NCBI RefSeq assembly: GCF_028767185.1
Contig: NZ_JARACK010000004.1
Location: 124,001-188,000 of the forward strand
From: Mangrovimonas aestuarii
GTDB taxonomy: Bacteria; Bacteroidota; Bacteroidia; Flavobacteriales; Flavobacteriaceae
Direction: 5' to 3'
DNA: 64,000 nucleotides
The translations under genes were made by a program, and so were the position numbers. Below the pieces are notes generated by a model. The model ran no database searches, had not been told where the DNA came from, and saw only the letters and a program-made list of their open reading frames with translations. Shown here piece after piece: positions 1-64,000 of the stretch. Position 1 is the stretch's first letter. Each line of letters starts with the position of its first letter.

Positions 1-1
1 T

Positions 2-115
2 GGTTGGCAAATTGTTAGGGCCTATATGGAAAATAATGATGTAGGTATCAACGATATGTTATCGACTTCACCAAAAGAAATTTTCAGTAAATCTAAATTT
101 AAACCACGTAAATAA
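2..115 (+). CDS. gldB: GldB C-terminal end (gliding motility lipoprotein), partial
   Basis: An open frame enters from the left edge and stops at 113-115, giving 37 residues that end KFKPRK. The tail (GWQIVRAYMEN and the basic end) resembles what I recall of the C-terminus of GldB, a lipoprotein needed for gliding and for the linked type IX secretion machinery. The main support is context: the stop lies one base before the ATG of a clear gldC, and gldB-gldC is the usual flavobacterial order. The 5' part and the lipobox lie outside the window, so the call rests on a short tail plus its neighbour. Confidence 0.7.
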   Translation, partial: GWQIVRAYMENNDVGINDMLSTSPKEIFSKSKFKPRK

Positions 116-116
116 A

Positions 117-452
117 ATGTCAAATCATAAATCAAAAATAGAGTTACAGGTAGAGCTTGACGAAAACAGAATACCAGAAAAATTGTACTGGACTGCAAAA
201 GACGGGGGTATTTCCAATGAAGAGGCAAAAGCTATGCTGCTTTCGGTATGGGATAGCAAAGCTCAAGAAACTTTACGAATTGATCTTTGGACCAAAGATA
301 TGCCAGTAGATGAAATGAAAGTATTCTTTCATCAAACTTTAGTTGCAATGAGCGATACTTTCCATAGAGCTACACAGGACGAAAAGATGACGGCGACAAT
401 GAAAGATTTCTGTGATTATTTTGCGGAGAAACTTGAATTGAAAAAAGAATAA
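117..452 (+). CDS. gldC: gliding motility protein GldC
   Basis: A 111-residue protein without signal peptide or membrane segment, matching the usual size of GldC, a small soluble protein that supports gliding in Flavobacteriaceae (loss impairs but does not abolish motility in the model species). The body is acidic with a central segment (DLWTKDMPVDEMK) and a lysine/glutamate-rich end (EKLELKKE). The ATG is one base after the gldB stop, so the two are very likely translationally coupled. A hairpin with T-run follows directly and ends the unit. Identification is by recalled family sequence, length and gene order. Confidence 0.85.
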   Translation: MSNHKSKIELQVELDENRIPEKLYWTAKDGGISNEEAKAMLLSVWDSKAQETLRIDLWTKDMPVDEMKVFFHQTLVAMSDTFHRATQDEKMTATMKDFCDYFAEKLELKKE

Positions 453-484
453 AAAAAAGGCGGTTTAACCGCCTTTTTTTATTT
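452..484. terminator. bidirectional intrinsic terminator between gldC and aqpZ
   Basis: GGCGGT (459-464), loop TTA, ACCGCC (468-473), flanked by an A-run on the left and a T-run on the right. It serves the convergent genes gldC (plus) and aqpZ (minus). Confidence 0.9.
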
Positions 485-1179
485 TAACCTTCTGTTGGGT
501 TAGGAGCAAGTATTTTGTAAACAATTCCAGCTAAAAGCGCTCCTACAATAGGCGCTAACCAAAATAACCAAAGTTGCTCAATGGCCCAGCCTCCAACAAA
601 TAAAGCTTGGCTAGTGCTTCTGGCAGGGTTTACCGAGGTATTTGTTACAGGAATACTTATTAGGTGAATAAGTGTAAGTGCTAAGCCAATTGCCAGTCCT
701 GCGAAACCAGGTGAGGCATTTTTATGGGTAGCTCCCAAAATGATGATTAGGAACATAAATGTCATAACAACTTCGGTGAGCAATGCTGAGGTTAAATTAT
801 ACCCCAATGGTGAATGTTCACCATAGCCATTGGCGGCAAAACCGGCTGAAAGACTAAAGTTTTCAGTGCCTGAAGCGATGCCATATAAAATGGCAGCGGC
901 ACATATTCCGCCAAGAACTTGAGCAACAATGTAACCAGGAAGTTCTTTAGTGTTAAATCGGCCACCCATCCATAAACCTAGTGATACAGCTGGGTTAAAG
1001 TGAGCGCCAGAAATATGTCCTAGGGCATAGACTCCTGTTAGAACCGTTAGTCCAAAGGCCAAGGCAACCCCAGCAAAACCGATTCCTAAATCCGGAACGC
1101 CTGCAGCGAGTACAGCACTACCACAACCTCCTAGCACAAGCCAAAAGGTGCCAATAAATTCTGCAAATAGTTTTTTCAT
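484..1179 (-). CDS. aqpZ: aquaporin Z (water channel)
   Basis: A 231-residue inner-membrane channel of the MIP family. Six membrane helices and the two half-helix NPA motifs are visible, at residues 62-64 (FNPAV) and 184-186 (VNPAR). The residues lining the narrow selectivity filter are those of a water-specific channel: F42, H172, T181 and R187. The segment around 170-187 is nearly the same as in E. coli AqpZ. It is therefore a water channel rather than a glycerol facilitator. The gene stands alone, convergent with gldC, and a structured hairpin (1231-1267) lies about 50 bases upstream of its start. Length is normal for the family. Confidence 0.95.
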
Positions 1180-1230
1180 AATGTATTGTTTTAGAGTGAT
1201 TTTTTTGAGGGATGACTTCTCTTATATAAA

Positions 1231-1267
1231 GAAAAGCTAAACAGTAGGTGTTTCTGTCCAGCTTTTC
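1231..1267 (-). promoter_or_regulatory. hairpin upstream of aqpZ
   Basis: GAAAAGCT (1231-1238) pairs with AGCTTTTC (1260-1267), and inside it ACAG (1241-1244) pairs with CTGT (1254-1257), leaving a 9-base loop. It lies 52 bases upstream of the aqpZ start. No T-run of terminator quality follows on either strand. It may be a leader structure or a weak terminator; the function is not known. Confidence 0.4.
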
Positions 1268-1297
1268 CCTGACTAACTAAATAATTGATTTTGTTAA

Positions 1298-1480
1298 CTA
1301 TTCTTGTCTATCATCAACGATCTCATATATGTTTTTACCATCCAATTGTTTAGGTTGGTAACATGTTTCGCCGATTATTACATAGCTTTAATCTACAATT
1401 TTAATTTCTTCCCCACCTTCCGGAAGAATGGGAACTATTGTTTCTGTAGTTGTCGGGACTACAGTGTCACTTTCCTTATA
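1298..1480 (-). pseudogene. possible decayed gene fragment
   Basis: In one minus-strand frame about 60 codons read like real protein: KESDTVVPTTTETIVPILP, then a segment ending EEIKIVD, one in-frame TAA, then IIGETCYQPKQLDGKNIYEI and a stop at 1298-1300. There is no plausible start codon at the upstream end. Two protein-like halves in the same frame split by a single stop suggest a remnant of a larger gene, but the piece is short and I do not recognise the family. It could also be chance. Confidence 0.3.
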
Positions 1481-1895
1481 TTATATAATAGGAGTAATGG
1501 ATGACCATTTCTCTATTATACCAAAATCCTAAATGATCTTTTTATTTCTCTGTTGCTAACAACCATTATAAGATGAAATTTCATGAGTTAGATGAAAATG
1601 GTTTGAATGCCAGCTTTCTAAAGTTAGTGTTTTTATTCATATAATAATATTAATAGAACAAAAATCGGTGAGCGGTTGATTGCGATTGGTAATAGATTTT
1701 TAGATGCTTGCTTATAGATTCATAAGAATGTGGAATAATTATGAGATACATTTTAAGCTTTGAATAACAATGGTTGGTGAGAGTTTATAAGATTAGAGGA
1801 ATAATATGTGAGAGTATAATTTTCAACGAAAAAGAAAGTAAAAAGCTACTTTATTGTTAGCTTCGTTAACATAGCTAAGTCTCAAATTTGATTAT

Positions 1896-2177
1896 ATGAT
1901 AAAACTACTTAATGAAAAATTGCTAACAACGTTTAACTTTGGAATTGTGGGGTATTTTGTATGGATTTATTTTATAAATCTTTACCAAATCACCAATGTT
2001 TTTGTAGGGGTGATAAGGGAGTTGCTTACCCTCCCTTTTTTACTGGCTCAACTAATTTTTTTAATTGTTGGAGTTATCTATTTTGTGAAGGAAAAAAGAA
2101 AACGCCCTCTGGCTGTTTTTAGTCTTATTTGCTTGTTAATATGTAGCATTATAACAATTTGGAGTTTCTTTAGGTAA
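1896..2177 (+). CDS. small hydrophobic membrane protein, unknown
   Basis: 93 residues with about three hydrophobic helices: roughly residues 14-30, 40-63 and 72-91. A basic cytoplasmic loop (KEKRKR) lies between the second and third. I do not recognise a family. Support for a real gene: the ATG start, the clean alternation of hydrophobic and basic segments expected of a membrane protein, and a terminator beginning 14 bases after the stop. It stands alone between a non-coding stretch and the convergent secreted-protein gene. Confidence 0.6.
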   Translation: MIKLLNEKLLTTFNFGIVGYFVWIYFINLYQITNVFVGVIRELLTLPFLLAQLIFLIVGVIYFVKEKRKRPLAVFSLICLLICSIITIWSFFR

Positions 2178-2185
2178 TTTTCAAT

Positions 2186-2216
2186 AAAAAAGGCTACCAT
2201 ATTGGTAGCCTTTTAC
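2186..2216. terminator. bidirectional terminator
   Basis: GGCTACCA (2192-2199), loop TAT, TGGTAGCC (2203-2210): a perfect 8-bp stem with A-run before and TTTT after. It serves the convergent genes ending at 2177 (plus) and 2238 (minus). Confidence 0.9.
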
Positions 2217-2237
2217 TTTTTATAGTTTAAACAATGT

Positions 2238-5200
2238 TTATTGTTTAATTACACGGATGGTCTCCAAATTTCCATCAATACTAACTTTTACAAAATAAGC
2301 TCCTGTTTGAAGGTTCGACATGTCTAAGTCTACTTTCATAGTATTTGGAGTAGCATTAATGATTTGCTGACCTAACATGTTGTAAACAGCAACATTTTGA
2401 ATGTTCTTCTGAGCTGTTAACACCAAGTTAGAGCTAACCGGGTTTGGATAATATGAGAATTGATACAATTGCTCAAAATCCTCAACTCCCAATGTACATT
2501 CAAGTGTAACCGCATCACTCGTAAACTCACAGCTCGCATCATTGTCGTCAGTTATAGTAAAGGAAACAGAAGTTCCTGATGTATATGGTCCAAATTGAAC
2601 CACTCCTGTAGCTGTAGCAGTTTCTACAAAACCAAAGAAGTCATCAGCAATTGTTAAACTACTGGCACTTCCCATATCGGTAATATCAACATCTACAAAA
2701 AACTCTCCAGTAGTATCACAATTATCTACAACGGTATACGTTGCCGTTGCATTGGAACAGGTATTATCAGTTAACTCAAAAGTATATCCTGTACTTTGTG
2801 GAGATGGCCAAGTTGAGATAACGAAATAATAAGTCGTTCCGGCAACCACATCCATGTCAAAAACTCTTTCATTTGTTGAGCTTTCTGCCATTCCAGCTAC
2901 ACAGTTTGTTCCGATATCTGCACAATCTGTGTAGACAAAAATCCCAGACCAACTAGCTGTAGGGGTCATGGACACTTCAATTGACGTATCAGCAGTTGCA
3001 GTATAAGTATAGATTACATCGTCACCGCCAAGGTAGCTCGATGTTGTTCCACAGCCAGAAGCGCCTGGTGTTCCACTGTAATCATCAAAGTAGTTTGCAG
3101 TGTCGTCAGTTGTGCTGTATGGTAAAGCATCAACAGTCAATGCTGTTTCACAAAGCTGTCCTGGAATTGGGCAGGCATAACTTAAAGTATCACTGTTTAA
3201 TACACAGTTTGCGTCATTATCATCACTAACAGTGAAAACCACTTCCGCTCCAGAGGTATATGGGCCAAATTGTGCAATACCAGTAGTCATAACTGTCTGT
3301 GAAACACTGCCAAGGTCATCGGCAATGGTTAAGCTTGTTGCAGACCCCATATCGGTAACATCAACATCAATAAAGAAGCCTTCACTATCGTCACAGTCAC
3401 TAACAATGGTGTAAGCTACCGTAGCGTCTGTACATGTGTTTTCAGTTAGTTCGAAAGTGTATCCTGTGCTTTGAGGTGAAGCGTAGGTGGAGATAACGAA
3501 GTAGTAGGTAGTTCCAGTGGTTACGTCCATGTCAAAAACTCTTTCACTGGTAGAGCTATTCCCCATACCAGCTACACAGTTTGTTCCAATATCTGCGCAA
3601 TCGGTGTAAACAAAAATCCCAGACCAACTAGCTGTTGGTGTCATGGATACCTCAATAGAGGTGTCTGCAGTTGCTGTATAGGCATAGATTACATCATCCC
3701 CGTTAAGATAGTTTGATGTTGTTCCACAGCCAGAAGATCCTGGGGTTCCACTATAATCATCAAAGTAGTTTGCAGTGTCGTCAGTTGTGCTGTATGGTAA
3801 AGCATCAACAGTCAATGCTGTTTCACAAAGCTGTCCTGGAATTGGGCAGGCATAACTTAAAGTATCACTGTTTAATACACAGTTTGCGTCATTATCATCA
3901 CTAACAGTGAAAACCACTTCCGCTCCAGAGGTATATGGGCCAAATTGAGCAATACCAGTAGTCATAACTGTCTGTGAAACACTGCCAAGGTCATCTGATA
4001 TTGTTAAGCTTGTTGCAGATCCCATATCGGTAACGTCTACATCAACAAAGAAGCCTTCACTGTCGTCACAGTCACTAACAATGGTGTAAGCTACTGTAGC
4101 GTCTGTACATGTGTTTTCAGTTAGTTCGAAAGTGTATCCTGTGCTTTGAGGTGAAGCGTAGGTGGAGATAACGAAGTAATAGGTAGTTCCAGTGGTTACG
4201 TCCATGTCAAAAATTCTTTCACTGGTAGAGCTATTCCCCATACCAGCTACACAGCTTGTTCCTATATCTGCGCAATCTGTGTAAACAAAAATTCCAGACC
4301 AAGTAGCAGTAGGTGTCATAGCTACTTCAATAGAAGTATCTGTAGTTGCTGTATAAGCATAGATAACATCATCTCCGTTAAGATAGTTTGATGTTGTTCC
4401 ACAACCAGAAGCACCAGGTGTTCCACTGTAATCATCAAAGTAGTTTGCAGTATCGTCTGTTGTACTGTATGGTAATGCATCAACTGTCAAAGCCGATTCA
4501 CAAAGTTGTCCTGGAATTGGACAAGTGTAAGTGAAAGTATCAATATCGTAATCGCAGGTGTCGTCAGTATGTTCTGCTGAAAGGGTTACTGTGGTTCCGC
4601 TAGAATAAGGCCCAACTTGAATAAGGCCCGTTGTAGTGATAGCGTAGGTATTCGTTCCATCGTTTATTTGTGTGGCATCACCAACCACCGTAACATTCAC
4701 ATCAACAAAGAATTGGTCATTATCACAATCTGTTGATAATTCTGCAGTCATCGAAGATGGTGAACAAGAGGCTTCAATAATATTTAGTGTAAAATCAGCT
4801 GTTACTCCCCATGAGCCATTGTAACAAGGGTTTGGTGTAGCTTGGCCAGAATCGGCCGTTCCTATACGCATGCGGTGCTGCCCTAAAGTAGCATCAGCTG
4901 GCATTAAAAATGAAGCGTCAAGAGTAGTAGGGTTTGTACCCGCTGAAACACCATCAAACACTTGCTCGGAAGCTTCAAACGTTAAGTTGTCATTAAAGTC
5001 GATCCAAATATTAGTGTCATAAGTATATCCTGTTTGGAAGACAATCATAACATTGGTTGTTATACCTGCAGGTAAATCAACTGGAGTTGCTGTAAAGTCT
5101 TCGTAAGTTAGGTCTCCTCCACTTGTAAAGTCTTCAGATCCTAATTGAACACTGCCTATTCCAGTGCCATCATTACTAGATGGTTGAGAAGTACAGTAAC

Positions 5201-6551
5201 CAGTGTAGACACCCATAGTGGACCAAGAACTTAATCCGTTAACATCTCCACAATCAGCTCTTACAAAGAAATCGTAATTGGTGTTTGCTGTTAATCCGGT
5301 AGCGGAAGCAGTGTTGTTTCCTGCGGCAACTATTCCTGAATCTATTGGTGTATCTGTCTCAGGGTCGCCACCATCAGCCAAAATCATCCATTCGTATCCA
5401 TCTGTAGCTCCATTATCAGTCCAGGAAAAGTCTGCTGTTGTTTCTGTAGTAGCAGTGTTTGTTATGTCTTCTGGTGCAAAACAGCTTACTTCAGTAGTAA
5501 ATGTAAAAGGTCCAGCCCAAAAACTATATCCTCCTGCAGAACAAACTGTTCTTACGTAAACATCATAAGTTGTTTCAGGGGTTAAGTCGTTAAATGTGTA
5601 TGATGTAGTTGCACTAACATTTCCAGAAGCCGGAATATCTTCCCCTGTTTCTACAATAGCAACTTCATAAGATGCCGTTGCGTCTGCAGTATCCCATGAA
5701 ACAGAAGCGTCAAATGCATTTATTGCAGTACTGGCAATATTAGTAGGATCTTCACAATCCCCTATTAATTTTGCACTCACAGCAAAAAGGTTGAAAATGT
5801 TACCAGTTTTTTGAATTGTCATTCCTGAAACAATTTTGCTTTGATTTGCTGCTTCAATTGGTATGTCCAAACGATAGATTCTAGGGTTGTTGCTAGAGCT
5901 TTCAAGACCATCGTTGGAAATATTCCCTCTACCAATTCCAGAGATCACCACAGGTAAAGCGGTTGAGTTATACCAGTCTGGTACGAAAAGATCTGTAAAA
6001 GTTTGTGAGCTGCCATCAGAGAAGTCAACGGTTCCCGAAATAGTACTTGTACCACTTCCAGAGGTAACAGCCAAATAAAGTGTTTCGTAAGAGTTAACCT
6101 CGGTAAATGTAATAATAGATTCACCGGAAACACCATCAGTGGCTATTCTTAAGGAGTTATTTGCGTCATATGAGGCAAGTTGGAAATTTAATCCTAGTAA
6201 ATTGGAGCTTTCAATCAACCCTCCCGTTGGTAAGCCGTAAGCCGTAGGGGTAGAGGTTTCACTAATTTGTGTGCCAATTTCTAAAAAGCAGTAGTTTACA
6301 CCGTCAACATCATTGGTAGTAGATGAGCTAAGTGCTCCTAGTCCATTGGCAATAACATCATCACTATAACCACTAACGGTTAAGGGAGTGAAGCTTGCAG
6401 GATCGAGCATTGGTGCTACTGCGTTGTCTGCTTGTTTTGTTTTTGGAGAGTCCCCGTCAATAGGGGTAAATGCCGTAAATAAGCAAAATGCACTTGCGAT
6501 AGCGAGGTATCTGGTTTTGATACTCGCTACCCTAAGGTAGATTTTTTTCAT
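2238..6551 (-). CDS. large type IX secreted repeat protein with FN3 and GEVED-like domains
   Basis: A 1437-residue extracellular or surface protein. Visible in order: a Sec signal peptide (basic start, hydrophobic stretch to about residue 30); an unassigned region to about 260; two fibronectin type III domains (about 265-350 and 356-445, both ending near VRTVC/VRADC); a GEVED-type domain (about 470-595, with WIDFNDN and a cysteine pair); a short SCSP...DC segment; three near-identical 225-residue repeats starting near residues 679, 904 and 1129 (each opening IPGQLCE and holding TGYTFEL, cysteine pairs and aspartate-rich loops); and a C-terminal type IX sorting domain from about 1360 (YYPNPVSSNL, YNMLGQ, GAYFVKV, ending RVIKQ). 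The sorting domain directs outer-membrane passage through the type IX machinery. No catalytic domain is seen, so an adhesin or matrix role is inference. The repeats are close to identical in DNA. Confidence 0.9.
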   Translation of the reverse strand: MKKIYLRVASIKTRYLAIASAFCLFTAFTPIDGDSPKTKQADNAVAPMLDPASFTPLTVSGYSDDVIANGLGALSSSTTNDVDGVNYCFLEIGTQISETSTPTAYGLPTGGLIESSNLLGLNFQLASYDANNSLRIATDGVSGESIITFTEVNSYETLYLAVTSGSGTSTISGTVDFSDGSSQTFTDLFVPDWYNSTALPVVISGIGRGNISNDGLESSSNNPRIYRLDIPIEAANQSKIVSGMTIQKTGNIFNLFAVSAKLIGDCEDPTNIASTAINAFDASVSWDTADATASYEVAIVETGEDIPASGNVSATTSYTFNDLTPETTYDVYVRTVCSAGGYSFWAGPFTFTTEVSCFAPEDITNTATTETTADFSWTDNGATDGYEWMILADGGDPETDTPIDSGIVAAGNNTASATGLTANTNYDFFVRADCGDVNGLSSWSTMGVYTGYCTSQPSSNDGTGIGSVQLGSEDFTSGGDLTYEDFTATPVDLPAGITTNVMIVFQTGYTYDTNIWIDFNDNLTFEASEQVFDGVSAGTNPTTLDASFLMPADATLGQHRMRIGTADSGQATPNPCYNGSWGVTADFTLNIIEASCSPSSMTAELSTDCDNDQFFVDVNVTVVGDATQINDGTNTYAITTTGLIQVGPYSSGTTVTLSAEHTDDTCDYDIDTFTYTCPIPGQLCESALTVDALPYSTTDDTANYFDDYSGTPGASGCGTTSNYLNGDDVIYAYTATTDTSIEVAMTPTATWSGIFVYTDCADIGTSCVAGMGNSSTSERIFDMDVTTGTTYYFVISTYASPQSTGYTFELTENTCTDATVAYTIVSDCDDSEGFFVDVDVTDMGSATSLTISDDLGSVSQTVMTTGIAQFGPYTSGAEVVFTVSDDNDANCVLNSDTLSYACPIPGQLCETALTVDALPYSTTDDTANYFDDYSGTPGSSGCGTTSNYLNGDDVIYAYTATADTSIEVSMTPTASWSGIFVYTDCADIGTNCVAGMGNSSTSERVFDMDVTTGTTYYFVISTYASPQSTGYTFELTENTCTDATVAYTIVSDCDDSEGFFIDVDVTDMGSATSLTIADDLGSVSQTVMTTGIAQFGPYTSGAEVVFTVSDDNDANCVLNSDTLSYACPIPGQLCETALTVDALPYSTTDDTANYFDDYSGTPGASGCGTTSSYLGGDDVIYTYTATADTSIEVSMTPTASWSGIFVYTDCADIGTNCVAGMAESSTNERVFDMDVVAGTTYYFVISTWPSPQSTGYTFELTDNTCSNATATYTVVDNCDTTGEFFVDVDITDMGSASSLTIADDFFGFVETATATGVVQFGPYTSGTSVSFTITDDNDASCEFTSDAVTLECTLGVEDFEQLYQFSYYPNPVSSNLVLTAQKNIQNVAVYNMLGQQIINATPNTMKVDLDMSNLQTGAYFVKVSIDGNLETIRVIKQ
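2480..4520 (-). repeat. three tandem 675-bp coding repeats
   Basis: The same block recurs with an exact 675-base step. For example the motif TTCCACT(G/A)TAATCATCAAAG begins at 3071, 3746 and 4421. The two copies with the higher-numbered coordinates continue into full C-terminal halves; the copy nearest the gene end diverges most in its last part (about 2480-2760). Long stretches of the copies are identical, including silent positions, which points to recent duplication or gene conversion. In protein terms each copy is 225 residues. Confidence 0.9.
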
Positions 6552-6785
6552 AAACTTTTTTTTAATTAATAGAGGGGCTAAATGTATTAAAAAAATGTTA
6601 CTAAGTTGAATTAATGTTACTTATTTGGTTTTTTTAACATAAATACATTTGCCTTTTAAGAAATAGAGTGTTTATAACTAGATTTTTTGTGTTTAGGTTC
6701 GACTGTAGGCTCTCTCTTGTTTTTTTGGCTTTAGTTTGAAGCGCAATAAAAGATTAGATAGATATAGGGTGAAGTTTACAAAACC

Positions 6786-6815
6786 AAAAAACCCAAGCAT
6801 TTCTGCTTGGGTTTT
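6786..6815. terminator. terminator downstream of tRNA-Phe
   Basis: CCCAAGCA (6792-6799), loop TTTC, TGCTTGGG (6804-6811), flanked by A-run and TTTT. It lies directly 3' of the minus-strand tRNA. Confidence 0.85.
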
Positions 6816-6817
6816 GG

Positions 6818-6893
6818 TGGTGGTGCCTCCAGGAATCGAACCAGGGACACAAGGATTTTCAGTCCTTTGCTCTACCAACTGAGCTAAGGCACC
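6818..6893 (-). tRNA. tRNA-Phe (GAA)
   Basis: A full cloverleaf of 76 bases including an encoded CCA end (6818-6820). The acceptor arm is GGTGCCT/AGGCACC, the D arm GCTC/GAGC, the anticodon stem GGACT/AATCC-type with loop CTGAAAA (anticodon GAA), and the T loop TTCGATT. It is a lone tRNA followed by a strong terminator. Confidence 0.97.
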
Positions 6894-6998
6894 AGTTGTT
6901 TGCTTGTTTGCGGTTGCAAATATATACCCATTTTTAATATTCGCAAAGAAATTGAGATAAAAAATGGTTTTGTAATTTTACATTTTCAATAACTGTAG

Positions 6999-7730
6999 AT
7001 GAATTTAATTGTAGATATAGGAAATACGTTGGTGAAACTTGCTGTTTTTAAAGGGGATAAGCTTCTTGTTAAGTTTAGTGTTCCTGAAGAAGCTGCTTTA
7101 AAAATAATTAAAGAAATTTTTTTTGAGTATACTCAAATACGCAGAAGCATTGTGTCTTCTGTAAGAAAATTAGATAATCACTGTCTAGAATATCTTAAAA
7201 TTAAGAGCAAGCTTTTGGTTTTGGATGCTAACACTCCAGTACCTTTTACAAATCTCTATAAGACCCCCCGTACTTTAGGTTTGGATAGAGTTGCATTAAT
7301 AAGTGCATCGGTAAGGCATTATTTTGGCAAACCAACTTTAGTAATAGATGCAGGTACTTGTGTAACCTTTGATTTCAAAGATGATAAAAATGCTTATTTA
7401 GGAGGGGGTATTTCCCCTGGGTTACAGATGAGGTATAAGGCTCTGAATCAATTTACAGCCAATCTGCCTGTGCTTGAGCCTACAGAAGTTGAAAGTATTA
7501 TCGGTAGATCAACAGAAGAAAGTATGCACTCTGGTGTTGTTTATGGTTTAGTGAAAGAGATTGATGGAGTTATCGCTGAATATCAAAATAAATATGGAGA
7601 TTTAACAGTTATTTTAACAGGTGGAGACGCTAATTTTTTGTCTAAACAATTAAAAAGTAGCATATTTGCGAACCCTAATTTCCTCATGGAGGGATTAAAT
7701 AATATATTACAATTCAACGCAATCGAATGA
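6999..7730 (+). CDS. coaX: type III pantothenate kinase
   Basis: 243 residues of the ASKHA fold, the first enzyme of coenzyme A synthesis (phosphorylates pantothenate; the type III form is insensitive to CoA feedback in characterised members). Visible motifs: the N-terminal phosphate loop DIGNT (6-10), GLDR (94-97), the catalytic-aspartate loop DAGTC (117-121), GGGISPG near 137-143, and a late TGGD. Length is typical. The ATG at 6999 places DIGNT at the expected distance from the start. The gene begins a plus-strand run in which the next gene overlaps it by 4 bases (ATGA). Confidence 0.95.
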   Translation: MNLIVDIGNTLVKLAVFKGDKLLVKFSVPEEAALKIIKEIFFEYTQIRRSIVSSVRKLDNHCLEYLKIKSKLLVLDANTPVPFTNLYKTPRTLGLDRVALISASVRHYFGKPTLVIDAGTCVTFDFKDDKNAYLGGGISPGLQMRYKALNQFTANLPVLEPTEVESIIGRSTEESMHSGVVYGLVKEIDGVIAEYQNKYGDLTVILTGGDANFLSKQLKSSIFANPNFLMEGLNNILQFNAIE

Positions 7731-9046
7731 TAAAAAAACTGTTAGTAGTTTTTATTGCCCTAATCGCAATTAAAAGTTATGCCCAAGATGGGAATGCTTC
7801 ACCGTATTCGTTTTATGGAATCGGGAGTTTGAAATTCAAAGGAACTGTAGAGAACACCAGTATGGGAGGTTTGAGTATTTATACTGATAGTATCCATGTA
7901 AATCTAAGAAATCCAGCGTCGTATGCGTCTGAGAACCTTAAAAGTTTTGCAAACGAAAGTAGGCCGGTTAAGTTTGCTGTAGCCGGAAGCCACTCAACTA
8001 CCAAACTGGAAAGTAATGGGGGAACCGATAAATCGGCTTCTTCAACATTCGATTATATTGCTGTTTCGATTCCAATGAACCGATTTGGCTTAGGGTTTGG
8101 TTTGATGCCTTACACATCGGTAGGTTATCAGTTAAAAGACAGTAATTCAGAAGGGGATCTTTCAAATAAATATTCAGGAGAAGGAGGGTTGAACAAAGCT
8201 TATTTTTCCCTTGCTTACAGAATAACGAATGGATTGAGTATTGGTGTTGATACCCAGTATAACTTCGGAAATGTGAAAAATAATACTTTAGCCTATTTAT
8301 ACGACAACAATGGCGATTTGCTTACTTACCAAACAGCCGAATACAATCGATCTGATTTGAGTGGTGTCAATTTTAATTTTGGTTTGAGCTATAAAACCAT
8401 GATTAAGAATAAGTTTGAATTCGTCTCGGGTTTAACCTATACACCGCAAAGTAAAATAGGGTCAGAAAATGAGCGTTCTATAGCGACTGTCACTGTGAGT
8501 CCAACAACTGGACAGGAGTTTATTGTGGAAAACATAGATGTTGAGGATGAATTGATAGCGGCTGGATTAGATAAAACGGATCTAACACTACCTTCGCGCT
8601 ACTCAATAGGAGTAGGGATAGGCCAACCTAGAATTTGGTTTGTAGGAGTAGAGTATTTTGGGCAACAAACCAGTAAGTTTAATAATGATTTGTACACCTC
8701 AAGTAGTACAAGTTATTCTTTTGAAAATGCTTCAGGAATGTCTTTGGGGGGATTTTGGATTCCAAAATACAACTCATACACGGGCTATTATAAACGAATG
8801 GTTTACAGGGCAGGAGTGCGTTATGAAAATGTTGGATTAAAGGTGAACGATGAGAGTATAAATGAGTTTGGCATATCTTTTGGAGTAGGACTTCCTGTAG
8901 GGGCTATCTTCTCTAATGCCAATCTCGGATTTGAATTTGGAAAAAGAGGGACAACTAATAATGGTCTTATTCAGGAAAATTTTGCTAATTTTCAGTTGAG
9001 TTTTTCGTTGAATGACCGCTGGTTCCAAAAACCAAAGTATGACTAA
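7727..9046 (+). CDS. outer-membrane beta-barrel-like protein, unknown role
   Basis: 439 residues with a Sec signal peptide (MIKKLLVVFIALIAIKSYA, cut before QDG). The remainder has the alternating hydrophobic/glycine-aromatic pattern of a beta barrel. It opens SPYSFYGIGSL, a form common in flavobacterial outer-membrane proteins distantly like FadL or PorV, then GGLSIYTDS and repeated FGLGFG-type strands. No enzyme motif is present. It overlaps coaX by 4 bases and precedes a TPR protein and lptC, so it is co-transcribed with an envelope-assembly set. Substrate or partner is unknown; the barrel call is by sequence pattern. Confidence 0.75.
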   Translation: MIKKLLVVFIALIAIKSYAQDGNASPYSFYGIGSLKFKGTVENTSMGGLSIYTDSIHVNLRNPASYASENLKSFANESRPVKFAVAGSHSTTKLESNGGTDKSASSTFDYIAVSIPMNRFGLGFGLMPYTSVGYQLKDSNSEGDLSNKYSGEGGLNKAYFSLAYRITNGLSIGVDTQYNFGNVKNNTLAYLYDNNGDLLTYQTAEYNRSDLSGVNFNFGLSYKTMIKNKFEFVSGLTYTPQSKIGSENERSIATVTVSPTTGQEFIVENIDVEDELIAAGLDKTDLTLPSRYSIGVGIGQPRIWFVGVEYFGQQTSKFNNDLYTSSSTSYSFENASGMSLGGFWIPKYNSYTGYYKRMVYRAGVRYENVGLKVNDESINEFGISFGVGLPVGAIFSNANLGFEFGKRGTTNNGLIQENFANFQLSFSLNDRWFQKPKYD

Positions 9047-9071
9047 CAGCAACAGTATAAAATTAAGAACT

Positions 9072-10454
9072 ATGAAAACGAAACTTACATTTGCATTTGC
9101 AATATTCTTCATGGGGCTGAGCTTAGGATATGCGCAGCAAGATGAAGAGTGTATGACTAAGCTATCTATATTCCATGAGTATGTAAAAGCTAAAAATTAC
9201 GATGCCGCATACGGACCATGGAAAGATGTTAGGGAAAAATGCCCTAAACTAAATATTGCAACATATTCTGATGGAGAGAAAATCCTTGAGCATAAAATTG
9301 AAAACTCTTCTGGAGCAGAGCAAGTAGCAAACATTAATGATTTGTTGAAGCTTTACGATCAGCGTTTGGAAAACTTCCCAGACAAAACAAAAAAAGGAGA
9401 GTTGTTGGGAGATAAAGCCCAATTAATGTACGATTATAAGAAGGAACTTGGTTTGAGCGATATGGATGTTTATAATGCATTCGATAAAGCATTTACAGTA
9501 GACAAGGCTACTTTTAACAACCCTAAAGGGCTATACACATATTTTTCTTTAATGGTAGATCTTTACGATGCTAAAGAAAAGTCCGCTCAGGATTTGTTTG
9601 ACAAATATGATGATGTTACAGAGAAGGTAGAGTCTGAAGTTGGTAATTACTCTGAAGATTTAAATAAACTTATAGCTAAAGAAGAAGCGAACACTCCTTT
9701 AAGTTCTAAAGAGGAAAAGTATAAGCGTTATTACGAAAGTTACTTGACAAATTATGATAAGATTTCGGCTGGTATTGATAAAAAATTAGGAGACCGTGCT
9801 AATTGCGAAAACTTAATTCCTTTGTATACTAAAAACTTTGAGGCTAATAAAACCAATGCGCAATGGTTACAGCGTGCTGCTGGAAAAATGTCTGAGAAGG
9901 ATTGTACTAGTGATCCGTTGTTCTTTAAGTTAGTACATGCTTACCACGAATTGAGTCCTTCTGCAAATTCGGCTTACTATTTAGGGATTTTAAAGGATAA
10001 GGAAGGTGATTCGAATGGAGCGCTTAAGTATTACGAGCAAGCTTTAAGTTTAGAAAAGGATAATTTCAAAAAAGCGAAGCTTAACGAAAAAATCGGAAAC
10101 AAGTTAAAGGCAAAAGGAAGCTATGCAAAAGCAAGAGAGTATTACAGACAATCATTGAAGTTAAATCCTTCAAATGGACGTCCTCACTTGAATATTGCAG
10201 CTATGTATGCTAGTAGTGCCAACAATTGTGGCGATACTACCTTCAACAAACGTGCAGTATATTGGTTGGCTGCAGATGAAGCTAAAAAAGCAGGAAAAGT
10301 AGATCCTACTCTAAAAAGTGCCGCTCAACAAAGTGTTGCAAGCTATATGGCTAAGGCGCCTCAAAAAGGAGATATTTTCAGCCAAGGTAATCAAGGACAA
10401 TCTATAAAAATAAATTGTTGGATTGGTACTACGATCACAGTTCCTAATCTATAA
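9072..10454 (+). CDS. periplasmic tetratricopeptide-repeat protein
   Basis: 460 residues from ATG 9072, chosen because it directly gives a signal peptide (MKTKLTFAFAIFFMGLSLGYAQ). An in-frame GTG/ATG reading begins earlier at 9012 but would overlap the previous gene and lack a signal at its start. TPR-like helices are visible near residues 330-420 (SAYYLGILKDKEGD, ALKYYEQALSLEKDNFKKA, AREYYRQSLKLNPSNGRPH). The earlier half is helical and acidic. It overlaps the lptC start by one base (TAATG), so it belongs to the coaX-lptC operon. Such proteins act as assembly or scaffold factors; the specific role is unknown. Confidence 0.8.
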   Translation: MKTKLTFAFAIFFMGLSLGYAQQDEECMTKLSIFHEYVKAKNYDAAYGPWKDVREKCPKLNIATYSDGEKILEHKIENSSGAEQVANINDLLKLYDQRLENFPDKTKKGELLGDKAQLMYDYKKELGLSDMDVYNAFDKAFTVDKATFNNPKGLYTYFSLMVDLYDAKEKSAQDLFDKYDDVTEKVESEVGNYSEDLNKLIAKEEANTPLSSKEEKYKRYYESYLTNYDKISAGIDKKLGDRANCENLIPLYTKNFEANKTNAQWLQRAAGKMSEKDCTSDPLFFKLVHAYHELSPSANSAYYLGILKDKEGDSNGALKYYEQALSLEKDNFKKAKLNEKIGNKLKAKGSYAKAREYYRQSLKLNPSNGRPHLNIAAMYASSANNCGDTTFNKRAVYWLAADEAKKAGKVDPTLKSAAQQSVASYMAKAPQKGDIFSQGNQGQSIKINCWIGTTITVPNL

Positions 10455-11005
10455 TGAAAACAAGTTTACATACATTACAATTCATGGTCATAGCAATAGC
10501 TGTGACCATGTTTTTTTCTTGTGAAAGTAACTTTGAGAACGTAAAGAAAATTGGGGTTTCCGAAAATGCACCCATTGGAGTTGCAAAAGAGATTGACCTC
10601 AAGTATACCGATTCCGGTAAAGTCAAAGCCAATTTGATTAGTCCTAAGATGCTGGACTTCAGCAATAGGGATTTTGCATTTACAGAATTTCCGGAAGGTG
10701 TTCATTTGGACCTGTTCGATGATAACAATAATAAAAGTACGGTTGTTTCAGATTATGCTGTAGTTTACGATGCAACTGGATTAATAGATCTTCAGGGACA
10801 TGTGGTGCTTGCCACTCACGAAAAAGATACTTTACACGCTAAACAATTGTTTTACGACCAAAATAGAGAGTGGTTGTTTACCAATGAAGACGTAACCTTT
10901 AGAAAAGGATCTGACCTAATTAACGGAAAGGGTTTCGATTCTGATACTAAATTCAGTCAGGCAGAAGTACTGGAGATTGATGGGGTGATTACTCTCGAAG
11001 AATAA
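10454..11005 (+). CDS. lptC: LPS export protein LptC (lipoprotein form)
   Basis: 183 residues with a lipoprotein signal (hydrophobic stretch ending FFSC, C23). The body has the beta-jellyroll pattern of the LptC/OstA family: IDLKYTDSGKVKANLISPKM, FPEGVHLDLFD, VSDYAVVYDATGLIDLQG, LHAKQLFYDQNREWLFTN. LptC receives lipopolysaccharide from the LptB2FG ABC transporter at the inner membrane and passes it to LptA. In Bacteroidota it is commonly a lipoprotein instead of having the single membrane helix of the E. coli protein. The start overlaps the stop of the TPR gene by one base. Confidence 0.85.
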   Translation: MKTSLHTLQFMVIAIAVTMFFSCESNFENVKKIGVSENAPIGVAKEIDLKYTDSGKVKANLISPKMLDFSNRDFAFTEFPEGVHLDLFDDNNNKSTVVSDYAVVYDATGLIDLQGHVVLATHEKDTLHAKQLFYDQNREWLFTNEDVTFRKGSDLINGKGFDSDTKFSQAEVLEIDGVITLEE

Positions 11006-11049
11006 ATTACTATCTTTAACATAAAATTTTACCTTAAGAAAGAATAAAC

Positions 11050-11235
11050 ATGAGATTCTTTAAGTTTTTTCAATACGCTTATATTGTTTTTGCAGCCTTA
11101 TTTACCTGGGATGCCATTTCTAACTGGAACGATCAGAGAAATAGAGCGTATATGTCGTTGTTATTAGCTGCTACAGCTGTATTTATGTTCTTCTTCAGGA
11201 AGAAATTCAATAAACGTTTCGATAAGGATCGTTAA
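11050..11235 (+). CDS. small two-helix membrane protein, unknown
   Basis: 61 residues: hydrophobic helix about 8-24 (YAYIVFAALFTWDAI), polar turn with WNDQRNRAY, second helix about 35-50 (LLLAATAVFMFFF), then a strongly basic tail (RKKFNKRFDKDR). No known domain. It lies between lptC and a CorC-type protein and is 5 bases from the latter, so it is probably co-transcribed. This position recurs in related genomes as far as I recall, which supports it as a real gene. Confidence 0.75.
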   Translation: MRFFKFFQYAYIVFAALFTWDAISNWNDQRNRAYMSLLLAATAVFMFFFRKKFNKRFDKDR

Positions 11236-11240
11236 TCTGC

Positions 11241-12530
11241 ATGAGTGGAGAAGGAATTATTATAATTACATCATTATTACTGTCCGCTTTTTTTTCAGGG
11301 ATGGAAATAGCCTACGTTTCGGCTAATAAAATCCATATCGAAATTGAAAAAAAACAGCAAGGCATTCTTGCCAAAGTATTAGGTAGTCTTACAGCAAAAC
11401 CATCTAAATTTATTGCAACCATGCTAATTGGGAATAATATTGCCTTGGTTGTTTATGGATTTTATATGGGTGATGTGCTTATGGAATGGTTTCAGGGACT
11501 ATTGCCAACTTCAAGCGGTTTCATTAACTACCTGCTTACAGATTTAAGCCTACTGTCGCAAACTGTTATTTCTACATTGGTTATTTTAATTACAGCAGAG
11601 TTCCTTCCAAAAGTATTTTTTCAGATATACTCAAATTATCTTTTAAAGCTATTGGCAATTCCAGCATATATATTTTATGTGCTGTTCACCTTTATTTCTG
11701 ATTTCGTTATTTGGATCTCTGATGTGGTTTTGAAACGTTTCTTTAAAACCGAAGGCGACCAAGTTCAATTAGCGTTTACAAAAGTAGAGTTGGGAAACTA
11801 TATTAGTGAGCAGATGGAATCTGTTGAAGATCATGAAGAAGTGGATTCTGAGATTCAAATATTTCAAAATGCATTGGAGTTTTCGGAAGTTAAGGCAAGG
11901 GAGGTGATGGTGCCTCGCACCGAGATTATTGCCGTAGAGCTTAACGATAGTATTAAGGCTATTAACACACTATTTACAGATACAGGTTGCTCTAAAATAT
12001 TGGTGTATAATGATACAGTTGATGATATTTTGGGTTATGTGCATTCTTTCGAGTTATTCAAAAAACCAAAAACGATTAAGTCAATTTTAATGCCTGTTGA
12101 GTTTGTTCCAGAAACCATGCTTATAAAAGACATTCTTAATGTACTGATAAAAAAACGCAAGAGTATGGCTGTGGTTTTGGATGAATACGGAGGAACTTCG
12201 GGTATAATGACAGTAGAAGATATCGTAGAGGAACTTTTTGGTGAAATAGAGGATGAACATGACACGGTAGTTAAGATCGAGGAGCAATTAATCGATGGAA
12301 CGTATAAATTTTCAGCTAGACTGGAAGTAGATTATCTCAACGAAACCTATAAACTAAACCTGCCCGAAAGTGAAAACTACGAAACTTTGGGGGGGTTAAT
12401 TGTTAACCATACAGAAGAGATTCCTCAACAAAATGAAATAGTGCGTATAGGTACGTTTCAGTTCACTATTTTAGAGGTTTCTAATACCAAAATAGATTTG
12501 GTTGCATTAAAACTATTACAGGAAGATTAA
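11241..12530 (+). CDS. DUF21/CNNM-CBS-CorC family membrane protein (hemolysin-related)
   Basis: 429 residues. Domains in order: DUF21 transmembrane part (about 1-180; opening AFFSGMEIAYVSANK with several helices), two CBS domains (about 205-325; VMVPRTEIIAVE and ILGYVHSFE, MAVVLDEYGGTSGIMTVEDI), and a CorC/HlyC C-terminal domain (about 340-429). The family is linked to magnesium/divalent-ion export or resistance; despite the name there is no direct evidence of hemolysis. It is a paralogue of GldE, but the context (lptC side, no gldD) does not support calling it gldE. Confidence 0.88.
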   Translation: MSGEGIIIITSLLLSAFFSGMEIAYVSANKIHIEIEKKQQGILAKVLGSLTAKPSKFIATMLIGNNIALVVYGFYMGDVLMEWFQGLLPTSSGFINYLLTDLSLLSQTVISTLVILITAEFLPKVFFQIYSNYLLKLLAIPAYIFYVLFTFISDFVIWISDVVLKRFFKTEGDQVQLAFTKVELGNYISEQMESVEDHEEVDSEIQIFQNALEFSEVKAREVMVPRTEIIAVELNDSIKAINTLFTDTGCSKILVYNDTVDDILGYVHSFELFKKPKTIKSILMPVEFVPETMLIKDILNVLIKKRKSMAVVLDEYGGTSGIMTVEDIVEELFGEIEDEHDTVVKIEEQLIDGTYKFSARLEVDYLNETYKLNLPESENYETLGGLIVNHTEEIPQQNEIVRIGTFQFTILEVSNTKIDLVALKLLQED

Positions 12531-12567
12531 ATTGTTTTCTTCACCTTCGAATTAAGCGTATATCTGC

Positions 12568-12598
12568 TTTTATTATTAAATAGAAAATGCTATTTTCG
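12568..12598 (+). promoter_or_regulatory. candidate promoter of the ppiD-like gene
   Basis: A -7-like element TATTTTCG (12591-12598) lies 31 bases before the ATG, with TTTT (12568-12571) 19 bases upstream. This is close to the Bacteroidota TTTG-N19-TAnnTTTG pattern, with one mismatch in each half. Confidence 0.4.
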
Positions 12599-12628
12599 CG
12601 CACTATGTTTCATAAAATTTAACAAGAA

Positions 12629-14755
12629 ATGGCAGTTTTAAATAAGATTAGACAGCGTTCGGTGTTTTTGATTGCGATTATCGCTTTAGCGTTATTCTCA
12701 TTCATTTTGATGGATTTATTCAAGAATACTGATGCTTTTGCAGCAAAGTCGCATAACATTGTTGCTACAATCAACGGGAAAGATATTTCTCGTGAGGATT
12801 TTTTGCGTAAGGTAGAGGCTATGCAGCGTCAATTGGGGCCTAGTGCAACAAGTACTCAGGCAATGAATCGTGTTTGGGATCAAGAGGTTCGCGAAGCTGT
12901 AATGCAAACGCAATATGATGAATTAGGTTTTAGTGTAGAAAAAGACCAAATGCGCGATATTCTTAAGAACGCACTTTCAAATAACCCAGATTTCCAAAAC
13001 GAAGCAGGTTTGTTCGATGAGAACAAAATGAATGAATACATCGCTAATCTAAAAGAAACTTCGGCTATTTCTTATCAGCAATGGATCGATTACGAAAACA
13101 GGTTGGCTGTAAATGGTCTTCAGCAAGATTATTACAATATGGTTAAAGCCGGTATGACTGGAACTTTAGCAGAAGGTGAGTTAGAGCATAAACTTGAGGG
13201 CGATAAAGTAGATATTCGCTATGTACAAGTTCCTTATGCTACTATTGCCGATACAACTGTAGAAGTGAGCAAAGCTGAGATTACAAACTATATCAATGCA
13301 CACGCAAAGCAATTTGAAGTAGAAGAGTCGAGAGATATACAATTTGTGGAGTTTAAGGAAACGCCTTCTGTTGAGGATGAGAACGCCATTAAAGATGAAT
13401 TGGCTGCAATGTTGAAGGATCGTGTTGAATTTAACGAAACAACTAAAACAAACGATACTATTTCTGCTTTTGGAAAGGTGACCGATAATGCTGAATTCAT
13501 AAATACAAATTCAGATATTAAATTTAACGATGCGTTCGTATTCAAATCGGACTTACCTACTGCCGTAGCCGATGATATCTATAACCTTAATGAAGGAGAG
13601 GTTTTTGGTCCTTATAAAGATGCCGGATACTTTAAGATCACGAAAATGATTGCTGTTAAGCAATTGCCAGATTCTGTAAAGGCAAGACACATTTTAATAC
13701 CATTTGCTGGTGCTAATGGTGCTGGGCCGGATGTTATACAAACAGAAGCTGAAGCTCAAAAAACAGCAGACAGTGTTTTAGCTGTTGTTAAAGCCGATAG
13801 CTCTAAGTTTGAAGGGTTGGTTAAAGAATTATCTTCAGATCAGGGTAGTGTTGAAAACGGAGGTCGTTACGATTGGTTTACATATAATACTATGGTGCCT
13901 GAATTTAGAGATTTCTGTTTTGAAGGAAAAACAGGAGATATGGGTGTTGTAAAAACTGTGTTTGGATTCCATATTATTGAAATCGAAGGACAAAAAGATA
14001 CTCAGAAAGCTGTTAAAGTTGGTACTATAGCTAGAGAGATTGAAGCATCAGAAGCGACTATCGATAAGGTATTTAGAGACGCTTCTAAATTTGAGGTTGC
14101 TATTGCAGACAAAAACTTCGAAGAAGTTGCTAAGGAAGGTAACTATACTGTGCGTCCAGTGAAAGGGATTGAGGTTTTACAAGAGAACATTCCTGGATTG
14201 AACAGTCAGCGTCAAATTGTACGTTGGGCATTCAACGAAGAAACAACTGTAGGAGACAACAAGCGCTTTAATATTCCTGGAGGATATGTTATCGCTCAGC
14301 TTACAGCTAAAAACGAAGCAGGGTTAATGTCAGTAGAGGAGGCTTCTGCTGCAGCAATTCCAGCTATCCGTAAAGAGAAAAAAGCAGACATAATCAAAAA
14401 TAGAATTTCTGCTACTACTTTAGATGCATTGGCAAGTGCCGAAGGGCAAAATGTGAGAAGTGCATCTGCTATCAATATGAAAAACCCAACTATTTCTGGA
14501 GCAGGTAAAGAACCTTTAGTTGTTGGAACTGCGTTTGGATTGAAAGAAGGACAAACTTCAGGGTTGATTGCTGGAGAGAAAGGTGTTTATATGGTAGAGA
14601 CTATTAAGATTACACCAGCAGTTAAGTTAGAGAACTATCAATCTTTCGCTAACCAAGTTGGTCAACGTAAGATGAACTCAGTAAATACAAAGCTTTACAA
14701 TGCTTTAAAAGATGCTGCTGAAATCGACGACAACAGAGCTAAGACAGTTCAGTAG
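12629..14755 (+). CDS. ppiD: PpiD/SurA-type peptidyl-prolyl isomerase, membrane anchored
   Basis: 708 residues. One N-terminal membrane helix (about 11-30, SVFLIAIIALALFSFILMDLF) without a cleavage site, then a SurA-N-like chaperone region (about 40-250), a parvulin rotamase domain (about 348-450; KARHILIPF, DQGSVENGGRYDWFTYNTMVPEF, VKTVFGFHIIEI), and a further rotamase-like or chaperone tail. This is the layout of PpiD, a periplasmic foldase anchored in the inner membrane that helps newly secreted proteins fold. Single gene with its own candidate promoter and a terminator just behind it. Confidence 0.88.
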   Translation: MAVLNKIRQRSVFLIAIIALALFSFILMDLFKNTDAFAAKSHNIVATINGKDISREDFLRKVEAMQRQLGPSATSTQAMNRVWDQEVREAVMQTQYDELGFSVEKDQMRDILKNALSNNPDFQNEAGLFDENKMNEYIANLKETSAISYQQWIDYENRLAVNGLQQDYYNMVKAGMTGTLAEGELEHKLEGDKVDIRYVQVPYATIADTTVEVSKAEITNYINAHAKQFEVEESRDIQFVEFKETPSVEDENAIKDELAAMLKDRVEFNETTKTNDTISAFGKVTDNAEFINTNSDIKFNDAFVFKSDLPTAVADDIYNLNEGEVFGPYKDAGYFKITKMIAVKQLPDSVKARHILIPFAGANGAGPDVIQTEAEAQKTADSVLAVVKADSSKFEGLVKELSSDQGSVENGGRYDWFTYNTMVPEFRDFCFEGKTGDMGVVKTVFGFHIIEIEGQKDTQKAVKVGTIAREIEASEATIDKVFRDASKFEVAIADKNFEEVAKEGNYTVRPVKGIEVLQENIPGLNSQRQIVRWAFNEETTVGDNKRFNIPGGYVIAQLTAKNEAGLMSVEEASAAAIPAIRKEKKADIIKNRISATTLDALASAEGQNVRSASAINMKNPTISGAGKEPLVVGTAFGLKEGQTSGLIAGEKGVYMVETIKITPAVKLENYQSFANQVGQRKMNSVNTKLYNALKDAAEIDDNRAKTVQ

Positions 14756-15079
14756 TCTAAAGAGTAAATAAATTGAAAAGAAAGCCCCATTCGAAAGAAA
14801 GGGGCTTTCTTTTTTTGTGTGTATGTGGTTATTGAATTATTAGCTTACATTTTTTTTGATTTAATATTTATTTGTAATTCCTTGATAATCTATAATATTC
14901 GATTAACTGCGTAGGAATATATTTCTAAAAAACGTACATTTAAAGAAAGCAATTTTCTGCTTCTTTATCAGTCTGTTGCAATAGCTCTAGAGCAACAGTG
15001 TATTTATGCCTCCTTAATGGTTTTCTATTGTCAATTAATAGCCGAATGAGTTAACCACATAACCTAAAATACACGAATT
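14756..15079. other. 324-bp intergenic region
   Basis: Holds the ppiD terminator. Further on, CTGTTGC (14973-14979) and GCAACAG (14992-14998) enclose a 10-bp palindrome GCTCTAGAGC (14984-14993), which shares bases with the right arm, so the two pairings are mutually exclusive. No coding frame or promoter stands out. Confidence 0.5.
14779..14816 (+). terminator. intrinsic terminator after ppiD
   Basis: AGAAAGCCCC (14779-14788), 12-base loop, GGGGCTTTCT (14801-14810), then a run of T to 14816. Confidence 0.92.
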
Positions 15080-15598
15080 ATGAAACTTTTTACTTTAATT
15101 GCCCTTTTCTTTTGTACCTCTCTCTTTGCTCAAGAAACAAGCAAAGACGATGTGTTTTTGCGCATGTACGATTTGGATGGAAATAAAATTGCTAAAGGCT
15201 ATTTAGTGTCCGTTCACGATACTATAGTTGCTTTAGAATACAAAAAGGAATTAATAAAGATTCCTATATCTAAAATAGATATGATTAAAACCAGACGCTC
15301 TCCAGGGCACAGTGCTTTAATAGGGGCAGCTATGGGGGGTATTGGGTTTGGTGTTTTTGGGGCCGCCCAAGCTGATGAAACACTAGGTAAAGGGAACAGT
15401 TCTCTGGAAGGTGCTGGGATTGGCTTATTAGCAGGGGCTGCTGGAGGAGCGTTGGTAGGAGGTGCTACAGGGCTCTTTTCTAAAGCAAAAACATATGAGG
15501 TAAATGGGAATATGGAAAAGTTTCAGGATTTCCTGTTTAACATTAAACCTGTAACAGGTGATTTAAATGTAGCAGAGGTGGACAACACTGATAAGTAA
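15080..15598 (+). CDS. secreted glycine-zipper protein, unknown
   Basis: 172 residues with a signal peptide (MKLFTLIALFFCTSLFAQ). After a short beta-rich part (residues about 24-75, including IPISKIDMIKTRRSPG) come two glycine-rich hydrophobic stretches, GAAMGGIGFGVFGAA and AGIGLLAGAAGGALVGGA, with small residues spaced as in glycine-zipper membrane segments. The C-terminal third is polar. The layout suggests a periplasmic protein that inserts in or packs against a membrane. No specific family is recognised. It stands alone and is convergent with the isoprenoid genes. Confidence 0.7.
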   Translation: MKLFTLIALFFCTSLFAQETSKDDVFLRMYDLDGNKIAKGYLVSVHDTIVALEYKKELIKIPISKIDMIKTRRSPGHSALIGAAMGGIGFGVFGAAQADETLGKGNSSLEGAGIGLLAGAAGGALVGGATGLFSKAKTYEVNGNMEKFQDFLFNIKPVTGDLNVAEVDNTDK

Positions 15599-15614
15599 AT
15601 TGGGCACTTGTTTT

Positions 15615-16526
15615 CTATTTCAGAATCATTTCCTTAAAAGGTAAAACTGTGTGGAAGCCTTTTGCTTCAAAGTATGCTTTTGGATTGCTTTCAGATGCTG
15701 CTAAGATAAAATCGCCACCCCAAGCCCCAAGACTTTTAATACTGCCGTTAAAGTCAGGGAAAAGACTTTCTTTAACTGGTGTTTGTTTGGTAATGCTGCC
15801 AATAATGTTCTCGTGTTCTTCCATTAGCATTTGAAACTCAGGTAAAGTTTTGCATGATAGCATGTCCAAAGTAATGGTGTTGATTACTTTAATAAAGTTG
15901 TCAATCTTTCCTTTTGCTTCTTTATAATGGCTTATTCCTTCCCTGCTATTTTGTTTCTGGTTAAGGTGGACAAAATAGAGCTTGTCTTTAAATTCAGGGT
16001 TAAAACCTACTTCTTTAACAATGGGGGTTTTGTCTAATTGGTAGGTAATTCCCTTATTGTGACTGGCGCAAGCAATGTCGTAACCGCTACCACCGAAAGT
16101 CAAAGCCAATAATTTATAGGGGTCTATATTTGCCCATTGAGCCAAATTGTTAATTAGGGTAGACGACGACCCAAGCCCCCAGTCTCTAGGAAAATCCAAA
16201 GTAGTTGTTATTTCAGATCCTTTTCCAGTTTTGAATAGTTCAGAGTTAAGTTTGGAAATAGTATGCAGTATGGAAACAAGCCTTCTGTCTGTTTCATTTT
16301 TTAGTTGCTTGTCATCTTTTTCAAGGATAGTTTTAAATGGAAATTCTACTTCTATCCAAGGATTGCCTTCGTGGTCTAAACTTTTCCAGATAATACATTC
16401 GGAGTCATTTGAAGTAACTTCCATAGTCTGCCCAAACGATGTGGGAAGTGCCAATGACAAAGCGCCATCAAGCACTACATATTCTCCGCTGATTAAAAGT
16501 TTACCGTTACTGTAGAACTTCTGCAT
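15615..16526 (-). CDS. GHMP kinase (mevalonate-pathway type, GYDIA family)
   Basis: 303 residues from the ATG at 16526, chosen because the product then opens MQKFYSNGKLLISGEYVVLD, the normal start of this family. An upstream ATG at 16556 only reads through the end of the preceding gene in another frame. The ATP-binding motif GLGSSST is at residues 117-123, and GGSGYDIACAS at 145-155 names the subfamily. GHMP kinases phosphorylate small metabolites such as mevalonate or phosphomevalonate. Its place 4 bases behind HMG-CoA reductase makes a mevalonate-pathway step likely, but which substrate cannot be read from sequence. Confidence 0.85.
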   Translation of the reverse strand: MQKFYSNGKLLISGEYVVLDGALSLALPTSFGQTMEVTSNDSECIIWKSLDHEGNPWIEVEFPFKTILEKDDKQLKNETDRRLVSILHTISKLNSELFKTGKGSEITTTLDFPRDWGLGSSSTLINNLAQWANIDPYKLLALTFGGSGYDIACASHNKGITYQLDKTPIVKEVGFNPEFKDKLYFVHLNQKQNSREGISHYKEAKGKIDNFIKVINTITLDMLSCKTLPEFQMLMEEHENIIGSITKQTPVKESLFPDFNGSIKSLGAWGGDFILAASESNPKAYFEAKGFHTVLPFKEMILK

Positions 16527-16530
16527 GCCT

Positions 16531-17853
16531 TTATTTTTGAGTGCGAAGTTCATCAATAGCTTTTACTACTGCACTATGCGTTACTGGGTGGGTTTTAAAG
16601 TGGGTAACAAGCTTTTCTTTTTCATCTTCGTTGGCTTCAAACTGATTGAGAATATTCATCAAGTGCATTTTCATGTGCCCTTTCTGAATACCTGTGGTCG
16701 TTAGTGAGCGTAGTGCTGCAAAGTTTTGAGCTAATCCGGCTACTGCAACGATTTGCATTAATTCTTTGGCACTTGGTTTGTGGAGCATTTCCAGTGCTAA
16801 TTTCACCAGTGGGTGAAGACTGGTAAGCCCTCCTACGGTTCCCAATGCAAGAGGGATTTCTATCCAAAACTTGAAAATACCATTTTCAACAGAGGCATGC
16901 GTAAGACTGCTGTAGCGACCGTTTCTGGCAGCATAGGCATGAACTCCAGCTTCTACAGCTCTAAAGTCATTACCTGTTGCTAGTACAACCGCATCAATAC
17001 CGTTCATGATTCCTTTGTTATGGGTCACGGCGCGATAGGGTTCTACTTCTGCTATTTTAACAGCTTGAACAAATTTATTGGCAAACTCTTCAGGGGAAAT
17101 GCCTTGGTCTTCGTTCAGATCTTCTACTTTACAACTTACTTCGGCACGAACTAAACAGTCAGGAACATAATTGGAAAGGATGCTCATCACTACATTAATG
17201 TCCTTTTCAGTTTCAGAAAAATCAGAATGAAAAGCAGCTTCATCTTTAAGCGTTTTGGCAAATTGTTCTAAACATGAGTTGATGAAGTTGGCGCCCATGG
17301 CATCCAAAGTCTCAAATGTGGCATGGAGCTGGTAGTAATTCTGGATGTCATCTGTCTTATCGCGTAATTCAATATCCAAAATACCACCACCACGTTTTTC
17401 CATGTTCGTGGTTATTGATTTGGCATCTTCGAAAAACTTGGGCTTAACTTGTGTGAAAAATGATTTCAGTTTATTGGCATCACCATTATATTTAAAATGC
17501 ACCTGACCTATTTTGGTAGTGGAGATCACTTCAGTTTTAAATCCACCACGATCCAACCAAAACTTTGCCGCTTTACTCGCTGCAGCTACTACCGAACTTT
17601 CTTCGATAGCCATTGGGATAGTGTAAAGAGTATCGTTGATCAAGAAGTTTGGAGCAACACCCAAAGGCAAATAGTAATTGGTGATGGTGTTCTCTATAAA
17701 CTCATCGTGTAGCTGCTGTAATTTTTCGTTGGTATTCCAATACTGTTTGAGTACCTGTTTTGCATCTTCGCTATGTGAAAAATATGTGTCTACAATCCAA
17801 TCTATTTTTTTTGATTTGGATAGTTTTGAAAAGCCCGAAATAGTCTTGCTCAT
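16531..17853 (-). CDS. hydroxymethylglutaryl-CoA reductase, class II type
   Basis: 440 residues. The sequence has the class II bacterial HMG-CoA reductase pattern: IEESSVVAAASKAAKFW early, the catalytic lysine segment THNKGIMNGIDAV, ATGNDFRAVEAGVHAYAAR for cofactor and substrate, LGTVGGLTSLHP, and a late HMKMHL histidine region. The enzyme interconverts HMG-CoA and mevalonate. Together with the following GHMP kinase it supports a mevalonate route to isoprenoids rather than a purely catabolic role, a route known from flavobacteria. Cofactor preference (NADH or NADPH) cannot be assigned. It is divergent from the dipeptidyl peptidase gene. Confidence 0.93.
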   Translation of the reverse strand: MSKTISGFSKLSKSKKIDWIVDTYFSHSEDAKQVLKQYWNTNEKLQQLHDEFIENTITNYYLPLGVAPNFLINDTLYTIPMAIEESSVVAAASKAAKFWLDRGGFKTEVISTTKIGQVHFKYNGDANKLKSFFTQVKPKFFEDAKSITTNMEKRGGGILDIELRDKTDDIQNYYQLHATFETLDAMGANFINSCLEQFAKTLKDEAAFHSDFSETEKDINVVMSILSNYVPDCLVRAEVSCKVEDLNEDQGISPEEFANKFVQAVKIAEVEPYRAVTHNKGIMNGIDAVVLATGNDFRAVEAGVHAYAARNGRYSSLTHASVENGIFKFWIEIPLALGTVGGLTSLHPLVKLALEMLHKPSAKELMQIVAVAGLAQNFAALRSLTTTGIQKGHMKMHLMNILNQFEANEDEKEKLVTHFKTHPVTHSAVVKAIDELRTQK

Positions 17854-18026
17854 TACCTTATTTTGTTATTGACTACAAAGATAATATTCCTATATTTATT
17901 TTTAAGGTAGTCTTAACAGTTATGCTTATTTCTGTGTTAATAGTTAGGCTTATGTCCATATTTTTTAGTAAACTTGACATCGTTTTGCCAAAAGGTAAGT
18001 ATTAACTTATTTTTAAATCTTTATAC

Positions 18027-20261
18027 GTGAGAATAATACAACAGTTTTTATTGGTTTTCTGCATTTTTTCAACCTTCACTTACGCACAAAATCAATCCAT
18101 TACATTACAAGATATTTGGGGAGGAACATTCCGTACTGAGCGAATGGATGCATTACACTCCATGGACAATGGAAAACAGTATTCTGTTTTGAATTTTAAT
18201 CGAGTAAGCGGTTCTACTAGCATAGACATTTATGACTATAAGACCTTGAAAAAAGTAAGGACCCTTGTAAACTCTGCAGATATTGCAGAAATCAAGTATT
18301 TTACCGATTATATATTTAGTGCAGATGAGGCCAAGGTTTTGTTGGCTACCAATGTGAGTTCGATTTATCGTCGTTCAACATTGGGGACTTATTTTCTATA
18401 TAATACCGAAAACAATTCTGTTGTTAAAGTTGCCAATCACCCGATTCAAGAGCCTACTTTTTCTCCAGATGGAACAAAAGTGGCTTATGGATATGAAAAC
18501 AATTTATATATCAAGGATTTGATCAGTGGAGAAACTACCCAGGTAACTTTTGATGGTGAAAAAAATAGAACTATAAACGGAATCACTGACTGGGTTTATG
18601 AAGAAGAGTTTTCTTTTGTGCGCGCTTTCGAATGGAATGCCAATAGCGACAGAATAGCCTACGTTAAGTTCGATGAAACCAATGTCCCTGAATTCTCAAT
18701 GGACGTTTATGGAAAAACGCTTTATCCAGACCAGCAAGTGTTTAAGTATCCAAAAGCTGGTGAGGCTAATTCTGTAGTGTCTCTTCACGTTTACAATTTG
18801 AAAAAAGATAAAAGTACAGAAGTGACTCTTTCAAAATCTTATAAAGACTTCTATATTCCTCGAATTAAGTGGACCAATGATGCTGATATATTGAGTGCAC
18901 AGTACATGAACAGACATCAAAATGAACTAGATTTATGGTTTATTGACACTAAGAAAGATAAAACTGATTTGGTGTTGGCTGAAAAGGACAACGCTTACAT
19001 TGATGTAACCTTCAACTTAACCTTTTTAAAGGATAACAGCTTTATCTGGACTAGCGAAAAGGATGGCTATAATCACATTTACCATTATGACAGCGATGGA
19101 GACTTAATTAATCAGGTAACAAAAGGAAAGTGGGAAGTAACAGAATATTATGGTTATGACGAGAAAAATGATCGCGTATATTACCAATCGGTAGAGAACG
19201 GATCTATTAACCGTGACGTATATGCCATAGCCTTAAATGGTAGAAAAAAGGAGCGATTAACTAAAAGAGATGGTACTAACGATGCTGCTTTTAGTGCTGA
19301 CTTCACTTATTTTATTAATACGTTTTCAAGTGCAACAACGCCAACTGAGTATACTTTAAACAGTGCAAAAACTGGTGATGTAATCAAAAGTATCTTGGAT
19401 AATGATAAGGTAGCTGATAAGCTGTTAAACTATAAAACTTCGGAAAAAGACTTTACTACAATTACAGTTAACGGTAATGAACTAAATATGTGGATGATGA
19501 AACCAGCTGATTTCGATCCTTCTAAGCAATATCCTCTTTTAATGTATCAATATTCAGGGCCTGGTTCGCAAGAAGTAGCCAACCATTGGAATGGAGCTAA
19601 TGATTACTGGTACCAAATGTTGGCGCAAAAAGGATACATCATAGCTTGTGTAGATGGTAGGGGAACAGGATTTAAAGGGGCCAAATTTAAAAAAGCGACC
19701 CAAAAACAATTAGGGATACTTGAAGTAGAAGACCAAATTGCTGCTGCTAAGCAATTGGGAGAACGTCACTATATTGATGCTTCAAGAATAGGAATTTGGG
19801 GTTGGAGCTTCGGAGGCTTTATGAGTACCAGTGCTATTTTAAAAGGACACGATGTGTTTAAAATGGCGATTGCCGTAGCACCCGTAACCGACTGGAGATT
19901 TTACGATTCTGTCTATACGGAGCGTTATATGACGACTCCTCAGGAAAATGCAGAAGGGTACAATAAGACTTCTCCATTAAAGCATGCCGATATGCTCGAG
20001 GGTGATTATCTTTTAATCCATGGTTCTGCAGACGATAACGTGCATGTACAGAATACAATGCAAATGGTAGAGGCTTTAATCCAGGCCAACAAAGATTTCG
20101 ATTGGGCTGTTTATCCAGATAAAAACCACGGTATTTACGGAGGTAATACCCGCTTACACCTTTACAGAAAAATGACAAGCTTTATTGATGATAAGCTAGG
20201 GGATAAAATTCAGAATCCTAACGAAGAAGAAGTGGAGCAGCAGTCATTGATTAAAGGATAA
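18027..20261 (+). CDS. dipeptidyl peptidase IV (S9B serine peptidase)
   Basis: 744 residues starting at GTG 18027, which directly gives a signal peptide (MRIIQQFLLVFCIFSTFTYAQ). An N-terminal eight-bladed propeller (about 40-470; includes DWVYEEEF, the double-glutamate motif that binds the substrate amino end) is followed by an alpha/beta-hydrolase domain. The catalytic triad is visible: S594 in GWSFGG, D669 in SADDNVH, H701 in KNHGIYG. It releases Xaa-Pro/Ala dipeptides from peptide N-termini in the periplasm. Two POT-family peptide transporters follow within 33 and about 1600 bases, giving a cut-and-import set. Confidence 0.95.
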   Translation: MRIIQQFLLVFCIFSTFTYAQNQSITLQDIWGGTFRTERMDALHSMDNGKQYSVLNFNRVSGSTSIDIYDYKTLKKVRTLVNSADIAEIKYFTDYIFSADEAKVLLATNVSSIYRRSTLGTYFLYNTENNSVVKVANHPIQEPTFSPDGTKVAYGYENNLYIKDLISGETTQVTFDGEKNRTINGITDWVYEEEFSFVRAFEWNANSDRIAYVKFDETNVPEFSMDVYGKTLYPDQQVFKYPKAGEANSVVSLHVYNLKKDKSTEVTLSKSYKDFYIPRIKWTNDADILSAQYMNRHQNELDLWFIDTKKDKTDLVLAEKDNAYIDVTFNLTFLKDNSFIWTSEKDGYNHIYHYDSDGDLINQVTKGKWEVTEYYGYDEKNDRVYYQSVENGSINRDVYAIALNGRKKERLTKRDGTNDAAFSADFTYFINTFSSATTPTEYTLNSAKTGDVIKSILDNDKVADKLLNYKTSEKDFTTITVNGNELNMWMMKPADFDPSKQYPLLMYQYSGPGSQEVANHWNGANDYWYQMLAQKGYIIACVDGRGTGFKGAKFKKATQKQLGILEVEDQIAAAKQLGERHYIDASRIGIWGWSFGGFMSTSAILKGHDVFKMAIAVAPVTDWRFYDSVYTERYMTTPQENAEGYNKTSPLKHADMLEGDYLLIHGSADDNVHVQNTMQMVEALIQANKDFDWAVYPDKNHGIYGGNTRLHLYRKMTSFIDDKLGDKIQNPNEEEVEQQSLIKG

Positions 20262-20293
20262 AAACAAAACTAACTAAATACTATTAAAAGTTT

Positions 20294-21814
20294 ATGGCAG
20301 ATTCAACAACAATGCCGATGAAGCAAAAAGAGCTGTTCGGTCATCCAGTAGGATTATATGTTTTGTTCCTAACGGAAATGTGGGAGCGCTTCTCTTATTA
20401 TGGAATGCGTGCACTTTTAGTGCTTTATATGACAACGTCTGCATTAGGAGATGATCCAAGAGGTGCTGGTTTAGGATGGACAGATGAAAAGGCTTTAGCT
20501 TTATACGGATGGTATACTATGTTAGTATACGTAATGTCCATTCCTGGAGGGATGATCGCAGATAAATTATTAGGGCAAAAAAAATCAGTTCTTTTAGGAG
20601 CTATTGTTTTATGTCTTGGTCACGGTGTTTTGGTAATGACCGATTTATGGGCTTTTTATACCGGATTAGGATTGGTTATTCTAGGTGTAGGATTGTTGAA
20701 GCCTAATATTTCCACAATGGTTGGTGGTTTGTATAAAGAAGGAGACATAAGAAGAGATAAAGGGTTTAGTATCTTCTATATAGGTATTAATATAGGCTCT
20801 CTTTTAGCAACATTAATCGTTGGATTGGTTGTGGCAAAATGGGGCTGGCACGCTGGTTTTGGATTAGCTGGAATTGTTATGGTCTTCGGGCTTATTAACT
20901 ATCTTTTTGGGCAGAAGTACCTTGGGGATGTTGGTAATTTAAACAAAGCAAAAAATCATGAAGATGAAATATCGTATGCTAAGTTGTTTTCTAAACTATT
21001 TAGTTCTCAAAAACAACTTATTATAGCATTGGTATTATTAGTAGTTTCTATGTATGGTTGGGTAAAGCTAGGTTGGGGCTATGGTTTACTATTCATTTTC
21101 TTGACCGTTATAACTTCCTTACTGATGATGATTTATAAAGAACTTGAATCACAGGTTTTTAAAGACAGATTTGTGGTTTTGTTACTGTCTTTTATAATGG
21201 TAATCATATTCTGGGGAGCCTTTGAGCAGGCGGGAGGATTAATGAATCTTTATACAGATGCTAAAACAGATCGTGTTCTTTTTGGATGGACTATTCCTAC
21301 CGTGATGTTTCAGAGTTTGAATGCAGGTTTTATAACCATTTTTGCCACAATAGTTGCAGGCTATTGGGCTAAAAGAAAGCTGAAAGGTAAGGAAGCATCA
21401 TCATTGTTTAAGATGGCATTAGGTATTATAATAATGGGCTTCGGTTTTTTGTTTATGGTGTTTGCTGCAATGGAATTTGAAAAATCAGGTACTTCAAGTA
21501 TGATTTGGTTGGTACTAGCTTATTTCTTCCATACTATAGGGGAGCTTTGTTTATCTCCTGTAGCACTTTCATTTATAACCAAGTTAGCACCAGTAAAGTA
21601 TGCCTCGTTAATGATGGGGGTTTATTTTGCAGCTACAGGTCTTGGAAGTAAAGTTGCGGGAATCGTTGGAGAATCGGCTAGTGATTTTGGTGAATACACA
21701 GTTTTTCTTGGAATATTACTATTTACAGTGGTCATAGGAACTTTGTTTATTTTAATATTAAAGCCTTTGAAAAGATTAACTCACGGAGCTGAAGAAGACG
21801 AGCACAAGATATAA
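20294..21814 (+). CDS. POT family proton-coupled oligopeptide transporter (first copy)
   Basis: 506 residues with about 14 hydrophobic helices. POT/PTR signature near the start: GHPVGLYVLFLTEMWERFSY then GMRALLVLYM (the ExxER-type motif of helix 1 is present as EMWERF). Further motifs include GGMIADKLLGQKKSV and KPNISTMVGGLY (about residue 137). It imports di- and tripeptides with protons across the inner membrane. Placed directly behind dipeptidyl peptidase IV, it likely takes up that enzyme's products. Length is standard. Confidence 0.93.
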   Translation: MADSTTMPMKQKELFGHPVGLYVLFLTEMWERFSYYGMRALLVLYMTTSALGDDPRGAGLGWTDEKALALYGWYTMLVYVMSIPGGMIADKLLGQKKSVLLGAIVLCLGHGVLVMTDLWAFYTGLGLVILGVGLLKPNISTMVGGLYKEGDIRRDKGFSIFYIGINIGSLLATLIVGLVVAKWGWHAGFGLAGIVMVFGLINYLFGQKYLGDVGNLNKAKNHEDEISYAKLFSKLFSSQKQLIIALVLLVVSMYGWVKLGWGYGLLFIFLTVITSLLMMIYKELESQVFKDRFVVLLLSFIMVIIFWGAFEQAGGLMNLYTDAKTDRVLFGWTIPTVMFQSLNAGFITIFATIVAGYWAKRKLKGKEASSLFKMALGIIIMGFGFLFMVFAAMEFEKSGTSSMIWLVLAYFFHTIGELCLSPVALSFITKLAPVKYASLMMGVYFAATGLGSKVAGIVGESASDFGEYTVFLGILLFTVVIGTLFILILKPLKRLTHGAEEDEHKI

Positions 21815-21865
21815 TCACTTCAATAAAATATTACTGACTAAATTATAACTGACTAAATAATTTGT

Positions 21866-23965
21866 ATGAACACGGATATTCAAAACCTGTTTAAAGATAA
21901 AGTATTAGGGCACCCTGGGGGGTTGTTTGTATTGTTTTTTACCGAGATGTGGGAGCGCTTTTCATTCTATGGAATGCGTGTGTTATTGGTGAACTTTTTA
22001 ACCATGGCCGTTATAGGTTACAATCCTGGATGGGAATGGACGGCTGAAAACGCAGGTGCATTATTCGGTACTTATGCTATGCTTCTTTATATCACCCCAA
22101 TTCTTGGAGGGGTTATTGCAGATAGAATAACTGGTTACCGTTGGGCCGTAATTATAGGAGCAATTATTATGACCCTTGGACATGCTTCTATGGCCCTGGA
22201 AACTGAGTTTTCACTTTATTTAGGACTTGGGTTACTTGTGCTAGGAACAGGGTTCTTTAAGCCTAATATCACATCAATCATTTCTGAAATGTATAAAGAG
22301 AATCCAGAAAAGAAGGATGGGGCTTATACCATTTTCTATATGGGCGTAAATGCAGGAGCCTTCTTTGGTATGATGTTATGTGGTTATTTGGCAGAACGTA
22401 TTGGTTGGTCATGGGGATTCGGTTTGGCAGGTATTTTTATGTTATTGGGAACCCTTCAGTTTTGGTTGTCTAAGCCTTTATTTGGAAAGATTGGTGGTGT
22501 GCCGGAAAAAGATGAAATAGCAGCAACACAACAAAAAGAAGTTGGTTCTGATGATGAAGATACTGAGAAACGTAATCCGTTTACGTCTTTAGATAAAATA
22601 TTGATAGCATTAAGTGCTATTATTGGTTTAGGGTATGCTATTAACGACCCGATGTCTAAAATTGCAAACATCGATATGTTCGCATGGTTGAAGATGGGGA
22701 ATCTAGACGGTCAATATGTAGCAGTTATTTTCGGATTGGTATTGTTCCTGTTTTTGGTGATTAGTCGTATATCGCGTTATACCAAAGTTATTCGAGACAG
22801 GATGATTGCCTTTATCATATTTGCTTTCTTTACAGTATTCTTCTGGATGAGTTTTGAGCAAGGAGCTTCTTCTTTGATTCTTTTTGCACGTGATAATGTA
22901 GATCGTTTATTAAGTGGTAATGCTGCGATAACCTATAATATTGTTAATGCATTACTTACTGTAATTCCATTGGCAATAATTTCATGGGTATTGTACCTGT
23001 TATGGAAAAAGACTTACAACAAAATTCCTGGTTCTAATATAGTATTAGTGGTATGTTTTGCTTTTATGTGGGGAATTGTTGGTTGGATGTTAAACCGAGA
23101 TTTTATTACTAAGGCATATAATGTTACTTATAGTGCAGTTCAAACCCCGAGTTTAGACGAACAGGGTAATCCTATGGTAGATGAAGCCGGAAATGCTCTT
23201 TTTGACTATTTTCCTGTAACAGAAAACATGGAGCTAACTGGTATTGAAACAATAGTGGAACGCACCGCTCGTATAGCAGAACCTAAGAACTTTGAAGTAG
23301 GGCAGGAAATAAATATAACCAATACAGATAACGATAAGACATCCTTCGGATATCTTACACCAAATAGATTAGAGAAGGCTAGGGAATATGGTCAATCTTT
23401 AAATCGTGATAATGGAGTGGTAAAAGCAAAGGTTTCCGAAATAAAGAGTAACGAAGTTGAAATCACGGTTTCGTGGTTCAGTATACTAAACTCGTTTTTT
23501 ATTATTGTATTTGCTTCTTTCTTCTCTAAATGGTGGGAGAGTAAGTATAATCCAAGTGCCGCAACTAAGTATGCTCTTGGATTAATTATTATGGCTGTAG
23601 GTTTTGGGTTATTGGCCTTTGGTTCGCATGGTATTCAAGATGGTATGAAAGTGAGTATGGTATGGCTTATTTTAGCTTATTTGTTCCATACCCTAGGGGA
23701 ACTTTGTTTATCTCCAGTAGGATTATCATACGTTAGTAAGTTAGTGCCGGCCAGAATGATTGCGTTAATGTTTGGTATGTGGTATTTGGCTATTGCTATT
23801 GGTAATAAATTGGCTGCTGTAATTGGTGGACAAATTGAGAATATTACAAAAGAATATAACCTATCTACGTTTTTCCTTATTTTTACTATTGTGCCTGTTA
23901 TTGCTGGTTTAATAGTGTTAGCACTTAATCCAGTGTTAAAAAAATTAATGCACGGAGTAAAATAG
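21866..23965 (+). CDS. POT family oligopeptide transporter (second copy, enlarged)
   Basis: 699 residues, about 190 more than its neighbour. It has the same N-terminal signature (GHPGGLFVLFFTEMWERFSF, GMRVLLVNFL) and KPNITSIISEMY. The extra length is mainly one inserted domain (about residues 420-540) between two membrane helices: polar, with no hydrophobic segments and including FEVGQEINITNTDNDKTSFG. It starts after a loop of the form TPSLDEQGNPMVDEAGNALFDYF. The insert probably sits in the periplasm. The gene follows the first transporter after 51 bases, so the pair arose by duplication and then diverged. Confidence 0.9.
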   Translation: MNTDIQNLFKDKVLGHPGGLFVLFFTEMWERFSFYGMRVLLVNFLTMAVIGYNPGWEWTAENAGALFGTYAMLLYITPILGGVIADRITGYRWAVIIGAIIMTLGHASMALETEFSLYLGLGLLVLGTGFFKPNITSIISEMYKENPEKKDGAYTIFYMGVNAGAFFGMMLCGYLAERIGWSWGFGLAGIFMLLGTLQFWLSKPLFGKIGGVPEKDEIAATQQKEVGSDDEDTEKRNPFTSLDKILIALSAIIGLGYAINDPMSKIANIDMFAWLKMGNLDGQYVAVIFGLVLFLFLVISRISRYTKVIRDRMIAFIIFAFFTVFFWMSFEQGASSLILFARDNVDRLLSGNAAITYNIVNALLTVIPLAIISWVLYLLWKKTYNKIPGSNIVLVVCFAFMWGIVGWMLNRDFITKAYNVTYSAVQTPSLDEQGNPMVDEAGNALFDYFPVTENMELTGIETIVERTARIAEPKNFEVGQEINITNTDNDKTSFGYLTPNRLEKAREYGQSLNRDNGVVKAKVSEIKSNEVEITVSWFSILNSFFIIVFASFFSKWWESKYNPSAATKYALGLIIMAVGFGLLAFGSHGIQDGMKVSMVWLILAYLFHTLGELCLSPVGLSYVSKLVPARMIALMFGMWYLAIAIGNKLAAVIGGQIENITKEYNLSTFFLIFTIVPVIAGLIVLALNPVLKKLMHGVK

Positions 23966-23991
23966 TTTTTAGGAAAACTTTTGTAACTTTT

Positions 23992-24042
23992 AAGGGCATA
24001 AAACAAATTGAAGCAGAACGCGTTATTTTGTTTTATGCCCTT
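23992..24042. promoter_or_regulatory. perfect 16-bp inverted repeat upstream of the thioredoxin-fold gene
   Basis: Left arm 23992-24007 (AAGGGCATAAAACAAA) and right arm 24027-24042 (TTTGTTTTATGCCCTT) are perfectly complementary with a 19-base loop. It begins 26 bases after the transporter stop and ends 16 bases before the next ATG. There is no T-run after it, so it is an atypical terminator at best and may instead be a leader hairpin of the downstream gene. Confidence 0.6.
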
Positions 24043-24058
24043 CTAAATTAAAAGATGT

Positions 24059-24604
24059 ATGAAACAGTTGTTGAGTGTTTTTTTCTTGTTTTGTTTTGTC
24101 CAGTTTAGTGTTGCCCAGGAGATTAATTGGGTGTCTCTTGACAAGGCCATGGAATTACAGGAAAAAGAGCCTAGAAAGATTATGATAGATATGTACACCA
24201 GTTGGTGTGGGCCATGTAAAATGTTGGACAAAAACACGTTTCATAATAAAGATGTAGTAGAGTATGTAAATAATAACTACTATGCCGTGAAGTTTAATGC
24301 CGAGGGAGATGATACAGTTACTTTTAAAGGGAATACTTATACAAACCCTGAATATGACCCAGCGAGAGCCAGAACGAGAAATTCGGCCCATCAGTTGGCT
24401 CGTTATTTCCAAATAACGGCTTACCCAACGATTGTCTTTCTAGATGAAGAAGGGACTTTGTTAGTGCCCTTAAGAGGTTATAAAACTCCACAACAATTGG
24501 AGTTATATCTTAAAATGTTCAAGAACAATGATCATAAGGGTATGACATCCCAAGAGGAATTTAATGAATATTACAAGTCGTTTAAAAACGAGTTTACAAA
24601 TTAG
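24059..24604 (+). CDS. periplasmic thioredoxin-fold protein (CGPC active site)
   Basis: 181 residues with a signal peptide (MKQLLSVFFLFCFVQFSVAQ). The thioredoxin motif WCGPC has its cysteines at 50 and 53, preceded by IMIDMYTSW, and the cis-proline loop is seen as AYPTIVFLD near residue 120. An insertion of about 30 residues between the active site and the cis-proline strand (TFKGNTYTNPEYDPARART) is typical of the DUF255/thioredoxin-like group in Bacteroidota. It likely reduces or shuffles disulfides in the periplasm; partner unknown. A strong inverted repeat lies just upstream. Confidence 0.88.
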   Translation: MKQLLSVFFLFCFVQFSVAQEINWVSLDKAMELQEKEPRKIMIDMYTSWCGPCKMLDKNTFHNKDVVEYVNNNYYAVKFNAEGDDTVTFKGNTYTNPEYDPARARTRNSAHQLARYFQITAYPTIVFLDEEGTLLVPLRGYKTPQQLELYLKMFKNNDHKGMTSQEEFNEYYKSFKNEFTN

Positions 24605-24631
24605 TGTTAATTGTTATTAGGCCTTTTAGGT

Positions 24632-26662
24632 CTATTCAATGATGAAAGCTCCCTTTTTTCCAGTATGGTGGAAAGGGAGTTTTTGCTTTTTACAAGTATT
24701 GTGCCAACGACTTACATAGTTTGTATAATTGCTCCCATCTGCAATAATCACTTTTGGCTTTAGTGCTTCAATAAGACGGTTTAAATTGATTTTTGGGGAG
24801 TAGCTAAGCAGAATATAGTCAGGATGAAATTGCTTTACTTGATAGGCTCCAAGGCTATCTATAACCATAAGTGTTTTTCCATTAATAGTATAAATGTTTT
24901 TCATAGGTTCAGATTCCTCCTCTTTAATTTTTTCTGATGTTTTATAGTTGTTTAGTGTTGTGTTAATACAGGTTGTTTCCAGTCTGGTGTTATATGCAAT
25001 ATTTAATTTATGTCCTTGCTGAATCCCTATTAATGTTTGTTTGGATCTATGGAAAATAATTAGCTTGTTGTTGGAAGTGTTATACTCAGAAGCGATTAAA
25101 CTCGTTTGAAAAATCAGAAGTACTGATAATAAAACCAAAACACTGCTTGAGCGTTTCTTTTTAATTAGATTATAAATGCTGAGAAGTATTAAATACCCAA
25201 TGAAAACCTGAAACAGGTTTATTGAAATCTCTGAAATTACAAAGGTGTTATGACTAGCAATCCATGCTACGGACTTATTCATGGTGTCAATGAAGAACCC
25301 TAAAATGTCAGCCATAAATTGAGGTAACAAGTTGAGTGAGGCAAGGGTGAGTACCAGTATTCCAAATCCCAAAATGAAAGTGATAAAAGGGATAATTATC
25401 AAATTAGATAACCAGAACAAACCTGCTACTTTATGAAAATAGAATAAACTCAAGGGCAGCACTCCTAGTTGAGCGGAAATACTAACGGAGAGTATGTCCA
25501 AAAGTTTTCTGATTAAAAAATGGGCTGATGAATATAGATTACTAAAAAGCTTATGGAAACCCACTATGGAGAACACAGCGCAATAGCTCAGTTGAAAACC
25601 TACATCAAATAAAATCATGGGATGAGCCAATAAGATTATAAAGGCAGAAAGTACTAGCGTATTGAAAATGTTTGTTGGGTGCTTCAGTCCCATTCCAATA
25701 GTCACCAAAGTAAACATTGTAGTGGCACGACATACCGATGCAGACAGGCCGGTTATTACAGCAAATACCCAAATTAAAATAATAACTACAATCGACTTGA
25801 TTGTTTTCCCATTTTTTAAGTGTTCTAAAGGTTTAAATATAAATAGTAGCAACATGGTGACAATCCCTATATGTAGTCCTGATATGGCTAGTATATGAAC
25901 AGCTCCAGCGTTAACATAGCTTTTGTAAATGTCATCATTTAAATCTTGCCGTTGCCCAAGTAACAGCGCATTAATTACAGACCCTTCATCTGTTGAAAAG
26001 TTATAATTGTCCAGACTTTCATTAATATGAGATCTTAATTTGTCGGCATAACCCAGCAAAGTATTTGATTGATTTTTTAAGGGAATTAATTCATTCCTGT
26101 TTGAATAGATTTGGTGGTAGAGATACTGTCGTTCTAAATACGCTTTATAATTAAACTGACCAGGGTTTAGTGGGGGGCGTATCTCATGTAGTTTTGCTTT
26201 GGTGATAAATAGATCATCAACTCTTATAATTTTGTATAAAGAATCTTTTTTGAAGTTGAGAAGAGCATTTCCTGATACTACAGTGTTATTTAGTTTTAGA
26301 ATGTCGACAACATATTTGTTGTAGTACGAACTGCTCTTTAATATTTTTCTAACTCTTAATTGAATGTAACCCTCTTGGTTTTCAATGTTATGGTGGGTAT
26401 AATGAGAGTTTTTTAGTTTGGGAGAGTGAAGTTGATAGCTTAATATGCCAATGGTAAAGGCTGTGATCAGCATTGTAATGCTAAAATATGGCTGGGGCTT
26501 AAATCGTTGTCTAAAAATGTGAAGTAGTAAAGCGCTAAGTCCCAAAAAAAGAATACAGCAGCTAATGATTACCTTAATATCGATACTAAGGTAATGGGCT
26601 GTTAAAATACCACCAATAGTTCCGGTAGTGAGAAATATTATGGGGGTGTTGAGGGATTTCAC
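24632..26662 (-). CDS. comEC: ComEC/Rec2 family DNA-uptake channel protein
   Basis: 676 residues. Two hydrophobic helices near the N-terminus, then a DUF4131-like soluble region (about 75-200, ending NPGQFNYKAYLERQYLYHQIY), then the ComEC competence core with about nine helices including VINALLLGQRQDL, HILAISGLHIGIV (about 255-267) and LSASVCRATTMF. The tail (about 510-676) corresponds to the metallo-beta-lactamase-like domain but is short and lacks the HxHxDH zinc motif. It forms the inner-membrane path for incoming single-stranded DNA in competent bacteria; whether this organism is competent is not shown. Confidence 0.9.
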   Translation of the reverse strand: MKSLNTPIIFLTTGTIGGILTAHYLSIDIKVIISCCILFLGLSALLLHIFRQRFKPQPYFSITMLITAFTIGILSYQLHSPKLKNSHYTHHNIENQEGYIQLRVRKILKSSSYYNKYVVDILKLNNTVVSGNALLNFKKDSLYKIIRVDDLFITKAKLHEIRPPLNPGQFNYKAYLERQYLYHQIYSNRNELIPLKNQSNTLLGYADKLRSHINESLDNYNFSTDEGSVINALLLGQRQDLNDDIYKSYVNAGAVHILAISGLHIGIVTMLLLFIFKPLEHLKNGKTIKSIVVIILIWVFAVITGLSASVCRATTMFTLVTIGMGLKHPTNIFNTLVLSAFIILLAHPMILFDVGFQLSYCAVFSIVGFHKLFSNLYSSAHFLIRKLLDILSVSISAQLGVLPLSLFYFHKVAGLFWLSNLIIIPFITFILGFGILVLTLASLNLLPQFMADILGFFIDTMNKSVAWIASHNTFVISEISINLFQVFIGYLILLSIYNLIKKKRSSSVLVLLSVLLIFQTSLIASEYNTSNNKLIIFHRSKQTLIGIQQGHKLNIAYNTRLETTCINTTLNNYKTSEKIKEEESEPMKNIYTINGKTLMVIDSLGAYQVKQFHPDYILLSYSPKINLNRLIEALKPKVIIADGSNYTNYVSRWHNTCKKQKLPFHHTGKKGAFIIE
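24649..24684 (+). terminator. probable terminator for the thioredoxin-fold gene, inside the comEC 3' end
   Basis: CTCCCTTT (24649-24656) pairs with AAAGGGAG (24672-24679), followed by TTTTT on the plus strand. It lies within the last codons of the convergent comEC gene, so one piece of DNA both encodes the comEC tail and may stop plus-strand transcription. Confidence 0.5.
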
Positions 26663-26682
26663 CCCTTTAAGTTAATGAAATT

Positions 26683-27189
26683 TTACAAAACTCTGCGTGC
26701 TTCAACAAAAGCGTAATGCCAATATTGTTCAGCTAAAGAGGAAATTATAACACCTTTACTTGTTGTGGAGTGGATAAACTCCACGCGACCTGTTCTAGAA
26801 GTAACAACTAGTCCAACATGGTTAATGCTGCCGCGTTTCTTTTTGCTGGTTTTAAAAAAAAGTAAATCACCCTCTCGGACGTCAGTTATGCTGATTTTAG
26901 AGCCTCTTGTGGCCATATCCCTTGAAACTCTTGGAAGACTAATGTTTGCTTCTAAAAAAGAAGTGTAAACTAATCCAGAACAGTCCATCCCTTTTTTTGT
27001 TGTTCCTCCCGTTTTGTATTTAACACCTTCATAGGCTTTGGCATTGGTAACTACTTTTTGGGAAATATTATTTGAGCTTGATTTTTTGTTTTTACTGTGC
27101 TCTGCCCTTGACGTTGTTTGGTGTTTTGATGAACTACAGCTAGAAAGGCCAATTGCAATAAGTAGGATGAGGGGTAGAATTCGCTTCAT
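26683..27189 (-). CDS. NlpC/P60 family cell-wall peptidase, lipoprotein
   Basis: 168 residues. Lipoprotein signal with the modified cysteine at 18 (IAIGLSSC), a lysine/serine-rich linker (about 19-42), then an NlpC/P60 domain with catalytic C70 in MDCSGL, H124 in NHVGLV and H140 in FIHST. Such enzymes cut the peptide stems of peptidoglycan (gamma-D-glutamyl bonds). The gene lies 20 bases downstream of... the lpxB-side genes are upstream: it is 9 bases after the lpxB stop and 20 bases before comEC, all on the minus strand, so surE to comEC probably form one transcript. Confidence 0.9.
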   Translation of the reverse strand: MKRILPLILLIAIGLSSCSSSKHQTTSRAEHSKNKKSSSNNISQKVVTNAKAYEGVKYKTGGTTKKGMDCSGLVYTSFLEANISLPRVSRDMATRGSKISITDVREGDLLFFKTSKKKRGSINHVGLVVTSRTGRVEFIHSTTSKGVIISSLAEQYWHYAFVEARRVL

Positions 27190-27198
27190 GTGTTTAGG

Positions 27199-28314
27199 TT
27201 AGGTTATAGATTTGAAAATTAGTTTAGCGGTATTTTCACTGGCGCCTTTTCCTCCTAGCTTTTTTTCCAATTCATAGTAGGCTAAAAATAATTTGTAACG
27301 CTCTTGGGGTTCGAGAATTTTATCGAGTTCTTTTCTTAATTGTTTTGTGGTAAAATCATTTTGGATGAGTTCCTTAACAACTTCCTTGTCCATAATTAAG
27401 TTGACTAAGGAAATGTATTTTATGTGTTTAACCAATCGTTTGCCTATTTGGTAGGACAACCAACTTCCTTTATAGCAAACCACTTCTGGAACTTTAAACA
27501 AAGCAGTCTCTAGTGTAGCTGTTCCTGACGTTACCAATGCCGCAACAGATACACTTAACAGGTCGTAAGTTCTGTTGGTAACAAAATGCATGTTAGGGTT
27601 TGTGATAAACTGTTGGTAGAAATTGTATTCTTGACTTGGTGCTCCTGCGATGACAAACTGGTAATCTGGGTAGTGGTCAACGACACTTAGCATGACTGAG
27701 AGCATTTTTTTTATTTCTTGTTTTCGACTCCCTGGAAGAATAGCGATAATAGGTTTTTCACTAAGCTCGTGTTGAGCTCTGAATTCGTATTCGTCAATTT
27801 GAGTTCTATTAGAAATGGCATCTATCAATGGATGGCCAACAAAGTGAACGGGGTAGTTGTGTTTACTTTCGTAAAAGTCCTTCTCAAATGGTAGGATAAC
27901 ATACATCTGGTCAACATCGCGTTTAATGGCATTGATGCGTCCTTCTTTCCAAGCCCAAATTTGTGGTGAAATGTAATAGTGGGTGGGAATTCCTTTCTCC
28001 TTGGCCCATTTTGCAATGCGAAGGTTAAAGCCAGGGTAGTCAATAAAAATAATGACGTCTGGATTGTATTCCTCAATATCTTTTTTACAGAAATTTAGGT
28101 TTCCGGCAATGGTTCTGATGTTCATCAAGACCTCTGCAAATCCCATAAAGGCCAAATCCCTGTAATGTTTTACTAAAGTGCCGCCTACTGATTGCATTAA
28201 ATCCCCTCCCCAAAAACGGAATTCAGCATTAACATCTTCTTGTTGTAATGCTTTCATGAGGTTTGACCCGTGTAGATCGCCCGATGCTTCTCCTGCTATA
28301 ATGTAATATTTCAT
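27199..28314 (-). CDS. lpxB: lipid-A-disaccharide synthase
   Basis: 371 residues of glycosyltransferase family 19. It joins UDP-2,3-diacylglucosamine and lipid X to form the lipid A disaccharide at the inner face of the membrane. Family features: N-terminal GEASGDLHGSNLM, IFIDYPGFNLR, YYISPQIWAWKEGR, LPFEKDFY, FVGHPL and LPGSRKQEI (about 195). TSGTATLE in the C-terminal lobe binds the nucleotide sugar. Length is normal. Minus-strand cluster with a small membrane protein and surE upstream. Confidence 0.97.
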   Translation of the reverse strand: MKYYIIAGEASGDLHGSNLMKALQQEDVNAEFRFWGGDLMQSVGGTLVKHYRDLAFMGFAEVLMNIRTIAGNLNFCKKDIEEYNPDVIIFIDYPGFNLRIAKWAKEKGIPTHYYISPQIWAWKEGRINAIKRDVDQMYVILPFEKDFYESKHNYPVHFVGHPLIDAISNRTQIDEYEFRAQHELSEKPIIAILPGSRKQEIKKMLSVMLSVVDHYPDYQFVIAGAPSQEYNFYQQFITNPNMHFVTNRTYDLLSVSVAALVTSGTATLETALFKVPEVVCYKGSWLSYQIGKRLVKHIKYISLVNLIMDKEVVKELIQNDFTTKQLRKELDKILEPQERYKLFLAYYELEKKLGGKGASENTAKLIFKSIT

Positions 28315-28322
28315 ATAAGACT

Positions 28323-28607
28323 TTAGAAAAACTTATATATAAAGGTGAACACGGCAACCATAACTGTAGCCAATAAAACACCTCGTGCTCGATAGTCCTG
28401 TCGTTTTCTTATAAAGATAAAAAAGGCGATTAGGTTGAGTATAGCGCCTAAGCTTATCAGTTTAGTCAAAAAACCTTCGGCCTTGGCCTGCTGTAATGTT
28501 ACATCTATACTTTCGCCTGATCCAAGGATTAGTGCTGCTAAAATCAGTCCTAAAATGTTAGCAATAAGCCCAACGAATATTCCAATGGCTACCTCTTTCT
28601 TAATCAT
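28323..28607 (-). CDS. small membrane protein between surE and lpxB, unknown
   Basis: 94 residues with three hydrophobic helices: about 6-27, 50-63 and 75-92. Between them is the acidic segment GSGESIDVTLQQAKAEG and a short basic loop RKRQDYRARG. No recognised domain. Its start overlaps the surE stop by 8 bases and its stop lies 8 bases before lpxB, so it is translationally tied into an envelope/housekeeping operon. The conserved-looking position argues for a real gene. Confidence 0.8.
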   Translation of the reverse strand: MIKKEVAIGIFVGLIANILGLILAALILGSGESIDVTLQQAKAEGFLTKLISLGAILNLIAFFIFIRKRQDYRARGVLLATVMVAVFTFIYKFF

Positions 28608-29376
28608 TTAAATTCCAAGTGTTAATATGTTGCATGGCATGATGTGCCGTAAAATCAAAATGAACAGGAACTATAGAGACATAATTGTGTTCTAATGCCC
28701 ATTCGTCTGTGTCCTCTCCTTTGTCCAAATTGACAAACTTTCCCGTTAGCCAATAATAGTCCCTGCCTTGAGGGTTTTTGCGTTTGTCGAACTCCTCTTG
28801 CCAATTTGCTTTGGCTTGTCGGCATACTTTTATGCCTTTCAGGTTTTCTGCTTTACAGTTAGGGATGTTTACATTTAAAACCACTTCTTTGGGAATGCCA
28901 TGTTTAAGGGCGTTCAAAGTTATGGTTTTAACAATATCTCTTGATGTTTCAAAATTGGCATGCCAGTTGTAATCCAATAGGGAAAAACCTATGGCAGGTA
29001 TGCCTTCAATGCCAGCTTCCAAAGCGGCACTCATGGTTCCTGAGTATATGACATTGATTGATGAATTTGATCCGTGGTTTATACCCGAAACACATAAATC
29101 GGGTTTTCGGTTTAAGATTTCTTTTACAGCCAGTTTTACACAATCTGCAGGAGTACCAGAACAACTGTATTCTTTTTGAGGGCCATTATTTATGGTTACT
29201 TGTTCAACATATAACGTTGAGTTGATGGTTATGGCATGCCCCATAGCACTTTGAGGACTATCAGGAGCAACAACTACAACATCTCCAATCTCATTCATCA
29301 CGTCAATTAGATTTCGTAATCCTGGAGCTGTAATGCCGTCATCGTTTGTAACTAATATCAATGGGCGTTTTTTCAT
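28600..29376 (-). CDS. surE: 5'/3'-nucleotidase SurE
   Basis: 258 residues from the ATG at 29376, chosen because it yields the family start MKKRPLILVTNDDG. An in-frame ATG at 29409 would add 11 residues with no family counterpart, though it cannot be excluded. The metal-binding aspartates are D12 and D13 in NDDG, followed by VVVVAPDSPQSAMGHAIT, SGTPADCV, and SGINHGSNSSINVIYSGTMSAA with the conserved asparagine. The enzyme removes phosphate from nucleoside monophosphates and has been tied to stationary-phase survival. First gene of the surE-lpxB-NlpC/P60-comEC run. Confidence 0.95.
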   Translation of the reverse strand: MKKRPLILVTNDDGITAPGLRNLIDVMNEIGDVVVVAPDSPQSAMGHAITINSTLYVEQVTINNGPQKEYSCSGTPADCVKLAVKEILNRKPDLCVSGINHGSNSSINVIYSGTMSAALEAGIEGIPAIGFSLLDYNWHANFETSRDIVKTITLNALKHGIPKEVVLNVNIPNCKAENLKGIKVCRQAKANWQEEFDKRKNPQGRDYYWLTGKFVNLDKGEDTDEWALEHNYVSIVPVHFDFTAHHAMQHINTWNLND

Positions 29377-29692
29377 AGGAAACATCATATTTTCCTTGCT
29401 AAAATACATATTTTCCGATGGATTTAATCAATTTGTGTCGGACAAGGTGCATAATTCTCATAAAAAAGAAAATTTAAAAATCTGACTTAAATTTTCAACA
29501 GAGTTGAAGAAGCATGTGAATTTATAAATAGAAGTATTTTTTTGAGCTAAAAAATATTTTTACCTAGAAATCATCGCATTACTTTCAAGGTGTTAGAGAT
29601 GATTGGGGTTTAACAAAAAATTAGTTTGCAATCGCTTCAATGGCACAGTTTTTTCCCTTAAATTAGTAAAAATTAATAATGCCTAAAGAGTT
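29377..29692. other. divergent intergenic region between surE and the processing protease
   Basis: About 316 bases of AT-rich sequence that must hold two divergent promoters. I see no perfect TAnnTTTG element, terminator hairpin or repeat that I would defend. Confidence 0.5.
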
Positions 29693-31825
29693 ATGAAAAG
29701 GAAGTATAATATTTTTCTCCTAATGCTATTATTGGCGTTCGCCTCTTGTAGCTTTACAACGAAGACATTTGACAATCCAGATAAAGATAAATTACTTGTT
29801 CAAGTTATAACTTATGTTCTGGAACGAGGTCATTTTAATCCGAGAGATATGGATGATGAATTTTCAAAGGAAGTTTACGATCATTACCTAGAACAGATTG
29901 ATCCTTTGAAGCGTTATTTTTATGAGTCGGATATCAAGGAATTTGAAAAGTACAAAACCCTGTTGGACGATCAGTTAAAGGAAACTGATATTACCTTTTT
30001 CAATATAACCCATGAACGTTTAATGGAGCGTATTGATGAAAGTAAGATAATCTACAAGGAAATATTAGATCAGCCATTCGACTTCACTAAGGACGAAACT
30101 TTTAATGCAGATTATGATAATCTAAGTTTTCCAAAGAGTAAAAAGGAAATGAAAGAGCGTTGGAGACAGCAATTAAAGTTTAATACTATTTCCAATTACG
30201 ATAATGTCGTTTCACAAGAAGAACAAATACTTGACGAGGATGCTTCTTATGTAATGAAAACTTCTGAAGAAATTGAAAAGGAAGCAAGGGCTGAAACCTT
30301 GAAGTCCATAGATATGTATTACAATGACTATGTTGATGATTTACAGCGTAAGGACTGGTTTGCTATTTATATTAATTCAGTGGTTGAAGAGTTCGATCCT
30401 CACACCTTCTATTTTGCTCCAGAAGATAAAGATCGTTTCGATCAGCAAATGTCGGGAAAATTGGAAGGAATTGGAGCTAGATTACAGAAACGAAATGATA
30501 ATACTAAAATAGTTGAGTTAATTTCAGGAGGACCTGCATGGAGAGGTCAAGAACTTGAAGTAGGAGATATCATTATGAAAGTACGTCAGGAAGACGAGAA
30601 AGAGTCTGTGAACATAGTTGGTATGCGATTGGATGATGCCATTAAATTGATAAAAGGTCCTAAAGGAACAACTGTTATACTAACTGTTAAAAAAGTTGAC
30701 GGATCTGTAGAGGACATTAGTATTACTAGGGATATAGTAGAGCTTGAAGAAACCTACGCTAAATCATCAATTGTTGATAAAAATAACAAACATTATGGCG
30801 TTATTAACTTGCCTAGGTTTTATATAGATTTTGATGATTATAAGAATCGTAATGCTGCTTCTGATATTAAACAAGAGATAGAGCGTTTGAAGAAACAAGG
30901 CATGGAAGGGTTGGTTCTTGATCTTAGAAACAACGGAGGAGGATCTCTGCAAACTGTTGTGGATATTGCAGGCTTGTTCATTAAAGATGGACCAGTTGTT
31001 CAGGTACGCACTACTGGAGAGCCAAAGGAAGTGCTTGAAGATAAGGATAAAGCAATTGTTTGGGATGGGCCATTAGTGATTTTGGTTAATGAGTTGTCTG
31101 CTTCGGCTTCAGAGATATTGGCTGCTGCGATGCAGGATTATAAGCGTGCTATTATTATTGGTAGTAAACAAACTTATGGAAAAGGAACTGTTCAAAATGT
31201 TTTGGATCTAAACCGTATGGTGAGAAACAATACCAATGGTGACCTTGGAGCATTAAAGCTTACCACTCAAAAGTTCTATAGAATCAATGGTGGTTCTACG
31301 CAGCTTGAGGGTGTTAAAAGTGATGTAATTGTGCCGGACAGATATAGTTTTATCGATATTGGAGAAAAAGATCAAGATAATCCTCTACCTTGGGATAGTA
31401 TCGAATCTGTGGATTATGCTATTTGGGATAGCTATTTTGATTATGATGCTACTATTAAAAAAAGTATTGATCGTATGAATAATAACAGTCAGCTAAAGTT
31501 AATTGAAGAGAATGCGAAATGGATTAAGACTAAAATGGATGAAAAGCAATACTCGCTAAATTATAGCGTCTATAAAGCAGAGCTTGATCAAAATGAAGAA
31601 GAGGCAAAGCGTTTCGATAAAATTGAAGACTATCAAACCGATTTAACCTTTGATTCTTTGCCTTATGAAAAAGAACTATTTGCTCAAGATAGTGTGCTTC
31701 AGGAAAAACGTGATCGTTGGCATAAGAGTTTAAGTCAGGATGTGTATATGGAGGAGGCTTTAAATGTTTTGGATGACTTACGCATGACTTATTCAATAAA
31801 AAAAGTAGCCACAGTAAAAGAGTAA
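29693..31825 (+). CDS. prc: carboxy-terminal processing protease (S41, Tsp/Prc type)
   Basis: 710 residues. Lipoprotein-like signal (LLLAFASC, about residue 19), an N-terminal helical domain (about 30-240), a PDZ domain (about 250-335; LEGIGARLQ, GPAWRGQELEVGDIIMKV), and an S41 protease core with LVLDLRNNGGGSL, NELSASASEILAAA (catalytic serine near 470) and QTYGKGTVQN (catalytic lysine near 496). A C-terminal DUF3340-type region completes the Tsp layout. The Ser/Lys protease trims or degrades periplasmic proteins by their C-termini. Lies 9 bases upstream of an ABC permease. Confidence 0.93.
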   Translation: MKRKYNIFLLMLLLAFASCSFTTKTFDNPDKDKLLVQVITYVLERGHFNPRDMDDEFSKEVYDHYLEQIDPLKRYFYESDIKEFEKYKTLLDDQLKETDITFFNITHERLMERIDESKIIYKEILDQPFDFTKDETFNADYDNLSFPKSKKEMKERWRQQLKFNTISNYDNVVSQEEQILDEDASYVMKTSEEIEKEARAETLKSIDMYYNDYVDDLQRKDWFAIYINSVVEEFDPHTFYFAPEDKDRFDQQMSGKLEGIGARLQKRNDNTKIVELISGGPAWRGQELEVGDIIMKVRQEDEKESVNIVGMRLDDAIKLIKGPKGTTVILTVKKVDGSVEDISITRDIVELEETYAKSSIVDKNNKHYGVINLPRFYIDFDDYKNRNAASDIKQEIERLKKQGMEGLVLDLRNNGGGSLQTVVDIAGLFIKDGPVVQVRTTGEPKEVLEDKDKAIVWDGPLVILVNELSASASEILAAAMQDYKRAIIIGSKQTYGKGTVQNVLDLNRMVRNNTNGDLGALKLTTQKFYRINGGSTQLEGVKSDVIVPDRYSFIDIGEKDQDNPLPWDSIESVDYAIWDSYFDYDATIKKSIDRMNNNSQLKLIEENAKWIKTKMDEKQYSLNYSVYKAELDQNEEEAKRFDKIEDYQTDLTFDSLPYEKELFAQDSVLQEKRDRWHKSLSQDVYMEEALNVLDDLRMTYSIKKVATVKE

Positions 31826-31834
31826 CAGATATAG

Positions 31835-32926
31835 ATGAGTGAAACATCACATTCATTATGGTATGTTGCGCTCCAAAAATTCAAAAAGAATTTTTGGGGC
31901 GTTTTTAGTTTGTGTTTTATCGTATTGGTAGGGTTTATATCATTGTTTGCGTATGTTTTGGCGCCAGACAATTCTCAATATGCCAATCAAATGCATTTAT
32001 CCATTCATTCAAAACCACCAGGGTTTGAGGTGCAGATGTTAACTATTCCTTCGGGAGTGGAAGATAGTCAGTCTTTGTTGGGAAGGTTGTTTTTTGGGGA
32101 GCGATTTGTTGGTACTGAAACCCCTATTGCCGGTTATCAAATTTTAGGAGACAATTTAGAGTATACCGAATATGCTTCAGATGGTATTGAAGGGTTGAAA
32201 AAGTCTCTAAGTCTTTCGGTGTTTTCAGGTGATCCAATCAATAATATAAAGTTAAAAACTTTTCTTCTCGGCACAGATAAGTATGGCCGTGATTTGTTGA
32301 GTAGAATTCTAATAGGTTCCCGTATTTCCTTTTCCATTGGTTTTATAGCGGTGTTTATCTCACTGTTAATTGGGGTTTTTTTAGGTAGTCTAGCGGGGTA
32401 TTATGGGGGGAAGGTTGATGTTTTAATTATGTGGATTATCAATGTAACTTGGTCTATTCCTACGTTGCTTTTGGTGATTGCTATAACACTTGCTTTAGGA
32501 AAAGGATTTTGGCAAGTGTTTGTTGCGGTTGGTTTAACGATGTGGGTAGAAGTAGCGCGTGTTGTTCGTGGTCAAATTATGGGGGTTAAGGAAATGCAGT
32601 ATGTGACTGCTGCCAGAGCACTTGGCTATAATGACTTCAGAATTGTGGCAAAGCATATCTTGCCAAATATAATGGCTCCGGTAATCGTAATTTCGGCGGC
32701 AAATTTTGCTGCTGCAATTTTAATTGAGAGTGGATTAAGTTTCTTGGGGATCGGAGCGCAGCCACCAATGGCGAGTTGGGGAGCAATGATTAAGGATCAC
32801 TACAATTATATTATACTCGGCAAACCTTATTTGGCCTTAATTCCCGGTGTGTGCATTATGAGTTTGGTAATGGCTTTTATGCTAATAGGAAATGCATTAA
32901 GGGATGCTTTAGATGTGAAAGGTTAG
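31835..32926 (+). CDS. OppC/DppC-type ABC transporter permease
   Basis: 363 residues. An N-terminal helix (about 24-43), a long periplasmic segment (about 45-150, much of it unlike standard OppC), then the BPD_transp_1 core with five helices. The coupling motif to the ATPase is visible as EYVTAARALGY-like text (MQYVTAARALGYNDFRIVAKHILPN). Such proteins form half of a peptide/nickel-type import channel with an OppB partner. No oppB, ATPase or binding-protein gene lies nearby, so the partners must be encoded elsewhere. Directly follows the processing protease. Confidence 0.88.
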   Translation: MSETSHSLWYVALQKFKKNFWGVFSLCFIVLVGFISLFAYVLAPDNSQYANQMHLSIHSKPPGFEVQMLTIPSGVEDSQSLLGRLFFGERFVGTETPIAGYQILGDNLEYTEYASDGIEGLKKSLSLSVFSGDPINNIKLKTFLLGTDKYGRDLLSRILIGSRISFSIGFIAVFISLLIGVFLGSLAGYYGGKVDVLIMWIINVTWSIPTLLLVIAITLALGKGFWQVFVAVGLTMWVEVARVVRGQIMGVKEMQYVTAARALGYNDFRIVAKHILPNIMAPVIVISAANFAAAILIESGLSFLGIGAQPPMASWGAMIKDHYNYIILGKPYLALIPGVCIMSLVMAFMLIGNALRDALDVKG

Positions 32927-32957
32927 AATTTTAAGAGCGGTAGTATTTTTTTATAAC

Positions 32958-33566
32958 CTATTTTTTTTGGTTGAGTTCAATATTTATACCGTTAATAAAC
33001 TCTAGTACTTCGTCACGTCCAATGCCTTTGCTTGAAGATGTAATAAAGTAATGTGGGCATTCTTCCCAGAACTCAAGTAGTGTATTTTTATAAGCCTCTA
33101 CATTGCGCTCAATGGCATTTGGTTTTAACTTGTCTGCTTTGGTGAAAATTATGGAAAAAGGAATCATGTTTTCTCCTAGCCATTGCATAAATTCTAAATC
33201 TATAGTTTGGGGCTCGTGACGAATATCAACCAAAACAAAAGCAGATACTAGTTGCTTACGCTTACTGAAATACGACGTGATAAACTTCTGAAAGGTCTTT
33301 TTTGCAGATTTAGATACACGTGCATAGCCATAACCGGGTAAATCAACCAGATACCAATTCTTGTTAATGATGAAATGGTTTATTAATTGAGTTTTTCCAG
33401 GTCTTCCAGAGGTTTTTGCAAGACTTCTTCTCTGGGTCAACATGTTTATCAATGATGATTTCCCGACGTTACTGCGTCCAATAAATGCATATTCTGGTAA
33501 GAAATCCTTTGGGCATTTCGCTACATCGGAATTACTCATTACAAAATCAGCTGATTTAATCTGCAT
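32958..33566 (-). CDS. engB: ribosome biogenesis GTP-binding protein EngB (YsxC/YihA)
   Basis: 202 residues from ATG 33566, chosen because the family begins MxIKxADFVxSN. An upstream in-frame start at 33593 would overlap the preceding gene. GTPase motifs: G1 GRSNVGKSS (30-38), G2-region threonine in AKTSGRPGKTQ, G3 DLPGYGYA, G4 TKADK and G5 TSSSKG. EngB is an essential GTPase for large ribosomal subunit maturation. The start is 10 bases behind the stop of the alpha/beta hydrolase gene. Confidence 0.95.
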   Translation of the reverse strand: MQIKSADFVMSNSDVAKCPKDFLPEYAFIGRSNVGKSSLINMLTQRRSLAKTSGRPGKTQLINHFIINKNWYLVDLPGYGYARVSKSAKKTFQKFITSYFSKRKQLVSAFVLVDIRHEPQTIDLEFMQWLGENMIPFSIIFTKADKLKPNAIERNVEAYKNTLLEFWEECPHYFITSSSKGIGRDEVLEFINGINIELNQKK

Positions 33567-33576
33567 AGGGTTTTGT

Positions 33577-34344
33577 TTATAGGCCGCGCTCATTTAGCCA
33601 GCGTTCTAAAATACTGTTAAACTCTTCAGGGTGCTCCATCATCGCAGCGTGCCCACACTTATCAATCCAAAATAACTTGGAATCGGGCAGCAGTGTGTTA
33701 AATTCTTCTGCTACCTCTGGAGGGGTAACTTTATCATTTTTACCCCAAATAATACAAGTTGGAGTGTGCATTTTTGGCAGATCCTTGGCCATATTGTGAC
33801 GGATTGCACTTTTGGCAATAGCTAGGGTTTTTACCAATTTGTTTCTGTCATTTACTGTAGCGTAAACTTCATCTACAATTTCCTTGGTAGCAACTTCTGG
33901 ATCGTAAAAAACATCCTGAGCTTTTTTCTTAATAACCTCGTAGTCGCTTCTTTTTGTGTAGCCGCTTCCCATGGCGCTTTCGTATAGGCCGGAGCTTCCC
34001 GTAATGATAAGAGCTTTTACTTTTTTGGGATACAGTTTTGTGTGGTAAAGTCCAATATGTCCACCTAGTGAATTACCTAAAAGAATAACTTCGTCAAACC
34101 CTTTAAACTCAATAAAGTCATGAAGGTACTTTGCAAAGCTCTTCACATTGGTTTTTAAAAGTGACATTGTGTAGATGGGTAATTCCGGTATAATAACACT
34201 GTAGCCATTTTTGCTGAAGTGCTGGGTTACAGCATCGAAATTGCTTAAACCGCCCATTAAGCCATGAAGTACAATTATTGGGGTGCCTTTACCAACTTCT
34301 AAATAACTGAACTCTTTTTCTTTTATTAAACGATGCGTCATCAA
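33577..34344 (-). CDS. alpha/beta hydrolase
   Basis: 255 residues of the alpha/beta-hydrolase fold. The oxyanion-hole segment is HGLMGG near residues 28-33, the nucleophile elbow GNSLGGH near 94-100 (serine of GxSxG), the acid loop IIWGKNDKVTPPE near 206-218, and the catalytic histidine in CGHAAMMEHPEEF near 236. The substrate cannot be read from sequence. No signal peptide, so cytoplasmic. It is transcribed away from mraZ and precedes engB by 10 bases. Confidence 0.9.
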   Translation of the reverse strand: MMTHRLIKEKEFSYLEVGKGTPIIVLHGLMGGLSNFDAVTQHFSKNGYSVIIPELPIYTMSLLKTNVKSFAKYLHDFIEFKGFDEVILLGNSLGGHIGLYHTKLYPKKVKALIITGSSGLYESAMGSGYTKRSDYEVIKKKAQDVFYDPEVATKEIVDEVYATVNDRNKLVKTLAIAKSAIRHNMAKDLPKMHTPTCIIWGKNDKVTPPEVAEEFNTLLPDSKLFWIDKCGHAAMMEHPEEFNSILERWLNERGL

Positions 34345-34534
34345 TGTTGATTAGTCAGTTTCACTAAAAAACAAATATAGTCAAATCATTTGTATTACAA
34401 CCATAGATGAGGAAAAGGTAATATAAGCTTGACCTTTGGGATATTAACAATAATGCGCTTTTAGCGGGTTTTGTGTATAAGTGTTTGATACTGAATTGTA
34501 ATCTGCTTTCCTGGTAGTGTTGGTCTTGTAAGTG

Positions 34535-34588
34535 GTGGATTGCAGTGGGGAATTTATCAACAAAGTGGTAAAAAGTGGTAAAATGTGG
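34535..34588 (+). promoter_or_regulatory. GTGG box array, likely MraZ operator
   Basis: GTGG occurs at 34535, 34545, 34565, 34575 and 34585, all on one 10-bp register (only 34555 is empty). The last three form near-identical units GTGGTAAAAA, GTGGTAAAAT, GTGGAGTAAT. MraZ proteins of other bacteria bind direct repeats with a G-rich core at 10-bp spacing ahead of their own gene. The array ends 12 bases before the -7 element, so it covers the -33 region and could block RNA polymerase. Confidence 0.75.
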
Positions 34589-34600
34589 AGTAATTTTTAA

Positions 34601-34608
34601 TATATTTG
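34601..34608 (+). promoter_or_regulatory. mraZ promoter -7 element
   Basis: TATATTTG matches the Bacteroidota -7 consensus TAnnTTTG exactly. A clear TTTG at -33 is missing; the GTGG boxes occupy that place. The predicted transcript would begin near 34615, which supports the mraZ start at 34642 rather than any start at or before 34606. Confidence 0.6.
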
Positions 34609-34641
34609 AAAATCAAACCATTTGTAATAAAACAATTTTTT

Positions 34642-35112
34642 GTGACCTCATTAATAGGAGTATACGAATGCAAAGTAGACGCTAAAGGGCGGATGATGAT
34701 GCCTGCTGCGCTCAAAAAGCAGATGACTCCTATGTTGCAAAATGGTTTTGTGATAAAGCGCTCGGTTTTTCAATCTTGTTTGGAATTGTATCCAATGGAG
34801 GAGTGGGAGCGCCTTATGCAAAAAATGAACAAACTTAATAGGTTTAACAAAAAGAACAACGACTTTATTCGTCGGTTTACTGCTGGAGTTAAAGTAGTGG
34901 AAGTTGATGGGAATGGACGTTTGTTGATTCCTAAAGACTTAGTTGTTTTTGCGGGTATATCAAAAGATATTGTGGTGTCGTCGGCAATCAACATTGTTGA
35001 GATTTGGGATAAAGATGGTTATGAAAAGCAAATCGCTGGCGATGACGACGATTTTGCTGCTTTAGCTGAAGAAGTAATGGGATTTGATAATGAAGACTAT
35101 GGAATATCATAA
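34642..35112 (+). CDS. mraZ: transcriptional regulator MraZ
   Basis: 156 residues from GTG 34642. This start gives MTSLIGVYECKVDAKGRMMM, matching the family, and lies behind the promoter element; the longer TTG-initiated frame (34606) begins inside the -7 box. Two SpoVT/AbrB-like halves are seen, each with the DAKGR / DGNGRLLIP signature (the second near residues 88-96). MraZ binds DNA as an oligomeric ring and represses the division and cell-wall cluster it heads. Its stop overlaps rsmH by 14 bases. Confidence 0.92.
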   Translation: MTSLIGVYECKVDAKGRMMMPAALKKQMTPMLQNGFVIKRSVFQSCLELYPMEEWERLMQKMNKLNRFNKKNNDFIRRFTAGVKVVEVDGNGRLLIPKDLVVFAGISKDIVVSSAINIVEIWDKDGYEKQIAGDDDDFAALAEEVMGFDNEDYGIS

Positions 35113-35995
35113 GCCGGTATTGTTAATGGAGACTGTTGATGGTTTGAATATCAAGCCTGATGGTGTGTATGTGGATGTGACCTTTGGAGGTGGTGGGCAT
35201 AGTCGTGAGATATTGAGCAGGCTTGGTGAAAAGGGTAAGTTGTTTGCTTTTGATCAAGATAAAGACGCATTGGAAAATGCAATAGATGATAAGCGTTTTA
35301 CATTGATTAATGAGAATTTTAGATACCTAAAAAGGTTTTTAAGGTTCTATGGTGTTCGTGAAGTTGATGGTGTTTTGGGTGATTTTGGTGTGTCTTCTCA
35401 TCAGTTTGATGTTGCGGAGCGTGGATTCTCAACACGATTTGAATCTGAATTGGATATGCGCATGAATCAAGATAGTGCGCTTTCGGCGTATCATGTGGTG
35501 AATGAATATGAGCAAGAGCAGCTGCGTCAAGTGTTTTGGCAGTATGGGGAGTTGCGTCAGGGTCCTGCTATGGCTCGCGCCATAATAGAGGCGAGGCAGA
35601 ATGGTGAAATATTAACATCTATTCAATTAAAAGAGGTTTTGAAGCGGTTCTTGCCGCCTAGAAAAGAGAATAAGGTGCTGGCTCAGATTTATCAGGCGAT
35701 ACGCATTGAGGTGAATCAGGAGATAGAGGTTCTTAAAGAGTTTTTGATGCAGGTTCCTGAAGTGTTAAAAAAAGGAGGTCGCTTGAGTGTGATTTCCTAT
35801 CATTCCTTAGAAGATCGCTTGGTGAAGCGTTTTATTAGAAACGGAATGTTTGAGGGTGAACCTGAGCGTGATATGTTCGGTAATTTTGAGGTGCCATTAA
35901 AAAAAGTAGGCGGGTTGATTGTTCCGACTAAAGAGGAGATTGAAGAAAACAGTAGGGCGCGTAGTGCAAAGTTGAGAATAGCTGAAAAACTATGA
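35099..35995 (+). CDS. rsmH: 16S rRNA (cytosine-1402 N4) methyltransferase RsmH
   Basis: 298 residues from ATG 35099 (MEYHKPVLLMETVDGL, the family start); ATG 35090 would add three residues. SAM-binding motifs: VYVDVTFGGGGHSREIL, AFDQDKDAL, and the signature GVSSHQFDVAERGFS with RMNQ. It methylates C1402 in the ribosomal decoding centre. The start overlaps the mraZ stop by 14 bases and the stop overlaps ftsL by 4, both signs of coupled translation. Confidence 0.96.
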   Translation: MEYHKPVLLMETVDGLNIKPDGVYVDVTFGGGGHSREILSRLGEKGKLFAFDQDKDALENAIDDKRFTLINENFRYLKRFLRFYGVREVDGVLGDFGVSSHQFDVAERGFSTRFESELDMRMNQDSALSAYHVVNEYEQEQLRQVFWQYGELRQGPAMARAIIEARQNGEILTSIQLKEVLKRFLPPRKENKVLAQIYQAIRIEVNQEIEVLKEFLMQVPEVLKKGGRLSVISYHSLEDRLVKRFIRNGMFEGEPERDMFGNFEVPLKKVGGLIVPTKEEIEENSRARSAKLRIAEKL

Positions 35996-36309
35996 AACAA
36001 GGAGTTTACGGTTTATTAAAAGGGAAGTTCTTGGTTAATGATGATGCCTTTAAAAACTGGCGCATCATTTTCTTTGTGTCCTTTTTGGCTATTGTAATGA
36101 TTGCTAGTTCACATAGTGTGGATAGGAAAGTACATGAAATTGCGCGTTTAGGGAATGAAGTTAAAGAGCTGCGATCGTCTTTTATGGATGGGCGTTCAAG
36201 GCTTATGAGAATAAAAATGGAATCGAATATAGTGGCGAAGCTCGAATTAAAAGGGGTGAAGCCGTCTGAGATTCCCCCAAAGAAGATTAAAGTTAAATCC
36301 CAACAATAG
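35992..36309 (+). CDS. ftsL: FtsL-like division protein
   Basis: 105 residues with one membrane helix (about 24-41, WRIIFFVSFLAIVMIASS), a short cytoplasmic N-terminus and a periplasmic coiled-coil stretch (HEIARLGNEVKELRSSFMDG, about 48-80). This is the layout of FtsL, which joins FtsQ and FtsB in the division complex. Sequence conservation in the family is poor, so the call rests on layout and its place between rsmH and ftsI. Confidence 0.85.
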   Translation: MKQGVYGLLKGKFLVNDDAFKNWRIIFFVSFLAIVMIASSHSVDRKVHEIARLGNEVKELRSSFMDGRSRLMRIKMESNIVAKLELKGVKPSEIPPKKIKVKSQQ

Positions 36310-36317
36310 GTTTTGTC

Positions 36318-38324
36318 TTGGCAGTAAACGAGAAGAACATATTAAATCGAGTGTATTTTTTAGCAGGGTGTATGTTTATCTTCGCGCTTGCTGTGGTGTT
36401 CAAGCTGCTCACTATTCAGTTTGTTCATGGTGAAAAGTATCGTGATTTGGCTGAAAAGCGTACGCTTAAGAATGTGGTGATACCTGCAAATCGCGGAAAT
36501 GTATATGCGGTTGATGGGAGTCTCTTGGCTGCTTCTGTGCCAAAGTATGACATTCGTTTTGATGCCTTGACCCCCAGTGATAAAACGTTTGAAAAATATT
36601 TAAAAGGGTTTAGCGATTCATTGTCTGTGTATTTCGGTAAATCTTCAAGTTATTATCAAAAAACATTAAGAAAAGCACGTGCTAACAAAAACCGATATTT
36701 TCTTTTGGCGAGAAATCTCGGTTATTCCGATTATATCCGCTTTAGAAGTTTTCCAATGTTAGAGTTAGGGGCTTACAAAGGTGGTTTAATTGTAGAGCAA
36801 ACTACCAAAAGAGAACACCCGATGGGAGGGATAGCTGAACGCACAATAGGTTATGAACGTGTGGATGAGTCAGGGAACGTAACACGACCAGGAATTGATG
36901 GTGCATTTGGGGTTCAGTATTTGCGAGGAAAAGACGGTAAGCGTTTAAAGCAAAAAATAGGTAAGGGTCAATGGAAGCCTGTTATGGACTATAATCAGGT
37001 TGAGCCGCAGGATGGATATGATGTTTACACTACTATCGATGTGAATATTCAGGATATAGCTCATCATGCTTTGCTGGAACAATTGGAAAAATATAAAGCT
37101 GATCACGGGTGTGTGGTGGTTATGGAAGTTGAAACTGGTGAAATAAGAGCAATCTCAAACTTGGGACGTAGTACGAATGGGAGTTATTACGAGCGCCTGA
37201 ATTATGCTGTAGGGGAAACTCATGAGCCTGGATCAACTTTTAAACTGATGGCGCTTACTGCGGCTATTGAGGATAAGGTAGTCGATACTAGTGATGTTGT
37301 TGACACCGAGAAAGGGGTTATTTCTTTTTACGGGAAAAAAGTGCGTGATTCTAAGCGTGGTGGGTACGGAAAAATTTCTGTAGCTAAAGCTTTTGAAGTG
37401 TCGTCGAATACCGGTATCGTTAAGGTGATTGATAAGGCTTACGGGAAGAACCCCAAAAAGTTTGTTGAGCACTTATATGCGATGAATCTTAATCAGCAGC
37501 TTGATTTACCAATAATTGGGGAGGGAGAGCCCGTAATTCCTCATCCAGATGATAAAAAACGTTGGAGTGGTATTGCATTGCAGTGGATGGCGTATGGGTA
37601 TGGAGTGTCGTTTACGCCACTACAAACTTTGACATTCTATAATGCCATTGCAAATGAAGGCGAGATGGTGAAGCCTCAGTTTTTAAAGGAGGTAAGGGAG
37701 TTTGATAAAGTGGTGGTGCCGTTTAAAAAAGAAGTGATTAATCCGCAGATATGTTCTAGGGAGACTGTTGTGAAGGTTAAGCAGCTGCTTAAGAACGTGG
37801 TGGAGAAAGATCATGGTACCGGGCATAGATTATATTCGTCTAATTTTTCTATGGCGGGGAAAACGGGAACGTGTCAAAAAAACTATTCCAAAAAAGATAA
37901 GTTGAGCTATATCTCATCTTTTGCGGGATTCTTCCCTGCAGACGAACCAAAGTACTCTTGTATTGTAGTTATTCATGAGCCAGATAAAAGTGTCGGGTAC
38001 TATGGAGCTGATGTGTCTGGGCCTGTATTTAAGAAGATTGCTCAAAAAATCCATACAGATACTCCAATTGTAGATGAGTTGGAGTCTTTAGAGGTTGTTG
38101 ATGCAAATACAGAAAAAGGGTATCAGGAGTACTATGAGGTATCTCAAAAGTATAAAACCATTATGCCTAGTGTAGTTGGGATGCCAGTAATGGATGCTGT
38201 TGCGATTCTTGAAAATCTCGGATTGAAGGTGAAGTGTGAAGGGGTTGGGGTTGTGAAAAAGCAATCGGTAGAAAAAGGTCAAAAAGTAAAAACAAATCAA
38301 ACTGTAGTATTACAAATATCTTGA
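36318..38324 (+). CDS. ftsI: division-specific penicillin-binding protein (FtsI/PBP3) with PASTA domain
   Basis: 668 residues from TTG 36318 (MAVNEKNILNRVYF). One N-terminal helix (about 10-30), a PBP dimer domain (about 50-230) and a transpeptidase domain with S306 in STFK, SSN near 362-364 and KTG near 515. A single PASTA domain closes the protein (about 610-668, MPSVVGMPVMDAVAILENLG). It cross-links septal peptidoglycan. PASTA on FtsI is usual in Bacteroidota. The stop overlaps murE by 4 bases (TTGA). Non-ATG start noted. Confidence 0.95.
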   Translation: MAVNEKNILNRVYFLAGCMFIFALAVVFKLLTIQFVHGEKYRDLAEKRTLKNVVIPANRGNVYAVDGSLLAASVPKYDIRFDALTPSDKTFEKYLKGFSDSLSVYFGKSSSYYQKTLRKARANKNRYFLLARNLGYSDYIRFRSFPMLELGAYKGGLIVEQTTKREHPMGGIAERTIGYERVDESGNVTRPGIDGAFGVQYLRGKDGKRLKQKIGKGQWKPVMDYNQVEPQDGYDVYTTIDVNIQDIAHHALLEQLEKYKADHGCVVVMEVETGEIRAISNLGRSTNGSYYERLNYAVGETHEPGSTFKLMALTAAIEDKVVDTSDVVDTEKGVISFYGKKVRDSKRGGYGKISVAKAFEVSSNTGIVKVIDKAYGKNPKKFVEHLYAMNLNQQLDLPIIGEGEPVIPHPDDKKRWSGIALQWMAYGYGVSFTPLQTLTFYNAIANEGEMVKPQFLKEVREFDKVVVPFKKEVINPQICSRETVVKVKQLLKNVVEKDHGTGHRLYSSNFSMAGKTGTCQKNYSKKDKLSYISSFAGFFPADEPKYSCIVVIHEPDKSVGYYGADVSGPVFKKIAQKIHTDTPIVDELESLEVVDANTEKGYQEYYEVSQKYKTIMPSVVGMPVMDAVAILENLGLKVKCEGVGVVKKQSVEKGQKVKTNQTVVLQIS

Positions 38325-39784
38325 GTGAGCTAAAAGACATATTATATAAAGTCAATATAGATGCTGTTGTTGGAAACACAAACGTGCATGTAAACAACAT
38401 TGAGTTCGATTCTCGAAAAGTGTCGCTTAATGATGTTTTTGTGGCAATTAAAGGGTATTCTGTAGACGGTCATGAATATATTGATAAAGCTGTTGCACAG
38501 GGGGCATTGGTGGTTATTTGTGAAGCCATGCCAGAGAGTAAGGTGAATGGAGTGACTTATGTTCAAGTGGAAGATTCTTCTCGAGCTTTGGCAATCATGG
38601 CTTCTAACTATTATGGTTCGCCATCGGATAACCTTAAGCTAATAGGTGTAACAGGTACTAACGGAAAAACAACAATTGCTAGTTTACTGTATAACTTATT
38701 TAAAAAAGCTGGTTATAAAGTAGGGTTGCTATCTACCGTAAAGATTATGGTGGATAATGAAGAGTACAAGGCAACACATACAACACCAGATTCACTGTCT
38801 ATTAATAAATACTTACACTTAATGAATGACGCAGGGGTGGAGTATTGTTTTATGGAGGTGAGTTCGCATGGTATTCATCAAAACAGAACAGAAGGGCTGC
38901 ATTTTGGAGGGGGGATTTTCACTAACCTATCCCATGATCATTTGGATTATCACGAAACCTTTGCGGAATACCGTGATGTTAAAAAGCGATTTTTTGATCA
39001 GTTGCCAAAGTCGGCTTTTGCTTTGGTTAACATCGATGATAAGAATGGAGCAGTAATGCTTCAGAATACTAAGGCCAAGAAGGTGACCTATGCTTTAAAA
39101 GCTTATGCAGATTATAAGGCGGCAATCTTAGAGAATCAATTCAGTGGTTTGTTACTTAAAGTAAATGATCATGAAGTATGGACTAAACTTATCGGAAACT
39201 TTAATGCTTATAATATTTTGGCAATTTACGCTACAGCGGAATTGTTGGGGCTGGAATCTGTTGAGGTGCTTCGACTGATTAGTGAGTTGGAAAGCGTGAG
39301 TGGACGTTTTCAGTATTTGGTTTCCGGTAATCAGATTACAGCTATAGTAGACTATGCGCATACACCAGATGCTCTTAAGAATGTTTTAGAAACCATTAAT
39401 GCTATCAGAACCAAAAACGAAAGTTTGATTACGGTTGTTGGTTGTGGTGGTGATCGAGATAAAACCAAGCGCCCTAAAATGGGACATATTGCATCAGCCT
39501 TAAGTACGAAAGTGATTTTTACAAGTGATAATCCGAGAAGTGAAGACCCTGATACGATTATTGCGGAAGTTGAAGCTGGTGTAGAGCCTCAAAATACAAG
39601 TAAAATACTGTCGATAACGGATAGGAGGCAGGCAATTAAAACTGCTTGTCAATTGGCGCAGTCAAAGGATATTATTTTGATCGCCGGAAAAGGGCATGAA
39701 ACCTATCAGGAAATCAAAGGAGAACGATTCGATTTTGATGATTTTAAAATTGTTCAGGAATTTTTAAAGCAATTACAGAAATAA
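38321..39784 (+). CDS. murE: UDP-N-acetylmuramoyl-tripeptide synthetase MurE (diaminopimelate type)
   Basis: 487 residues from TTG 38321 ([11 protein letters not shown]), overlapping the ftsI stop. Mur ligase motifs: ATP loop [10 protein letters not shown] (about 108-117), HTTPDS, and DNPR near 403-406, the signature that selects meso-diaminopimelate as third stem residue. It adds that residue to UDP-MurNAc-L-Ala-D-Glu in the cytoplasm. The next gene in many bacteria, murF, is absent here; mraY follows after one base. Confidence 0.97.
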
Positions 39785-39785
39785 T

Positions 39786-41024
39786 ATGCTGTATTATTTA
39801 TTTGAATACTTAGAAAAACACTATCAGTTTCCAGGGGCTTCGCTTTTTGGGTTTATAACCTTTCGAGCAGCTGTGGCGTTAATATTGTCTTTGCTTATCT
39901 CTACTATTTACGGTAAGCGTATTATTAGATTTTTACAACGTCAACAAGTTGGGGAGACTATCCGTGATTTAGGTCTGGAAGGTCAGGTTGAAAAAGCTGG
40001 AACCCCAACTATGGGTGGAGTAATTATTATTCTTGCAACCTTAATTCCTGTGCTCTTATTTTCTAAGCTGGATAATATTTATATCATACTATTAATTGTG
40101 ACGACTATTTGGATGGGAGTTATCGGTTTTGTTGACGACTACATCAAAAAGTTTAAGAACGATAAAGAAGGATTAAAAGGAAAATTCAAAGTGATGGGTC
40201 AGGTTGGTTTGGGGATAATAGTGGGGACTACATTGTATTTCCATCCTGAAGTAACTATCAAAGAAGAATTGCCGGTGGCTCAACAAGAGCAAGTAATGAT
40301 GACCGACGGGGCTCAGCATATGAAGCAGTTTAAGCCTGAGGAGAAATCTACTAAAACAACAATACCTTTTGTTAAGGCTAACGAATTTGACTATGCCAAG
40401 TTGGTGTCCTGGATACATCCGGATTTAGCAAATTACGCTTGGATTATTTTTATTCCAATTGTGATTTTCATAATTACGGCTGTATCCAATGGAGCCAACC
40501 TTACGGATGGTATAGATGGACTTGCATCTGGAACTTCTGCTATAATAGTATTGACGCTTGGGATTTTTGCATGGGTGTCCGGTAACATTATTTTTTCCGA
40601 TTACCTGAATATTATGTACATCCCAAGGGTTGAAGAGATAACCATTTACATAGCTGCTTTTGTTGGGGCCTTGGTTGGGTTTTTATGGTATAATACTTAT
40701 CCGGCTCAAGTGTTCATGGGTGATACCGGTAGTTTGACAATTGGTGGAATTATAGCTGTGATAGCAATCGCTGTTAGAAAGGAGTGGTTAATCCCTGTGT
40801 TATGCGGAATATTCTTAGCTGAGAATTTATCTGTGGTATTACAGGTGAGCTACTTTAAGTATACAAAAAAGAAATATGGTGAAGGACGGCGCATTTTTAA
40901 GATGTCGCCTTTGCATCATCATTATCAGAAGTTGGGATATCACGAAAGTAAGATTGTAACCCGTTTTTGGATTGTTGGAATCTTGCTGGCGGTGATTTCA
41001 ATAGTAACCTTAAAGATTCGATAG
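39786..41024 (+). CDS. mraY: phospho-N-acetylmuramoyl-pentapeptide transferase MraY
   Basis: 412 residues, about ten membrane helices. Catalytic features: GTPTMGG (about 73-79), VDDYIKK (about 115-121), [12 protein letters not shown] (about 238-249) and [10 protein letters not shown] near 378. It moves phospho-MurNAc-pentapeptide to the undecaprenyl carrier, making lipid I. Compared with the roughly 360-residue E. coli enzyme it has a polar insert (about 155-215, [13 protein letters not shown] onward) between two helices, as is common in Bacteroidota. Confidence 0.97.
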
Positions 41025-41031
41025 GGTTGAT

Positions 41032-42372
41032 ATGAAATCAAAGCGATTGGTCATTCTTGGCGGTGGTGAAAGTGGTGTAGGAACAGCGCTTTTGGGAAAA
41101 GCTAAAGGTTATGATGTTTTTGTTTCCGATAAGGGAGCGATAAAACAAAAATATAAAGACGTTCTTATTCAGAATAACATTGATTGGGAAGAAGGTTCTC
41201 ATACAGAATCCAAAATTTTCAATACCGACGAGGTGATGAAAAGTCCGGGCATTCCAGATAAAGCACCGTTGATTAAGGTGCTTGTTGAAAGAGGGATTCC
41301 TGTAATCAGTGAGTTGGAGTTTACAGCTCGATTTACTGAGGCTGCCTTGGTTGGGATCACCGGAAGTAACGGTAAAACAACTACAGCATCGTGGACGTAT
41401 CACCTACTGAAACAGGAGTTTAGTGTAGGGTTAGCTGGGAATATTGGAGAGAGTTTTGCAAAGCAGGTTTTGGAACATAACTATCCCAACTACGTTTTGG
41501 AGATCAGTAGTTTTCAGTTGGACGGAATAATCGAATTTAAGCCTCATATCGCTGTGATTACTAACATCACGCCAGATCATCTAGATCGCTATGAGTATAA
41601 GTTTGAGAATTACATTGCTTCTAAATTTAGGATAGCAATGAATCAAACATCAGACGATTATTTAATCTATGATGGAGATGATCCTGTGGTAACAGATTGG
41701 CTTGAAAAGCATCCTGTGAAATCTAAGCTTTTACCTTTTTCTCTGGAAAGAAAAGTGAGTGAAGGCACATATTTAAATGAAAATAAAGAAATAGTAATAA
41801 CAATTGATAATAGCAAAATATCTATGCCAACAACAAATCTAGCTTTAGAAGGTAAGCATAATGTAAAGAATGCAATGGCTGCCTCAACTGTAGCGCATTT
41901 GCTACGTATAAGAAAACAAACCATAAGAGAAAGTTTGGAAAATTTCCAAGGTGTGGAACACCGTTTGGAAAACGTTCTTAAGATAAACAAGGTGCAGTAT
42001 ATCAACGATTCTAAAGCAACTAATGTAAATGCAACATATTATGCTTTAGAAAGTATGGATGCGCCAACAGTTTGGATTGTTGGTGGACAGGATAAAGGGA
42101 ATAACTATCAGGAGTTGTTTCGTTTTGTAAACGAAAAGGTAAAAGCAATCATTTGTTTGGGAGTAGAGAACAAAAAGTTGTTGGATACTTTTTCAGGTAT
42201 GGTTGAGGTTATTGTTGAGACTCAAGATATGAATGAGGCTGTGAAAATGGCTTATAAGTTAGCTGAAGCTGGAGATAATGTGTTGTTGTCACCTGCTTGT
42301 GCAAGTTTCGATTTGTTTGAGAATTACGAGGAACGCGGTAGGCTTTTTAAAGAAGCCGTAAGGAATCTGTAA
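41032..42372 (+). CDS. murD: UDP-N-acetylmuramoylalanine-D-glutamate ligase MurD
   Basis: 446 residues. N-terminal UMP-binding domain (LGGGESGVGTALLGK, about 9-23), ATP loop GITGSNGKTT (about 108-117), NITPDHLDRY (about 182-191), VEHRLE and YINDSKATN (about 308-330). It adds D-glutamate to UDP-MurNAc-L-alanine. Seven bases after mraY and 11 before ftsW. Confidence 0.97.
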   Translation: MKSKRLVILGGGESGVGTALLGKAKGYDVFVSDKGAIKQKYKDVLIQNNIDWEEGSHTESKIFNTDEVMKSPGIPDKAPLIKVLVERGIPVISELEFTARFTEAALVGITGSNGKTTTASWTYHLLKQEFSVGLAGNIGESFAKQVLEHNYPNYVLEISSFQLDGIIEFKPHIAVITNITPDHLDRYEYKFENYIASKFRIAMNQTSDDYLIYDGDDPVVTDWLEKHPVKSKLLPFSLERKVSEGTYLNENKEIVITIDNSKISMPTTNLALEGKHNVKNAMAASTVAHLLRIRKQTIRESLENFQGVEHRLENVLKINKVQYINDSKATNVNATYYALESMDAPTVWIVGGQDKGNNYQELFRFVNEKVKAIICLGVENKKLLDTFSGMVEVIVETQDMNEAVKMAYKLAEAGDNVLLSPACASFDLFENYEERGRLFKEAVRNL

Positions 42373-42383
42373 AACTTATTTAA

Positions 42384-43586
42384 GTGAAAGAGTTGTTTAA
42401 GAACATAAAAGGCGATCGAATGATTTGGGCTATAGCGGCATTACTTGCTATATTCTCATTTCTTCCGGTGTACAGTGCGTCTAGTAACCTAGTGAATGTT
42501 CGTGGTGGGGGAAGTGCATTTACCTTTTTTGTCAAACACTTTTTTCATTTATCGATGGGATTCGGGATTATGTACGGGATCCATAAAATTCCATATCGAT
42601 ATTTTCGTGGTCTTTCTATGTTAATGTTGCCCTTTGTGTTGGTGTTGTTGGTGGTTACTATTTTGCAAGGGACAACTATTGATGGGGCAAATGCCAGTAG
42701 ATGGATTCAAATACCAATTGTAGGTATGTCGTTTCAGACCTCTACATTGGCTTCGGTGGTGTTGATGGTGTATGTGGCTAGGTATATGTCGAAGGTAAAA
42801 GATAAGGTTGTTACTTTTAAAGAAACCATTTTGCCGCTATGGGCACCTGTGTTTTTAGTTCTGGCATTGATTCTTCCGGCAAACTTTTCAACAGCGGCTA
42901 TCATGTTTGTTATGGTGTTGACGTTGGTGTTTCTTGGAGGGTATCCAATCCGTTATTTAGGGGCTATTGTTGGTGCGGGATTATTGACGTTAACCCTGTT
43001 TGTTTTGGTGGCAAAAGCCTTTCCGAATGCGATGCCTAACCGTGTTGATACCTGGATTAGCAGGGTTGAAAGTTTTACTGATGAGGAAACAAGTGAGGAA
43101 GATTATCAGATAGAGAAGGCTAAAATAGCAATTGCATCAGGAGGTATTCAGGGCGTGGGGCCGGGTAAAAGTGTTCAGAAAAATTTCTTGCCACAATCAG
43201 CTTCTGATTTTATTTTTGCCATCATTATTGAAGAGTATGGTTTGATCGGGGGAATGGTTCTTATGTTCCTCTATCTTCTGTTGCTATTTAGAATTGTAAT
43301 TGCTGCCCAAAAGGCCGATGAGGTTTTTGGTAAGCTGTTAGTGCTTGGTGTTGGCTTGCCAATAGTATTTCAGGCGCTTATAAATATGGCTGTTGCTGTG
43401 GAGTTGTTCCCAGTAACAGGGCAAACCCTTCCTTTGATTAGTAGTGGAGGAACGTCTATTTGGATGACATGTTTGGCGCTGGGTATTATTCTAAGTGTAA
43501 GCGCAAAGCGTGAAGAGGTGAAAGAACAGGAAGAGAGCAAAAGTGTAGAAGATAACCCGTTGGAGATACTCTCGGAAACTATATAA
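42384..43586 (+). CDS. ftsW: lipid II polymerase FtsW
   Basis: 400 residues from GTG 42384 (MKELFKNIKGDRMIWAIAALL). A SEDS family protein with about ten membrane helices. Signatures: ASRWIQIPIVGMSFQTS (about 107-123), GPGKSVQKNFLPQSASDFIFAIIIEE (given in two parts: GPGKSVQKNFLP, ASDFIFAIIIEEYG; about 255-285) and PLISSGGTS near 351-359. FtsW polymerises septal glycan with FtsI. The stop abuts murG directly. Confidence 0.96.
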   Translation: MKELFKNIKGDRMIWAIAALLAIFSFLPVYSASSNLVNVRGGGSAFTFFVKHFFHLSMGFGIMYGIHKIPYRYFRGLSMLMLPFVLVLLVVTILQGTTIDGANASRWIQIPIVGMSFQTSTLASVVLMVYVARYMSKVKDKVVTFKETILPLWAPVFLVLALILPANFSTAAIMFVMVLTLVFLGGYPIRYLGAIVGAGLLTLTLFVLVAKAFPNAMPNRVDTWISRVESFTDEETSEEDYQIEKAKIAIASGGIQGVGPGKSVQKNFLPQSASDFIFAIIIEEYGLIGGMVLMFLYLLLLFRIVIAAQKADEVFGKLLVLGVGLPIVFQALINMAVAVELFPVTGQTLPLISSGGTSIWMTCLALGIILSVSAKREEVKEQEESKSVEDNPLEILSETI

Positions 43587-44681
43587 ATGAAAAAGTATAA
43601 AGTCATATTATCTGGAGGTGGTACAGGTGGGCATATTTATCCAGCCATAGCTATTGCCAATGAGCTTAAAAACCGCTATCCAAATGCGGAGTTCTTGTTT
43701 GTTGGTGCCAAGGATAAAATGGAGATGGATAAAGTGCCGCAAGCTGGGTATAATATTGAGGGATTGTGGATTTCGGGTATCCAAAGGGAATTGACGTTGA
43801 AAAATTTGATGTTTCCGTTTAAGTTGATGAGCAGTTTGACTCGGTCAGCTAAAATCCTTAAAAAGTTCAAACCTGATCTGGTTATAGGTACGGGAGGTTT
43901 TGCAAGTGGGCCGTTGCTATATATGGCAGAACGCAAAGGAATTCCTAGTGTTATTCAGGAACAGAATTCCTTTCCTGGGATTACTAACAAGCTATTGGCT
44001 AAGAAGGCTAACAAAGTTTGTGTAGCCTATGATGGGTTGGAGCGCTTTTTTCCTGAGGATAAAATCGTGAAGACAGGAAATCCTGTAAGACAGGATTTGT
44101 TGGATATTGATAAAAAAAGAGAACAAGCTATTAAGAAGTTTGGTCTTGATACAGATAAAAAGACATTACTGGTTCTTGGAGGAAGCTTGGGAGCGAAAAG
44201 GATTAATCAGCTCCTGAAAAAGGAAATGGATTATATCCTATCCAGAAATATTCAGATTATCTGGCAATGTGGTAAGCTGTATTACGATAGTTATAAAATT
44301 CACGGGCATACAAAGAATGTACAAGTCCATGCTTTTATAAACGATATGGATTTAGCCTATGCTGCTGCGGATTTTATTATCTCAAGAGCAGGTGCTAGTT
44401 CGGTATCGGAATTATGTATTGTTGGGAAACCTGTAATATTCATTCCTTCTCCAAATGTGGCCGAAGATCATCAAACCAAAAATGCCATGGCTATAGTAGA
44501 TCATCAGGCGGCTTTGTTGATCAAAGAAGAGGATTTGGAAGTGGATTTTGAAAATAAGTTTTCCCAGCTTTCGGCTTCGCCTGAAAAACAAAAACAGTTA
44601 AGCGAGAATATTAGAGCGTTAGCGATGGTCAATGCGACCAATCATATTGTTGATGAGGTAGAGAAATTAATGATTAAATGA
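43587..44681 (+). CDS. murG: UDP-GlcNAc:lipid I transferase MurG
   Basis: 364 residues of glycosyltransferase family 28. N-terminal glycine loop [11 protein letters not shown] (about 9-19), GTGGFASGP (about 100-108), QEQNSFPG (about 124-131), [11 protein letters not shown] (about 191-201) and [11 protein letters not shown] near 266. It completes lipid II on the cytoplasmic face of the membrane. Overlaps murC by 4 bases (ATGA). Confidence 0.97.
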
Positions 44682-46033
44682 ATTTAAACACTATACATAG
44701 CGTTTACTTTATTGGTATTGGCGGTATCGGGATGAGTGCCTTGGCACGTTATTTTCTTGCTGATGGCAAGCAAGTGGCTGGTTACGATAAAACCAAAACA
44801 GAGATTACCGATGCGTTGGAGGCTCTTGGTGTGCAAATTCATTTTGAAGATAATATTGAATTAATTCCTGCTGAATTTTTAAATGAGGAGGATACTTTAG
44901 TGGTTTATACACCTGCTATAGCGGCTTCTCATTCGGAATTAAATTATTTCAAAGCTAAGAGGTTTCAAGTAATTAAAAGGTCGCAAGCATTAGGTGTGAT
45001 TACGGAAAATTCCTTTTGTCTAGGGGTTGCCGGAACACATGGTAAAACAACAACTACGAGTATATTGGGGCATCTTATGTATTCGTGCGATGTTCCTGTA
45101 ACTGCTTTCTTGGGTGGAATTAGTGAAAACTATCAATCCAATTTTTTGATGAAAGGTTCTGATGTTACTGTTGTGGAGGCTGATGAGTTTGATAGGTCCT
45201 TTTTAACTCTGTCTCCTGATATGGCGTGCATAACGTCTATGGATGCGGATCATTTAGATATTTATGGTGAGGCATCGGCACTAGAGGAGTCGTTTGTTGC
45301 ATTTACAAAACGCCTTAAACCTGAAGGAAAACTGTTTGTGAAAAACGGTTTGCCAATGGTAGGGATTACTTATGGTATAGAAGATGATTCGGATTACTCC
45401 AGTCAAAATATAAGAATAGAAAATGGGGCTTATGTGTTCGATTTAAAAACCCCGTACACAACCCTTAACAATTTACAATTTAACCTACCTGGTAGACATA
45501 ATTTGTCGAATGCTATTGTAGCCTTGGCGATGGCTGTAGAATATGGGTGCCCTCAACCACAGCTCGCCAAAGCTCTAGCATCTTACAAAGGGGTTAAAAG
45601 ACGGTTTACTTATCATCTAAAAACAGACGCTATCGCGTATATAGATGATTATGCCCATCATCCGGAAGAAATTAATGCCGTCCATCAGGCGGTTAGGGAA
45701 ATGTATCCAGGGAAAAAAGTCCTTGCGATATTCCAGCCCCACCTTTTCAGTAGAACAAGGGATTTTGCCGATGATTTTGCTATTAGCCTATCGAAGTTTG
45801 ATCAGGTGGTGTTAATGGATATTTACCCAGCTCGAGAGGAGCCTATTGAAGGTGTGACCTCTAGTTGGTTATTGGGTAAAATAGATAACCCGAATAAAGA
45901 ACTAATTTCTAAATCAGATTTAGAAAATATCCTATTGAGTAATGATGCAGATGTAGTGCTTAGCATCGGTGCGGGTGATATAGGGATGGAAGTGCAACGT
46001 ATTAAAAATATATTGTTGAGTCGTGCGAATTAA
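44678..46033 (+). CDS. murC: UDP-N-acetylmuramate-L-alanine ligase MurC
   Basis: 451 residues. Opens [17 protein letters not shown], with ATP loop [13 protein letters not shown] (about 112-124), [10 protein letters not shown] (about 166-175), DADHLDIYG and [10 protein letters not shown] (about 323-332). It adds the first stem residue, L-alanine, to UDP-MurNAc. Its end overlaps ftsQ by 11 bases. Confidence 0.97.
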
Positions 46034-46742
46034 TTGGAATTACATAAAAATGATATTGGTTTTTGGGTTGCTTATCTTTTTGTATGTTTTTGCTTCGGTA
46101 AGAAGTGTCGCTCGGCCTATATCGAAACCTCAGGTTTCTTTTGTGGGAAATAACAACTTATTCATTACGCCTGAGACTGTTAGTAAGTTGTTAATACAAA
46201 ATCAAAGAGGGCTTACGGGTGCGTCTAAAGATGTTTTAGATTTGAATATACTGGAAAGTGCCCTAAACTCCAATTCTACCATAAAAGACGCGCAAGTGTA
46301 TCTTACTGTTAATGGTACGCTTAATGTAGATGTCGAGCAAAAACAACCTATTGCAAGGGTGAGTACAAATGCATCGTATTACATAGACAGTCAGGGTACA
46401 TTCATGCCTTTGTCCAGTAATTACACCGCAAGAGTGCCAATGGTTACGGGTTATGTTGAAAAAAATAAACTGCAAACCATTTTTAAAATAGCAGATAAAG
46501 TTTATAATGACGACTTTTTGCGAAAACATGTAGTTGAGATTCATCAGAATCAAGATTGGACCATCGGTCTCAAATTGAGACAATGTCCGTTCTCAGTGCA
46601 ATTAGGAACACTCAATCAATTGGATAAAAAAATAAATAACCTAAAAGCGTTTTATCAAAAAGCGTATAAGGAGCAAACCTTAAAAACATACAGCAAAATT
46701 AATTTGCAGTTTGATAATCAAGTGGTGTGCACCAAAAGATAA
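46023..46742 (+). CDS. ftsQ: division protein FtsQ
   Basis: 239 residues from GTG 46023 ([15 protein letters not shown]), overlapping murC. One membrane helix (about 9-25), then a periplasmic part with a POTRA-like region (about 38-110, FVGNNNLFITPETV, LNILESALNSNSTIKDAQVYLTVNGTL in part) and the beta domain (VEQKQPIARV, YYIDSQGTFMPLS). FtsQ scaffolds the division complex with FtsL. Weakly conserved family; the call is firm from layout and its place before ftsA. Confidence 0.9.
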   Translation: MRINWNYIKMILVFGLLIFLYVFASVRSVARPISKPQVSFVGNNNLFITPETVSKLLIQNQRGLTGASKDVLDLNILESALNSNSTIKDAQVYLTVNGTLNVDVEQKQPIARVSTNASYYIDSQGTFMPLSSNYTARVPMVTGYVEKNKLQTIFKIADKVYNDDFLRKHVVEIHQNQDWTIGLKLRQCPFSVQLGTLNQLDKKINNLKAFYQKAYKEQTLKTYSKINLQFDNQVVCTKR

Positions 46743-46745
46743 ACT

Positions 46746-48101
46746 ATGGAAAACAATAATAATATCGCTATTGGGCTTGACATAGGAACCACAAAAATTG
46801 TGGCCATGATTGGTCGTAAAAACGAATACGGCAAGGTGGAGATATTGGGTATTGGCCGATCTAAAAGTTTAGGCGTACACCGAGGTGTGGTTAATAACAT
46901 CACCCAGACTATCCAATCTATTCAACAGGCGATACAGGAGGCTGAGGCTTCATCGAGTATAAAAATTGAAGGAGTAACCGTTGGTATCGCAGGACAGCAC
47001 ATACGTAGTTTGCAGCATAGTGATTACATTACTCGTCCTAATTCTGAGGTGGTAATCGATGATGAGGATATTGACCGATTGATCAATCAAGTGCACAAAC
47101 TGGTGATGTTACCGGGGGAAGAGATTATTCATGTATTGCCTCAGGAGTACAAGGTTGATGGACAGGCCGAAATTAAGGAGCCTATTGGAATGTATGGAGG
47201 ACGCTTGGAGGCGAATTTCCATGTTGTAGTGGGACAGGTAAGCTCTATTAGAAATATTGGTCGTTGTGTTAAAAGTTCAGGTTTGAATTTGGAAGGAATC
47301 ACTTTAGAGCCTTTAGCATCGGCAAACGCGGTATTAAGCCAAGAAGAAAAAGAGGCTGGTGTAGCCTTGATTGATATAGGGGGGGGTACTACCGATTTAG
47401 CGGTGTTTAAAGATGGTATTATCCGTCATACTGCAGTTATTCCATTTGGAGGTAATGTGATTACCGAAGATATAAAAGAGGGTTGTTCAATCATTGAGAA
47501 ACAAGCCGAGTTATTGAAGATAAAGTTTGGTTCTGCTTGGCCTGGAGAGAATAAGGATAACGAAATAGTTTCAATTCCAGGGCTTAGAGGTCGTGAACCT
47601 AAGGAGATCACTTTAAAGAACTTGTCGAGAATCATTCATGCTCGTGTGGTAGAGATTATCGAGCAGGTTTATGTAGAAATCAAAAACTACGGACACGAAG
47701 AGCAAAAGAAAAAGCTAATTGCTGGAATTGTTTTAACAGGTGGAGGAAGCCAGTTAAAACATTTAAAGCAATTGGTTGAATATATTACAGGAATGGATAC
47801 ACGTATAGGATATCCTAATGAGCATTTGGCAGGCGATAGTGATGAAGATGTTACCAGTCCGCTTTATGCTACAGCGGTAGGTTTAGTTCTTGACGGACTA
47901 AAGCGTCAGGAGCGCCAAAGAGCGATGGCTGCAGAAGCAGAAATGGAGGAAGAACAAGCCGAAGAGAAACCAGAGAGTGCTGCTACAGCCGAGGAAGAAG
48001 TTCAGGAAGAGCAGCCTCAAACACCACCTGTTAAGGAGCGTAGAACATTCCTTGACAAACTGACCGAAAGAGTCAAAGATTTTTTAGACAACGCAGAATA
48101 G
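46746..48101 (+). CDS. ftsA: division protein FtsA
   Basis: 451 residues of the actin-like ASKHA fold. Phosphate-1 loop GLDIGTTKIVAMIG (about 9-22), SHS2 insert region (about 85-165), IDIGGGTTDLAVFKDG (about 204-219) and VLTGGGSQLKHL near 332. An acidic linker (about 395-435) leads to a C-terminal amphipathic helix (FLDKLTERVKDFLDNA) that anchors it to the membrane. FtsA tethers FtsZ filaments. Three bases after ftsQ. Confidence 0.96.
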   Translation: MENNNNIAIGLDIGTTKIVAMIGRKNEYGKVEILGIGRSKSLGVHRGVVNNITQTIQSIQQAIQEAEASSSIKIEGVTVGIAGQHIRSLQHSDYITRPNSEVVIDDEDIDRLINQVHKLVMLPGEEIIHVLPQEYKVDGQAEIKEPIGMYGGRLEANFHVVVGQVSSIRNIGRCVKSSGLNLEGITLEPLASANAVLSQEEKEAGVALIDIGGGTTDLAVFKDGIIRHTAVIPFGGNVITEDIKEGCSIIEKQAELLKIKFGSAWPGENKDNEIVSIPGLRGREPKEITLKNLSRIIHARVVEIIEQVYVEIKNYGHEEQKKKLIAGIVLTGGGSQLKHLKQLVEYITGMDTRIGYPNEHLAGDSDEDVTSPLYATAVGLVLDGLKRQERQRAMAAEAEMEEEQAEEKPESAATAEEEVQEEQPQTPPVKERRTFLDKLTERVKDFLDNAE

Positions 48102-48150
48102 ATTTGGAAACCAGAATAGACGACAAAATAAACCAGTAAAACAGGAATTT

Positions 48151-50145
48151 ATGAGCAGCAACAACGAATTCACAAGCATTGCATTTGATTTGCCCAAAAA
48201 CCAATCGAATGTTATTAAGGTTATTGGTATTGGAGGAGGTGGTAGTAATGCCATCAACCACATGTTTCAACAAGGGATTAAAGGGGTAGACTTTGTAATT
48301 TGTAACACCGATGCGCAGGCGTTACAAAACAGTGGTGTGCCTAATAAAATCCAGTTAGGGGTTAACCTAACGGAAGGATTGGGTGCGGGTGCTAACCCTG
48401 AAATCGGGGAGCAATCGGCTGTAGAAAGTTATGAGGACATTAAAGTGATGTTGGATACCAACACCAAAATGATTTTCATTACAGCAGGAATGGGTGGTGG
48501 TACCGGTACCGGAGCTGCACCTATCATTGCAAAAATGGCTAAGGATCTTGATATTCTTACTGTTGGTATTGTAACGATGCCTTTCCAGTTTGAAGGTAAA
48601 ATGCGTAACGAACAAGCTCAAAAGGGTATTGAGAAGTTACGTTCTGTTGTCGATTCGTTGATTGTTATTAATAACAATAAGCTTCGTGAGGTTTATGGTA
48701 ACCTTGGTTTTAAAGCTGGGTTCTCTAAAGCTGATGAGGTATTGGCAACGGCTGCTCGCGGTATTGCGGAAGTAATTACCCATCACTATACACAAAACAT
48801 TGACTTGCGTGATGCTAAAACGGTGTTGAGTAATAGTGGAACGGCTATCATGGGGTCATCAACGTCATCAGGTCAAAACCGTGCTCAGGATGCCATTATG
48901 AAAGCTTTGGATTCTCCATTGCTTAACGATAATAAGATTTCTGGGGCCAAAAATGTATTGTTGCTTATCGTTTCTGGGACTCAGGAAATCACTATTGATG
49001 AGATTGGGGAAATCAATGATCATATTCAAAATGAGGCTGGTCATGGTGCTAACATCATCATGGGGGTAGGTGAAGATGATTCATTAGAAGAGTCTATCGC
49101 TGTAACCATTATAGCTACAGGTTTTAATATCGAGCAACAGGACGAGATATCGAATACAGAAGCTAAGAAGGTGGTTCATAGCTTGGAAGACGAGCAGAGT
49201 ATGGAGCAGGATTTGAGCGAAGAGAGAACTCCAGCAGTCATTGAACCTGTTATTGAGATGAAAAAACAACCAGAACCAAAACCGATTATCAGACACACTT
49301 TGGATTTGGATGAGGTAGATGATAATGATTTTGAAATTACATCAAAATCAACGCCACAACCTCAGGCGAAACAGGAGTCGAAAATGCCTGAAATGGATCT
49401 CATTCCAACTACAGAAATGATCAGAAACATGAACGTAGTTTATGAAGAGGTTTTGGATACTAACGATACTGAGGATTTTGTGATTACTCCTGTTGGGGAG
49501 GCTACTGAGCCTATAGTAGAGGAGAGGGAGATTGAAGGAGAACAACAGTTTACATTAACCTTTGATATACCTGCTGCTCCTGTTTCAAAACAAGAGCCAG
49601 TGCAGCCAAAGCAGCCACAGCCTGTTATTAAGCACGAGCTTAACGAGGAAATCAAAAAGATGCCTGTTAAGGACCCTATAGAGGTGATTCCAGAGAAGAA
49701 AGTTGCTTCTGTAAATAAGGAAGTTCGTTATGCTTTGGAAGATTATGAATTGGAAGAGTCAAAGCCAAAGGCAAAACAAGAGCCGAAGGTTATGGAGGAA
49801 ATTCCAGATCAGGATATTGTGTTCGAACGTAAAGTAGTTGAGCCGGAAACTAATCAGGCAGATAAGGAAGATTTCGATCCTATGAACAGCCCAATTTCGT
49901 CTTTGTTGAAAGAGCGTGCTGAAGAGCGCAGAAGAAAAATGAAGGACTTTAATTATAAGTTCAACAATGCCAAAATAGACGATATTGAAAAGGTTCCAGC
50001 TTACAAACGTCATGGTGTACATTTAGATGAAGTTCAGCACTCATCTGAAGTAAACAGCATGTCTAAAACCAGTGTGAGCATAGATGATAATGATGATATT
50101 CAGCTTAGAAGTAATAATTCGTTTTTACACGATAACGTAGATTAG
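48151..50145 (+). CDS. ftsZ: division GTPase FtsZ with long C-terminal extension
   Basis: 664 residues. The GTPase core occupies about 1-330: GIGGGGSNAINHM, the tubulin signature GGGTGTG near 115-121, and NNKLREVYGN. The rest (about 335-664) is a long, charged, proline/glutamate-rich linker that looks disordered, ending in LRSNNSFLHDNVD. Typical FtsZ is 350-400 residues; the long tail is a known flavobacterial trait. A motif resembling the FtsA-binding peptide is not obvious at the very end; basic stretches (LKERAEERRRKMKDFNYKF, about 588-606) occur before it. A terminator follows. Confidence 0.96.
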   Translation: MSSNNEFTSIAFDLPKNQSNVIKVIGIGGGGSNAINHMFQQGIKGVDFVICNTDAQALQNSGVPNKIQLGVNLTEGLGAGANPEIGEQSAVESYEDIKVMLDTNTKMIFITAGMGGGTGTGAAPIIAKMAKDLDILTVGIVTMPFQFEGKMRNEQAQKGIEKLRSVVDSLIVINNNKLREVYGNLGFKAGFSKADEVLATAARGIAEVITHHYTQNIDLRDAKTVLSNSGTAIMGSSTSSGQNRAQDAIMKALDSPLLNDNKISGAKNVLLLIVSGTQEITIDEIGEINDHIQNEAGHGANIIMGVGEDDSLEESIAVTIIATGFNIEQQDEISNTEAKKVVHSLEDEQSMEQDLSEERTPAVIEPVIEMKKQPEPKPIIRHTLDLDEVDDNDFEITSKSTPQPQAKQESKMPEMDLIPTTEMIRNMNVVYEEVLDTNDTEDFVITPVGEATEPIVEEREIEGEQQFTLTFDIPAAPVSKQEPVQPKQPQPVIKHELNEEIKKMPVKDPIEVIPEKKVASVNKEVRYALEDYELEESKPKAKQEPKVMEEIPDQDIVFERKVVEPETNQADKEDFDPMNSPISSLLKERAEERRRKMKDFNYKFNNAKIDDIEKVPAYKRHGVHLDEVQHSSEVNSMSKTSVSIDDNDDIQLRSNNSFLHDNVD

Positions 50146-50177
50146 TAGCATAATAAGTTTAGTGTTTGCTTCTTTTT

Positions 50178-50216
50178 AAAACTCGGAAACTTTTATTGGT
50201 TTTCGAGTTTTCTTTT
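50178..50216 (+). terminator. terminator after ftsZ
   Basis: AAAACTCGGAAAC (50178-50190) pairs with GTTTTCGAGTTTT (50199-50211) with one mismatch and an 8-base loop, followed by CTTTTT. It closes the division cluster; part of the following promoter overlaps it. Confidence 0.75.
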
Positions 50217-50224
50217 TATCTTCG
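50196..50224 (+). promoter_or_regulatory. candidate promoter of yqeY
   Basis: TTG (50196-50198), an 18-base spacer and TATCTTCG (50217-50224), close to TAnnTTTG with one mismatch. It ends 24 bases before the yqeY ATG and overlaps the ftsZ terminator. Confidence 0.35.
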
Positions 50225-50248
50225 CTCAATTAAAAAAAGAAAGAGATT

Positions 50249-50698
50249 ATGGGCTTACAGCAAGATGTTATGACGGCCATGAAAGAGGCTATGAAGGCTA
50301 AAGATCAAGCAGCATTAATAGCGTTGCGTGCTGTGAAATCGGCTATACTTTTAGCACAAACTGAAAGTGGTGCGAGTGAAGAATTGACTGAAGATCAAGA
50401 GCTGAAGTTGTTGCAAAAATTGGTGAAACAACGTAAAGATAGTGCTGCTATTTATACTGAACAAGGTCGTGAGGATTTAGCCGCTCCTGAATTGGCTGAA
50501 GCAGAAGTAATTTCTCAATTCCTTCCTGAAGCAATGAGTGAAGAAGAGATAGAAAAAGTGGTAGAGGCAACAATTCAACAAACAGGTGCTGAAGGAATGA
50601 AGGATATGGGTAAGGTTATGGGGCTTGTAAGCAAGGAATTGGCTGGTAGAGCTGATGGAAAAACCATATCGGCTATTGTCAAGCAGAAATTATCTTAA
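50249..50698 (+). CDS. yqeY: GatB/YqeY domain protein
   Basis: 149 residues, all helical: MTAMKEAMKAKDQAALIALRAVKSA, then LTEDQELKLLQKLVKQRKDSAAIY, FLPEAMSEEEIEKVV and MGKVMGLVSKELAGRADGKTISAIVK (each given in part). This is the YqeY fold, related to the tRNA-binding tail of the GatB subunit of amidotransferase. The stand-alone protein probably interacts with tRNA; its exact role is unsettled. A tRNA-Arg gene follows after 11 bases and may be on the same transcript. Confidence 0.93.
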   Translation: MGLQQDVMTAMKEAMKAKDQAALIALRAVKSAILLAQTESGASEELTEDQELKLLQKLVKQRKDSAAIYTEQGREDLAAPELAEAEVISQFLPEAMSEEEIEKVVEATIQQTGAEGMKDMGKVMGLVSKELAGRADGKTISAIVKQKLS

Positions 50699-50709
50699 TT
50701 AAAGATAAA

Positions 50710-50783
50710 GGCCGCGTAGTTCAACTGGATAGAATATCAGATTTCGGCTCTGAGGGTTGAGGGTTCGAATCCTTCCGCGGTCA
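50710..50783 (+). tRNA. tRNA-Arg (UCG)
   Basis: 74-base cloverleaf: acceptor GGCCGCG/CGCGGTC with one G-U pair, D arm GTTC/GAAT, anticodon stem TCAGA/TCTGA with loop TTTCGGC (anticodon TCG), T arm GAGGG/CCTTC with loop TTCGAAT. The CCA end is not encoded (CAA follows the discriminator A), unlike the tRNA-Phe at 6818. Confidence 0.93.
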
Positions 50784-50811
50784 CAAATAAATCAACAAAA
50801 AGTTGAAAACG

Positions 50812-50848
50812 AAGCAAGCTAAAAAACATAGCTTGCTTTTGTTTTTTG
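50812..50848 (+). terminator. terminator after tRNA-Arg
   Basis: AAGCAAGCT (50812-50820), 9-base loop, AGCTTGCTT (50830-50838), then TTTGTTTTTT. A degenerate second copy of this block lies at about 50932-50969. Confidence 0.85.
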
Positions 50849-50969
50849 CGGCTGAGTTTTATTTTGTTGATTTTCAGCGTGGAGCGCTTAAGGATGTCCG
50901 CAGGACAATACTATTCTAGGTAAAAGGTTAAAGAAGGGCAGGTTAAAAACATAGCTTGCTTTTGTTTTT
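50822..50969 (+). repeat. duplicated terminator half downstream of tRNA-Arg
   Basis: The 25 bases at 50822-50846 recur exactly at 50945-50969. Upstream of the second copy the left arm has decayed (GGCAGGTT in place of GCAAGCT), so only the first copy can fold. The 98 bases between contain GTCC-GCA-GGAC at about 50896-50906. Confidence 0.75.
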
Positions 50970-51095
50970 ATAATGGTTTTTCTTAGATAGATTGTATTCT
51001 ATTTTGAGTTGTCAATGTGATTTGAGCTGTTTTGGAGATGTTTACTTTGGATTGTGATATTTGTTTTCATTTGGTGTTGTTTCACATTTACTATA

Positions 51096-51139
51096 CACTA
51101 TCTATACTTTATGTATACAGTATCCATACTTTATTTATG
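51096..51139 (+). repeat. two 22-bp imperfect tandem repeats
   Basis: The units 51096-51117 and 51118-51139 agree at 18 of 22 positions (CAsTATCyATACTTTATkTAT pattern). They lie upstream of the mtfA-like gene, and the first ends near a GTATAC palindrome. They could be a regulator site; no partner is known. Confidence 0.6.
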
Positions 51140-51388
51140 AAGTTTCTAGGTAGAGTTTAATTGAATTTGATGTTTTTTAGTGTTTTGGTTTTCTGGGATT
51201 CCCCTGGTTTTTAGTTTATAACACATTTGAACGGCTTTGATACGGTCTAGTCGTGGAGTAAATGTTTAGTTCGCTGGTAGTGAATTGCTTCGTTTGTAGT
51301 TTGTCGAAATGGTTTTAAAAATTTAAGAGAAGCCTATCTTTTTTGTATATTCATTGTCTTGAATCTTTTTAAAACCGACTTACATTTT

Positions 51389-52240
51389 ATGTGGCAGCTG
51401 AACGTTATGGGCCAATACTCTTTTGCGAGTAAGATTATTTTAGGGGTGTTTTTCGCTGCGCTTGCATTGATGTTTATCTACTACAGCTTTAAAATGTATG
51501 AGATGGTGTATGTGCTCAAGCGGAGAAAGCCTTTGTATACACATTTTTATCCTGTATTAAAACGGTTAAAGCGCCCTCAAAGAGATATTTTAAAACAGCG
51601 TTTTTCCTTTTATGGTAAGCTGAATAAAAAGCAACAGCTTTTTTTTGAGCACAGGGTTGCTTCTTTTATTAGTGACAAACAGTTTATAGGTAGAAAGGAT
51701 TTTGATGTTACCGATGAGATGAAGGTGCTTATATCGGCTACGGCAGTCATGTTGACTTTTGGGTTTCGTGATTTTTATATTGGATTGATTGATAGGATTA
51801 TCATTTATCCAAGTGAGTTTTATTCTAAAACAAACGCTAATTACCACAAGGGCGAATTTAACCCAAGATTAAAGGCGCTGGTAATGTCGTGGGAGCATTT
51901 TTTAATGGGGTATGAGATTACAAACGATAATCTTAACCTAGGGATCCATGAGTTTGCCCATGCCATACATCTCAACAGTTTAAAGGAGCGAGATGTGAGT
52001 TCTACCATTTTTTCGGATACATTCAACGAACTGACTGATTTATTGGCAGACAACAAAAATTTACGTGATGAGTTGTTAAAATCTGAGTATTTTAGAAACT
52101 ATGCCTATACCAACCAATATGAATTTTTGGCTGTTATTATCGAAAACTTTATTGAAACCCCTAATGAGTTTTATCAACAGTTTCCCGAAGTGTATGGTAA
52201 GACCAAGCAGATGCTTAACTTCAATTTTGCGGGGTATTAG
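51389..52240 (+). CDS. MtfA-like zinc peptidase, membrane anchored
   Basis: 284 residues from ATG 51389; TTG 51359 and ATG 51407 are in-frame alternatives. One membrane helix near the start (about 16-37, IILGVFFAALALMFIYYSF), then a soluble domain of the M90/MtfA family: FFEHRVASFI, LISATAVMLTFGF, YPSEF, and the zinc motif HEFAH (H187, E188, H191) followed by FNELTDLLADN and NQYEFLAVIIENFIETP, which supply further ligands. MtfA of E. coli is a soluble peptidase that also binds the glucose-uptake regulator Mlc; the anchored form is usual in Bacteroidota and its target is unknown. A heptamer repeat array starts 7 bases after the stop. Confidence 0.88.
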   Translation: MWQLNVMGQYSFASKIILGVFFAALALMFIYYSFKMYEMVYVLKRRKPLYTHFYPVLKRLKRPQRDILKQRFSFYGKLNKKQQLFFEHRVASFISDKQFIGRKDFDVTDEMKVLISATAVMLTFGFRDFYIGLIDRIIIYPSEFYSKTNANYHKGEFNPRLKALVMSWEHFLMGYEITNDNLNLGIHEFAHAIHLNSLKERDVSSTIFSDTFNELTDLLADNKNLRDELLKSEYFRNYAYTNQYEFLAVIIENFIETPNEFYQQFPEVYGKTKQMLNFNFAGY

Positions 52241-52246
52241 TTGGGG

Positions 52247-52295
52247 GCTGTAAGCGGTATGCTTTAGGCAGTAAGCTTTAAGCTCTATGCTTTAA
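52247..52295 (+). repeat. heptamer array A (GCNNTAR type), 7 units
   Basis: Seven contiguous 7-base units: GCTGTAA, GCGGTAT, GCTTTAG, GCAGTAA, GCTTTAA, GCTCTAT, GCTTTAA. Positions 1-2 are always GC and 5-6 always TA; the others vary. It starts 7 bases after the mtfA-like stop codon. Confidence 0.9.
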
Positions 52296-52370
52296 GTTTT
52301 TGTGACGTTGTAAGGGCGTTAAGTTGTAATAATTTTAAAGCTGTTAATTTTTGATTTGTTAATTCGGGAT

Positions 52371-52418
52371 GCTTTGGCTTCAAGATCTAGGCTATAAGCT
52401 TCAGGCCTTAGGCTTTTT
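52371..52418 (+). repeat. heptamer array B, about 6 units
   Basis: After a partial GCTTTG at 52371, units GCTTCAA, GATCTAG, GCTATAA, GCTTCAG, GCCTTAG, GCTTTTT run in register from 52377. More degenerate than array A. The flank that follows resembles the flank after array A. Confidence 0.8.
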
Positions 52419-52602
52419 TGTGAAGTTGTAAGGTTATTAAGTTGTGGTTTGATAATTTGGAGGGTGGTTTCTTTATTAGGTATAGTACATAGTGGTGGTC
52501 AGTTTATTCTGTTTAAGTCAGTTTAAGATTTCCTTAAAATTATTAATTGACTTACATATTTCTTCAAAAATTGCTTCATGGTTTTTATAGTAGGTGGAAG
52601 GC

Positions 52603-52632
52603 TTTCATAGTTCCAAGATATTTCTATTTTTG
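52603..52632 (+). promoter_or_regulatory. promoter of the antiterminator/sulfate-activation operon
   Basis: TATTTTTG (52625-52632) matches TAnnTTTG exactly; TTTC (52603-52606) lies 18 bases upstream, close to the -33 TTTG. Transcription would start near 52640, giving a 5' leader of about 120 bases before the first codon. Confidence 0.6.
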
Positions 52633-52763
52633 TATGCTGTTAAAAAATTGCAAAAATTATTTCAATGTTAATAATCCAATGTGAAAAGGGTTATGAATTG
52701 TTACTTGATTGGTGAATGTTAAGTTAATGCATTACTGTTCAGGTGACTAAATGTAGTGAGATT

Positions 52764-53225
52764 ATGCCGTGGTACGTTTTACATACAAAACCCAGAAACG
52801 AAAAGAAGGTCGCTCTCCGGTTACAGGAGTTGGGGATAACTGCCTATTGTCCTACTCGAGTAGAGATGAGGCAATGGAGTGACAGAAAGAAAAAAGTGGA
52901 AGTGCCTTTGTTGCCCTCAATGGTTTTAGTGAATTTGGATGACAAACTACGCGCTAAGGTTTTTGATGTGCCCGGAGCAGTTCGTTATATGTTTTGGATG
53001 GGTAAACCAGCCGTTGTCACGGATGTTGAAGTTACGGCCTTAAAGGAGGTTGAACTTGATAAAAAAGCAGGAACTGTAAAAGTTGATGTACTTGAAGTAG
53101 GCGAAGAAATTGACATGGATGCCATAGGTTTTAAAGCTCAAAAGGGAACCGTAAAATACGTTTCTGGAAATCAATGTTGGGTGATGTTGAAGAGCCTTGG
53201 GTTTGTGGTGAAAATTGAGCTGTAA
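52764..53225 (+). CDS. UpxY/NusG-family transcription antiterminator
   Basis: 153 residues from ATG 52764 (MPWYVLHTKPRNEKKVALRL, the family start); a GTG at 52743 would only add seven residues. The NusG N-terminal domain (about 1-100, with LQELGITAYCP and PSMVLVNLD) is followed by a KOW-like C-terminal barrel (about 112-153, FKAQKGTVKYVSGNQCWVML). In Bacteroides, UpxY proteins head capsule operons and keep polymerase from stopping in the leader. Here the gene sits at the head of a polysaccharide/sulfation locus behind a long leader, in line with that job. Confidence 0.88.
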   Translation: MPWYVLHTKPRNEKKVALRLQELGITAYCPTRVEMRQWSDRKKKVEVPLLPSMVLVNLDDKLRAKVFDVPGAVRYMFWMGKPAVVTDVEVTALKEVELDKKAGTVKVDVLEVGEEIDMDAIGFKAQKGTVKYVSGNQCWVMLKSLGFVVKIEL

Positions 53226-53375
53226 AGGAATAGGACAATAGTTAACGAAATAATTACAATTAAGTCTGAGGTGTTAAATAAATAACCCTTAGTTTTGGGA
53301 GCTAAATTTTAAAATAACCTGATTAGTTGTGTTGAATTTTCAGGTGTTGTAAATCAAACCGTTAGCGCAATAACT

Positions 53376-53831
53376 GTGGCTAACAATGGCGAAGCCGTGC
53401 CGATAACTAACCAACGAATATATATATTGAAAGACCAATCGCATAAACGACATATTGCCAAAACCCTTACTTGGAGGCTAGTTGGGACCCTGGATACCAT
53501 TGTTCTTTCCTGGTTTATTACTGGAGATCCTCTTACTGGTTTGAAAATAGGTGGGATAGAGGTGTTTTCTAAAATGTTACTGTACTATTTTCATGAGCGT
53601 ATTTGGTTTAATTCCAAGTGGCTAGAGGATAGTCAGAAGCGTCATTTAGTCAAGACTGTTGTGTGGCGCTGTATAGGAACGCTAGATACTATGGTAATCG
53701 CTTATATAATTTCAGGGAATGCTCTCACTGGCTTAAAAATAGGGCTTACTGAGGTGATTACCAAAATGGTGCTTTATTATTTGCATGAGAGGGCATGGTA
53801 TAAAATTAACTTCGGACTTATAAAACGATAA
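53376..53831 (+). CDS. tandem DUF2061 membrane protein
   Basis: 151 residues from GTG 53376. Two copies of DUF2061, about 22-78 and 87-143, each opening with a basic SHKRH/SQKRH, then KTLTWRLVGTLDT / KTVVWRCIGTLDT, a hydrophobic helix, GLKIGG.EV / GLKIGLTEV and a helix ending YYFHERIW / YYLHERAW. It is an inner-membrane protein of unknown function often found beside sulfate-activation genes in Bacteroidota. It lies 4 bases before cysC, which supports a role linked to sulfate or PAPS, possibly transport; that is inference. Confidence 0.85.
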   Translation: MANNGEAVPITNQRIYILKDQSHKRHIAKTLTWRLVGTLDTIVLSWFITGDPLTGLKIGGIEVFSKMLLYYFHERIWFNSKWLEDSQKRHLVKTVVWRCIGTLDTMVIAYIISGNALTGLKIGLTEVITKMVLYYLHERAWYKINFGLIKR

Positions 53832-53835
53832 GAGT

Positions 53836-54444
53836 ATGAGTAAATCATTGCATATAGTTGAACACGATTATCAAATTAGTAAAATAGATCGTTTGAAAGC
53901 AAATGGTCATAAATCGTTTTTGATATGGTTTACTGGTTTGTCTGGTTCTGGAAAATCGACCATAGCTAATGTTGTAGAACAAAAGTTGCATGAGCAGGGT
54001 GTAAAAACATATACGCTTGATGGCGATAATATTAGGAAAGGAATTAATGGTGATTTAACCTTTTCTTCCGAGGATAGAACGGAAAATATTCGTAGAATTG
54101 CAGAAGTATCGAATTTAATGGTCGATGCGGGCTTAGTGGTATTGGCTGCTTTTGTGTCACCTTACAAAAAAGATAGAGAAAACATTCGTACTATAGTTGG
54201 AGAGGAGAACTTTGTAGAGGTATTTGTTAATACCAGTGTGGAAGAATGCGAGCGTCGTGATGTGAAAGGGCTTTACAAAAAAGCTCGAGCAGGAGAGATT
54301 AAAAACATGACGGGGATTTCGGCGCCTTATGAGGCTCCTGAAAACCCCAATATAGAAATACTAACAGAAAAAGAATCTATCAATAGTGCATCACAACGCA
54401 TTATTGACTATATAACACCAAAATTGAAGCTTAACGATGAGTAA
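53836..54444 (+). CDS. cysC: adenylylsulfate kinase CysC
   Basis: 202 residues. P-loop GLSGSGKST near 34-42, LDGDNIRKGIN (about 62-72), DRTENIRRIAEV (about 80-91) and the family loop RDVKGLYKKARAGEI near 137-151. It phosphorylates adenylyl sulfate (APS) to PAPS, the sulfate donor for sulfotransferases and one entry to reduction. Overlaps cysD by 8 bases. Confidence 0.97.
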   Translation: MSKSLHIVEHDYQISKIDRLKANGHKSFLIWFTGLSGSGKSTIANVVEQKLHEQGVKTYTLDGDNIRKGINGDLTFSSEDRTENIRRIAEVSNLMVDAGLVVLAAFVSPYKKDRENIRTIVGEENFVEVFVNTSVEECERRDVKGLYKKARAGEIKNMTGISAPYEAPENPNIEILTEKESINSASQRIIDYITPKLKLNDE

Positions 54445-55342
54445 GTATTATTTAAATTATCTGGATGAATTGGAGAGCGAAGCTATTTATGTGCTTCGCG
54501 AAGTATGGGCACAGTTTGATAATCCCGTGATCCTCTTTTCAGGAGGGAAGGATTCGATTGTTGTAACCCATTTAGCCAAAAAAGCATTTTATCCATCTAA
54601 AATTCCATTTGCATTGATGCATGTGGATACAGGACACAATTTCCCAGAGACTATTAAGTTTAGGGATGATTTGATTAATGAGCTTGGGGTGAACCTTATT
54701 GTAGGTTCTGTTCAGGAGTCTATCGATCAAGGTCGTGTAGCCGAAGAAAAAGGAAAGAATGCCACTCGTAATGCGCTTCAGATTACTACTTTATTAGATG
54801 CCATTGAAGAAAATAAAATTGACTGTGCTATAGGTGGTGGACGTCGTGATGAGGAAAAGGCCAGAGCTAAAGAGCGTTTCTTCTCTCACCGTGACGATTT
54901 TGGGCAGTGGGATCCTAAAAACCAACGTCCGGAGTTGTGGAACTTATTCAACGGAAAGCATTTTGAAGGTGAGCATTTTAGAGCGTTTCCGATAAGTAAC
55001 TGGACAGAAATGGATGTTTGGAACTACATCAAACGAGAGAACATAGCTATTCCATCACTGTACTTTGCACACGAGCGTGAAGTAGTATGGCGTAACAACT
55101 CTTGGATTCCGAACTCTGAGTTCTTGATTTTGGAAGATGAAGAAGAAGTGTTGACCAAGAAAATCCGATTTAGAACTCTAGGAGATATCACTATTACAGG
55201 TGGTATAGAGTCCGATGCTGATACCCTTGAGAAAATAGCTCATGAAGTTTCAGCTATGCGTCAAACCGAGCGTGGAAACCGTAGTGACGATAAGCGTTCG
55301 GAGACAGCGATGGAGGATCGCAAGAGGCAAGGGTATTTCTAA
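54437..55342 (+). CDS. cysD: sulfate adenylyltransferase small subunit CysD
   Basis: 301 residues of the PP-loop ATP pyrophosphatase fold: LFSGGKDSIVV (about 33-43), HVDTGHNFPET (about 63-73), IGGGRRDEEKARAKER, and the tail MRQTERGNRSDDKRSE typical of CysD. With CysN it makes APS from sulfate and ATP. cysN normally follows at once; here 508 bases carrying a four-helix-bundle gene and two repeat arrays lie between them. Confidence 0.97.
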   Translation: MSKYYLNYLDELESEAIYVLREVWAQFDNPVILFSGGKDSIVVTHLAKKAFYPSKIPFALMHVDTGHNFPETIKFRDDLINELGVNLIVGSVQESIDQGRVAEEKGKNATRNALQITTLLDAIEENKIDCAIGGGRRDEEKARAKERFFSHRDDFGQWDPKNQRPELWNLFNGKHFEGEHFRAFPISNWTEMDVWNYIKRENIAIPSLYFAHEREVVWRNNSWIPNSEFLILEDEEEVLTKKIRFRTLGDITITGGIESDADTLEKIAHEVSAMRQTERGNRSDDKRSETAMEDRKRQGYF

Positions 55343-55386
55343 ATTGAAGTAAAGTCGTGAAGTTGATTTGGGATTTGTCATTGAAT

Positions 55387-55421
55387 GCTTTAGGCTATAA
55401 GCTATAGGCGTTAGGCTTATT
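55387..55421 (+). repeat. heptamer array C, 5 units
   Basis: GCTTTAG, GCTATAA, GCTATAG, GCGTTAG, GCTTATT in register. It lies 45 bases after the cysD stop and 19 bases before the four-helix-bundle gene, in the plus orientation. Confidence 0.88.
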
Positions 55422-55440
55422 TAGGAAATAATTTGATTGG

Positions 55441-55794
55441 ATGAGAAACTTTAGGAAATATGATGTTTGGGAGTTAAGTCATGATTTGGTTCTTGAAGTT
55501 TATAGATTAACCAAAGCATTTCCAGATAGTGAAAAATACCAATTGATTTCGCAAATGCAACGCGCTGCATATTCCATTCCTTCAAATTTTAGTGAGGGGT
55601 GTGGGAGAGCAAGTGATAAAGACTTTAACAGATTTGTTCAAATATGTTTAGGGTCTGCACACGAGTTAGAATACTTCACTATTTTGAGTAAAGATTTGGA
55701 TTATATTACTGAAACTAATTATATAAATCTTAACTCTAAAGTAAACGATATAAAGAAAAAACTATACAGTTTAGGGCTAAAGTTGAAAGACTAG
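55441..55794 (+). CDS. four-helix-bundle protein (23S rRNA intervening-sequence protein family)
   Basis: 117 residues, all helical. Opens MRNFRKYDVWELSHDLVLEVYRLT (in part), then FPDSEKYQLISQMQRAAYSIPSNFSEG (in part) and SAHELEYFTIL, the hallmarks of the TIGR02436/IVP family of pentameric four-helix-bundle proteins. Members occur inside 23S rRNA intervening sequences, scattered singly in Bacteroidota, and as the accessory protein of some retroelements; function is open. It splits the cysD-cysN pair and is bounded by array C (plus orientation) and array D (minus orientation), which looks like a separate inserted unit. Confidence 0.9.
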   Translation: MRNFRKYDVWELSHDLVLEVYRLTKAFPDSEKYQLISQMQRAAYSIPSNFSEGCGRASDKDFNRFVQICLGSAHELEYFTILSKDLDYITETNYINLNSKVNDIKKKLYSLGLKLKD

Positions 55795-55803
55795 TCCGTA
55801 ATA

Positions 55804-55840
55804 GAGCCTATAGCTTACTGCTTAAGGCTTACAGCTTAAA
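55804..55840 (-). repeat. heptamer array D, 5 units, inverted
   Basis: On the minus strand from 55840 downward: GCTGTAA, GCCTTAA, GCAGTAA, GCTATAG, GCTC follow TTTAA, the same GCNNTAR consensus as the other arrays but in the opposite direction. It ends 10 bases before the cysN start. Together with array C it brackets the four-helix-bundle gene. Confidence 0.85.
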
Positions 55841-55850
55841 AGAAAAAAAT

Positions 55851-57104
55851 ATGTTAGAAAATAATCAACTTTTAAGATTCACAACGGCAGGAAGTGTGGA
55901 CGATGGAAAGAGTACGTTGATAGGCCGTTTGTTATACGATTCAAAATCAATTTTTGAAGACCAACTGGAGGCGATTGAAACTACCAGTAAAAAGAAAGGA
56001 CACGAAGGTGTTGACTTAGCACTTTTCACTGATGGATTACGCGATGAACGTGAACAAGGTATTACCATCGATGTTGCTTATCGCTATTTCACTACGCCAA
56101 AACGTAAGTTTATCATTGCGGATACTCCTGGACATATCCAATATACCAGAAACATGGTTACTGGAGCGTCAACGGCAAATGCTGCTATTATATTGGTGGA
56201 TGCACGTCATGGGGTTATAGAGCAAACTCGCCGTCATGCGTTTATCGCATCCTTATTGCAGATTCCGCACATTATTGTATGTGTCAATAAAATGGATTTG
56301 GTAGACTTTTCTGAAGAAGCTTATAACAATGTTATTGAGCAGTTCGAAGAGTTCTCATCAAAGCTATTGGTGAAGGATGTACGCTTTATTCCAATTTCTG
56401 CTTTATTAGGAGACAACGTTGTAAACCGCTCGACCAACATGGATTGGTATCAAGGTGCGCCGTTGTTACATACCTTGGAGACCATGCACATTAGCAGTGA
56501 CATCAATAAAGTAGATGCCCGTTTCCCAGTGCAAACCGTGTTGCGTCCACAAAGCGAGCAACACAGAGACTATCGTGGTTATGCGGGTCGTATTTCTAGT
56601 GGTGTATTCCGTGTAGGAGATGAGGTTACAGTATTACCTTCAGGATTTACGTCAAAAATTAAGTCACTTGATACCTTGAATGAAAGCTTGGAAGAAGCAT
56701 ATGCTACGATGTCAATTTCAATGACTTTGGAAGATGATATTGACATCAGTAGAGGCGATATGATTGTTCGCAGTAATAACCAACCAGAAGCTGTTCAGGA
56801 CTTGGATGTGATGTTGTGTTGGTTGCACAATAATGTGGCTAAGCCAAGAGCTAAATATACCATCCGCCATACATCGAATGAGCAAAAGGCGATGATAAAA
56901 GAAGTAGTTTACAATATCGACATCAACACTTTGGAGCGTAATAGTGAAGACAAGGATTTGAAGATGAATGCTATAGCCAAAGTGAAAATCAGAACCACTA
57001 AACCTCTTATGGTAGATTCATACCGTGAAAACCGCACTACTGGTAGTATCATTTTAGTTGATGACGCGACCAATGAGACGGTTGCTGCGGGGATGATAGT
57101 TTAA
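55851..57104 (+). CDS. cysN: sulfate adenylyltransferase large subunit CysN
   Basis: 417 residues. Translation-factor-type GTPase: G1 GSVDDGKST (about 15-23), DERERGIT-like DEREQGITIDVAY (about 64-76), G3 DTPGHIQYTRNM, G4 NKMDLVDF, then two beta-barrel domains to the end. GTP hydrolysis drives APS formation by CysD. This is the short form without a fused CysC kinase, in line with the separate cysC upstream. Confidence 0.97.
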   Translation: MLENNQLLRFTTAGSVDDGKSTLIGRLLYDSKSIFEDQLEAIETTSKKKGHEGVDLALFTDGLRDEREQGITIDVAYRYFTTPKRKFIIADTPGHIQYTRNMVTGASTANAAIILVDARHGVIEQTRRHAFIASLLQIPHIIVCVNKMDLVDFSEEAYNNVIEQFEEFSSKLLVKDVRFIPISALLGDNVVNRSTNMDWYQGAPLLHTLETMHISSDINKVDARFPVQTVLRPQSEQHRDYRGYAGRISSGVFRVGDEVTVLPSGFTSKIKSLDTLNESLEEAYATMSISMTLEDDIDISRGDMIVRSNNQPEAVQDLDVMLCWLHNNVAKPRAKYTIRHTSNEQKAMIKEVVYNIDINTLERNSEDKDLKMNAIAKVKIRTTKPLMVDSYRENRTTGSIILVDDATNETVAAGMIV

Positions 57105-57125
57105 ATAGTGTGAAGATTTTTTCTG

Positions 57126-57154
57126 TTTTTCCCCGACCCTAAAGGGATCCAAAA
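57126..57154 (+). repeat. CCCTAAAGGG element R1
   Basis: CCCTAAAGGG at 57137-57146 preceded by CCCCGA. Outer arms TTTTT and AAAA pair only weakly. It is 33 bases after the cysN stop. Confidence 0.6.
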
Positions 57155-57182
57155 GCGGTTTAGAAATATATTTGAAAATCAA

Positions 57183-57216
57183 TTTCTTTTCCCCCTGAAA
57201 CCCTAAAGGGGAGAAA
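57183..57216 (+). repeat. CCCTAAAGGG element R2
   Basis: CCCTAAAGGG at 57201-57210 preceded by CCCCCTGAAA. The outer arms ATTTCT and AGAAAT are complementary. Confidence 0.7.
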
Positions 57217-57281
57217 TGGCATTTTGTTTTAATAAGCGGACTTTATTTCACTATTTTTTGTATTGAAGTGAATAGATAATA

Positions 57282-57328
57282 CAAACTGTTTTTTATTTCC
57301 CCTCCCTAAAGGGTGAAAAAACAGTTTG
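57282..57328 (+). repeat. CCCTAAAGGG element R3 with 13-bp arms
   Basis: Outer arms CAAACTGTTTTTT (57282-57294) and AAAAAACAGTTTG (57316-57328) pair perfectly. The core CCCCTCCCTAAAGGGTG (57299-57315) sits in the loop, with CCCT/AGGG able to pair inside. It ends 15 bases before the DUF559 gene. Confidence 0.9.
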
Positions 57329-57343
57329 CTAAAAAATAATTAA

Positions 57344-57742
57344 TTGAAGTCAAGTCAACCATACCATGACGAAAGTATGTTTAAGGGTGCTCCAGCAGAG
57401 AATTTTAGGAAAGCTGAGTTGCTACGACAAAATACGACTGAGTCTGAGAATAAACTTTGGTTGATTCTCAAGGATGGACAGTTTGAAGGATATAAATTCA
57501 GAAGGCAGCATCCGATTCATTTGTTTATAGTTGATTTTTATTGTCATGAGTTACGATTGGTTATTGAGGTTGATGGAGGATACCATAATTCGCAAGAGCA
57601 GCATGAGGCAGATAATAAAAGAGAAGAATTGCTTAAGTTCCAAGATTTGAGAATCCTTAGGTTTAAGAATGAAGATGTTTTAGACAATTTAGATGAAGTT
57701 GTTTTTGAATTGAAGCAAAAAATTGAAGAAATAAAAGCATAA
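57344..57742 (+). CDS. DUF559 protein (Vsr-like endonuclease fold)
   Basis: 132 residues from TTG 57344; ATG 57377 is an in-frame alternative that would drop the first 11, which look family-like (YHDESMFKGA). The domain is DUF559: AELLRQNTTESENKLW, FRRQHPIHLFIVDFYC, LVIEVDGGYH and LRILRFKNEDVLDN. Candidate metal/active residues of the restriction-nuclease fold are D64, E75, D77 and H81. These single-domain proteins are common and scattered in Bacteroidota with no proven function. It interrupts the cysN-cysQ order and lies among five hairpin repeats. Confidence 0.88.
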   Translation: MKSSQPYHDESMFKGAPAENFRKAELLRQNTTESENKLWLILKDGQFEGYKFRRQHPIHLFIVDFYCHELRLVIEVDGGYHNSQEQHEADNKREELLKFQDLRILRFKNEDVLDNLDEVVFELKQKIEEIKA

Positions 57743-57752
57743 GTTGTGAAAC

Positions 57753-57793
57753 TCTTTTTCACTTCTCCCCTCCCTAAAGGGTGGTGAAAAAGA
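57753..57793 (+). repeat. CCCTAAAGGG element R4 with 10-bp arms
   Basis: Outer arms TCTTTTTCAC (57753-57762) and GTGAAAAAGA (57784-57793) pair perfectly. The core CCCCTCCCTAAAGGGTG (57767-57783) is the same as in R3. It starts 10 bases after the DUF559 stop. Confidence 0.9.
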
Positions 57794-57868
57794 ATTTCTG
57801 AGACAGAAGAAAAACAAACTGTTCTATTTAGAGTGTCTAAATGATTATGAAAATTGACTACTATTTGA

Positions 57869-57904
57869 GGATTTTTACCCTTTAGGGTTAGGGCAGGAAA
57901 ATCC
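57869..57904 (-). repeat. CCCTAAAGGG element R5, inverted
   Basis: On the minus strand: arm GGATTTT, core CCTGCCCTAACCCTAAAGGG, arm AAAATCC. The arms (57869-57875 and 57898-57904) pair perfectly. It is oriented opposite to R1-R4. Confidence 0.85.
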
Positions 57905-57968
57905 GAAATATAATGGACACTGTTTTCCTTTTATCATTTGATCTAGGGAAAAAATACTAACCAAGAAA

Positions 57969-58763
57969 ATGAAAAACTTACTAAACATAGCCATCAAGGC
58001 AGCCCTAAGTGCTGGGGAGAAAATCATGCACATATACGAGAACGAGGATTTTGAAGTGGATTTCAAATCTGATGACTCGCCTTTGACAAAAGCTGATTTA
58101 GCGTCCCATAAGATTATCATGGAATATTTGGAAGAAACGGCTATTCCTGTGTTATCGGAAGAAGGGAAACATTTACCTTATGATGAGCGTAAAGTTTGGG
58201 AGCGTTTATGGATTGTTGATCCTATAGATGGCACTAAGGAATTTATCAAGCGTAATGGTGAGTTTACCGTAAACATTGCCTTGGTAGATAATCAAAAGCC
58301 TGTTTTAGGAGTGATTTATGTGCCGGCCAAGAATGAGTTGTATTATTCAACAAAAGAGGAAGGAGCGTTTAAGGTAAATAATGTTTCACAGATTGATGAT
58401 TTAGATGTTTTGCTGTCTAAGGCTCAGATACTACCATTAAATATTGCCAAAAATAGTTTTACGGTAGTAGCTAGTAAATCCCATTTATCTCCGGAAACGG
58501 AAGATTATATCAATACGTTGAAAGAAGAGCATGGTGAGATAGAAACCATGTCTAAGGGAAGCTCTTTAAAATTATGTATGGTAGCCGAAGGCGTAGCAGA
58601 TTGTTATCCGCGATTTGCACCAACCATGGAATGGGACACAGCTGCTGGACAAGCGATTTGTGAACATTCTGGTGCAACTGTAATTGATTGGCAAACTAAG
58701 CAACCAATGTTATATAACAGGGAAGAGCTGTTGAATAATTGGTTTTTGGTTTCGAGGCTGTAA
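57969..58763 (+). CDS. cysQ: 3'(2'),5'-bisphosphate nucleotidase CysQ
   Basis: 264 residues of the inositol-monophosphatase superfamily. Metal-binding motifs: SEEG near 59-62, DPIDGTKEFI (about 83-92) and EWDTAAGQA (about 217-225). It removes the 3' phosphate from PAP, the product left when PAPS donates its sulfate, and so relieves product inhibition. Its presence with cysC, cysD and cysN fits a sulfation locus. A heptamer array covers its last codons and supplies the stop. Confidence 0.96.
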   Translation: MKNLLNIAIKAALSAGEKIMHIYENEDFEVDFKSDDSPLTKADLASHKIIMEYLEETAIPVLSEEGKHLPYDERKVWERLWIVDPIDGTKEFIKRNGEFTVNIALVDNQKPVLGVIYVPAKNELYYSTKEEGAFKVNNVSQIDDLDVLLSKAQILPLNIAKNSFTVVASKSHLSPETEDYINTLKEEHGEIETMSKGSSLKLCMVAEGVADCYPRFAPTMEWDTAAGQAICEHSGATVIDWQTKQPMLYNREELLNNWFLVSRL

Positions 58764-58798
58764 GCTTTAAGCAGTAGGCTATAGGCGCTAAGCTATAA
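58757..58798 (+). repeat. heptamer array E, 6 units, overlapping the cysQ stop
   Basis: GCTGTAA, GCTTTAA, GCAGTAG, GCTATAG, GCGCTAA, GCTATAA in perfect register. The first unit contains the cysQ stop codon (TAA at 58761-58763). Confidence 0.92.
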
Positions 58799-58871
58799 AT
58801 ACCAAGTCTTGTTTAATGATAAATTTTCACCTTTTGTGAGGTAGATAACTATTGAACACTCTCGTTGGCAG

Positions 58872-58917
58872 ATATCTTTTAAAAATCATACTTTTAGAAA
58901 AATATTTAAAAGGATAT
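58872..58917. promoter_or_regulatory. inverted repeat upstream of the cupin gene
   Basis: ATATCTTTTAAA (58872-58883) pairs with TTTAAAAGGATAT (58905-58917) with one bulged G. It lies about 100 bases before the cupin gene. Function unknown; AT-rich, so chance is possible. Confidence 0.35.
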
Positions 58918-59016
58918 TTCAAAGAACACGACATCGTCTTCCATTAATTAATAAATTAAATAGTCCACCAACGCCTTTCCTTTCATTAAAAAGGACTGTC
59001 CAAAAGCAATAGCAAT

Positions 59017-59373
59017 ATGACATATATTGAAAAAGAGGAACGCCCGTGGGGGCGTTATTTTGTACTCCATGATGAACCCAACTATAAATTAAAGCGTATA
59101 GAAGTTGAACCTGGTCAGCGTTTAAGTTATCAGTACCACTATAAACGCTCTGAAGCTTGGACTATAGTGCAAGGTGAAGCGACCATCACTTTGGATGGAG
59201 AAATGGTGAACTATAAACCTGGTGAGACCATTTTAATTCCTGTGGGTACCAAACATCGCATAGAAAACCAAACTGATGAACTAGTGGTTTTTGTTGAAGT
59301 ACAGACCGGAACTTATTTCGGAGAGGATGATATTGTACGTTTGGAAGATGATTATAATCGTGTGCAATTTTAG
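59017..59373 (+). CDS. cupin protein of the mannose-6-phosphate isomerase type II family
   Basis: 118 residues forming a single cupin barrel: PWGRYFVLHD, RLSYQYHYKRSEAWTIVQGEA and PGETILIPVGTKHRIEN, ending with VEVQTGTYFGEDDIVRLEDDY. The metal ligands are within HYKRSE and KHRI. This corresponds to the C-terminal isomerase part of the two-domain ManC/AlgA enzymes without the nucleotidyltransferase part. It probably interconverts fructose- and mannose-6-phosphate for GDP-mannose supply, but stand-alone cupins of this type are not all tested. Confidence 0.85.
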   Translation: MTYIEKEERPWGRYFVLHDEPNYKLKRIEVEPGQRLSYQYHYKRSEAWTIVQGEATITLDGEMVNYKPGETILIPVGTKHRIENQTDELVVFVEVQTGTYFGEDDIVRLEDDYNRVQF

Positions 59374-59556
59374 AATCTACTTAATGTAATTGAATTTAAA
59401 TATACATTCCCAAAGGTTTTTTAAACTAAATATCCATTACTATTTAATATTGGTTTTATGGTTGGGAAATAATCATAGTAATAGGACAAGAAGTATATAA
59501 CTATAGTCTAAACTGTTTTCTAACCTAAATCGTTGAATAAAAAGAAAAATTTAATA

Positions 59557-60939
59557 ATGAGCAAAGTCAAAAATATATGCTGTATCGGAGCAGGCTACGT
59601 AGGAGGTCCTACTATGGCAGTAATAGCCCAAAAAAATCCAGAGGTTAAGGTACATGTGGTAGACTTAAATGCTCAACGTATTACAGATTGGAATGATGCC
59701 GATTTAAGTAAGCTTCCTATTTATGAGCCAGGTTTGGATCAAGTGGTATCTGAAGCCCGTGGTAGAAATTTGTTTTTTTCTACCAACGTGGATGAAGCTA
59801 TTGCAGAAGCCGATATGATCTTTATTTCTGTAAATACACCTACTAAGACCTATGGAACTGGTAAAGGGATGGCTGCTGATTTAAAGTATGTTGAACTTTG
59901 TGCCAGACAGATTGCCAAGGTTGCTACATCAGATAAAATTGTAGTAGAGAAATCTACTTTACCCGTAAAAACAGCTCAGGCCATAAAAAGTATTTTGGAG
60001 AATACAGGGAATGGAGTGAATTTTCAGATTCTTTCCAATCCAGAGTTTTTAGCTGAAGGAACCGCAATAGATGATTTACTGAGTCCTGATCGCGTTTTAA
60101 TTGGAGGAAATAGTAAGACAGCTATTGATGCTTTAGCGGCTATTTATGGTTCATGGGTGCCTAAGGAAAATATTTTAACCACGAACCTTTGGTCTTCTGA
60201 ATTGTCGAAACTTACGGCCAATGCCTTTTTGGCACAACGTGTGTCTTCTATTAATGCAATATCTGAGCTGTGTGAAGCTACGGGAGCCAATGTGGATGAG
60301 GTAGCTAAGGCCATAGGAACAGACAGCAGGATTGGCCCTAAATTTTTAAAGGCCTCAGTTGGTTTTGGAGGTTCTTGTTTTCAAAAGGATATTTTAAATC
60401 TTGTATATATAGCCAGATCCCTTGGCTTGGATGTTGTAGCTCATTATTGGGAGCAAGTGGTTATCATGAACGACCATCAAAAGCGTCGTTTTGCACACAA
60501 AATTGTAAAGACGCTATATAATACTGTATCTGGTAAGAAGATTGCCTTCTTGGGCTGGGCCTTTAAAAAGGACACCAACGATACCAGAGAATCTGCCGCT
60601 ATTTATGTGGCTGACAATTTACTGGAAGAACAAGCCCAAATTGCGGTTTATGACCCTAAAGTTACTAGGCAGCAAATGCTCAATGATTTAAACTATTTGA
60701 ATACCCGTAGTGAGCAAACTAATGCAGAATTACTTACACCGCTAACAGATCCTTATGAGGTCTGTAAAGAAGCTCATGCAATTGCTATACTTACCGAATG
60801 GGATGAATTTAAAACTTACGACTGGCAACGTATTTACAATAGTATGAGTAAACCAGCAGTGGTTTTTGATGGGAGAAACCTCTTGGACAAGAAAACATTG
60901 GAAGCTATAGGCTTTGTGTATTATGGAATAGGGCAGTAG
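59557..60939 (+). CDS. ugd: UDP-glucose 6-dehydrogenase
   Basis: 460 residues from ATG 59557 ([20 protein letters not shown]), preferred over TTG 59533. NAD loop GAGYVG (10-15), [30 protein letters not shown] and the catalytic C274 in [11 protein letters not shown], then [18 protein letters not shown] and DPKV. It oxidises UDP-glucose to UDP-glucuronate. The sequence ([26 protein letters not shown]) looks closer to the form found in animals and some Bacteroidota than to E. coli Ugd. Feeds the epimerase encoded next. Confidence 0.95.
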
Positions 60940-60953
60940 GCTATAAGCTGTGA
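60933..60953 (+). repeat. heptamer array F, 3 units, overlapping the ugd stop
   Basis: GCAGTAG, GCTATAA, GCTGTGA in register. The first unit carries the last ugd codon and its stop (TAG at 60937-60939). Confidence 0.75.
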
Positions 60954-61148
60954 GTCTGGTTAAATACAATTATATATCCGCTCGCATCTAGCGAACAAAA
61001 AAGAATACGTACAGTCTTACTACGAGCATTAATAAAATGTGTTTTTATTTGAAGATACCTTGTGAAGCAAGTCGAGAATTTTATTGCCTTAGAGCGGCTT
61101 AAACTAAATCCCTGTTAGAGAAAAATATAGAGGGAGACCAAGAGGAAT

Positions 61149-61156
61149 ATATTTGG
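61149..61156 (+). promoter_or_regulatory. candidate promoter -7 element before the epimerase gene
   Basis: TATATTTG fits TAnnTTTG exactly and lies 22 bases before the ATG at 61179. No good -33 TTTG is found at the right distance. Confidence 0.35.
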
Positions 61157-61178
61157 AAATAAAAACAATAAATAATTG

Positions 61179-62252
61179 ATGGATTTTACATCATCTAAAA
61201 ATAAAACAATATTAGTAACTGGAGCAGCGGGTTTCATTGGCTTCCACTTATGTAATAAACTAATTGAGTTGGGGCATAATGTCGTAGGTCTGGATAATAT
61301 AAACGACTATTACGATATTAATTTAAAGTTTGCCAGGCTTAACGAATTGGGAATCAATCGGCATGACGCTGAGATTTTTGATAAACTTTGTAATAGTTCT
61401 CTTTACGGTGATCAATTACAGTTCATAAGAATGAATCTTGAAGACCGTGAGAAGCTGCCTAGACTATTTCAGAATTTTAATTTTGATATGGTTTGCAATT
61501 TAGCTGCTCAAGCAGGGGTTCGTTATTCATTGGAAAATCCAGAGGCTTATGTGGATAGTAATATTGTAGGCTTTTTAAATGTTTTGGAGTGTTGCAGACA
61601 TAATAATGTCAAAAAACTGGTATATGCAAGTAGTTCTAGTGTATATGGTAATAATGAATCAGTTCCGTTTAAGGAAAGTGAGCATGTAGATTATCCAATA
61701 AGCTTGTATGCAGCTAGTAAAAAGTCCAATGAGTTAATGGCTCATACCTACAGCCATCTTTATAATATTGAAACTATAGGGCTTCGATTCTTTACTGTTT
61801 ATGGACCTTGGGGGAGACCCGATATGGCTATGTTTTTGTTCACAGATGCAATACTTAATAATAGGCCTATTAAAGTATTTAATGAAGGGAATTTATCTCG
61901 TGATTTTACTTATATAGATGATATTATTGAAGGAGTAGTTGCTACTTTATTAGGGCCATCAAATAACGCCAATACATATAAACTTTATAATATAGGCAAT
62001 AATCAACCTGTCAAGTTGTTGGATTTTATTGAAGCTATTGAAAAAGAAACGGGTATTGCAGCTGAAAAACTAATGATGCCTATGCAACCTGGTGATGTTG
62101 AAAAGACTTGGGCTGATGGAACAGCATTAACTGTCGATTTCAACTATACTCCAAAAGTACCACTTATAGTTGGAGTTTATAAATTTATATCATGGTATAG
62201 GACTTATTTTAAAATAGCTCTTGAATTACAAAACAGTGAAAACACAAAATAA
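61179..62252 (+). CDS. NAD-dependent epimerase, UDP-glucuronate 4-epimerase type
   Basis: 357 residues from ATG 61179. A short-chain dehydrogenase of the extended type: VTGAAGFIGFHL near 11-22, GLDNINDYYD, NLAAQAGVRYSLENP, YASSSSVYG, and the catalytic pair Y177/K181 in YAASK, then GLRFFTVYGPWGRPDMA and FTYIDDI. The INDYYD and GVRYS text is that of enzymes turning UDP-glucuronate into UDP-galacturonate. Downstream of ugd, this completes a uronic-acid route. Its end overlaps the flippase frame. Confidence 0.9.
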   Translation: MDFTSSKNKTILVTGAAGFIGFHLCNKLIELGHNVVGLDNINDYYDINLKFARLNELGINRHDAEIFDKLCNSSLYGDQLQFIRMNLEDREKLPRLFQNFNFDMVCNLAAQAGVRYSLENPEAYVDSNIVGFLNVLECCRHNNVKKLVYASSSSVYGNNESVPFKESEHVDYPISLYAASKKSNELMAHTYSHLYNIETIGLRFFTVYGPWGRPDMAMFLFTDAILNNRPIKVFNEGNLSRDFTYIDDIIEGVVATLLGPSNNANTYKLYNIGNNQPVKLLDFIEAIEKETGIAAEKLMMPMQPGDVEKTWADGTALTVDFNYTPKVPLIVGVYKFISWYRTYFKIALELQNSENTK

Positions 62253-63678
62253 GAACTTAAAACAAAAGTCAAAAGCTGGTTTAATCTGGGACTTGTCAGG
62301 TACTTTTGTTCGACAAATTGCAACCTTTGTCGTTTCCATAATACTTGCAAGAATTCTTATACCCGAAGATTTTGGGGTAGTTGGTTTGGCGCTAGCTTTT
62401 ATTACCATCAGTAGTGTTTTTATTGATGTGGGATTTACGGATGGTTTAATACAAAAAAAAGAAGTTGACGATATAACCTATTCCTCTATTTTTTACACCA
62501 ATTTAGTATTGAGCTTATTACTAGGCTTATCAATTTTTTTATTGTCACCAGTACTTGGAAGGTTTTTTGGCAGCCAAGAAGTAGTGAGCATATTGAAATA
62601 TTTGGCTATAATACCTCCGATAGGGGCTTTGGGTAAGGTTCATGCTGCAATGTTAACAAGAGGCTTGCGCTTTAAATCTTTAACTCTAAGAGATATTTTT
62701 GCAACTCTTTTTGGTGGTGTGGTTGGAATTGTTTGTGCGCTTAATGGTTTTGGTGTATTTAGTTTGGTTTGGCAACAAATAACAGCTGCTTTAATTGGGG
62801 CTATTATGCTATGGTTTGGAACAGGGTGGATTCCAAAGGCACAATTTTCATGGAAAAGTGTAAGGGGGTTGTTATCCTTTTCGAGTTTTGTTTTTTTTGA
62901 TCAAGCACTTAGACAGGTTTTTCTGAAAATAGATACCTTATTCATTGGTAAGGTTTTTTCACCTGTAACACTAGGTTTTTATTCAAGGGCTGAATCATTA
63001 AATTCACAGATTACCAATTACTCTTCAAGTAGTTTAAGAAAGGTTATGTTTCCTATACTAAGCTCTATTCAAGAAGATGATGAACAATTTCAAAGAGTCT
63101 ATTATAAGGTATTTGATTTTGCGACATTTCTTTCTTCTACACTTTTAGGAGTACTATTTTTTCTAAGCGATCAGATAATTGTCTTCCTTTTAGGGAGTAA
63201 ATGGATCCCAAGTATTGTTTTGTTCCAAATATTAATATTTAGAACTCTCTTCGCACCTCACGGAGCATTAATGGGAAAGTCTCTATTAAGTAAAGGGTAT
63301 TCCAGGGTTAAGTTTAACCTAAGTTTAATTCAAAGGCTTGTTTTATTGTTACCAATGTTAGTGGGTTTGTTTTTTGGAATTAAGATTTTTGCTTCTGCCG
63401 TTGTTTTTGGTTCTTTTTTAGGTTTTATACTTTATTCATGGGCGGTAGATAAATATTTGAATCTCAGTTTCAAAAGGCAGATTTTAGGGTTTTTATACCC
63501 AATGTTACCATTCTTTATTTTAATATTATTTAAGGCATTTGTTTTTAATGGTTTAAATTCTATTTATTATGCCCTAATTTTCATAGGTTTTCATTTTACA
63601 TTTTTGTTATTAACCAAACACAACGGATTTTTATTTGGTAGACAAGAATTAACAAAACTGATTAAAAAACGAATTTAA
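62236..63678 (+). CDS. Wzx-type polysaccharide flippase (MOP superfamily)
   Basis: 480 residues from GTG 62236 (MKTQNKNLKQKSKAGLIWDL); TTG 62221 is an alternative. About 12-14 hydrophobic helices, with SGTFVRQIATFVVSIILAR, EDFGVVGLALAF, GFTDGLIQKK and LGFYSRAESLNSQI, the pattern of the MviM/Wzx-like polysaccharide-synthesis family. It turns lipid-linked sugar repeat units to the periplasmic side. The start lies inside the end of the epimerase gene (17-base overlap). Confidence 0.9.
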   Translation: MKTQNKNLKQKSKAGLIWDLSGTFVRQIATFVVSIILARILIPEDFGVVGLALAFITISSVFIDVGFTDGLIQKKEVDDITYSSIFYTNLVLSLLLGLSIFLLSPVLGRFFGSQEVVSILKYLAIIPPIGALGKVHAAMLTRGLRFKSLTLRDIFATLFGGVVGIVCALNGFGVFSLVWQQITAALIGAIMLWFGTGWIPKAQFSWKSVRGLLSFSSFVFFDQALRQVFLKIDTLFIGKVFSPVTLGFYSRAESLNSQITNYSSSSLRKVMFPILSSIQEDDEQFQRVYYKVFDFATFLSSTLLGVLFFLSDQIIVFLLGSKWIPSIVLFQILIFRTLFAPHGALMGKSLLSKGYSRVKFNLSLIQRLVLLLPMLVGLFFGIKIFASAVVFGSFLGFILYSWAVDKYLNLSFKRQILGFLYPMLPFFILILFKAFVFNGLNSIYYALIFIGFHFTFLLLTKHNGFLFGRQELTKLIKKRI

Positions 63679-63681
63679 TTT

Positions 63682-64000
63682 ATGATAGTATCCCATAAAC
63701 ATAAATTTATCTTTATTAAACCTCAAAAAACAGCAGGGACTTCGGTAGAATTATTGTTGTCACGGATTTGTGGTCCAGACGATATTATTACACCTTTAGG
63801 TTATGATCCAGACCCTAATGTAAGGGAGAAAAACAACGCTAAGCAACCTCAAAACTTCAAGAGAGCTAAGGCTTTTAAGGAATGGGAAATGCGAGATGTA
63901 TACTATATGGTTAAAAAACTTAAAAGTCCAAATCAAAATTACATAGAGCATTTAACAGCGCAACAAATAAAGGATTACGTAGGCGACGATATATGGAATT
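63682..64000 (+). CDS. sulfotransferase-family protein, partial (runs off the window)
   Basis: 106 codons are visible from ATG 63682, 3 bases after the flippase stop. The opening HKHKFIFIKPQKTAGTSVELL matches the PAPS phosphate-binding start of carbohydrate sulfotransferases (K-x-A-G-T-S loop at residues 15-20), followed by KEWEMRDVYYMV and EHLTAQQIKDYVG. It would transfer sulfate from PAPS to a sugar. This links the upstream cysC-cysD-cysN-cysQ genes to polysaccharide sulfation. The C-terminal part is not in view. Confidence 0.8.
   Translation, partial: MIVSHKHKFIFIKPQKTAGTSVELLLSRICGPDDIITPLGYDPDPNVREKNNAKQPQNFKRAKAFKEWEMRDVYYMVKKLKSPNQNYIEHLTAQQIKDYVGDDIWN

Follow-up and report, generated by a model that had tools for sequence, protein, structure and literature searches.

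DUF559 nuclease genes bounded by triplex-motif-type repeats: a candidate minimal mobile element in Mangrovimonas aestuarii and other bacteria

Genes for DUF559 proteins are closely associated with short repeats related to the BoxC/PIT/triplex-motif (TM) family, and discrete TM-bounded DUF559 units are present as insertions in bacterial genomes. The window analysed here, a stretch of 64,000 nucleotides from Mangrovimonas aestuarii, carries one such gene among five hairpin repeats. The DUF559 protein is probably the cognate nuclease of the TM repeats. If so, TM-DUF559-TM would be a small mobile element that is autonomous, and copies of it that are non-autonomous or have decayed would account for lone TMs. 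With somewhat less assurance, we favor the view that these units form a previously unrecognised class of minimal mobile element, in which a foldable hairpin and a mirror (triplex-capable) tail would form the ends and a 120-aa nuclease of the PD-(D/E)XK/EDxHD type would be the sole protein, and which would spread itself and lone TMs in many phyla, including in frame in essential genes.

In the route of binding, cleavage and copying that we infer, a TM, consisting of a tail, stem and loop with the tail mirroring a stem arm, would likely fold once single-stranded. The DUF559 protein would then likely recognise the folded core and cut at or beside it, or cut the target, and repair off a TM-flanked donor would likely copy a TM or a whole TM-gene-TM unit into the break. 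In the repeat subtype of the window, the variable outer arms may act as a closing stem in which pairing matters more than sequence, and these arms would either drift by compensation or be exchanged between copies. The folded form, the role of the arms and triplex formation are features that we likewise infer. Because TM-bounded units multiply, lone TMs occur, repeat subtypes match their nucleases, and arms differ while remaining paired, recognition of a folded repeat followed by cutting and donor-copy repair would be the most economical account. The features of the window are as follows.

57105 to 57968, strand not assigned: putative inserted block with five repeats and the DUF559 gene, flanked by cysN and cysQ (basis: cysN-cysQ adjacency in relatives L274 and L291)
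57131 to 57146, + strand: R1, core CCCC-GA-CCC-TAAA-GGG, strong arms absent by arm scoring
57191 to 57211, + strand: R2, core with longer spacer CCCCC-TGAAA-CCC-TAAA-GGGG, outer arms weak (6 bp)
57282 to 57328, + strand: R3, arms 57282-57294 and 57316-57328 (13 bp, perfect), core 57299-57315
57377 to 57742, + strand: DUF559 nuclease gene, 121 aa from ATG, or 132 aa from TTG at 57344
57748 to 57798, + strand: R4, arms 57748-57762 and 57784-57798 (14/15), core 57767-57783
57869 to 57904, - strand: R5, inverted copy, arms GGATTTT/AAAATCC (7 bp), core 57878-57893

An earlier note on this DNA had described five CCCTAAAGGG hairpins around a DUF559 gene, and exact cores were found at all five positions (57137, 57201, 57304 and 57772 on the + strand, 57878 on the - strand); a sixth copy in the window lies at 9521, and a simple base-composition estimate gives an expected count of 0.05 per 64 kb. 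The 17-mer CCCCTCCCTAAAGGGTG, which that note had assigned to both R3 and R4, is common to the two (57299-57315 and 57767-57783), and the measured arms of R5 (7 bp) and R2 (6 bp) have the lengths it gave, R1 having 5 bp only. Its 13-bp perfect arms for R3 also stood, at 100% complementarity, while the perfect 10 bp that it gave for R4 gave way to arms of 15 nt that are 93% complementary. Its distances between repeats and gene, 15 bases for R3 and 10 for R4, were correct in part: R3 ends 15 bases before the alternative TTG and 48 bases before the ATG, and R4 begins 5 rather than 10 bases past the stop codon. The tails in the window are oriented outward, unlike the majority arrangement in relatives. 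Rfam families gave no match over positions 55000-59000 of the window.

The genes on either side of the block were identified by profile matches as cysN (TIGR02034) and cysQ (TIGR01331). CysQ is present in 69 of 149 genomes, and 30 of its loci, the window's own included, were compared. The end of cysN was recognised in three of these 30 (the window, L274 and L291), the other 27 being uninformative either way, and in both relatives cysN and cysQ are adjacent with a gap of <20 bp, which represents the empty site. Judged by this gene order, the block between cysN and cysQ in the window is taken to be an insertion.

The nuclease fold that had been proposed for the window protein is supported by profile and structure comparisons. 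The protein matches the DUF559 profile PF04480 at 112.5 bits, and a profile built from 36 sequences and searched against the PDB matched the endonuclease-like protein 3hrl at E 1.9e-37 and the mobile intron protein 3r3p at E 5.4e-5, the further rows being weak and chance-like with the exception of PvuRts1I (0.05). An AF2 model of the window protein (pLDDT 85, pTM 0.78) was matched by Foldseek to 3hrl (8.5e-9) and to the catalytic domain of the homing endonuclease I-Bth0305I (3r3p; 5.2e-4), with lower matches to mitoribosomal proteins (2e-3, weaker), AbaSI/PvuRts1I (~1e-2), Vsr (1vsr, 0.26) and TnsA (0.7). Residues E64, D66, H70 and D79, which we take to be the counterparts of the published EDxHD motif residues, are invariant across the 36 aligned sequences. 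These comparisons show a predicted nuclease-like fold with conserved putative active-site residues. DUF559 is assigned to the EDxHD homing-endonuclease family in a study of Thermosynechococcus (PMC9403480), and EDxHD enzymes are described in a review as mechanistically like type II restriction enzymes (PMC3943268). A Caulobacter DUF559 protein, VsrA, is reported to be Vsr-like and tied to a solitary DNA methylase (PMC12907096), which speaks against a pairing with TMs. A known defence system was considered and rejected, PADLOC matches being weak (best 'Type II methyl-directed restriction enzyme', 30.6 bits).

Across the 2.95-Mb genome of M. aestuarii there are 18 exact copies of CCCTAAAGGG vs 4 of the reversed control pattern, and the longer pattern TTTCCCCNACCCTAAAGGGNG, with up to 3 mismatches allowed, gave 14 matches vs 1 for its reverse. 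Complementarity of the arms, which the earlier note had set in advance as a test of its folded-element idea, was scored in 15 intergenic-looking copies, 12 exact and 3 near-exact (L025, L028, L030); six exact cores (L003, L004, L005, L016, L017, L020) had been excluded by eye as coding-looking or as having the element context absent. L033 from the TTTCCCCNACCCTAAAGGGNG search was not included either. The arms pair with a duplex score of at least 7 in 13 of the 15, the two below 7 being R1 and R2, and the mean for arms of the same copy is 9.07; by this test the folded-element idea is not refuted. Arms combined across copies outside the shared-arm family average 5.2, with 23 of 180 pairs reaching 7. 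For shuffled arms the mean is 4.97, and scores of at least 7 and at least 9 are seen in 7.7% and 0.5% of them.

Six of the 13 well-paired copies have one arm type in common (ATGTCA), and the other seven carry different sequences, among which a GCTTTTG stretch is common to L012 and L019. The six ATGTCA-arm copies all lie within ~17 kb of C10, beside genes that presumably include rpe, rpoD and rpsO, from a reading of their translations, and their flanks are unrelated except for overlapping neighbour stretches and short local repeats. The arm type must therefore have travelled with the core or been duplicated with it locally. The earlier note's alternative, that the repeat inserts into existing palindromes, is weakened by these six copies with one arm type at different places and is disfavored as the sole source of arms. 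Lone cores in this genome, some of which adjoin unrelated genes, have arms unlike those at the DUF559 gene, so that lone cores need not all be simple deletion products.

The repeats at DUF559 genes of related genera follow a common plan of C-rich tail, spacer, C/T arm, loop and G/A arm. Mirror symmetry between tail and stem arm was scored in 140 hairpins located within 1 kb of relatives' DUF559 genes, each with an arm that is not its own mirror. An exact mirror of the stem arm was present no more than 60 nt away for 59 of the 140 and an exact direct copy for one; the mirror scored above the direct copy in 105 hairpins and below it in one, and on average 18% of arm letter permutations scored as well as the mirror vs 59% as well as the direct copy. 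Mirror tails are a property of the repeats known as intrastrand-triplex repeats, and their presence at relatives' DUF559 repeats thus points to a relation with the BoxC/PIT/TM family (E. coli TM_ECO; Hoyne and Maher; Holder et al.), with which the relatives' copies share the architecture of pyrimidine arm, loop, purine arm, spacer and mirror tail as well as an occurrence both dispersed and in inverted pairs. In the window the tail is a run of C, for which mirror symmetry is trivial, so that membership there rests on the relatives. The window subtype differs from BoxC/PIT/TM repeats in its variable outer stem and in its cores, which have 3-4 C/G pairs only and thus fall short of the strict TM stem; for this reason the window hairpins are best called a putative short-stem relative of the family and not strict TMs. 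Many copies in Flavobacteriaceae differ in another respect, having an extra variable hairpin within the spacer. The connection to BoxC/PIT/TM repeats was not made in the earlier note.

In Holder et al. 2015 (PMC4666352), the search rule requires a stem of 6-15 triads and 23 TM copies are counted in E. coli MG1655, with a function not found. According to the same paper, activities in genetic mobility were never found for TMs, the intrastrand triplex is an in vitro result confined to the E. coli motif, a stable triplex in vivo is unsupported, and TMs are linked to genome instability (PMC4666352). Neither DUF559 nor ycjD is mentioned in this publication, where a partner gene is not named (PMC4666352). 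TM no. 9 of its list (1351239-1351204; PMC4666352) lies between fabI and ycjD, ~170 bp from ycjD (1351407-1351760), a gene annotated as DUF559 in E. coli, and the sequence there shows this TM; as one locus, the pairing is suggestive only. Among the papers listed by a literature search from whose reach most subscription journals were excluded, none was seen to pair DUF559 with BoxC/PIT/TM repeats.

The earlier note had predicted that DUF559 genes would lie closer to the repeats than other genes do, and the counts agreed with it. Strict TMs were defined by a stem of at least 7 and a mirror tail matching at 6/7, with each hairpin counted once. In Flavobacteriaceae, such TMs were found within 200 bp of 45 of 60 DUF559 genes (22 on both sides) vs 12 of 508 control ORFs, which were mechanically called, at least 100 aa long and taken from the same stretches at distances of 1 kb or more. 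The 60 genes were standalone, one per genome, and came from the 110 of 299 genomes with a match; they were chosen down the match rows, with in-frame stops excluded and several genes near contig ends skipped, and include two truncated loci (L120, L122) and one with masked bases (L131). A second set covering many phyla gave 64 of 80 (23 on both sides) vs 4 of 163 controls; it comprises the best 80 of 333 loci encoding a relative, and these loci, being found by peptide patterns of one DUF559 subfamily, do not represent all of PF04480. Acinetobacter alone accounts for 21/21 vs 0/44 in this set, and the remainder gives 43/59 vs 4/119. The gene for 23S_rRNA_IVP, present in 107 of 149 genomes, served as a small-gene control from the same bacterial family, and its best-scoring 30 loci had a strict TM nearby in 0 of 30.

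TM density is ~6 per kb over the nearest 100 bp and drops to 0.01-0.04 per kb at distances above 2 kb, and the TMs stand close to the codons, with medians of 22-50 bp upstream of the start and 0-38 bp downstream of the stop. Summed over the Flavobacteriaceae and wide sets, 71 of 89 upstream TMs have their tail directed towards the gene, and 27 of 47 TM pairs are inverted ('+-'). A chance or composition artefact, in which GC-rich hairpins merely stand out in AT-rich genomes, could draw on the short G/C runs that are common in some other genomes and on the rise in control rates under a relaxed hairpin definition (52/60 vs 41/508; 65/80 vs 29/163). The controls refute this reading, which deserves almost no credence: strict rates exceed control rates more than 30-fold, reversed patterns give 0 to 4 matches per genome, and the mirror outnumbers the direct copy 59 to 1 among the 140 hairpins.

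DUF559 units also occur within protein genes. Among 27 DUF559 copies in long open frames, with the host assigned from flanking sequence, 15 lie in LeuRS, six in MetH, four before HemD, one in RecG and one after HisD; the host was confirmed by Pfam for one LeuRS, one MetH, RecG, HisD and two HemD cases and by our reading for the remainder, and the HemD and HisD cases could be terminal fusions rather than insertions. An HrpA-like helicase in which DUF559 separates the DEAD domain from the Helicase_C domain is encoded at another three loci: L143 (Sideroxydans), L146 (a proteobacterial MAG) and L147 (Gallionellaceae). Under a relaxed rule (stem of at least 4 plus a C or G tail), TM-like hairpins are present on both sides in 13/15 LeuRS, 5/6 MetH, 3/3 HrpA, 2/4 HemD and 1/1 HisD cases, and RecG has such a hairpin on a single side. 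The background is 9 of 324 for 170-nt stretches from other parts of the 27 embedded loci, HrpA loci excluded. By the same rule a TM-like flank was absent at L045 (LeuRS) and L069 (HemD). In all seven LeuRS units that were read at the DNA level the repeats are translated in frame.

These in-frame units bear on the proposal that casts DUF559 as a repair nuclease, Vsr-like or structure-specific, and the adjoining TMs as regulatory hairpins of its gene, whether as terminator, attenuator or mRNA-stability element. The window protein has Vsr among its weak fold neighbours, Caulobacter VsrA is reported to be Vsr-like (PMC12907096), and the proximity of TMs to start and stop codons would suit such a role. 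A terminator would be senseless within leuS or metH, lone cores also adjoin other genes in the window genome, Rfam is silent over the window interval searched, and promoter or terminator activity of TMs was not found by Maher's group, as recounted in PMC4666352. A terminator or regulatory hairpin was rejected for its misfit with the in-frame units, and the proposal as a whole is most improbable.

The sites themselves were compared across relatives. LeuRS was found in 29 of 31, and the segment at the insertion point measures 34-37 aa in 21 of these 29, the window genome (L232) included. This point is occupied by a lone TM-like repeat in L234, by a DUF559 domain in L223, which comes from the genome of L045, and by a different palindromic repeat in L251, whereas the linkers of L227, L240 and L243 are only a little longer; L241 was not used, and L245 falls outside the pattern and is empty by eye. 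The LeuRS site thus exists in three states across relatives: empty, with a lone TM-like repeat, and with DUF559. At the second MetH site, L047, L060 and L068 have no insert, L059 retains a lone TM relic, L055 carries a full unit and L039 has a different palindromic repeat. The MetH of L055 holds two DUF559 units that are 82.5% identical over 418 bp, the similarity stopping at the TMs, and an inverted repeat of 27 bp (96%) relates the right end of one unit to the left end of the other. A unit of 418 bp holds DUF559 and its TMs and leaves little room for a further gene.

Three-state sites in MetH and LeuRS are also what classical homing would leave behind, if DUF559 were a free-standing homing endonuclease for the empty locus (or for the TM), the TMs were its homology arms or cut site, and loss of the gene left lone TMs. 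The sequence and fold relation to I-Bth0305I, the published designation of DUF559 as EDxHD (PMC9403480) and the conservation of E64, D66, H70 and D79 speak for this possibility. Two units at different places of one MetH, together with units at many unrelated sites, indicate ectopic spread instead, and the lone cores with arms unlike those at the DUF559 gene need not all have come from gene loss, which makes classical homing less likely than not. It overlaps the explanation favored here, a nuclease that copies TM-bounded units, and differs from it in the origin of lone TMs.

Short dispersed palindromes, a small nuclease gene flanked by copies of them and a match between repeat subtype and nuclease also characterise the REP/RAYT (REP-associated tyrosine transposase) system. 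The DUF559 units resemble REPs and REPINs with their RAYTs in that the gene is flanked by the repeat, the subtype is matched to the nuclease clade (with host descent partly confounding) and copies stand beside other genes. They differ in the enzyme, which is an HUH tyrosine (Y1) nuclease in RAYTs and has a PD-(D/E)XK/EDxHD-like fold in DUF559, in the mirror tail of TM repeats and in the occurrence of TM units in frame inside essential genes. With an endonuclease-like fold and no HUH nuclease, the system is not a member of REP/RAYT though it may work like one, and the RAYT-like idea of the earlier note gains support from the co-variation of nuclease and repeat and from the TM-DUF559-TM insertions. 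Compared with EDxHD homing endonucleases (I-Bth0305I; 3r3p) and, more weakly, Vsr (1vsr), DUF559 has a related catalytic fold with conserved E..D..H..D, yet its gene is repeat-bounded and found at many unrelated sites besides the recurrent LeuRS and MetH sites, and a window protein of 121 aa has scant space for additional DNA-binding domains. Inspection of the loci read gave no sign of an intron or intein. Given the ectopic spread and the absence of an HUH nuclease, the units are filed neither as REP/RAYT nor as homing-endonuclease elements. The discrete ends at inverted TMs of the L055 unit, in the one gene examined, resemble those of a classical insertion sequence. Rickettsia palindromic elements (RPEs) are palindromes inserted in frame in protein genes, with no nuclease gene known in them; TM-DUF559-TM shares the in-frame position and carries DUF559.

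If the reading as a minimal mobile element is true, the origin of BoxC/PIT/TM repeats, whose mover is not named in PMC4666352, would be explained. DUF559 is still a name for 'unknown function', and joining it to TMs gives each a testable role. The system would provide a second, independently built counterpart to REP/RAYT, a natural substrate for asking whether a cellular protein recognises triplex-type folded DNA, and an origin for insertions that lie in frame within essential proteins, leucyl-tRNA synthetase and methionine synthase among them.

The similarity between repeats at different loci was compared with that of the DUF559 proteins for 74 of 82 loci, the remaining eight having yielded no repeat signature that could be used. 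Between genomes, signature overlap was 0.149 for protein pairs of <35% identity and 0.141 at 35-45%, and then rose through 0.221 and 0.345 to 0.526 at >65%. TM similarity and protein identity were correlated with a Mantel r of 0.50, the best of 5000 permutations reaching 0.148. Same-genome paralogues of 35-45% identity had an overlap of 0.155 (n=11), close to the 0.141 of different-genome pairs (n=1232), and same-genome pairs of <35% identity had a higher overlap (0.257, n=4) than different-genome pairs (0.149). Exact CCCTAAAGGG was found within 400 bp of 11 of 81 other DUF559 genes, and these include 7 of the 8 encoding the proteins nearest to that of the window vs 4 of 73 others (p 7e-7); the nearest of all, L111 (58%), is without an exact core. 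At several of the relatives' exact-core copies the arms, by eye, again differ yet pair. Repeat subtype thus covaries with nuclease relatedness, with the Mantel test partly confounded by host descent.

Acinetobacter has two TM types that resemble types A and B of E. coli, and a survey of 149 Acinetobacter genomes with a type A/B pattern (reversed control 0) detected it in 77 of 87 genomes with DUF559, some of which have gene fragments only, vs 18 of 62 without (p 8e-14). When 3 TMs were subtracted per DUF559 copy, the remaining excess was modest (p 0.011). Ten of the 87 genomes with DUF559 lack the pattern, and the 18 without the gene retain up to 16 TMs. Such persistence would be expected if TMs were passive recombination or break hot spots spread by other machinery, with DUF559 captured as cargo by homologous recombination between them, a process that inverted TM pairs would help and that accords with the tie between TMs and genome instability in Holder et al. 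(PMC4666352). Other cargo is rare in the sample, control ORFs seldom having a TM (12/508, 4/163) and 23S_rRNA_IVP having none (0/30), and repeat subtype tracks DUF559 relatedness, which together make passive capture unlikely. In genomes G007 and G255 the exact TMs of one pattern number four, every one of them flanking a DUF559 gene, and lone copies with this exact pattern are absent.

Twenty of the 21 Acinetobacter loci belong to one cluster linked by both flanks, so that recent movement is not seen there. The DUF559 proteins of Acinetobacter have a median dN/dS of 0.11 over 187 pairs, a rough value given a median dS of 1.0, and in this one lineage the DUF559 protein is thus kept by purifying selection.

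A second pairing of a gene with repeats may perhaps be present in the window, formed by a gene for a four-helix 23S_rRNA_IVP protein and AGCTT-type imperfect palindromic repeats on both of its sides:

55382-55849: AGCTT-type imperfect palindromic repeats together with the IVP gene
55441-55794: 23S_rRNA_IVP (PF05635) gene, four-helix
58743-58797: further stretch of AGCTT-type repeats

The sequence TATAGCTTACTGCTTA has nine matches in the window when up to three mismatches are allowed, against 0.89 expected, and left and right flanks resembled each other at 22 of the 30 best-scoring IVP loci of Flavobacteriaceae, compared with 11 of 30 control pairs.

The other PF04480 (DUF559) match of the Mangrovimonas aestuarii genome is a weak, Vsr-like one of 25 bits:

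C7:372741-372869: L002, Vsr-like PF04480 match

No triplex motif (TM) hairpin repeat was seen by eye in those of its flanks that were read.

The loops of LeuRS and MetH seem open to more than one kind of element, because a CAGCAT-type palindromic repeat, recognized by eye, occupies positions used elsewhere by TM-DUF559 units, namely the LeuRS position (locus L251) and the second MetH site (L039).

Beside the core-hairpin copies L013, L014 and L025 of M. aestuarii (C10:222-226 kb), local repeats of 68 bp and ~220 bp recur with 84-90% identity, and hairpins and local repeats could together form composite arrays. By eye, many TMs of Flavobacteriaceae loci (e.g., L098, L101, and L103) carry an extra hairpin between stem and tail, which varies in sequence while retaining self-complementarity.
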